DNA from: Candidatus Peribacteraceae bacterium
Lineage (GTDB): Bacteria; Patescibacteriota; Gracilibacteria; Peribacterales; Peribacteraceae
Direction of reading: 5' to 3'
Length of the DNA: 33,555 nucleotides
NCBI GenBank assembly: GCA_028707875.1
Contig: JAQWAC010000008.1
Location: forward strand, 1 to 33,555
Each line of letters starts with the position of its first letter. Position 1 is the stretch's first letter. The position numbers were made by a program, and so were the translations under genes. Shown here piece by piece: positions 1 through 33,555 of this stretch. The notes under the pieces were generated by a model. It made no database searches and had not been told where the DNA came from. It saw only the letters and a program-made list of their open reading frames with translations.

Positions 1-210
<210 letters not shown>

Positions 211-286
211 ACACAAAATTAGTACAGTTTTCTTCGTTGAGATTCGCTCTTTCTCTTGGAGAATCATTGATTATACTGTCGTCCCT

Positions 287-598
287 ATGGGTGATTATTT
301 GAAAAAACTTCGGGGGAATCCTTCTGGTCCGACTCCGGGGGAGAAACAGGCGGAGCTGTCGGCTTTGCGCCAGATGGCCATGAGTTTCTCCGAGCGTGTT
401 CGTGCGATGCTTCGTATGAATATTTCCTCGCGGGATCCTGATCTTATGGCACGCGCCCTTATGATGCCGTGGCTGTTTCCCGATATTTCGGAGTTGCAGA
501 GCGACAATCATATCGCCCTGACGCGTCAATCTGCGGGATCACTGCTCGGTCAGCAGCTTTCTTCGAACCATCCGCTCACCTCCGCAGGGCGCGCATAG
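287..598 (+). CDS. Small hypothetical protein (103 aa)
   Basis: ORF with TATACT -10-like box at 272-277, 9 nt before ATG; tail overlaps the convergent purD 3' end by 23 nt. Confidence 0.55.
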   Translation: MGDYLKKLRGNPSGPTPGEKQAELSALRQMAMSFSERVRAMLRMNISSRDPDLMARALMMPWLFPDISELQSDNHIALTRQSAGSLLGQQLSSNHPLTSAGRA

Positions 599-1901
599 TC
601 TCGATTCTTTTTCGGATGAGAGCGTCCGTCCCGATATCCGCACGAAAGCGCACAGGGCCTTTTGCTCTTTCGCAGAGGTTCTGCGCGATGCGTTCCGCTT
701 CCGCGAGCGTGTCCGCAATGCCCACGATGCCGGCGGTGCGTGAGCCTCCGAGGAGAAGAGTACCCTGCTCGTCTTCGGTGATGTCCCCGAAGTACAGACG
801 CGCATTCTCCGGCACGGTCGGGAAGGTGACGGGTTGTCCTTTCTGGTCTTTGCTCACGGGGTAGCTTTCAGGTGTGATGTACTTGCAGACGGTCGCTTTC
901 TTCCCGAAACGGACAAGGTCTTCGGTCAATTCACCGGTGGTGATCGCCTGGCAGATCGTGACGAAGTCGGAGGAGAGGAGCGGGAGAATGTTGAGCGCCT
1001 CCGGATCGCCGAAGCGCGCGTTGAACTCTATCACGCGGATGCCGTCCTTCACCGCGATGTAGCCGCCGTAGAGGATGCCGTGGAAGGGTTCGCCGCACTC
1101 CTTCAGGAGCGCCTGAGCCGTGAGGCGGTTCATCTCCTTCGCCTGTTCCAGATCCTTTTCACTGAGGAAAGGGAGCGAGTGGTTCGTATCGGTGTACGTG
1201 CCCATCCCCCCCGTATTCGGACCGGTATCGCCCACGAAAGCCCGCTTATGATCCTGCACCGCGGGCATGTCGACGACCTGCGTGCCGGAGACGAACGAGA
1301 GCAGACTGAATTCGACCCCGATGAGCTTCTCCTCGACGACAACCCTGCCACACTCTTCGATGCATTCTTTGGCGTACTGCATGCCTTCTTCGACGGAAGC
1401 GAGATGTTCGCCGCTCACTTTCACCCCCTTGCCGCCCCGCAGCGCGTCATATTTCACCACATACGCACCTTTCAAATCTTGCACAATAAATGTGTTCAGA
1501 GATTTTGGCTCGTATGAAGTGAAGACACGGAATTGCGGTACGGACTTCGGGATGTACTTCCGGAGGAGATCGCGGGCGAAGGATTTGCTCGATTCGATGC
1601 GGGCGAGGGATTTCTTCGGGGCCATCGTCGGGATTCCCTCCGCTTCCAGAAGATCGGCAAGCCCGTTCCCGATCGGATCATCCGGTCCAACGATTGCGAG
1701 ATCGATCTTTGCCTTCTTTGCGATGTCCGTCACCCACGGGAAATCGAGGATGTTCCCCACATGCAGCGCGGAGGAGAGACGCTTCAGACCGGGATTCTTT
1801 GTCGTGCAGACCGCAATGATCTCGGGTTTTTGCGGACTGCGCGAAAGCGCATCGGCGATGGCATGTTCGCGGGCCGAAGATGCTATGAGGAGGACGCGCA
1901 T
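576..1901 (-). CDS. purD: Phosphoribosylamine-glycine ligase
   Basis: MRVLLIASSAREHAIADALSRS..., VVKYDALRGGKGV, NTGGMGTYTDT, EFNARFGDPEA motifs. Start set at the internal ATG (1901) rather than 1958 because the upstream part is a tandem repeat. Confidence 0.93.
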   Translation of the reverse strand: MRVLLIASSAREHAIADALSRSPQKPEIIAVCTTKNPGLKRLSSALHVGNILDFPWVTDIAKKAKIDLAIVGPDDPIGNGLADLLEAEGIPTMAPKKSLARIESSKSFARDLLRKYIPKSVPQFRVFTSYEPKSLNTFIVQDLKGAYVVKYDALRGGKGVKVSGEHLASVEEGMQYAKECIEECGRVVVEEKLIGVEFSLLSFVSGTQVVDMPAVQDHKRAFVGDTGPNTGGMGTYTDTNHSLPFLSEKDLEQAKEMNRLTAQALLKECGEPFHGILYGGYIAVKDGIRVIEFNARFGDPEALNILPLLSSDFVTICQAITTGELTEDLVRFGKKATVCKYITPESYPVSKDQKGQPVTFPTVPENARLYFGDITEDEQGTLLLGGSRTAGIVGIADTLAEAERIAQNLCERAKGPVRFRADIGTDALIRKRIETMRALRR

Positions 1902-1969
1902 GCGGCCATATCGTATATCGTATTGCGAATTACGTATACCGCATACGGAATTCGTCATACGTCATACCA
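1902..1969. repeat. Degenerate period-7 tandem array (about 9 units, approx YATAYCG) between purF and purD
   Basis: catatcg tatatcg tattgcg aattacg tataccg catacgg aattcgt catacgt catacca. Confidence 0.8.
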
Positions 1970-3467
1970 ATGAAAGCATCTTCTGATTGTCCCCCTCCTC
2001 TTCGTCGTTCTGGTACTCCTCCCGTGTCTGATTCCTGCCGCAGCCGAGTTCTTTGAGGAGCTTCGGGGTCACCTCGGGAGTCGGGTAGTGCTTCGTGAAG
2101 CAGCCGTCGCTGAAGCGCTGCAGGCGCGGGTTGCCGTAGCGGATCGCCTTGCGCAGGTCCTCGATGGTTCCGTAGAAGAGACCGTCGGCCTTGATGTATT
2201 TGCGGATTTCCTCCACGGAGAGATTGGCGCCGATGAGCTCGTCCGTCGTCGGGAGATCGATGCCGTAGGGATCGGGGCTGATGATCGGGGGGGCGGCGGA
2301 GGCGAAGTAGACTTTTTTGGCACCGGCCTCGCGCACGAGTTCCACGATTTTTTTGCTCGTGTTGCCGCGCACGATGGAGTCATCGACGAGGAGGACATTC
2401 TTTCCCTTGAACTCCAATTCGATGGGATGGAGCTTGAAGTGCAGGCTCCGCTTGCGTACGGACTGGCCCGGCATGATGAATGTCCGGTGGATGTAGCGGT
2501 TCTTGATGAGACCTTCGCGGTAACGCACCTTCAATTTGTCCGCCACGCCCGTGGCGACCGGACGCCCCGTGTCCGGAATGGGAATCACGGAATCGATATG
2601 GATACCCGCCTTCTTGATCTGCTGCGCGAGATATTCGCCCATACGAACGCGCGCCTTGTACACGTTCACTCCGTCGATGGTGGAATCGGGGGCGGCAAGG
2701 TACACCCACTCAAAGATGCAGGGATTGAGCTGCCCTTGACGGACCTGACGGGAGTGCAGGCGGTTCTTGGAATCGATGAAGACGACTTCGCCGGGCTGGA
2801 TGTCGCGCATAAATTCGAAGTCGAGTGCCTTGAAGGCGGAGTTCTCGGACGCGATGATGAATTCCTCCTTCATGCCGAACTTTCGTTTGCCCAGTTGCAG
2901 GGGGCGGATGCCGTGCGGATCGCGGAAGCCCACGATGCCCTGTCCGCCGATGAGCGTGACCGCCGAGTACGCGCCTTTGCATCGCTTGAAAACGCTTTTC
3001 ATGGCGGAGAAGACCTGATCGGGCGTGAGCTTGCCCTTGGGACGCTGGTTCTTGAGGGCGACGGAGAACATATTCAGGAGTATTTCCGAATCGGAGTTCG
3101 TATTGAGGTGGCGGTACTCTTTCTCCAGCAGGAATTTCCGGAGCTCTCCCGCATTCGTCAGATTTCCGTTGTGGGCGAGCGCGATGCCGAACGGGGTGGA
3201 GACGAAGAACGGCTGCGCCTCGAATTCGCTGGAGCATCCTGCGGTGGGGTAGCGGACGTGGCCGACGCCCATGGTGCCTTTCAGTCTCGCGAGAGACTTG
3301 TCGTGAAAGACGTCCTGCACGAGACCGTTGGCTTTCTTCAGATGGAATTGGCTGTTGTAGGTGATGATGCCCGCTGCGTCCTGTCCGCGGTGCTGGAGCA
3401 GAATCAAGCCGTCGTACAAATCCTGAATGACGTCACGGAAGCCGGCGACTGCAATGATGCCGCACAT
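1962..3467 (-). CDS. purF: Amidophosphoribosyltransferase
   Basis: MCGIIAVAGF N-terminal Cys nucleophile, VLLVDDSIVRGNTSKKIVELVREAGAKKV PRPP-binding motif. Confidence 0.95.
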   Translation of the reverse strand: MCGIIAVAGFRDVIQDLYDGLILLQHRGQDAAGIITYNSQFHLKKANGLVQDVFHDKSLARLKGTMGVGHVRYPTAGCSSEFEAQPFFVSTPFGIALAHNGNLTNAGELRKFLLEKEYRHLNTNSDSEILLNMFSVALKNQRPKGKLTPDQVFSAMKSVFKRCKGAYSAVTLIGGQGIVGFRDPHGIRPLQLGKRKFGMKEEFIIASENSAFKALDFEFMRDIQPGEVVFIDSKNRLHSRQVRQGQLNPCIFEWVYLAAPDSTIDGVNVYKARVRMGEYLAQQIKKAGIHIDSVIPIPDTGRPVATGVADKLKVRYREGLIKNRYIHRTFIMPGQSVRKRSLHFKLHPIELEFKGKNVLLVDDSIVRGNTSKKIVELVREAGAKKVYFASAAPPIISPDPYGIDLPTTDELIGANLSVEEIRKYIKADGLFYGTIEDLRKAIRYGNPRLQRFSDGCFTKHYPTPEVTPKLLKELGCGRNQTREEYQNDEEEGDNQKMLSLV

Positions 3468-3502
3468 TTAGGGCGTAGGGAGTAGGGCGTAGGGGGTAGG
3501 GA
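3468..3502. repeat. Five tandem heptamers TTAGGGC/GTAGGGN abutting the purF start codon
   Basis: TTAGGGC GTAGGGA GTAGGGC GTAGGGG GTAGGGA read directly. Confidence 0.9.
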
Positions 3503-3619
3503 ACACGCTCAAGCAGACCTTGCCGGACACGAGCCGGAAGGCCGAAAAGGAGGGAAACGGGGTTTCCACGGATGCATTTTACAGATTTGTTTCCGTGACG
3601 CAAGAATTTGCGTTTCGCT

Positions 3620-3802
3620 TCATCGAAGCGTGTCTTCATATCTCTGGATTCTTGCGATGAGGTCCTCGACTTCCGGAGGAGGACTTCCGTCAAAATCAGC
3701 ATTGAGAACGTCTCCGTATTTTTCTCGCATCTCAACGACGGCAGCCTCCCACATTTGGCGTCCGATCTTTTCGTTTCGATCTATCTTCGCGATGTCCTGC
3801 AT
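3620..3802 (-). CDS. Small hypothetical protein (MQDIAKIDRNEKIGRQMWEAAVVEMREKYGDVLNADFDG...)
   Basis: ORF 3620..3880; start set at internal Met because upstream residues look non-coding/AT-rich. Confidence 0.5.
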   Translation of the reverse strand: MQDIAKIDRNEKIGRQMWEAAVVEMREKYGDVLNADFDGSPPPEVEDLIARIQRYEDTLR

Positions 3803-3891
3803 GATTGTCTCGAGCTGATAGGTGTTGATGTGCACAGATAATATTATACAATAAAAATTCATTAAATCAAAATACCTCAATTCCCCGCATC

Positions 3892-4743
3892 CTACCTCTC
3901 AATCTGCCTTTCTTTCGCCCTCACGCAGTTCCGGATGAGACTCGCCACGGTCATAGGACCGACGCCGCCTGGAACCGGCGTGATCGCGGATGCCTTCTTC
4001 GACACACTTTCAAATTCCACGTCGCCGCAGAGCTTCCCGTCCTTCGTCTTGTTCATTCCCACATCGATGACGACAACACCCTCCTTCACCATGTCGGCGG
4101 TGATGAGCTTCTCCTTCCCGACGGCCGTGATGAGGATGTCCGCCTGCCTGGTGACGGCCCCGAGATCCTTCGTGTGACGATGGCAGACGGTCACGGTGGC
4201 ATTGCGGTTGAGGAGCATGACGGCGATGGGCTTGCCGACGGTGTTGCTCCGGCCGACAACAACGACATGTTTGCCTTCGACGGAAATATTGTAGTGCTCA
4301 AGCAGCGCGACGATTCCTCCCGGCGTGGCGGGCGGCAGGTGTTCGAATTCTTTGCTGAGGAACATCTTGCCGAGGTTATAGGCCCCGAATCCGTCCACAT
4401 CCTTCTTGGGATCGATCACGCGGATGATCTCCGGCACATGGGGCTGCAGATGTGCAGGGAGGGGGACCTGTACGATGAAGCCGGTGACATCGGGATCGGC
4501 ATTGAGTTCCTCCACATTTTTCATCAGTTCCTCCAGAGAAACATCTTCCTTCAGGTGACGGTGCTCGCTGCGCATACCCACCGCTTCGCAACTCCTGAAT
4601 TTCTGGCGGATGTAACTCGCACTTGCGGGATCGTCGCCCACCTGCACCACGACGAGTTTGGGGTCGAGTTTCTTCACCTTCGGCTTGAGTGTTGCGAGAA
4701 GCGCATCGGCGGCTTCGCGGCCGGAGAGGAGGAGAGCGGACAT
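3892..4743 (-). CDS. folD: Bifunctional methylenetetrahydrofolate dehydrogenase/cyclohydrolase
   Basis: VGDDPASASYIRQK, GFIVQVPLPAHL, PATPGGIVALLEHY, VVVGRSNTVGKPIA, TPVPGGVGPMTVASLIRN. Confidence 0.96.
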   Translation of the reverse strand: MSALLLSGREAADALLATLKPKVKKLDPKLVVVQVGDDPASASYIRQKFRSCEAVGMRSEHRHLKEDVSLEELMKNVEELNADPDVTGFIVQVPLPAHLQPHVPEIIRVIDPKKDVDGFGAYNLGKMFLSKEFEHLPPATPGGIVALLEHYNISVEGKHVVVVGRSNTVGKPIAVMLLNRNATVTVCHRHTKDLGAVTRQADILITAVGKEKLITADMVKEGVVVIDVGMNKTKDGKLCGDVEFESVSKKASAITPVPGGVGPMTVASLIRNCVRAKERQIER

Positions 4744-4749
4744 GGCTTC

Positions 4750-4758
4750 ATTGTATCA
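4750..4758 (-). promoter_or_regulatory. Extended -10 promoter element of folD (TGATACAAT), 6 nt from ATG
   Basis: Minus strand CCTGATACAATGAAGCCATG; TGn + TACAAT; no clear -35. Confidence 0.55.
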
Positions 4759-4849
4759 GGTTTCTCATTTGTGTGCCCTCGGGTCTTTAAATGGACAATT
4801 CATCGCACATACGAAGGATAATTATCCATTTTCCATTAAGCGATTCGCG

Positions 4850-5926
4850 TTGTACCGTTTCCGTGTGCATCCGCCTACTCGCGAATACCGCTTTCGTCAC
4901 CTGTTTCCAGATGCTCCGGCGTATCGCTTGAAGCAGATGGAGGAGGTGCTCTTCAAGCCGAACTTTTCCGGTTGGAAGGATGTGACGGTGTTTCCCAAAG
5001 AGATGCGGGAGAAGATGGAGGAGGGGATTCCGTGGATATCCGTGGAGCTCAGTCGCATGTTCGAGAGCAGGCGCGGCGATACGTTCAAGGCGATTCTGGA
5101 GACGGAGGACGGATTGAAGTTTGAGACGGTGCTCATGGGCAACGCGACGGAACAGTGGACCGTGTGCGTCTCTTCGCAGGTGGGGTGTGCCATGCGGTGC
5201 GTCTTCTGCGCCACGGGCGCGATGGGCCTCAAACGCAGTCTGACTGCGGACGAGATCACGGATCAGATCCGCTTCTGGAGAGCTTTTCTGTCGGAGCGGG
5301 GAGGGGAGGCGGGCCGGATCAGCAATGTGGTCTTCATGGGGATGGGGGAGCCGCTCGCGAATGTGGAGAATGTGAAGAGGGCGATCAACGTGTGGCTGAA
5401 GAATACCGACCTCGGTCCGACGCACATCACCGTTTCCACCGTGGGTGTGCTGAAGGTCATGGAGCAGATTCTCACCGACAGGGAATGGCCGCCTGTCCGC
5501 ATCGCGGTTTCCCTTCACAGTGCGGATCAGGAGGAGCGTGCGAAGATCGTGCCGAGCACCGAACCGGGGTTTTTGGAGAAGCTCGCGGACTGGTGTCACA
5601 AGTACGCGCAGGAGCTCGGGAACCGCCACCACCACCTCACATTCGAGTACACGCTCATTCAGGGGGTGAATGACAGCGTGGAGCAGGCGGAGAAGCTCGC
5701 GAGGTTTCTGGAAAAAGCGGGGAAGCCCAAGCTCAATGTCATCCCGCTCAACGTCGTGACCGGTAAGACGATGATGAAGAGCTCGCAGGAGCGCATTGAT
5801 CGCTTCAAGGCGGTGATCCTGAAGCACGGCATCGATGTTACGCAGCGTCGCACAATGGGTGACGATATTGCGGCGGCGTGCGGACAGCTGGCGACGCAAG
5901 CGGCGGGGTGCGAGCAGAGGAGCTAG
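4850..5926 (+). CDS. rlmN: 23S rRNA (adenine(2503)-C(2))-methyltransferase
   Basis: Radical SAM CAMRCVFCATG, VFMGMGEPLANVENV, FEYTLIQGVNDS. Start uncertain: in-frame TTG at 4850 gives about 358 aa; the upstream ATG at 4742 overlaps the divergent folD start and promoter. Confidence 0.92.
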   Translation: MYRFRVHPPTREYRFRHLFPDAPAYRLKQMEEVLFKPNFSGWKDVTVFPKEMREKMEEGIPWISVELSRMFESRRGDTFKAILETEDGLKFETVLMGNATEQWTVCVSSQVGCAMRCVFCATGAMGLKRSLTADEITDQIRFWRAFLSERGGEAGRISNVVFMGMGEPLANVENVKRAINVWLKNTDLGPTHITVSTVGVLKVMEQILTDREWPPVRIAVSLHSADQEERAKIVPSTEPGFLEKLADWCHKYAQELGNRHHHLTFEYTLIQGVNDSVEQAEKLARFLEKAGKPKLNVIPLNVVTGKTMMKSSQERIDRFKAVILKHGIDVTQRRTMGDDIAAACGQLATQAAGCEQRS

Positions 5927-5949
5927 TAAATTCTTTATACATTGATACC

Positions 5950-6320
5950 GTCCTTGGCGGACGTTTGATCTTCTTGTTGAGTGAAAACACAAACAACCCA
6001 CAAAATTTCCGTGCTTGGCCGTCAGGAGGGTAAGGGGGTGTCGGGGGCTTAGGGAACCGGACAAGGTTCCCTAGTCCCCGACCAAAGAAAGAGGTGACGA
6101 ATACATTATGACAATCAACGGACATTTGATCCCTCTTTTTTTCTCGACCATAGAAAAGAAAGAGGAAAAGAAAAGATCGCCGCCGCCAACCCCAACCCGC
6201 CCGGCCCTGTGCCTCCTCGTCAGCTCCTACAAGGATTCGGAGCCGACTCGTCGGCACGCCCCGCGGCTGCGGGGCAGAGCCTTCCCCTTCACCCCCCGTG
6301 GCGGCGGGCCTCCCATGACA
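5950..6320 (-). repeat. Composite intergenic repeat, copy 1 (mostly inverted relative to 17700-18025)
   Basis: Shared blocks with copy 2: GCCGAATCCTTGTAGG, GAGGAGGCACAGGGC, long hairpin with TTGTCC loop, ACCCTCCTGACGGCCAAGCACGG, GATCAAACGTCCG. Confidence 0.85.
6040..6082. other. Long hairpin inside composite repeat copy 1
   Basis: gtcgggggcttagggaacc-ggacaa-ggttccctagtccccgac nearly perfect stem. Confidence 0.8.
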
Positions 6321-6321
6321 G

Positions 6322-6918
6322 TTATGAGCTGAGATGATTTTTTACATGCCCGAATATCACAGCTGCACCCGCTTCGAGATCTCCGGACGTATCGATCACG
6401 ATGATCTTCGGATTCTCTTTCGCCAGAAGCCGGTAATTCTCATAAACCTTCTGTTGCAGTTCCGTCCTTTCCAGCACGTCGGTGGATTCTCTCTTTCCCA
6501 TGCGTTCCTGCAGAACGGAGAAGGGCGGGAGGAGGTAGAAGAGGATATCCGGTTGCGGGAAGTCTTCATTCATCTCCTCGAGCATGTCGGCATCGAGCCC
6601 CAATGCGTTGCCGTACGCGACGGTCGAGTCCCGATAGCGGTCCGAGATCACGACGGCACCGCGGGCGAGTGCGGGCCTGATTACATGCTCCACATGCCAC
6701 GAGCGGTCCTCACAGAAACGTTTCTGCAGTTCCGCGGCGTCCATGGCTTTGTGCGCGTAAAGATCCTTCCGGATGGCACTCCCGACGGGGCCGTCGGTGG
6801 GCTCGAAAGTGAGCATGACATCCGATCCTTCGCGCGTGAGCCGGTCCGCAAGAAGCTTGCTGTGCTTGGTGGTGCCGGCGCCGTCCGGCCCTTCCAGAAC
6901 GATGAAAATTCCCTGCAT
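6322..6918 (-). CDS. tmk: Thymidylate kinase (atypical P-loop)
   Basis: MQGIFIVLEGPDGAGTTKHSKLLADRL, FEPTDGPVG, ISDRYRDSTVAYG. Start at internal ATG 6918. Confidence 0.88.
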   Translation of the reverse strand: MQGIFIVLEGPDGAGTTKHSKLLADRLTREGSDVMLTFEPTDGPVGSAIRKDLYAHKAMDAAELQKRFCEDRSWHVEHVIRPALARGAVVISDRYRDSTVAYGNALGLDADMLEEMNEDFPQPDILFYLLPPFSVLQERMGKRESTDVLERTELQQKVYENYRLLAKENPKIIVIDTSGDLEAGAAVIFGHVKNHLSS

Positions 6919-7034
6919 AGTCGGCCGAGTATAGACGGTGGAGCAGCTTGGATGCCAGAGCCATTTTGAACCGATAGACCTGACAGAATCACTATTTGAA
7001 TATGTACTGAAATATGTTATAATTATAGGAACCT

Positions 7035-7478
7035 GTGATAAAAACCATACGCACCACGCTCGTCGGCTTCTTCTCACTTTTCCTTCATCCGGGGCTCCTC
7101 CTGCGGATTCTCGTTCAGGAATTTCTTCCGTGGTATCTCTGGCGGGAGCCGATCCGTCTCATGCGGGGGTATGTCGAATATGCCAAAGCCTTCTACGAGA
7201 TCATTTCCATCGGGTTCCTGTTGCGCACGCTTTTCAGTCCCTGGAAGGGGATTGTGGAGAGAGCTCCGACGGGCTTCCAATGGGAACTCATCATGCAGGC
7301 GATCGCCGTCAACCTCGTGACACGGGGCATCGGCATGGTCATCAGGCTCTTTGCCATCATTCTCTCGCTTGCGATGCAGGTCATCGTGCTGGCGACATTC
7401 ATTGTGATCTTCCTCGCGTGGTTCGCATTCCCCGTTCTCTTCGTCGCGGGCGTCGGCTTCGCGCTCACTCTCATCTGA
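7035..7478 (+). CDS. Predicted multi-TM membrane protein (147 aa, GTG start)
   Basis: Strongly hydrophobic segments; stop lies 3 nt before the next ATG, so likely co-transcribed with the Clp-like gene. Confidence 0.7.
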   Translation: MIKTIRTTLVGFFSLFLHPGLLLRILVQEFLPWYLWREPIRLMRGYVEYAKAFYEIISIGFLLRTLFSPWKGIVERAPTGFQWELIMQAIAVNLVTRGIGMVIRLFAIILSLAMQVIVLATFIVIFLAWFAFPVLFVAGVGFALTLI

Positions 7479-7481
7479 TTC

Positions 7482-9914
7482 ATGTCTTCCTCCCTCTCCG
7501 TCATCGGCACCCGCACGTGCGTCGCAGTGACTCTGCGGAGGATCTTCCTGAGCCCCTTCTCGTTCCTTGTTTATCTGCTTCTCTTCGGTCTGCTCATTTA
7601 CGTCGGGGAGGACACGAATCACATGATAGGAACGAGTGTGCTGATCGCCGTCGCGACATCCGCGCTGATGATTCTTCATTCATTCATCCTGCAACGTCTG
7701 AGCAACGATGCGCACATTGCGGCGACCGCCGGGAGCCCAGAAGAACTTCTGCCCTACAGCCTTGTTCACGAGCTTTCGGATTTCACCGGTATCACAACCG
7801 TGCAGTTGCTGGAGGCGGCGATGAAGACCAAACGCGGATCCTTCGTTCTGCGGGAAATGGGCGTGAAGCGGGATATCGTGATGCAGAGTCTGCATGACGA
7901 GGCGATGGCGATCGATGCGGCGGCATTCGTGCGCGAGGCGGCCGGCCTCGTCGCACAGTACAAAGAATGCATCGTTTCCTCCCCCATGATCATTGAGCTG
8001 CTCATGGAGAAGTGCGCCGCGTCGCGCGAACTTCTCAATTCGCTCGATTTGTCTCTTGAGGAGCTGAAAACGATCCTCCAGTGGGAACGGTTCCACCATG
8101 CCATTCCGAAGAAGCATTCGCCGGTGAGTCCCCACGTGCTCATCCGCATGTTCGGTGGAATGGAGAAATCGTGGGTGCAGGGATACACGGGGGAACTGGA
8201 CCGTCTCACGCGGGACATCACGTCATCGATTCTGTGGAAGGACGATCGCGTGGTGATTCTGCACGGCAAAGAAATCGATGAAACATTGCGCATTCTGGAA
8301 CGTCCGACGCGGCATAACATCCTCGTGGTCGGTGCGACGGGCATAGGGAAGACCACATTCGTGGAGAATGCGCTCTACAGGCTGCGTCGCAGTGAGGTGA
8401 AGGGCGCCGCGGCGACGACACGCGTGCTGCAACTGCGCACGCAGGAGCTTCTCTCGGGATCCGCGCGACCCGACGTCTTCCTTCTCGAAGCTATTCATCA
8501 GGCGGAGAGAACGGGCCGCTTCGTCCTGATCGTCGAGAACATGGCGCTCCTCCTGAAGTCGGCTGATCCCAAGGTGCACTCCGTCCTGAAGAGACTTCTG
8601 GATGAGAAGAATATCTGCGTCATCGCAACGGCGGCGAGTGAGGACTATCACCAGACGATCAAGCGCGATGCCGCTCTGGACGGCCTCTTCGAGGAAATTC
8701 AGCTCAAGGATCCGACCGATGAGGAAATCATCGCGGTCATGATGGAGTACTCCTTCTCTCTGCGACACACGGCGCACGTAACCGTGACCTACAAAGCGAT
8801 GAAGTCCGTGCTGGAACTCGCGCGGCGCTACCTGAACAAAGGGGCGTTCCCCGGCAAGGCCGTGGAAGTCATGGTGGATGCGGTCATCGGTGTCCGGAAG
8901 GCGCGCATGTCCACGGTGGTGGAATCCCACGTTCGCGAAGTCATCTCCCAGAAATCGCACATGGATGTCTCCGTGGTCAGCGATGAGGAGAAGGAGAAGC
9001 TTCTGCATCTGGAGGAGGCGATTCAGAAACACATCGTGGGACAGGACGCCGCCGTGGGCGTGATTGTGAGTGCCCTGAAGAGGGCGCGCATGGACGTGGG
9101 GGCCGGCAAGAGGCCGCTCGGCACATTCCTCTTCCTTGGACCGACGGGAGTGGGCAAGACGCAGACGGCCAAGGAACTGGCGGTGCAGTACTTCGGTTCC
9201 GCGGACCGGTTCATCCGTCTGGATATGAACGAGTTCAGCACGGAGATGAACGTCTTCGGCATCATCGGATCACCCGATCTCGCAGGGGACTCCGCCGAAG
9301 GGTTCCTCACCAAGCGCATTCAGGACCAGCCGTTCTCCCTGATTCTTCTGGACGAGATCGAGAAGGCGCACAAGTCCGTCCTCAACCTGTTCCTGCAGGT
9401 GCTCGATGAAGGACAGCTGATCGACAATCGCGGAGTGAAGACCGACTTCCGCAACTCCATCATCATCGCAACTTCCAATGCCGGCGCGCTCTTCCTCCGG
9501 GATTACGTGGCGACACATCAGACCGTCGATCAGGCCGCCTGCAAGCAGCTCATCGTGGATGAAATCCTGAAACAGAAGATCTTTGCGCCGGAGTTTATCA
9601 ATCGCTTTGATGAAGTAGTGCTCTTCGCGCCGCTCACGATCGAACAGGCGGAGCGGATCGCCATGAACATGATGGGAGGGATCGTGGAGGAATTGAATGA
9701 GAAGCGCGGCATCAAACTGCAAATCGAGGAGAGCCTCGTCCGCGAGCTGGTCAAGCAGGGGTACAGCAGGGAGTTCGGAGCACGCGCACTGCGACGGACC
9801 ATCACGCAATGCATTGAGAATCATCTTGCGCATTACATGCTCACGCACGAGGTGAAGCGCGGCGATTCCATCGTCATCGGGAGTCAGGGGGCGGTGAACG
9901 GAACGCAGGCGTGA
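7482..9914 (+). CDS. Membrane-anchored double AAA+ Clp/Hsp100-like ATPase
   Basis: N-terminal TM segments (PFSFLVYLLLFGLLIYV; SVLIAVATSALMILHSFIL); D1 Walker A GATGIGKTT; D2 GPTGVGKTQ, LILLDEIEKAH, FAPEFINRFDEVVLF, SREFGARALRRTI (ClpB/ClpC D2 motifs). Confidence 0.9.
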   Translation: MSSSLSVIGTRTCVAVTLRRIFLSPFSFLVYLLLFGLLIYVGEDTNHMIGTSVLIAVATSALMILHSFILQRLSNDAHIAATAGSPEELLPYSLVHELSDFTGITTVQLLEAAMKTKRGSFVLREMGVKRDIVMQSLHDEAMAIDAAAFVREAAGLVAQYKECIVSSPMIIELLMEKCAASRELLNSLDLSLEELKTILQWERFHHAIPKKHSPVSPHVLIRMFGGMEKSWVQGYTGELDRLTRDITSSILWKDDRVVILHGKEIDETLRILERPTRHNILVVGATGIGKTTFVENALYRLRRSEVKGAAATTRVLQLRTQELLSGSARPDVFLLEAIHQAERTGRFVLIVENMALLLKSADPKVHSVLKRLLDEKNICVIATAASEDYHQTIKRDAALDGLFEEIQLKDPTDEEIIAVMMEYSFSLRHTAHVTVTYKAMKSVLELARRYLNKGAFPGKAVEVMVDAVIGVRKARMSTVVESHVREVISQKSHMDVSVVSDEEKEKLLHLEEAIQKHIVGQDAAVGVIVSALKRARMDVGAGKRPLGTFLFLGPTGVGKTQTAKELAVQYFGSADRFIRLDMNEFSTEMNVFGIIGSPDLAGDSAEGFLTKRIQDQPFSLILLDEIEKAHKSVLNLFLQVLDEGQLIDNRGVKTDFRNSIIIATSNAGALFLRDYVATHQTVDQAACKQLIVDEILKQKIFAPEFINRFDEVVLFAPLTIEQAERIAMNMMGGIVEELNEKRGIKLQIEESLVRELVKQGYSREFGARALRRTITQCIENHLAHYMLTHEVKRGDSIVIGSQGAVNGTQA

Positions 9915-9934
9915 TCCGGATGGAAACGGTCTTT

Positions 9935-10969
9935 TCAGACTCCATCGGCCGTCACTTTCTCCATGCCGGGATGATAGAATCCCTGTAGAGCCGCCGCATT
10001 CTTGCGACCTTCGAGATCGACCGCCTTGTGACCTGCGGGAATATCAATGTTCCCTCCGGAGAAGGTCCGGCGGTACGGTCCCTCCAGATTCGCGCGTGAG
10101 AAGGAGGAGCCGACTCTGTAGCGCGTTCCCTTCATCCGTTTGGCGATGGCCTGCAGCATCATGCGCGAGTTTTCCGGCGAATGCCCCCCCGAGAGGAACA
10201 CCACCAGCAATTCCTCCGGAATCTCCGCGCGCTCGCAGATGCGCATCCATGCTTCCGCGGACTTTTCCGGATTGATCTCCTCTCCACTCAGTTTCCCTGG
10301 AGCCGGAAAGCTCGTCTTGATCGCATAGGGGTGTCCGCTGAGGCCCTCCTGTTCGATGCTGCTCACGATTCTTCCGAGAACCTGCGCCATGAGATCCTCA
10401 TTGTCTCTGAGTGATCCCGTGTTGTCTTTGATGAATTCCGGTTCGAGAATCGCCATCATCTCTCCGTTCTTCGCAGCGGCGCGCTGTACCTGCACCATCT
10501 GGTCCGCCGCATCCGCCGCATGTCCTTTGCCGTGCGTGACGGTGGTACGCGTCTTGATCATATGAACATTCCATTGTTCGACCAGCTCGCGCATGCCGGC
10601 GCAGAGGGTATCCAGTTCCGTCGCAAGTCCCGTCTCTTTGTTGAGTCCCATTTTCTTTCCGATGACGAGAACGCCGTTGCCCCGCAGGCGATCCTGCAGA
10701 GGACGTCCCTCATTGTCTGTGAGAGTGAAGAGGTCATCGTGCACGATGGCGCCGCCGAAGGTCTTTCCGAGTTCCGGAGTGGTGGCAAGCATCTGTCGAA
10801 CCGCAGCAGCCTTCCGTTGAAAATCTTCCGGGCTTTCAATGGTCACGCCGAATTGTTTCATGTGTTTCTCATGTGTTCCCGCACTCTGGTCCATGGCGAG
10901 GAAGTGCGGCGGACGTGCGGGGTCGCGGAGTGCTTCGACGGTTTGTTCGAAGTTCATGCGTTCGGACAT
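9935..10969 (-). CDS. Class I fructose-bisphosphate aldolase-like protein
   Basis: HFLAMDQSAGTHEKHMKQFGV, GAIVHDDLF, EMMAILEPEFI, VVFLSGGHSPENS, class I aldolase architecture. Confidence 0.8.
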   Translation of the reverse strand: MSERMNFEQTVEALRDPARPPHFLAMDQSAGTHEKHMKQFGVTIESPEDFQRKAAAVRQMLATTPELGKTFGGAIVHDDLFTLTDNEGRPLQDRLRGNGVLVIGKKMGLNKETGLATELDTLCAGMRELVEQWNVHMIKTRTTVTHGKGHAADAADQMVQVQRAAAKNGEMMAILEPEFIKDNTGSLRDNEDLMAQVLGRIVSSIEQEGLSGHPYAIKTSFPAPGKLSGEEINPEKSAEAWMRICERAEIPEELLVVFLSGGHSPENSRMMLQAIAKRMKGTRYRVGSSFSRANLEGPYRRTFSGGNIDIPAGHKAVDLEGRKNAAALQGFYHPGMEKVTADGV

Positions 10970-11118
10970 GGGAGAGGGGGAAGAAATTGGGGCTCATCGT
11001 ATATCTCTCCACCTACAGGGCGAAGAGGATGCTCCGCCAAACTCAGTCATAGTGAAAGAAGCGCTTTCCGTAGTAGTGCCTATGAGGTCTACGAAGTTCA
11101 ATAAATGAATGTCGTGAA

Positions 11119-11201
11119 GGCGGGCTTTGCCCGCCTGGAGCGACTCCACATTAAGGGAAAGGATGGTTCATGGAAGGAAAACCGCAGGTTGACCTTCCAT
11201 G
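11119..11201 (-). ncRNA. Structured intergenic RNA element, copy A (3' of PurD-like gene)
   Basis: Hairpin 11169-11177/11193-11201 (CATGGAAGG...CCTTCCATG), small hairpin TGGAG-CGA-CTCCA (11136-11148), GC hairpin GGCGGGC-TTT-GCCCGCC (11119-11135). Same layout and compensatory changes in copy B near 29540-29645. Strand inferred. Confidence 0.6.
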
Positions 11202-11202
11202 T

Positions 11203-12492
11203 TTATAGGTATCCCCACGAATTCAGCCGGTCGCTGTCATCGATCCACCGGTCGCCGATGTCCGTACGGTAGTACATGTTGCTGATGAGGATGTTCTGGA
11301 TGCGCGAGTACATCTGCTTCTGCGCCTCCCGCATCGTGGTGCCGGAACCGGAGACGACGAGCGCCACTCCCTCCGCGCCGGTGATGAGCCACTCTTCGTT
11401 CTCTTTTCGCAGATCACCGATGTGAATGCCGTCGGGAACCTTCTTCTTGAAGACCACCACGGCGTCCTGCGAGAACGATTCGAAGGTCTTGGGATCCTCG
11501 AAGGGGAACGGTGGAACCACGATAAGGGCACACACCTGATAGCCGCGCTTCACTTTGATCCCGCCGTTGCTCTCGCCGGTGGCCAACCGGAGCAGCAGGG
11601 CGCCCATCGGCTCGGTGATGCCTTCCTGTTGCAGGCAGATTTGCGGATACCCGAAGCGGCAGGTGAATTCCAGCGGGTAAATACCGTAGCTGTTCACGAT
11701 GCTGTTGACATCGATGAAGCCGACGAAGTTCGACTGTGCCAGCGTCTGTTCGAACGGACGGAGCACGGTTTCAAAGATCGGATTTTTGGGCGTCCAGAAG
11801 CCGCTCGTGCCCATCTCGCCGGTGGAGACCCCCAGTTCGCCGGGGAAGAGCTTCTTGTGCTCGAAGCTCACGTAGACGGGATTCACGAATTTCTTGCCGT
11901 CGAAGAAGGCGCACACCGCCACTTCCACGCCCGTCACCTTCTTCTGCAGCTGGAAGACATCGATGGTGTCGCTCCACGTGTCGCGGTAGGCGCCGAGCAC
12001 GCGAACGACGTCGCTGCCGTCATCTTCATTGCCCACAAAGAGAAGTTGCTTGAGATTCTGCGCATCACCCGACGGTTTGATGACGTAACGGCCGGGATTC
12101 GCCTGCACGTAGGCGATGCCCTCGTCGAAGGACCGGAATTCCTGGTAGGGGATGATGCGGATCTTGTTGCGCTTGAGTTCCTCCTGACCGAACGTGCGGT
12201 CGTTCTCCAGACGGTCCGTATAGATGCTGCCTCCGATGCAAAGTTTTCCTTTCTTGCGCAGTTCCTCCGCTTCCGCGCCCTTGCCGATGTGGTCAAAGAG
12301 CACGATGTCCGCCCAGTCGACGCTCTTGCGCCAGTCCCGCACGAGGTTCACGAAGCCTTTGCCGACATCTTCAAAGCCCGGTGCCTCCAGGCAGAGGCGG
12401 ACCTCATGACCTTCGCGGGCGACGGTCCAGGCAAGATCGGTGATGGTGCCGTCGTAGGAGACGAAAAGAAATTTCTTCGGAGTATCTGTCAT
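11203..12492 (-). CDS. PurD-like ATP-grasp protein (second, divergent paralog)
   Basis: MTDTPKKFLFVSYDGTITDLAWTVAREGHEVRL..., YVIKPSGDAQNLKQLLFVG, GVEVAVCAFFDGKKF, GELGVSTGEMGTSGFW, PLEFTCRFGYPQ. Confidence 0.75.
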   Translation of the reverse strand: MTDTPKKFLFVSYDGTITDLAWTVAREGHEVRLCLEAPGFEDVGKGFVNLVRDWRKSVDWADIVLFDHIGKGAEAEELRKKGKLCIGGSIYTDRLENDRTFGQEELKRNKIRIIPYQEFRSFDEGIAYVQANPGRYVIKPSGDAQNLKQLLFVGNEDDGSDVVRVLGAYRDTWSDTIDVFQLQKKVTGVEVAVCAFFDGKKFVNPVYVSFEHKKLFPGELGVSTGEMGTSGFWTPKNPIFETVLRPFEQTLAQSNFVGFIDVNSIVNSYGIYPLEFTCRFGYPQICLQQEGITEPMGALLLRLATGESNGGIKVKRGYQVCALIVVPPFPFEDPKTFESFSQDAVVVFKKKVPDGIHIGDLRKENEEWLITGAEGVALVVSGSGTTMREAQKQMYSRIQNILISNMYYRTDIGDRWIDDSDRLNSWGYL

Positions 12493-12579
12493 CGCTGCGC
12501 GAAGACTATGCGCGTCTTCCGGGGAGTGCAAGTGCGGGTTTTTTCCGTCGATGAAAAATTTTTTCTCCAAAAGAGAATA

Positions 12580-12608
12580 TTTACATAATTCAATTATAGT
12601 TATATAAT
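12580..12608 (+). promoter_or_regulatory. Sigma70-type promoter TTTACA-17 nt-TATAAT, 6 nt before ATG 12615 (leaderless)
   Basis: TTTACA 12580-12585, TATAAT 12603-12608. Confidence 0.75.
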
Positions 12609-12614
12609 CATATT

Positions 12615-14600
12615 ATGATGCATTCCGGAAATTCCGGAAGTTCTGCGGGCAACGAAGGGAGTCATTGGAAACCCGATGACAGAAATCTGTCGGGTCTCCG
12701 ACCTTTGGGCGAAGCGGCGGATGCCGTCCCCGCATCGACACGTTTTGTGCGCGATGATGTGCGATCGCTCGTCCGGAAGGCGATTACACCGGAGGGCTCC
12801 GCGGAACATCTTCGCCTTCCCCCGTATCCGCAGGACCGCATTCATTCCGCGGAGGATCTTTTTTCCCGCGCACTGGAAGAGGTGGACCGACTCTGGTCGA
12901 CGGCACACGTTGATGAGGCGATCGGCGACAAATGCAGTGAATGGCGCACACGATTGTCCGGAGAAAACGATGACCTGCGTACCTTGCTTACAGAGAGCGC
13001 GGAGGTTATGGAGAGCATGCGCAGCCGCTCCCTTGGAGCGCTGGAGGAACTGAGGACCGTTCTTCCGGAGGCATGGGATACGTTGAACCAGCTGGCTTCC
13101 GAGCGGCAGCTTCAGGCGCAGATTCTGCTGCGTCACTGGGCGAGGAATTTTCCTGCTGATGAAGGGAAACGCATCGGTCTGAGCGGGGCGGAATTGCAGC
13201 TCTTTCTTGATTGCTCACTTCTGCAGAAATTCACGGATACCGCGTATGCCAAACAGCGGTGGTTGTCGGATCGTCCCGGTGGTACACGCACCACGAAGCT
13301 CGGTCGTGATCCGGTGAAGCAGGCGGCTGCTCCGTGGGTCTATGAGGTCATTCCGGAGGGCGAACAGTACCGGTACGCGCAGGATGAGGAGGAAGATCTT
13401 CTGACGGAAGCACGCGGGCTGGGGGAGATGTTTCCCTTTGAATGGTCGCATGTGGCACAGAAAATCCGGCGTCTTGCGGATGAGACGGAGAAAAAAATCG
13501 ACGGGTCGGTCCTGCCGGCCCACTACCGGACATTTGTCAGTTATCTTCGCAAACTCTCTGCGTTTTTGCAGGCCCAGCAGAAGGTGACTGCGGAGACGGA
13601 TCCCGTTTCACTCGCTCGCTTGATGGCTGATGCGTTTCGGGAGGGGGTGCATGCGTACCGTGCGGGATGCAAAGTGGTCATGCTCTTTGAGGCCGTACCG
13701 ACGGTGGCAGGGGACGCCAACAAGCAGGATATCGGCATGCGTCTCGGCATTGTCACGCCGGAGTTTCAGCAGTCGGCTAAGGCTCTCGAGCCGTCACGCA
13801 TCGTTGCGCAGGAGAGATACCGCCGTTTCATCGGCGCAAACGGTGCACAACTACTCTCGATTCCTCCGGAGGTGCCGCCCGTCGTCCTCTCGCAGGAAAT
13901 TTTCGGGTCAGGGCCCAATCTGCATTTTCGGGTCGGTGGAACCAACGGCCCGCAGCGCATTGATCTTCATCCGAATTTCATCCGTGAAGAAGCGCAGGGT
14001 GAGCTGAAAAGACTCGCTATTCTTTTCCCGGCGCTGGATGATATTCCCCCGGAGCGGTACGGGTACGAAGCGCTCCAGCATTATGCGGGACATGAGGAGG
14101 CACATTCGCTGTTCGCCACCGAGGATGCAAAGACGGGCGTACGCATCGGACTCGGCGCGCACGGCGAAGACGGCTGGATTCTGGAGGAGCTCAAGGCGGA
14201 AGCGGAGTCCGCATCCATACGAAAAGAAATGCTTGAGCGGCAGCATGCATCGCCGGACGCGGTGCGTCTGGCGTTTGCCGCCAAGCTCGGATCCATTGTC
14301 ACGATTGTCGCGACTTCTGCGGAAGAGGGTGTCGGTGAGCGCTATTTCTTCTCCGGTCTTCTGTTGCTCCGAAAACTTCTGGACGGGGGAATCATTGCAG
14401 AGGAAGCGGATCATTATTGTGTGACAGATCCGGAGAAAGGACTCGGCATGCTTGCCGCCGTTGGTGATGAAGTTATAGAGAAGTTCTACGCCGATCCGGA
14501 GGCGCAACCGGAAGCCGTCGGAGCTTTTGTGCAATCCATCCGCTTGATGAAAGAGAATCCGAGGGTTCAGAAGTTTATCGCGGCTGCAAAAGCGGCCTAA
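12615..14600 (+). CDS. 661-aa protein of unknown family with HExxH zincin motif (putative M49/gluzincin-like metallopeptidase)
   Basis: GHEEAHSLF (HEEAH at 14091-14105) and downstream LEELKAEAES (14181-14207); no other family recognised by eye. Confidence 0.85.
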   Translation: MMHSGNSGSSAGNEGSHWKPDDRNLSGLRPLGEAADAVPASTRFVRDDVRSLVRKAITPEGSAEHLRLPPYPQDRIHSAEDLFSRALEEVDRLWSTAHVDEAIGDKCSEWRTRLSGENDDLRTLLTESAEVMESMRSRSLGALEELRTVLPEAWDTLNQLASERQLQAQILLRHWARNFPADEGKRIGLSGAELQLFLDCSLLQKFTDTAYAKQRWLSDRPGGTRTTKLGRDPVKQAAAPWVYEVIPEGEQYRYAQDEEEDLLTEARGLGEMFPFEWSHVAQKIRRLADETEKKIDGSVLPAHYRTFVSYLRKLSAFLQAQQKVTAETDPVSLARLMADAFREGVHAYRAGCKVVMLFEAVPTVAGDANKQDIGMRLGIVTPEFQQSAKALEPSRIVAQERYRRFIGANGAQLLSIPPEVPPVVLSQEIFGSGPNLHFRVGGTNGPQRIDLHPNFIREEAQGELKRLAILFPALDDIPPERYGYEALQHYAGHEEAHSLFATEDAKTGVRIGLGAHGEDGWILEELKAEAESASIRKEMLERQHASPDAVRLAFAAKLGSIVTIVATSAEEGVGERYFFSGLLLLRKLLDGGIIAEEADHYCVTDPEKGLGMLAAVGDEVIEKFYADPEAQPEAVGAFVQSIRLMKENPRVQKFIAAAKAA

Positions 14601-15865
14601 GCAAGATCCACCACCGGCGGAATGTCCTTGATGAACTGCTGCGAGAGTGTGTAGGTGTAGGCGCCCTGATACGGCAGCAGAATGAGATCGCCCTCCTGGA
14701 TTTCTGATGCGTGGAGGTAATAACCCCAGACGTCATCCGGCGTGCAGAGCGATCCATAGAGGACGAACGGCACTTCGCGCGTGAGGGAGAAGTGGGTGAG
14801 ATCGAAGAGCGGCACGTAGTGGTAGCACTGGTATTTTTCCCATCCGATCATGTTCGTTCCGCCGTCAGTGACGCCCATCCGGGTGTCTTTAAGATCCATG
14901 AGTGTGAAGAGCATGTGCATGGAGCTGTGGCAGAGGAAGCGTCCCGGTTCGGCGTACATCTGCACATGCGGGAGGAGCGGGAAGATATGTGCGCGGAGTG
15001 CCGCGGAAATTTCCTGTGCAAAATCACCGATGGGGGAGACGGGCGGCACCGTGTAGCGGGGGTTCCAGTCTTTGCCGACAACTTCCATCGGATCCAGATC
15101 CTCGCCGACAAATTTCATTTCCTGATTGGGATTCCAGCCGGGCACGCCTTCAAAGGCTGCGGGGATGTAGCCGCCGCCCATGTCCAGATAGCGGATGCCG
15201 GCGCGCTCCTCTGCAGTCAGTTCTTTCAGGGTGCTAGAAAGTTCCTCCAGCGTACCCACGTAGCGCTCCGGCGTGCGGTTCAGGCTGATGTGGAAGTGGA
15301 TGCCCTGAAAATCCAGACCGGGCAGTTTCCGTGCCTCGCGCAGGAAAGACGGGAGATCCTTCAGGGCGATGCCGAACTTGGACCAGCCTTTCTGCTGGCC
15401 GGTCACGACGCGGACGCCGCAGCGTACGGCCAGCTTCTTCTTCGCTGCCATGGAGGAGAGGAGTTTCAATTCCCTGCGGCTTTCCAGATTCACCGCGATG
15501 CTGTCGGCGTGCCGCAAAATCAGCTCGAAATCGGCCTCGGATTTGGCGGGACCGGTGTAGATGATCTTCCGTGCGCCGGCGGCCAGTGCCAGTTCCAGTT
15601 CGCGGTGGCTGGACGCATCGATGCCTCCTCCTTCCGCGATGACGGTTCGGAGCATGCCCCCGTAGTAGTTGCTCTTCATGGCATAGAAAATTTCCAGTGG
15701 CAGTTTCTCCGTGGCGAAGGCGTCACGGAATGCGCGGAAATTTTTCTCCACTTCCCCGCGGTCGAAGACATAGAGCGGCGTTCCGTGCTTTTTGGCGAGA
15801 GTCGTAAGTGTCGGGGCGAGTTTTTCAATCGCTGGGAACCGCTCTGTGATGGAATCGGGTGTCAT
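14597..15865 (-). CDS. PLP-dependent group IV decarboxylase, LysA-like
   Basis: LEIFYAMKSNYYG (PLP Lys), GIHFHIS, DMGGGYIP, YAEPGRFLC, GSLCTPDDVWG. Confidence 0.85.
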   Translation of the reverse strand: MTPDSITERFPAIEKLAPTLTTLAKKHGTPLYVFDRGEVEKNFRAFRDAFATEKLPLEIFYAMKSNYYGGMLRTVIAEGGGIDASSHRELELALAAGARKIIYTGPAKSEADFELILRHADSIAVNLESRRELKLLSSMAAKKKLAVRCGVRVVTGQQKGWSKFGIALKDLPSFLREARKLPGLDFQGIHFHISLNRTPERYVGTLEELSSTLKELTAEERAGIRYLDMGGGYIPAAFEGVPGWNPNQEMKFVGEDLDPMEVVGKDWNPRYTVPPVSPIGDFAQEISAALRAHIFPLLPHVQMYAEPGRFLCHSSMHMLFTLMDLKDTRMGVTDGGTNMIGWEKYQCYHYVPLFDLTHFSLTREVPFVLYGSLCTPDDVWGYYLHASEIQEGDLILLPYQGAYTYTLSQQFIKDIPPVVDLA

Positions 15866-17139
15866 GATGCGAGGAGGGAACGGAGAGACTCTATCAGGTT
15901 GTGTCCGTTTTCATGGAGCGCAAATGTCAGTCCGGAAATCTCCGCAACGGATGCATCGCTGTAGGCGTAGCCCAGTGTGGGCGCGTCGTGCTCCACCGGC
16001 ACGGCGTAGAGTGCCAGTCCCTGTCCGCTCCTGCTCGGCGTAAGTTTTGATCCCTGCATCTCATACTTCCCGCTCGGGGGAATGTTTTTGACGCTCTTCT
16101 CCAGGATATCCAGATCGATGGTCGTACCTTCATAGGTGCTCTCGGGGATTGTTGGTGCATCAAGCGAAAGATCTTTTCCTTCGAAGAGACCGACAAATTC
16201 CGCAGCGAAATCCGTTCCATGGAAGAGTTCCGGACGGGCGATGAGCTGGGACGAGGCCGCCGAGAGGCGCGGGTTGCATTCAATCACCGTCATCCGGTCC
16301 TCCGCGAGCACCCCGTCGATATTCACCGTGCCGCAGTAGCCCTTCGCACGCAGGGCGTCGCAGAGGCGCTTCATGGTGTCTTCCACGTGCGCAATCGCTT
16401 TCTGCGGCAGACGGGAGCGCGGAACCCACTGTACGCCCAGATAGGGATTCTTCTTTGTGTCGGTGATCCAGAAGAGCTGCACGCGCAGGGCGGAGAACAT
16501 GGTGCGCTCGGGGCCGATGAGGACGGTCACACCGAAGGGGAGACCCTCCACATACCGGCGCAGCAGGAACGGCTCCGGTCCGAAGGGGAGTGCCGGGAGG
16601 GCTTCCGGCGACGCGGCGAAGAACGTGCCCATGGCGCCGTGTCCGATGGAGCGCTGCAGCACGCAGGGGAAGATTCCCATTTTCTCCGCCTCCTTGATCG
16701 TGCCGACGATGCCTCCGTCGGGGACGGGCAGTTTCTGCTCCCGTGCAAATGCGTCGAACCGGAACTTGTTTTCCAGCCGGCTCTGATCCTCGTAGCGTGC
16801 GGAGAGCAGCTGCCACCCATTCTCTTTGGCCCATGCTTCCAGAGTGGGGGAGGACCAGTCGCTCAGCCAGACGGCGTCCACCTTTTCTTTGCGGAGGAGT
16901 GCGGTTGTCTTGGGGGCCGTGAGAACGTCTTCATCATGACTGAGCAGGTTCGCGCGTTTCACCCACGGGAGGACCCGGACACTCTTTCCTGCGGCGGCCT
17001 CCAGCACCGGCCGTACGGGGCTTGCCGGGCTGGTGAGGAAAAGAGTTCTTTCGAGAATGCGGGAAGAGAGCAGCTCCCAGCTGTCCACGCCGGCGATGCG
17101 GTGAAACTGTTTCATCGGAGAGGGAGGGGGAGTGGTCAT
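15862..17139 (-). CDS. ATP-grasp domain ligase
   Basis: SRLENKFRFDAFAREQKLPVPDGGIV, FLLRRYVEGLPFGVTVLI, YCGTVNIDGVL, MTVIECNPRLSAASSQLI; ATGA overlap with the LysA-like start. Confidence 0.85.
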   Translation of the reverse strand: MTTPPPSPMKQFHRIAGVDSWELLSSRILERTLFLTSPASPVRPVLEAAAGKSVRVLPWVKRANLLSHDEDVLTAPKTTALLRKEKVDAVWLSDWSSPTLEAWAKENGWQLLSARYEDQSRLENKFRFDAFAREQKLPVPDGGIVGTIKEAEKMGIFPCVLQRSIGHGAMGTFFAASPEALPALPFGPEPFLLRRYVEGLPFGVTVLIGPERTMFSALRVQLFWITDTKKNPYLGVQWVPRSRLPQKAIAHVEDTMKRLCDALRAKGYCGTVNIDGVLAEDRMTVIECNPRLSAASSQLIARPELFHGTDFAAEFVGLFEGKDLSLDAPTIPESTYEGTTIDLDILEKSVKNIPPSGKYEMQGSKLTPSRSGQGLALYAVPVEHDAPTLGYAYSDASVAEISGLTFALHENGHNLIESLRSLLAS

Positions 17140-17394
17140 AAATTTTCAGAGAGTGAAACGATGATACGGGTGTTCGCAGGGATTTGACCAGCAGACCTCC
17201 ATCCACCGTTCCGCAGGATTCATGATGACCGATGTGATGGTGGACCTCCACGTATCCAACCGAGCTCCTCGTGATTGCTGGCGCTGATGTTCAGGAAGGG
17301 GATATGGTCCATTCATCATGCTATTTTCGCATGAATCTGCGAAGGAAGACAGTGCGGGAAACCGCATGCGAGAGCACGTAATCGCCTGTCCGCC

Positions 17395-17658
17395 TCAGTT
17401 CGCGCGCGGATGGTTCGCGTCAAAGGCCTGTGGATTTCTTGCGCGCTGCATCAGGGGCTTCTCCATTTGGAGAAGAGGTTCCCACTTTTTGTATTCTTCG
17501 GGATCTTCCAGCAGCTTGGCCACCCGATGGGCGGTCGTCAACTCCCCGATGGAAACCGGAGTGACGGATTCCATGACATGCAAATACGTTGCAAAATCAT
17601 CCGGATTGATGCGGGAGCGGTCGGAAGACGGATCGGGGCGGGAGTCGGTAGACATCAC
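17395..17658 (-). CDS. Small hypothetical protein (about 86 aa)
   Basis: Plausible soluble protein sequence between repeats; no family recognised. Confidence 0.5.
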   Translation of the reverse strand: MMSTDSRPDPSSDRSRINPDDFATYLHVMESVTPVSIGELTTAHRVAKLLEDPEEYKKWEPLLQMEKPLMQRARNPQAFDANHPRAN

Positions 17659-17699
17659 AACAGTATACAGGATTTACGGGTGCTTGTCATTGTTCTTCC

Positions 17700-18025
17700 T
17701 CATCGTTGCGACGAATCGATGCCGAATCCTTGTAGGCATCAATGAGGAGGCACAGGGCTGGGTGGAGGTGAGCTGGCGGCGGAGCGCTTTCTTTCTTTGT
17801 CGCCCTGCCACTGGCGGTCGCGACCTCCGTGGCCTGACAAAGAAAGAGAAGATCAAACGTCCGGAGGATGACGTGATCAAATTACATTTCTTTTTTTGTC
17901 GGGGGCCTAGGGCACCTTGTCCGGTTCCCTCAGGCCCCCGACACACCCTCACCCTCCTGACGGCCAAGCACGGAGATTTTGTTGGTTGTTTTGTTCCTTC
18001 GTGGCGGTGGGCCTCCCATTTTTTA
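17700..18025 (+). repeat. Composite intergenic repeat, copy 2
   Basis: See copy 1 (5950-6320); hairpin 17898-17942. Confidence 0.85.
17898..17942. other. Long hairpin inside composite repeat copy 2
   Basis: gtcgggggcctagggcacc-ttgtcc-ggttccctcaggcccccgac; same loop as copy 1 reverse complement. Confidence 0.8.
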
Positions 18026-18086
18026 GTTTCTGGTTTGTCTTTCGAAGACCCTCTCCCCTTCGAGGGGGGAGGGCAGGGTGGGGGCG

Positions 18087-18111
18087 TCATGGTTCGACGG
18101 GCTCACCATGA
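18087..18111. repeat. REP-like palindrome TCATGGTTCGACGGGCTCACCATGA
   Basis: 7-bp perfect arms; 22-nt identity with 29459-29480. Confidence 0.8.
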
Positions 18112-18144
18112 TACGGCTGGGGCTTCCTAAGACATTGTGCGTAG

Positions 18145-18729
18145 TCAAAGAGCTTCAAATGCAATGATCAACATCAGAATTATAAAAAATATCGAGAACA
18201 CAGATGATAGCCAATACATGTAAGATAATGATTTTTCGCTATAACGACCGTTACTGCTTGCAATGTGGGATATTCGATCCCCGAAGATTGAGACTCGAAT
18301 AATCAGTAACAAGAGAAATATCAGCCAATTTCGAAGCCAATATATCCCCTTTCGTGGTTCAACAAATTCAACCTGATTATAAGTCCTATGGTCGATTTTC
18401 TTCGCGATCAAATTTAGTTTTGCAAGTTGATCATCGATCTTGCAGTTGTGGGCGGCTTTGGGATTTCTGTTGGGCACAAAAGCTTGAAAGTATTGATTCT
18501 CATTTGAGGCAAGTGGGATTGGAGCTATCCATATATCCATAAATCGATCAGCCCAGCCCAGTTCTAGAAATATATTCCTCCCCAAACATCGGTTCCTTCT
18601 TATTAACTTAATGACAATAAAAGGAGCAGGAAGAGCAATGAAAATAAGTACTAAAAATAACCAAATCCAATTATCAATAACCAACTGCGCTAGATAACCA
18701 ATGATTGTTTGGAAAGTTACGTTTGCCAT
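18145..18729 (-). CDS. AT-rich orphan membrane protein (194 aa)
   Basis: Hydrophobic segments near both ends; base composition visibly more AT-rich than all flanking genes. Confidence 0.65.
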   Translation of the reverse strand: MANVTFQTIIGYLAQLVIDNWIWLFLVLIFIALPAPFIVIKLIRRNRCLGRNIFLELGWADRFMDIWIAPIPLASNENQYFQAFVPNRNPKAAHNCKIDDQLAKLNLIAKKIDHRTYNQVEFVEPRKGIYWLRNWLIFLLLLIIRVSIFGDRISHIASSNGRYSEKSLSYMYWLSSVFSIFFIILMLIIAFEAL

Positions 18730-18743
18730 TACGATGAGTGATT

Positions 18744-18775
18744 CCCCCGTCCCTCGGTTTCCCTCAGGACGGGGG
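18744..18775. terminator. Hairpin CCCCCGTCC...GGACGGGGG downstream of groL
   Basis: 9-bp perfect stem; no U-tract, so terminator function is uncertain. Confidence 0.5.
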
Positions 18776-18786
18776 CTTAGTACCTT

Positions 18787-20427
18787 TTAGAAATCTCCCA
18801 TTCCCCCCATCCCTCCTCCTCCCGGCATCTGCGGCATCGGCTCTTCCTTCTTGGGAATCTCGGAGACGGCCACTTCCAGCGTCAGGAACATGGAGGCCAC
18901 CGACGCGGCGTTCTCCAATGCGCTGCGTGTGACCTTCTTGGGGTCGATGACGCGTGCCTTCACGAGATCCTCGTACTTGCCGGTGACCACGTTGTACCCG
19001 TCATTGCCCTTGAGGTGTCTCACTTTCTCATAGACGACTTCGCCCGTGATGCCGGCGTTGTCGGCGATCTGGCGGCACGGGGCGGAGAGGGCGTTCTTGA
19101 TGATGTCGATGCCCACCTGCTCGTCCTCGTTGTCCGCCTTCACCTTGTCCAGACCATCCATGGCGCGGATGTAGGCGGTTCCGCCGCCCGGCACGATGCC
19201 TTCCTCGGCTGCGGCGCGTGTGGCGGAAAGCGCATCTTCCACGCGGTGCTGCTTCTCTTTCTGTTCCACTTCCGTCGCTGCGCCGACTTTGATGATCGCC
19301 ACGCCGCCGCTGAGCTTGGCAAGGCGCTCCTGCAGCTTCTCGCGGTCGAAGTCGGAATTCGTCTTCTCGATCGCGATCTTGATCTCCTTTACGCGCTGGG
19401 CGATGTCTTCTTTCTTCCCGCGGCCGTCGATGACGAGCGTCTTGTCCTTGTCGGCGACCACGCGGCGGGCGCGGCCCAGATCCTCAATCTTGGCGTTCTC
19501 CAGCTTGAGTCCCACTTCCTCGCTGATCACGCGTCCTCCCGTGAGGGCCGCGATGTCGCGGAGGATCTCCTTGCGGCGGTCTCCGAAGGCCGGCGCCTTC
19601 ACGGCGAGCGTGGAGAAGGTGCCGCGGAGCTTGTTCACGACGAGCGTGGGGAGCGCTTCGCCCTCCACGGTTTCCGCAATGATCACGAGCTCCTTCTTTC
19701 CGTGCTGGGCCAGCGCCTCGAGCAGCGGAAGAATTTCCTGAATCGAGCTGATCTTTTTCTCGGTGATGAGGATATACGGGTTATCGTACGCGGCCTCCAT
19801 GCGGACGGTGTCCGTGATGAAGTACGGCGAGATGTAGCCGTTCTCAAATTGCATGCCTTCCACGAACTCTTTCTCGATGCCCAGCGTCTGACCGGCCTCC
19901 ACCGTGACGACTCCGTCCTTGCCGACTTCGTCGATGATCTCGGCGATGACGTTCCCGATCTCCTCATCCTGCGCGGAAATATTCGCGACGGCCGCGTACT
20001 CCTCTTTCTTGGAGACGGCCTTCTTCATGGAGTCGAGTTCGCGGGAAACGGCCGCAACTGCCTTGTCGATGCCGCGCTTGATGGAGATGGCGTTGGAACC
20101 GGAATTCAGGTGCTTCATGCCTTCCTCCATGATGGCGAAGGCGAGGACGGTCGCGGTGGTCGTTCCGTCACCCGCAGCGTCGTTGGTTTTGGTGGCGGCC
20201 TCGCGGACGAGGTGTGCACCCATGTTCTCGAACGAATCCTCCAGATCGATCTCCTTGGCGACGGACACGCCGTCCTTGGTGACCATCGGACCGCCGTACT
20301 TTTTCTCGATCACGGCGTTGCGGCCCTTGGGGCCCATCGTGGCGCGGACGGCCTGCGCGAGTTTGCTGACTCCCGCGAAGATCTTCTTGCGGGCGTCGTT
20401 CCCGAAGATGAGTTGTTTGGCTGACAT
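18787..20427 (-). CDS. groL: Chaperonin GroEL
   Basis: [45 protein letters not shown]..., C-terminal [16 protein letters not shown]. Confidence 0.98.
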
Positions 20428-20431
20428 GAGA

Positions 20432-20466
20432 GTAGGGGGTAGGGGATAGGGGGTAGGGCGTAGGGT
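20432..20466. repeat. Five tandem heptamers (GTAGGGN) 4 nt from the groL start codon
   Basis: GTAGGGG GTAGGGG ATAGGGG GTAGGGC GTAGGGT. Confidence 0.9.
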
Positions 20467-20481
20467 GAGAATAAAACGAAT

Positions 20482-20505
20482 GTCAGGGTGAGCGGAGTCG
20501 AACCC
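20482..20505. repeat. REP-like half-site GTCAGGGTGAGCGGAGTCGAACCC abutting the groS stop codon
   Basis: Resembles the GGTTCGAC...TCACC palindromes at 18087 and 29459; 19/23 matches to the tRNA-Pro 3' end. Confidence 0.6.
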
Positions 20506-20835
20506 TTATTTCACTTTGCCGAGGATGGAATCCAGATGCAGGACTTTCACTTCCACATCTTTGCCGTCGGTGTCCTTGAGCTTCACGTCGTCACCGGCAT
20601 ATTTGCCGAAGAGCACCTTGTCACCGACCTTCAGGAAGTCGGAGGGATTCTGGGAGTCCTTGCCGATCCCGCCCTTGCCGACCGCGATCACGATGCCTTC
20701 CTGCGGCTTCTCGCCGGAGGCGGTATCGGGGATGATGATGCCGGATGCGGTCACCTGCTCCTGCGCGAGCGGATGCACGACGACACGGTCACCGAGCGGC
20801 TCGATGGAGACTTTCAGTTGAGGGACTTTACTCAT
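20506..20835 (-). CDS. groS: Co-chaperonin GroES
   Basis: IEPLGDRVVVHPLAQEQVTASGIIIPDTASGEKPQEGIVIAVG. Confidence 0.97.
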   Translation of the reverse strand: MSKVPQLKVSIEPLGDRVVVHPLAQEQVTASGIIIPDTASGEKPQEGIVIAVGKGGIGKDSQNPSDFLKVGDKVLFGKYAGDDVKLKDTDGKDVEVKVLHLDSILGKVK

Positions 20836-20895
20836 AGAAGAGGTGGGGAAGAAAGAAACGGAAGGAAAGAAACCTGTGCCGAAAATCGCACACAG

Positions 20896-20922
20896 TTGGC
20901 AGTCGGTATTTTAGAGTGCCAA
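20896..20922 (-). promoter_or_regulatory. CIRCE operator (HrcA binding site) upstream of groS
   Basis: Minus strand TTGGCACTC-N9-GACTGCCAA vs consensus TTAGCACTC-N9-GAGTGCTAA. Confidence 0.88.
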
Positions 20923-20935
20923 CCCGGAGAGTCAA
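20908..20935 (-). promoter_or_regulatory. groS promoter TTGACT-16 nt-TAAAAT overlapping CIRCE
   Basis: -35 complement at 20930-20935, -10 complement at 20908-20913. Confidence 0.75.
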
Positions 20936-21034
20936 GCGGAGAAGACGATCTCATGTCAGATTCGATTCAGCTGTCTATTGCATTGCGCGTATGTCGCCGC
21001 CCATAATTCGCCGATTTCCTTCCCGTTTTCTCTT

Positions 21035-22537
21035 ATGCGCTTCTCTCTTCATACATTCGTATCCGTTGCCCTCCCGTCGCTCCTTGCGGGGATCATCCTC
21101 GGGGGAGTCGGTATCGGCCTCGCCGCCGGAGTGCTCGGTTCGTCCGTCTTTTCGGATGTTCCCGAGGGATCCTTCTACGATGAGGCGGTCGGGGAAATGT
21201 ACAGCGCAGGAGTCATCAAGGGTTACACCTCCACTCGCTTCGGTCCCAACGATTACGTCACGCGCGGACAAGTCGCCGTGATGATGCAGCGCCTCCGCGA
21301 TGATCTCACTGGAAACACGGTTAGCAGTTCCAGCTCCTCCCGTTCCTCCAGCACTTCCTCGTCGAGCAGCAGCAGCAGCAGTTCTTCATCAAGTTCCACT
21401 TCGAGTTCTTCGAGCAGCTCTTCCAGTTCCTCGACATCATCCAATGTGCACGGGGCTTTCCGCTTCTCCAATACCACATTCAATATCCCTGAAACGGTTT
21501 CCTCCATCACTCTGAGCGTCACGCGCGCAGGGGGCTCCGCCGGATCGGCGACCGTGACGTACGTCGTGAAGGCGGGGACTGCGGCGGCGGGGGACGACTT
21601 CGTGGCGGTGGCCGGTTCCCAACTTGCCTTTGCCGACGGTGTCACGAGCAAGACGTTCACCATACAGATCAAGGACGACACCTTGGCGGAAGGGACGGAG
21701 ACGGTCCTTGTGGAACTCAAGAGCCCCACCGGCGATGCGTCGCTCGGCAGCCCCAGCACGGCAACACTCAATATTCTTGATAATGAAGCGCCGTCCTCCA
21801 CCGGATCTTCCTCTTCCACCGCGCAGTCCTCCTCCACATCCAGTGTGAACGGAGCGGGCACCTTGGGCTTCAGCGCCGCTGCATACGAAGTGAGCGAGGA
21901 TATCGCAACGGCCACCTTCACGGTGGTGCGGTCGAACGGATCGTCCGGACAGGTGGAAGTCAATTACGCGACGGCGGAGAAAACCGCGAAGAACGGAACT
22001 GATTTCAACAGCACCTCGGGCAAGCTGACCTTCGCCGCCGGTGAAGTATCCAAGACCTTCACGGTGATGATCCTTGACGATACGCTCGTGGACGGGAAGA
22101 AAACCTTTACGCTCACACTGAGCGCCCCCACGGGTGGTGCGGTGCTTGCCACGCCCGCTCTGGTCAACGTGGCTGTCGGCGATAATGAAGCGGCGACATT
22201 CGGCAGCGGATCTTTCGCCTTCAGCCGCGCGAGTTATCAGGTGACGGAGGCGGAGGGGGCGATTCTGTTGACGGTGAACCGCTTCGGCGGGACGAAGAAC
22301 ACCGTCTCGGTCGCCTACGCGACGACGAACGGCAGCGCCATCTCCACGCAGGATTACACGACATCCAACGGGACGATCACCTTCGCACCAGGCGAATCGA
22401 GCAAAACGCTCTCGATTCCGATCCTCCGTGACAGTTTCAGCGACAGCGGCGAATACTTTACGGTGACGCTCAGCAGTCCCACCGGAGGCGCGACGCTGGA
22501 CAGCCCGAGTGTGACGTCGATTACGATTTACGATTAA
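21035..22537 (+). CDS. Surface protein: N-terminal TM/signal, single SLH-like domain, poly-Ser linkers, three Calx-beta repeats
   Basis: VFSDVPEGSFYDEAVGEMYSAGVIKGYTSTRFGPNDYVTRGQVAVMMQR (SLH), poly-Ser linker, three copies of Calx-beta (e.g. DDFVAVAGSQLAFADGVTSKTFTIQIKDDTLAEGTETVLVEL). Confidence 0.85.
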   Translation: MRFSLHTFVSVALPSLLAGIILGGVGIGLAAGVLGSSVFSDVPEGSFYDEAVGEMYSAGVIKGYTSTRFGPNDYVTRGQVAVMMQRLRDDLTGNTVSSSSSSRSSSTSSSSSSSSSSSSSSTSSSSSSSSSSSTSSNVHGAFRFSNTTFNIPETVSSITLSVTRAGGSAGSATVTYVVKAGTAAAGDDFVAVAGSQLAFADGVTSKTFTIQIKDDTLAEGTETVLVELKSPTGDASLGSPSTATLNILDNEAPSSTGSSSSTAQSSSTSSVNGAGTLGFSAAAYEVSEDIATATFTVVRSNGSSGQVEVNYATAEKTAKNGTDFNSTSGKLTFAAGEVSKTFTVMILDDTLVDGKKTFTLTLSAPTGGAVLATPALVNVAVGDNEAATFGSGSFAFSRASYQVTEAEGAILLTVNRFGGTKNTVSVAYATTNGSAISTQDYTTSNGTITFAPGESSKTLSIPILRDSFSDSGEYFTVTLSSPTGGATLDSPSVTSITIYD

Positions 22538-22553
22538 AGATCGACTATTCCTT

Positions 22554-22590
22554 CATAGCCGGGATTCACGGATCTCGGCTATGTTTTGAT
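22554..22590 (+). terminator. Rho-independent-like terminator after the Calx-beta gene
   Basis: CATAGCCG...CGGCTATG stem followed by TTTTGATT. Confidence 0.7.
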
Positions 22591-22654
22591 TGTCCATGCA
22601 ATTCATCAAATGCTTGTTTCACGCAGGAGACATTTGTTGATAGAGTGGGGGTGT

Positions 22655-22741
22655 GCCGACGTGGCGGAATTGGTAGACGCGCACGCTTCAGGAGCGTGTG
22701 GGAGCAATCCCATGAGAGTTCGATTCTCTCCGTCGGCACCA
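22655..22741 (+). tRNA. tRNA-Leu (anticodon CAG), CCA encoded
   Basis: GCCGACG/CGTCGGC acceptor, anticodon loop TTCAGGA, long variable arm, GAGAG-TTCGATT-CTCTC T-arm, ACCA end. Confidence 0.95.
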
Positions 22742-22831
22742 CCACAACTCTGTTTTCAGAGAATGATTTCTGTGTATTGATTCCTTTCCTCGAAGGAGAG
22801 ATGAGAAGTTTACCCCGAGCGGAGCCGAGGG

Positions 22832-22851
22832 GATTCTCTCCGTCGGCACCA
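22832..22851 (+). repeat. Perfect 20-nt duplication of the tRNA-Leu 3' end (GATTCTCTCCGTCGGCACCA)
   Basis: Identical to 22722-22741, spaced 110 nt. Confidence 0.9.
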
Positions 22852-22924
22852 TCCGGATTCGTCCGTCTGAACATCGGTTCAGCCGCGACGACGCCGTGAT
22901 GTCTTCGTTCAAACAGTTGTTCGG

Positions 22925-24334
22925 TCAGGCTGCTTGCGGTGCATTGTGCGTCAGTGCGAACACCACTTGTTCTTCCAGATCCGGAACGCGTGGTTTTCCC
23001 TGTTCGTCACGGAAGATCGCATCGTGACGAATGGTCTCCAGTTGTTTGCCGGAGAAGGCAAGGTAGGAATGGGGATCCCACCCCTCTTCATCCTCTCCTC
23101 TAGCTTCCATTTCTTTGTCGTTCCGCGTTCTGAGCAGTTCTTTTTGGATGCAGTAGTTCTGATTTGGCTCGATGTCTCCCGTATCCACGAGGAACCTGTA
23201 GTAATCCTCGTGCGTCCAGCCGGCACGCTGTCCGTTTGTCTCATCTTCTTTCTGCATCGCACGAATCCGCGCATCTGTCTTCCGGTATCCTTCCAGCAAA
23301 TGGCAGTCGTCCGGTTTCATCGGGTCGTCCTTGACGCAGGAAATGCACTCCATGAGGGCGGCGCGCTGCTGTGCCAGTGTCAGCATGGGGAGCCCGTTGT
23401 CCACACCGCTCGCGGGATAACCCGTTGGGCTGCGGTCATTGATGACCACGGGGAAATCCGGATTGAGGAAGACTTTCTTAATGAGACGACGCGAGAATCC
23501 GGATTGTTTTGAAAGAGCAAGACGTGTCGAAAGTGCACAGCCGTTGGCTTGATCATAGGCTTCCATGATCTGATCAAGGTAGCCCCTTGATCCCCCCATA
23601 ATGATCGGAATATTCGGCGTGGCCTTCCAGATACCGTCGCATATTTCGGCGGTGCTCATGCCTTCTTTGGTCGTGCCCAGGTGACCGCCGGCCACGCGTG
23701 CATCTTCAAAGTACCACGCAGATGGAGGACGGCTGCCCGGTCTTCTCTCCACGTAGGCTTTATGATAAATCCTCGCAACCCGCGGATCGGAAATAATCGG
23801 AATGTAGTACTTGTCTCTGTTTTCCGGTCGTGCCATGAGCTCGGGGAAATCCTCCGCGAGTCCCGCTCCCACGATGAAAACGTCAAACCGGTCGCTCTTG
23901 AGCAACGCCTGAACGTTTTTTTTGTAGTTCCCGATCTTTCGCATGACATTCACCCACGCCCCGCCTTCTCCGAATGAGTCTGCCGCCGCTGCAATCGCCC
24001 GTTCATCCGACTCCACATGGAATTGTTGCCGCTCGGTCGGTCCCATGCCTTTGAATGATTTTTCCAGAATCTCCTTCCATCCGGGCACCGCCGCCGACCA
24101 GACGCCGATGAGACCCAGTTCCCGCATCTTCAGGATGAACTCCGCGCAGGAGATATCGACTCCCATCCCGCCGTTCATGAGAGGAATCTTCGGTTTCTCT
24201 CTGGCATGTTTTTGGGATCCCTCCTGAAAAACCCCGTCTTTCAGCCACTGCCTTCTCTCCTTTGCGGATCCAAACTGTTTCGGGACGAACAGCTGGGGGT
24301 GGAGACCTTGCAGATCCTGCAGACTTGGGGGCAT
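22925..24334 (-). CDS. Nitronate monooxygenase/2-nitropropane dioxygenase-like FMN TIM-barrel protein
   Basis: PLMNGGMGVDIS, VFIVGAGLAEDFPELM, ARVAGGHLG, IPIIMGGSRGY. Confidence 0.65.
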   Translation of the reverse strand: MPPSLQDLQGLHPQLFVPKQFGSAKERRQWLKDGVFQEGSQKHAREKPKIPLMNGGMGVDISCAEFILKMRELGLIGVWSAAVPGWKEILEKSFKGMGPTERQQFHVESDERAIAAAADSFGEGGAWVNVMRKIGNYKKNVQALLKSDRFDVFIVGAGLAEDFPELMARPENRDKYYIPIISDPRVARIYHKAYVERRPGSRPPSAWYFEDARVAGGHLGTTKEGMSTAEICDGIWKATPNIPIIMGGSRGYLDQIMEAYDQANGCALSTRLALSKQSGFSRRLIKKVFLNPDFPVVINDRSPTGYPASGVDNGLPMLTLAQQRAALMECISCVKDDPMKPDDCHLLEGYRKTDARIRAMQKEDETNGQRAGWTHEDYYRFLVDTGDIEPNQNYCIQKELLRTRNDKEMEARGEDEEGWDPHSYLAFSGKQLETIRHDAIFRDEQGKPRVPDLEEQVVFALTHNAPQAA

Positions 24335-24446
24335 GAATGAGAAGGAAGGGGGTGTAGTCTCCGTGTCTCCTTAAAGAGAGTCAAGAAGTCACCACCTTTT
24401 CGGGGCAACCGCTGTATTGCGTCGAAAAGTATGCAACAATGGGTCG

Positions 24447-26444
24447 ATGCTGATTCCCCCCATCCGCTGTCTTCGGTCGTGTTCGTGGCAAAAAGTTGCC
24501 GTTGGTTTACTCCTGCTCCTCCTCGCGGTCTCCGTGTTCTGGAAAGGCGGGAAGACGCTGGAGACGACATGGTTGCTCGTCGGTGTTGCATGGTTGCTCG
24601 TGGCGGTGCGGTATTTCAAAGGGCCGGAGAAAGAGGAGAGGGGAGTGCCGCTCGTTCTCTGGGGTCTTGTCATCCTCTTTGTCTTCTGGACGATCGACAG
24701 TTTCTTTCTCTCTTCCGTCGGGAATTACGGACTCGACGAAGTGTTCCGCACGGTCTCACTCTCCCTCCTTTTCTTCTGGACGGTGCGACAGCCTCCGGAC
24801 TCCCGCGTTCGCCTGAGCATCCTCAAGGTGCTGGCTGCTTCGGCCCTGCTCGCGTGTGCCGTCGGCATCGTCATTTATGTCGTCCAGCCGCTGAACCGGT
24901 TCGTGGGGACGTTCTTTGACCCGCGCTTCCACACGGATTTCTGGCCCAATGCGTGGGCGGAGTTCGTGCTCCTCACATGGCCCGTCGTGCTGCTCCTTAC
25001 GTATCGCGCACCGGAAGCGGGCAGGAGTCTTTCGCGGAAGTATCTGAAGATGCTCATCCGGTCCGCTCCCACGGGGCTGCTCCTCGGCTGTCTCCTCCTG
25101 AGCTTTTCACGGGCCGCGGGTATCGCGTTTCTGGGGCAGGTGTTCCTGCTGGCTCTCTGGGTGAGACGCAATGGCATTTCCCGGAAGAGGGTGGCCGCCC
25201 TCTCCGTGAGCACGCTCATGGTTGCACTGATGATGTTCGGCGTCATCAATGAACTCCGGTCCCGCAGCTTCCCCGTGCAGTCCGTTTCGGAGAAGGTGCT
25301 CTTCCGGGCGGATGAGGGTGCGTCCTCCATCACGGAGCGCAGGGATTTCTGGAAGCAGGCTCTGTCGTTCGCCAATGAGCGTCCGCTTTTCGGCTGGGGA
25401 CCCGCCAGCTTCCGCTTCGTACAACCGCGGGTGGCGCGCGACGTCCTGGCCACGTCCGATCATGCGCACAACGTCTTCCTGAAGGTTGCCATGGACAGCG
25501 GATGGCCGGCGGCGATCCTGCTTGCTGCAATTCTTCTTTGGATTCTGTACCCGTATTTTGCCGTCCTTCTTCCGCGCGGGAGGAATAGGGTTACGGTTGA
25601 GGGGAAGGGAGTGACGAACGGACAGTTCCTTCTTTTCACCGGTGCGATCGGCGTGATTGCCCATAACCTGGTGGACTACAATCTGCAGTTTGTCGCCATC
25701 ATTCTTCCTCTTGTTCTGCTTCTCGGGGTTCTATGTGAGACGGAAAAGCCGGCTGTCGGATACGGAAAGAACAAAAAAATTGTTCATGTCTTCGAATTTG
25801 TTCTGGCAACGCTCCTGTTATGTGCGGCTCTTCGGGAGGGCTACTACGTTGTCACTTCTTCATTGGGGCGTCGTGCACAGGCGCGGGGAGAGGCTGCAAC
25901 AGCTCTCAAGTGGTACGTGAGATCGGAGGGGGAGTGGTATGCGCGTGATCTGATCCTTTCGGAGGGGCAGATCCTTCTCCAAAACAAGCGATACAGTGAG
26001 GCGAAGGGTGCAGCCGAGCGCTTCCTGAAGGTTAACCGGCAGGATGAGAGAGGCTGGAAGCTTCTGGCGGAGGCTCAAACGGGTCTGAAGGATTATTCCG
26101 GTGCTCTCTTTGCGTACGAGAGGGCCTACGCACAGGGAAGAATGGTGGATCTGGCTGTGGTGAGGGGGTTTCTGCAAATGACGGTGCGGGTGAGCGGGAA
26201 GAGGGCCGTAGTACCACGCAGGGCGGAATATGACTGGCTTCTGAAGCAGTATTTTGAGGCCTTCGAACGGAATGCCCATTTCATCCTTCTTTCCCGCAAT
26301 GTCGGCGAGTTCGTGCAGATGATGGACGTCATGAGCGATCTCTATCCTGATAATGAACCGAAGTATCAGGTGATGGCCGCGGGCGTTGCCCGACAGGCGA
26401 AACTGGAGCAGGAACGCCTGAGGGTGCCTTCACCGTCAAAGTAG
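24447..26444 (+). CDS. O-antigen ligase-like (Wzy_C) polytopic membrane protein with C-terminal TPR-like region
   Basis: Multiple TMs; FWKQALSFANERPLFGWGPASF...SDHAHNVFLKVAMDSGWPAAILL; TPR-like helices near the C-terminus. Confidence 0.85.
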   Translation: MLIPPIRCLRSCSWQKVAVGLLLLLLAVSVFWKGGKTLETTWLLVGVAWLLVAVRYFKGPEKEERGVPLVLWGLVILFVFWTIDSFFLSSVGNYGLDEVFRTVSLSLLFFWTVRQPPDSRVRLSILKVLAASALLACAVGIVIYVVQPLNRFVGTFFDPRFHTDFWPNAWAEFVLLTWPVVLLLTYRAPEAGRSLSRKYLKMLIRSAPTGLLLGCLLLSFSRAAGIAFLGQVFLLALWVRRNGISRKRVAALSVSTLMVALMMFGVINELRSRSFPVQSVSEKVLFRADEGASSITERRDFWKQALSFANERPLFGWGPASFRFVQPRVARDVLATSDHAHNVFLKVAMDSGWPAAILLAAILLWILYPYFAVLLPRGRNRVTVEGKGVTNGQFLLFTGAIGVIAHNLVDYNLQFVAIILPLVLLLGVLCETEKPAVGYGKNKKIVHVFEFVLATLLLCAALREGYYVVTSSLGRRAQARGEAATALKWYVRSEGEWYARDLILSEGQILLQNKRYSEAKGAAERFLKVNRQDERGWKLLAEAQTGLKDYSGALFAYERAYAQGRMVDLAVVRGFLQMTVRVSGKRAVVPRRAEYDWLLKQYFEAFERNAHFILLSRNVGEFVQMMDVMSDLYPDNEPKYQVMAAGVARQAKLEQERLRVPSPSK

Positions 26445-26505
26445 TTTGCCCTTACGGATCTCTGCGATAAACTGCTGGCCCCTCCCATCGATTCCCCCCT
26501 TATCC

Positions 26506-27027
26506 ATGAAGAAGCTTGCCATTGTGACTCTTTGTTTCCTTGCACTCACCGCATGCGGGAAGAAGGGCGTTGATATCGGGGAGAAGAACGGAACCGGTTC
26601 CACCGCCACCTATCGTTACAATATGCCTTCCGGGGGCGAAATCGTTGATACCCGCTACGGCAAAGAGACGTTCTTCGCCTATGGAGCCGTCGCAGGACGC
26701 GCGGAAACCCCTGCCAACGGACTCGCCAAGACCCACCGTTTTGAGACGGGACAGTCCCTCCACACCCTTCAGGTGAATATTGCTCTCCCCAGGAACGGAA
26801 TGTTCTACGAGGGGTGGGTGGAGAACCCCAAAACTGGCGAGAAACTCAGTACCGGTCACTTGCAGAGCATTCAGGGGGATGCACGACATAATCTGAGCTT
26901 TGAGACAGAGAAGGATCTGAGCGCTTTTACGAAGGTGACTATCACATTGGAAGATGATGATGGCAACTCTGCACAGGGAACGGTGGTGGCGGAGGGTACG
27001 CTGAAGGAATTGAAGCGGGATAAATGA
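26506..27027 (+). CDS. Predicted lipoprotein
   Basis: MKKLAIVTLCFLALTACGKKG signal with LTAC lipobox; EGWVENPKTGEKLSTGHL resembles RskA-type C-terminal domains. Confidence 0.7.
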   Translation: MKKLAIVTLCFLALTACGKKGVDIGEKNGTGSTATYRYNMPSGGEIVDTRYGKETFFAYGAVAGRAETPANGLAKTHRFETGQSLHTLQVNIALPRNGMFYEGWVENPKTGEKLSTGHLQSIQGDARHNLSFETEKDLSAFTKVTITLEDDDGNSAQGTVVAEGTLKELKRDK

Positions 27028-27171
27028 TGATTCTCCGCAATTTTGAGTTCAGAAACCCTGCGGCCCTGTGCGCGGATGCGCATCAATGAAGGGTTGTGTG
27101 TTCCGTCCTCCGTCGTTTCACTGTTTCGTAAGGGCGGAGCTGGTGGGGCTTCCATCCTCTCGCGGTTCCCG

Positions 27172-27303
27172 TTAGCCGAGGACCGGGAGACTCATCACCA
27201 TGGCGAGGGAAACGAAGGTGATGAGCAGCGCGTGCATCAGCACGAGCGGGGTGGAAGCACAATGAAGTGGGTGCTTCACGATGATTATGGTATGGGGACG
27301 CAT
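27172..27303 (-). CDS. Possible 43-aa small membrane protein (MRPHTIIVKHPLHCASTPLVLMHALLITFVSLAMVMSLPVLG)
   Basis: Short ORF with one hydrophobic helix in an otherwise unannotated gap; below the supplied ORF cut-off. Confidence 0.25.
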   Translation of the reverse strand: MRPHTIIIVKHPLHCASTPLVLMHALLITFVSLAMVMSLPVLG

Positions 27304-27332
27304 AAAAGGCGGGCAGTGTACTTATGCGTCTG
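27299..27332. other. Inverted repeat GACGCATAA-16 nt-TTATGCGTC
   Basis: Perfect 9-nt arms. Confidence 0.6.
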
Positions 27333-27437
27333 ATGTTGTCCAGCATCATTTGACTCACTTTTGTATACGATGGGCCGGTATATTCAGAATAAATGCGTGT
27401 TCTTGGCTCCACGAAGACAAAATATTCAATTCTATAC

Positions 27438-27457
27438 GGGGGGGTTGGGGGAGGGGG
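27438..27457 (+). other. G-quadruplex-prone tract GGGGGGGTTGGGGGAGGGGG
   Basis: Direct reading; lies in an AT-rich intergenic segment. Confidence 0.6.
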
Positions 27458-27585
27458 TATGTTGTATAAAAAATGTGTACAATAATCAGGTGTCGCTATG
27501 ACATCCAAAACACATATTTGACTTAAAATCAAAATAGAAGAAATCGCAGTTGTCGAAATCGCCGGAAAAAGAAGGTGTGAAATTC

Positions 27586-29244
27586 TTAGGATTGGCTCTG
27601 CGATGAGGAAGCCAGTCGGTTACGCTGTAATGCATATTCGAAGGCATCAACGACGCATTCCCAGCCTGCTTCGATGGAGTTTTCGCTCACGCCGGTGGTG
27701 GTGAAGACCTCCTCCCCGTTCCTCCATTCCACCGTTACCAGCACAGGGGCGTGTTCTCCTTCTTCCGATTGTGGCACTTTCTCCACGCGATAGTCTTCCA
27801 GTGTGATCCTTGGCGCTCTTCCCTCGAATTTACGGGCCATTGCCTGTAAAACTGTCTCGGTCAGGGCGCCGATGGGGCCGATGTCCTCCGCCACCTCAAG
27901 GAAGACAGTATCATCGCCGTTGATCCCGATCTTGACTATGGCCTTGGTCTTCGGTTTCGAGTCCTTCTTCCTCGCAATCGGATCGGCCCCCAGAGGGGTG
28001 AGGTTGCTGTGCACTTCCGCTTCTACGATTCTCAGAATACGGTCCAATTTGCCTAATGCTTCCAACATGACAAGTTCCAGCGATGCATCCGCATGATCGA
28101 ATGAGTACCCTTGCGATTCCAATGATTTGATGACGTCGAGTATCTTTTTCTGCTGGGCAGGGCTTCCGGATAATTCCGTTTTAAGGAGTGGATCAAGAAG
28201 TTTTGCCCTCCGGATCAATGCCCGAACGTTGCTCAAGCCCGATTGATTGGAACCGACGATCCGGCGCTCATTGCCCATGGTTTCGGGCGGGATGCATTCG
28301 TAGGAGGCGGGGGTGCGTTCCACGGCGGCGGCATGCATGCCTCCCTTATGCGCAAAAGCGTTCTTTCCTACGAACGGTTGGCCGTCATGACGGCGGAGCC
28401 GGACGCGGAGGGCTATCTGCTGGGAAATATCGGTGAGTTCCCGAAGGTTTTCCTGCGGGATGGTCTCAAACCCGTCCATGTGGAGATTCATGATGGTTTG
28501 GCAGAGATCCAGATTGCCGGTGCGTTCCCCGAATCCGTTCCAGGTTCCCTGCACGTGCCGCACTCCCGCGGCCACGCCCGCACGCATATTTGCGGTGGCA
28601 AGACCCCGGTCATTATGCGGATGGAGACCGATGATGGCATTCCGGAACTCCTTGCGGACCGCTTCGACGGCGCGCTGCACCTGTTCCGGAGGCGTTCCGC
28701 CATTGGTATCGCACAGGACAAGGCGCTGTGCCCCCGCCCGGAAGGCGGCTTGGAGGGTTGCCAGCGCATGGTCAGGATCTTCTCTGTAAGCATCGAAGAA
28801 GTGCTCGGCATCGTAGAGAAGCGTGTGCACGCCATTTTCACGCAGAAATTGCAATGATTCGCCGATCATTGCCAGATTTTCTTCCGGAGTCGTCCGGAGA
28901 ATCTTCTGCACCTGGAAGCGTGAACTCTTGCCGACCAAAGTGATCGCCGGCGCCTGACATGCGAGGAGACTCTTCAGGCCTTGATCCTGATCGGGAGAGC
29001 TCTCTTTGCGACGGGTCATCCCGAAAGCAGTGAGAATCGCTTTGCGCAGGGGGTCATGCCGAAGCGTTTCAAACAGCTCCCGATCGGTCGGATTGGAGTC
29101 GGGGAACCCTCCTTCCACCATGGGAAGACCGATGCGGTCATCCATGCGGGCGATCCAGAGCTTCTGGGGGGTTTGCATGGTGATGCCGGCCGCCTGGGCG
29201 CCGTCACGGCAGGAAACGTCACAGAGTTCGACGTGTGAATCCAT
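27586..29244 (-). CDS. cimA: (R)-citramalate synthase (LeuA/CimA family)
   Basis: ELCDVSCRDGAQAAGITM, LCDTNGGTPPEQV, GLHPHNDRGLATANMRAGVAAG, GTWNGFGERTGNLDLC, AFAHKGGMHAAAV, C-terminal LeuA regulatory-like domain. Confidence 0.9.
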   Translation of the reverse strand: MDSHVELCDVSCRDGAQAAGITMQTPQKLWIARMDDRIGLPMVEGGFPDSNPTDRELFETLRHDPLRKAILTAFGMTRRKESSPDQDQGLKSLLACQAPAITLVGKSSRFQVQKILRTTPEENLAMIGESLQFLRENGVHTLLYDAEHFFDAYREDPDHALATLQAAFRAGAQRLVLCDTNGGTPPEQVQRAVEAVRKEFRNAIIGLHPHNDRGLATANMRAGVAAGVRHVQGTWNGFGERTGNLDLCQTIMNLHMDGFETIPQENLRELTDISQQIALRVRLRRHDGQPFVGKNAFAHKGGMHAAAVERTPASYECIPPETMGNERRIVGSNQSGLSNVRALIRRAKLLDPLLKTELSGSPAQQKKILDVIKSLESQGYSFDHADASLELVMLEALGKLDRILRIVEAEVHSNLTPLGADPIARKKDSKPKTKAIVKIGINGDDTVFLEVAEDIGPIGALTETVLQAMARKFEGRAPRITLEDYRVEKVPQSEEGEHAPVLVTVEWRNGEEVFTTTGVSENSIEAGWECVVDAFEYALQRNRLASSSQSQS

Positions 29245-29264
29245 ATGGGGAAAGGGGGAAATAC

Positions 29265-29285
29265 AAAAAACCCGCTTGGCGCGGG
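29265..29285 (-). terminator. Attenuator terminator before cimA (CCCGC-GCCAA-GCGGG-TTTTTT)
   Basis: Stem complement at 29271-29275/29281-29285, T-run complement at 29265-29270. Confidence 0.85.
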
Positions 29286-29315
29286 AGAGTAGGGGATAAA
29301 GACGCAGCTACTTCC

Positions 29316-29372
29316 TCAACGCCTTGGGGCGCGGGTGATAATAATGCTGCGAATGATGATGGAGCGTTTCAT
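29316..29372 (-). CDS. Ile-rich leader peptide MKRSIIIRSIIITRAPRR (transcription attenuation of cimA)
   Basis: ATG AAA CGC TCC ATC ATC ATT CGC AGC ATT ATT ATC ACC CGC GCC CCA AGG CGT TGA verified codon by codon; promoter upstream, terminator downstream. Confidence 0.8.
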   Translation of the reverse strand: MKRSIIIRSIIITRAPRR

Positions 29373-29382
29373 GACCGGAGGG

Positions 29383-29410
29383 ATTGTACGTCGATGCGAA
29401 CAGTTGTCAA
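29383..29410 (-). promoter_or_regulatory. Sigma70-type promoter TTGACA-16 nt-TACAAT for the leader-cimA transcript
   Basis: -35 complement at 29405-29410; -10 complement at 29383-29388; leader ATG at 29372. Confidence 0.85.
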
Positions 29411-29430
29411 GAATCGTTTCTTTCTTTGAG

Positions 29431-29451
29431 AATGGTCAGGGTGAAAGGACT
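29431..29451 (-). repeat. Duplication of the tRNA-Pro 3' end (20/21 identical)
   Basis: aatggtcagggtgaaaggact vs aatggtcggggtgaaaggact at 29648-29668. Confidence 0.85.
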
Positions 29452-29458
29452 TCCCTCG

Positions 29459-29480
29459 TGGTTCGACGGGCTCACCATGA
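29459..29480. repeat. REP-like palindrome copy TGGTTCGACGGGCTCACCATGA
   Basis: Identical 22 nt at 18090-18111. Confidence 0.8.
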
Positions 29481-29537
29481 CATTGCTGTGCTCGGGATAA
29501 GCTTCTCATTCATTCGTTTCAATGGATTGTTTCATTC

Positions 29538-29559
29538 AAAAAACCGCGGCGAAGCGCGG
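29538..29559 (-). terminator. Rho-independent terminator downstream of tRNA-Pro (minus strand CCGCG...CGCGG TTTTTT)
   Basis: Stem 29544-29548/29555-29559 followed on the minus strand by six T. Confidence 0.75.
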
Positions 29560-29645
29560 GTCTCGCGGGTTCCCGCGCTGGAGCCGCACCCACTCAGGGA
29601 AAAGAGAGTTCATGAGAGAAAAACCGTAGGTTTGTCTCTCATGAA
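29538..29645 (-). ncRNA. Structured intergenic RNA element, copy B (3' of tRNA-Pro)
   Basis: Hairpin TTCATGAGAGA (29609-29619)/TCTCTCATGAA (29635-29645), hairpin CGCGGG-TT-CCCGCG (29564-29577), terminator at 29538-29559. Confidence 0.6.
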
Positions 29646-29649
29646 TCAA

Positions 29650-29725
29650 TGGTCGGGGTGAAAGGACTCGAACCTTCGACCTCACGGTCCCGAACCGTGC
29701 GCTCTACCAACTGAGCTACACCCCG
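29650..29725 (-). tRNA. tRNA-Pro (anticodon CGG), CCA encoded
   Basis: CGGGGTG...CACCCCG acceptor, TAGCTCAGTTGGTAGAGC D-arm, anticodon loop TTCGGGA, GGTTCGAGTCC T-arm, ACCA. Confidence 0.95.
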
Positions 29726-29833
29726 ATTTCCCGCGGATGATACTGGCAAATGGCCGCTGAGCCAACAATTCATTGAAAGTCTCCGAAGGTGCAATGGCAT
29801 CCTGCTCCGCCCTTCGCTACTGTACTTCGGCTC

Positions 29834-30769
29834 ATGAAGGATTTCTTCAAAGTCGTGGCCATCGGAATGATCGGGATCATCGTCGCGATCGTATATCTCG
29901 GATTCCTGTGTAAGGAAGACTGGTGCATATCTTTTTCACTTTCCAAAATCAGCAAGGCGGTGGATTTTGCATCCTGCCGGGAATTGGGATTCCCAATTTC
30001 CAAGTCGCACCCGCCGCGTTGCACCGCAGGCGTGAAAAGTTTCCTGCAGGATGACACCATGCCGCTGCGCGTCTTCGAGCCGGAGGATGATGTCTCATTG
30101 GGATTGCCTCTCTCGATTAAAGGGGAAGTTCTGACGGAATCCGGAACGATGCTCCTGTACCGTTTGAGTGAGCGTGACGGGTACACGCTGCGGGAGGATG
30201 CCGTTCCTCTTCCGCAGGGGGGTTCCGGACAGTACGTTGCTTTTCACATCAGCGCTTCTTACCCGAAGCCCTTGGGGACAGGAGGGACACTGGAGGTTTT
30301 TGAAGTCTCGGGCACGAAGAAGGCACCCGTGGAAAAGAATCGTGTGACGATTCCCGTGACCTTTGCTCCGGTCGAAGCGATGGAGCTCAAGATCTTCTTC
30401 GGCAACAGCGAGCGTGATCCGCAGTCTCTGGCTTGCGACGTGTCCTATCCTGTGCCGCGTCGGATCGCAGTGGCGACGAAGGATCTCCCGCAGGCGGTGC
30501 TTCAGGAACTTCTGCGGGGGCCGTCGCTCGGTGAACAGAACCAGAAATTCTTCACGAGCATTCCGGAGGGTGTTTCCATCCGGACACTCTCCTGGAACGA
30601 GGGCAGGCTCACGATCGATCTCTCCGGCGGACTGACGGAAGGGGTGGCCGGATCCTGCAGGGTGATGGCGATCCGTTCGCAGATTGAACGTACCGTGAAA
30701 CAATTCCCTTCCGTGACGGAAGTCGTGATCACCGTCGATGGATTGAGTGAAGAAGTTTTGCAGCCTTAA
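29834..30769 (+). CDS. Membrane-anchored protein with Gmad2- and GerMN-like domains
   Basis: N-terminal TM; PLSIKGEVLTESGTMLLYRLSERDG (Gmad2-like); LKIFFGNSERDP...LQELLRGPS...IPEGVSIRTLSWNEGRLTIDLSG (GerMN). Confidence 0.8.
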   Translation: MKDFFKVVAIGMIGIIVAIVYLGFLCKEDWCISFSLSKISKAVDFASCRELGFPISKSHPPRCTAGVKSFLQDDTMPLRVFEPEDDVSLGLPLSIKGEVLTESGTMLLYRLSERDGYTLREDAVPLPQGGSGQYVAFHISASYPKPLGTGGTLEVFEVSGTKKAPVEKNRVTIPVTFAPVEAMELKIFFGNSERDPQSLACDVSYPVPRRIAVATKDLPQAVLQELLRGPSLGEQNQKFFTSIPEGVSIRTLSWNEGRLTIDLSGGLTEGVAGSCRVMAIRSQIERTVKQFPSVTEVVITVDGLSEEVLQP

Positions 30770-31221
30770 TTCGCAGTCGAGTTCGGCGGATTCGCCTTGC
30801 GTAAACTTCTGCGGACGCTCTCAATCGATTGGATGGTGCGGCTGTTTTTTTCACCCTGTCCGCTGCGGCGCTGCATTTTCTGATCAAGTAATCTCTGGAA
30901 GCCGCCACGAATCCGTTTTTGGGCATTCAACCGCCGGGCAGCTTCACGGTCGGAGCGGTTGGAAAGACGCTTCAATTCTTGCATATTGTCGTCCGCAATC
31001 TTCTGCGCATGCTGTTTCATATTGATGCACTGACGCAGTTTTGTGAGGAGTGCCGCCTCCAAATCCCCCTGTCCGAAAGGGAGGGAGGCGCGGCATTCGG
31101 TATCCCATTCCTGTTGCTGCACTTGCTCGGGCGTGAGGTCCGTTGTCACGGGGTCGGCGGCCAGAGCGAATCCGGGAAGAAAAATGAGGAGGAGCGGAAG
31201 CGGGGAGAGAACGATGCGCAT
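30766..31221 (-). CDS. Hypothetical secreted protein
   Basis: MRIVLSPLPLLLIFLPGFALAADP signal peptide; charged, helical C-terminal part. Confidence 0.65.
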   Translation of the reverse strand: MRIVLSPLPLLLIFLPGFALAADPVTTDLTPEQVQQQEWDTECRASLPFGQGDLEAALLTKLRQCINMKQHAQKIADDNMQELKRLSNRSDREAARRLNAQKRIRGGFQRLLDQKMQRRSGQGEKNSRTIQSIESVRRSLRKANPPNSTAN

Positions 31222-31328
31222 GGCGCCATTGTGTCGCGATTCCATGAATCGGCGCAACGAGTCTCGGCTGACAAGGAGTGAAGATTGTGTGATTTCTGCC
31301 CATGAAATGTCGGTATAATCCGGCCATC

Positions 31329-33398
31329 ATGAAGCTTTCGTCTCCTCTTCGGGAGGTCCTGCGCACGACAGGCAATCACCTGAAGGCGCTGGAGGATATG
31401 GGGCTCCGGACGGTGGAGGACCTTCTTCTCTACCTTCCCCGCAGCCATGAGGATCTGAGTCAGATCCGGACCGTCGCCGCGGCGCCCCTGAATGAAAAAA
31501 CGACGATCCGCGGAACGGTCGGGAAGGTGGAACTGGTGCGGATTCGCGGCGGCAGGAGACTGGTGAAGACGCTCTTCACCGATCTGGACGGAGGCACCGC
31601 GGAGGTGGTGTGGTTCAACCAGCCGCACGTGACGCGCATGCTGAAGGAAGGGGACGAAGTGGTTCTCACCGGAAAATTGCAGGAGGACGGCTACAAATTG
31701 AAGATGATGAGTCCCCAGTTCGAACGTGCCGGCACCCGTCCGCTGGTTCATGCGGGGCGGCTTGTGCCGATCTACCCGCAGCACGACATCATCAACACCA
31801 AGTGGTTGCGGGAGAAAATGTCCGTGTTGCGGGAGGCAATCAGGGAACTTCCGGAAACACTGCCGGAAGAGATTCTGCGTGAGGAGAAGCTTCTTTCCCG
31901 CGCCGCGGCCGTGGAGGCGCTGCATTTTCCGGACAAGCCCGAAGACGTGGAGGGCGCGCTCCATCGCATGGCCTTCGAGGAGATGTACCGCATCCAGATG
32001 GAGGCATTGGAGCGCCGCCGTGACTGGCAGCGTGACCGGCAAGAGCGACTCCGGATTCCCATGGAGGTCGAACTGATCAAAGCGTTCTTCCAGACGCTCA
32101 AATTCACCCCGACGGGAAGTCAGAAGATTGCCATTTACGAAATTCTCCGGGACATGGAGAAGGATGTTCCGATGTCGAGGTTGCTCGAAGGCGATGTGGG
32201 ATCGGGGAAAACGCTGGTGGCCACGGCCGTCATGGCGAACGTGCTTGTGCACGGCGGCCAGTGCGCGCTCATGGTGCCGACGGAGGTGCTCGCGCGACAA
32301 CATGCGGAAGTAATCGGAAGGACGCTTGTTCAGCTCTTCAATCATCTGGAACAGAAGCGGAAAAAAAACGAGCGGGTGCCGGCGTTGCGATGTCCGGTGG
32401 TCACATTACTGACCGGCTCCCTTCCGGCGGAGGAGGCATCCCGCGTCCGGCGGATGATTGCGGAAGGACGGGCGGACATCATTGTCGGGACGCATGCGCT
32501 CATTCAGGAGTCCGTGGAGTTCCCCGATCTGAAGTTCGTGATTGTGGATGAGCAGCATCGCTTCGGGGTTGATCAGAGAGAGCGATTGCAGGAGAAGGGG
32601 AGTCCGCACTTCCTCGCAATGACGGCGACTCCCATTCCGCGCACGCTCGCGCTCACGGCGTACGGGCACCATGATCTCTCTGTTCTGCTGGAGAAGCCCG
32701 GGAATCGTCGTCCCATCCGGACAAAAGTCGTCTCCCCGCAGGATCGCGGGACGGTGGAGAAATTCGTGGAGCAACAGATTGCGGAAGGGCGACAGGCCTT
32801 CGTCATCTGTCCGCTGATCCGCGAATCGGGGAACGAGGAAATTGCTGAGGTGAAGAATGTGGAGCAGGAGGTGCAGCGCCTGAAAGAAAGTTTCCCGCGT
32901 CGTCGCGTTGCGATGCTCCACGGTCAGATGGTTCCGAAGGAGAAGGAACAAGTCATGCGGGCGTTCAAAGACCGGCAATCCGACATCCTCGTCTCCACTT
33001 CCGTCATTGAGGTCGGCATCGATGTGCCCAACGCTTCTCTCATCCTCATCGAGGGGTCGGAACGTTTCGGGCTTGCACAGCTCCACCAGTTTCGCGGGCG
33101 TGTGGGTCGCGGGGAGCATCAGAGCCACTGCTTCCTCTTCACCACGACCCCCGAGCAGGCGCGATCTCTGCGCCTCAAAGCGATGGAACAGCACGAGAGC
33201 GGCTTCACGCTGGCGGAGATTGATCTGAAGATCCGGGGGCCCGGAGAGCTCTTTGGTACGCGGCAGAGCGGCTTTGCCCTGAGTGCCTTCCAGGAGTTTT
33301 TTCGGCCGGAATTCATTGCACGGGCACGTAAAGCAGCGGAAAAGACTCTTGGGGAAAAATCGTTTGTTTCGGGCTCTGCGGCTGCTAGACTGCCGTAA
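31329..33398 (+). CDS. recG: ATP-dependent DNA helicase RecG
   Basis: RLLEGDVGSGKTLVA, VIVDEQHRFGVDQRERL, FLAMTATPIPRTLALTAYG, STSVIEVGIDVPNASLILIEGSERFGLAQLHQFRGRVGRG. Confidence 0.97.
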   Translation: MKLSSPLREVLRTTGNHLKALEDMGLRTVEDLLLYLPRSHEDLSQIRTVAAAPLNEKTTIRGTVGKVELVRIRGGRRLVKTLFTDLDGGTAEVVWFNQPHVTRMLKEGDEVVLTGKLQEDGYKLKMMSPQFERAGTRPLVHAGRLVPIYPQHDIINTKWLREKMSVLREAIRELPETLPEEILREEKLLSRAAAVEALHFPDKPEDVEGALHRMAFEEMYRIQMEALERRRDWQRDRQERLRIPMEVELIKAFFQTLKFTPTGSQKIAIYEILRDMEKDVPMSRLLEGDVGSGKTLVATAVMANVLVHGGQCALMVPTEVLARQHAEVIGRTLVQLFNHLEQKRKKNERVPALRCPVVTLLTGSLPAEEASRVRRMIAEGRADIIVGTHALIQESVEFPDLKFVIVDEQHRFGVDQRERLQEKGSPHFLAMTATPIPRTLALTAYGHHDLSVLLEKPGNRRPIRTKVVSPQDRGTVEKFVEQQIAEGRQAFVICPLIRESGNEEIAEVKNVEQEVQRLKESFPRRRVAMLHGQMVPKEKEQVMRAFKDRQSDILVSTSVIEVGIDVPNASLILIEGSERFGLAQLHQFRGRVGRGEHQSHCFLFTTTPEQARSLRLKAMEQHESGFTLAEIDLKIRGPGELFGTRQSGFALSAFQEFFRPEFIARARKAAEKTLGEKSFVSGSAAARLP

Positions 33399-33416
33399 GC
33401 GTTCCGCACTCATTCT

Positions 33417-33555
33417 ATGGCACAACCGACCCCTCCTCCGCCTCCCCGTCCCGGTGATCCCGTACCTGCAGGCGGACTCGATCCGACGCAGGTTTTCGGC
33501 ACACCGCCCCCTCCTCCGCCCGCACAGCAGTCCCAGAAGGGAGCGCAGTCAGGGC
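33417..33555 (+). CDS. Proline-rich protein, N-terminal fragment (truncated by window edge)
   Basis: MAQPTPPPPPRPGDPVPAGGLDPTQVFGTPPPPPPAQQSQKGAQSG, open to the window end. Confidence 0.55.
   Translation, partial: MAQPTPPPPPRPGDPVPAGGLDPTQVFGTPPPPPPAQQSQKGAQSG

Follow-up and report, generated by a model that had tools for sequence, protein, structure and literature searches.

A mobile repeat family of Peribacteraceae with a mirror-repeat linker that predicts a triple helix

Two intergenic stretches in a 33,555-nucleotide contig of a Candidatus Peribacteraceae bacterium (JAQWAC010000008.1, positions 1–33,555; the window) belong to a dispersed family of structured elements, ~110 nt long and, by our sequence searches, specific to the Peribacteraceae. 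Each copy in the window reads on the minus strand as a 15-bp hairpin (H1) with a UNC triloop, a linker, a second hairpin and an AT-rich tail. Sequence comparison establishes the family, both of its predicted hairpins and a linker that covaries with the first of them. The best account of these features, advanced tentatively and a little short of an even chance, is a mobile structured element that serves, in its transcribed strand, as a 3′-end (termination or protection) module.

Architecture of the two window copies

Copy A occupies about 11098–11201 (minus strand, as are all features below). Its H1 (11169–11201) pairs a 5′ arm (11187–11201) with a 3′ arm (11169–11183) around a triloop at 11184–11186, an assignment drawn from the sequence and from covariation over all copies. 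The linker follows at 11146–11168, with bases 3–11 (11158–11166) as the predicted third strand, positioned by mirror-register covariation. Hairpin 2 (11110–11145) comprises an outer stem, a TCCA/TTC internal loop and a short variable tip, and the T-rich tail (TTCATTTATTGA; 11098–11109) was placed using the tail profile over 149 copies. Copy B (about 29537–29643) repeats this arrangement: H1 at 29611–29643 (5′ arm 29629–29643, triloop 29626–29628, 3′ arm 29611–29625), a linker at 29589–29610 with the predicted third strand at 29600–29608, a hairpin 2 with a long variable tip (29545–29588) and a U-tract (GTTTTTTG; 29537–29544). Folding z-scores are −5.6 for copy A and −4.9 for copy B.

Copy A lies 1 nt beyond the end of a PurD-like ATP-grasp ORF (11203–12570; GARS_A, E = 2 × 10−14) and copy B 6 nt beyond that of a tRNA-Pro(CGG) (29650–29725). 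A preliminary description of the window had recognized one common layout in the two copies, directly behind these genes; layout and adjacency hold, with spacings that differ from its 2 nt and 4 nt. It gave copy A as 11119–11201, slightly too short, as hairpin 2 runs to 11110 and the U-rich tail follows. The three compensatory pair changes that it noted between the hairpin arms of A and B are present, at pairs 5, 6 and 9 of the stem, counted from its base. It saw the hairpins and overlooked the mirror-repeat linker, from which a triple helix is predicted.

A dispersed family with covarying hairpins

The source genome, a 1.32-Mb Candidatus Peribacteria assembly (1,323,417 bases, 74 contigs, 98.6% complete), carries at least 70 copies, and the stretches around them were read. 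A linker motif matches 59 times there against six for a reversed control. Covariance model R1, built from 26 copies, returns 72 matches at the stricter setting (best E = 9 × 10−22) and 133 at E up to 1, the weak ones including reverse-strand echoes of H1. The motif excess over its control, together with the model matches, argues that the element is not a product of chance.

Of the 35 other genomes of its taxonomic family covered by a search of relatives, 24 contain the element (1–40 copies each), and one further genus has 24–67 copies in each of five species. Among other families of the class, one of 23 genomes gave two weak matches; across 287 genomes of the phylum, just two single weak matches fell outside the family. 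In named genomes, 38 of 40 pattern-matching stretches are Candidatus Peribacteria/Peregrinibacteria records, and the other two (Crenarchaeota and a Desulfovibrio MAG) gave no model match and were taken as chance. IMG/VR yielded 0 matches, and carriage by viruses was rejected on that basis. Searched against Rfam 15, copies A and B and four further loci match only tRNA and RNase P RNA at the gathering threshold, the best sub-threshold matches of element loci lying at chance level. A literature search returned nothing on the element.

Across 101 distinct copies, standard pairs fill 92.5% of the pair cells (78.1% after shuffling), both sides have changed in 20 of 23 pairs, and the covariation score is 0.412 against 0.161 for shuffled and at most 0.121 for slid pairings, in an alignment that was fitted to the model and so leans towards it. 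An independent MAFFT alignment of 26 copies scores 0.341 against 0.137. For both predicted hairpins, the evidence of covariation is overwhelming. The linker (RRCYMTCYTTTCCCTNARNGG) is pyrimidine-rich and ~20–25 nt long; hairpin 2 is built of a 6-bp outer stem, the conserved TCCA/TTC internal loop and a hypervariable tip. The preliminary description had made its proposed new family depend on further copies, covariation and the lack of an Rfam match: copies are many, covariation is strong, and no Rfam family was matched, so the element is not known there.

A mirror-repeat linker predicts a triple helix

The linker that follows H1 is a mirror copy of the H1 3′ arm, and each of its positions varies in step with the counterpart in that arm. 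With stem pairs numbered from the base, 3′-arm position k and linker position k − 1 carry the same pyrimidine; the arm–linker correlation r is 0.90 at k5, 0.81 at k7, 0.81 at k9 and 0.64 at k10, and at the near-invariant positions k4, k8, k11 and k12 arm and linker agree. This mirror register stands at z = 15.6, every other register at 8.5 or below. When each of 34 distinct arm types is counted once, none of 5,000 permutations reaches the observed match. At sites shared by different genera, the linker exactly follows 26 of 50 changed stem positions, against 1–9 at other offsets. The shuffles leave the relatedness of copies in, which the register and shared-site controls address in part.

C+·G–C and U·A–U triples have just this geometry, a mirror symmetry that runs parallel to the purine arm, and the linker conforms to their pyrimidine motif, with C over G–C and U over A–U. 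The mirror copy and its covariation with the arm together predict a parallel C+·G–C/U·A–U major-groove triple helix, and we strongly infer that it spans stem pairs 4–12, in about nine triples. Watson–Crick pairing between linker and 5′ arm was considered and rejected, because the direct registers that it would use reach z = 8.5 at most, against 15.6 for the mirror register, and a reversed-arm control is weaker as well. Throughout the family, A often replaces the expected U over A–U at linker positions 4–6 (CCATCC, CCCACCC, CTATCC).

Natural RNA triple helices are found in the MALAT1/PAN ENE, telomerase RNA and the SAM-II and preQ1-II riboswitches, where a third strand occupies the major groove of a stem; ENE elements have been linked to 3′-end protection. 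The element differs from these in combining a plain hairpin with its own 3′ flank, in mixing C+·G–C with U·A–U over about nine predicted triples, in its dozens of genomic copies and in being deduced from covariation only. H-DNA-forming repeats have homopurine–homopyrimidine mirror symmetry, and the element shares the mirror symmetry (TCTCTC ATGAG CTCTCT); unlike in H-DNA, the purine strand is also encoded as the hairpin 5′ arm of the same strand, and one strand suffices. To our knowledge, long natural triple helices in bacteria have rarely been backed by covariation, and 30 or more natural variants are available for testing this one.

Placement at gene ends

We scored the placement of 167 copies, with genes called by codon usage and tRNAs by ARAGORN. 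The upstream CDS is on the same strand in 105 cases and on the opposite strand in 26. H1 starts 0–2 nt past the stop codon in 49 copies and within −9 to 6 nt in 62; none starts at 7–28 nt. Behind sense tRNAs (16 cases), 3–8 nt separate the tRNA end from H1, and in seven antisense copies the tRNA 5′ end is 5–11 nt away. By coordinate comparison, about 11 of the 45 tRNAs in the source genome have a copy at their 3′ end. Canonical terminators at the same loci start 2–68 nt past stops (median 22); they are not flush, so flush placement is special to the element, and general genome compactness was rejected as its cause. At one site (L148), orthologues with and without the element use the same stop codon. 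Antisense copies also occur in the intervening sequence of the 23S rRNA gene in several genomes (L078 at 5496–5586 and 5742–5865, both minus strand; L165, L156, L073 and L068), one of them inside a group I intron match.

The tail is T-rich over about 7 nt only, a degenerate U-tract: T accounts for 62–78% at positions 3–7 (149 copies), 137 of 166 copies have at least four T in 8 nt, and the mean is 4.49 T in 8 nt against 2.32 downstream. The element thus presents what is expected of an intrinsic (Rho-independent) terminator, a GC-rich hairpin running directly into a U-rich tract, downstream of genes and in sense. Unlike such terminators, it has a long conserved 5′ module made up of H1 and the linker, and its internal loop is conserved; the U-tract is degenerate, copies are placed flush and share the sequence identity of a repeat family, and some are antisense.

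In our preferred reading, the gene-sense strand would fold into the 15-bp H1, with its linker forming a triple helix over stem pairs 4–12. In RNA, hairpin 2 and the U-tract would end transcription, and the triplex-braced H1 would cap the 3′ end of the gene, hindering 3′-to-5′ decay and read-through. Elements would spread through an activity in trans, or through DNA transfer and recombination, and copies would be kept where they give a usable 3′ end. A 3′ processing/termination RNA module, one of two readings in the preliminary description, draws support as a predicted function from the U-rich tail, sense orientation and flush position; on the U-tract, orientation and position, a role in termination or 3′-end protection is about evenly balanced. 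Weighing against it, about 20 copies come directly after a canonical terminator that is itself complete, so that another would seem superfluous. A 3′-end role does not account for the antisense copies that are just as flush: the seven at tRNAs, some within the 23S intron and a few at the starts of genes. The degeneracy of the U-tract, and a placement tighter than that of canonical terminators at the same loci, also count against it.

Alternatively, the copies could give rise to small RNAs that are freed from the 3′ ends of transcripts, such as tRNA trailers and 3′ UTRs, and act in trans, perhaps by using the triplex domain to bind a protein. A sharp 5′ edge behind tRNA 3′ ends and stop codons, plus a terminator of its own, would yield a discrete ~110-nt RNA, and unpaired motifs are conserved in the linker (TTTCCCT) and the internal loop (TCCA/TTC). 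Dozens of near-equivalent copies per genome would be unusual for a trans-acting RNA, as would complete absence from a third of the family's genomes, and we regard this explanation as improbable.

Spread of the element

Mobility of the family is well supported. Four of 12 tested copies in genome G027 (L145, L150, L155 and L157) have empty sites with contiguous flanks in congeners. About 11 of 166 copies are flanked by a 45–86-nt repeat of the neighbouring gene end, with a truncated copy on the H1 side, ending 3–5 nt before H1, and the intact copy on the tail side; a general target-site duplication was rejected, as only these copies have one. The duplications lie at a gene start, gene end or tRNA (L059, L118, L174, L041, L042, L102, L175, L147, L099, L120 and L181) and involve tRNA-Val and coding ends resembling those of MetRS, GluRS, CysRS, CarA, a GHMP-type kinase and a radical-SAM-like protein (motifs recognized by eye); differences between paired duplicates are often mostly synonymous. 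Many sites are common to different genera, as are identical H1–linker sequence types. Elements at shared sites resemble one another scarcely more than copies drawn at random do (0.754 versus 0.718, p = 0.065), which may reflect turnover, re-insertion, gene conversion or saturation. Spread is indicated by insertion polymorphism, by the occasional duplications at the flanks and by subtypes common to genera; together with a high and variable copy number, ranging from 0 to 72 within the one family, these bear out the other early reading, a mobile structured repeat.

In cases where the gene lies downstream of the element, the reading frame opened by the truncated start commonly closes at an ATGA that overlaps the intact start. 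We considered whether translation across the element is under selection there, and rejected the idea: all seven frames checked by hand are open, but so are 51% of all element frames, and the result is not significant. In congeners that lack the element at the site orthologous to L158 (L194, L201 and L206), unrelated long hairpins stand right past the stop codon, with repeated units GGGATTAGGGATTAG, GGACAGAGGACAG and GATTTGCGATTTGCG.

No Y1 transposase, reverse transcriptase or extra tyrosine recombinase tracks copy number. Y1 transposase (PF01797) is absent from G027 (40 copies) and G012 (34 copies), with one weak match in G000, and a RAYT/Y1 link was rejected because high-copy genomes lack the enzyme. 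Reverse transcriptase (PF00078) is present in 13 of 40 family genomes and absent from G000 and the complete genome G027. Retroposition, considered because many sites resemble RNA 3′ ends, was set aside on this absence and on the antisense flush copies; a retroelement or group II intron origin would likewise call for the enzyme in these carriers. G000 and G027 each encode a single Xer-like tyrosine recombinase. No constant short target sequence, as an IS200/IS605 miniature element would show, was found: the 5′ flanks vary (WWTK, AAGG and others), with no fixed tetramer.

A purely selfish MITE- or REP-like element is a serious contender, somewhat less probable than a 3′-end module. It would act as folded single-stranded DNA, both hairpins being signals for a transposase or recombinase in trans, and gene-end position would follow from enzyme target choice and purifying selection, with no host function. 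Such an element would fit the varying copy number, the insertion polymorphism, the flanking duplications with their precise junction, the identical H1–linker types across genera, the slight likeness at shared sites and the flush antisense copies. It is harder to square with two high-copy genomes devoid of Y1 transposase, with G000 and G027 devoid of reverse transcriptase and with one Xer-like integrase only; orientation bias and a conserved U-tract would be unnecessary for a DNA signal, and the structure is intact at most sites. A mobile element defined by an extended intramolecular C+·G–C/U·A–U triple helix, in RNA or single-stranded DNA, with near-nucleotide gene-boundary placement and a mechanism unlike that of Y1 transposases, reverse transcriptases or extra integrases, is conceivable but doubtful.

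Relation to known repeats

REP repeats are palindromes of 20–50 nt tagged by an unpaired GTAG or CGTC (PMC3733652, PMC8266576), and effects on termination and mRNA stability have been proposed for REP, REPIN and BIME repeats (PMC3733652). Like these companions of RAYT transposases, the element consists of dispersed, non-coding extragenic palindromes in many copies. It is set apart by its length (about 110 nt), two dissimilar hairpins and third-strand linker, by the lack of a GTAG or CGTC tag and by high-copy genomes without any Y1 (RAYT) transposase, an enzyme not demanded for the CGTC type.

Integron attC sites offer another parallel, as imperfect hairpins with an unpaired centre and a variable tip, right past stop codons. 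Hairpin 2, with its unpaired central loop and hypervariable tip, invites a reading in terms of cassette logic, a gene plus a folded recombination site behind its stop codon. We consider this very improbable: inspection of the consensus and the listed copies revealed no RYYYAAC/GTTRRRY core-site boxes framing them, and copies are dispersed, not arrayed, and also lie at tRNAs and behind terminators. The one Xer-like tyrosine recombinase of G000 and G027 aside, no integron integrase was seen. The tests described place the element outside the REP repeats, the IS200/605 miniature elements, the attC sites and the known Rfam RNAs. It sits with precision at stop codons, at the ends of tRNAs and at terminators, in genomes that are streamlined and have no obvious transposition enzyme. 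This raises the questions of how such repeats spread and whether transcript 3′ ends are set by them in the candidate phyla radiation, a group with a barely explored RNA biology.

Short palindromic repeats are nested in some copies, in loops or junctions only, and one duplicates CATG. GCACTGTCGTTCGCGAACGACGTGC stands between H1 and the linker in L121, L138, L105 and L093, and TGGTTCGAC..CACAGG within the linker in L129 and L056; others lie in the H1 loop (L078, L077 and L055) or in H3 (L122 and L138). A short palindrome like these, TGGTTCGACGGGCTCACCAT, occupies 29459–29478 of the window.
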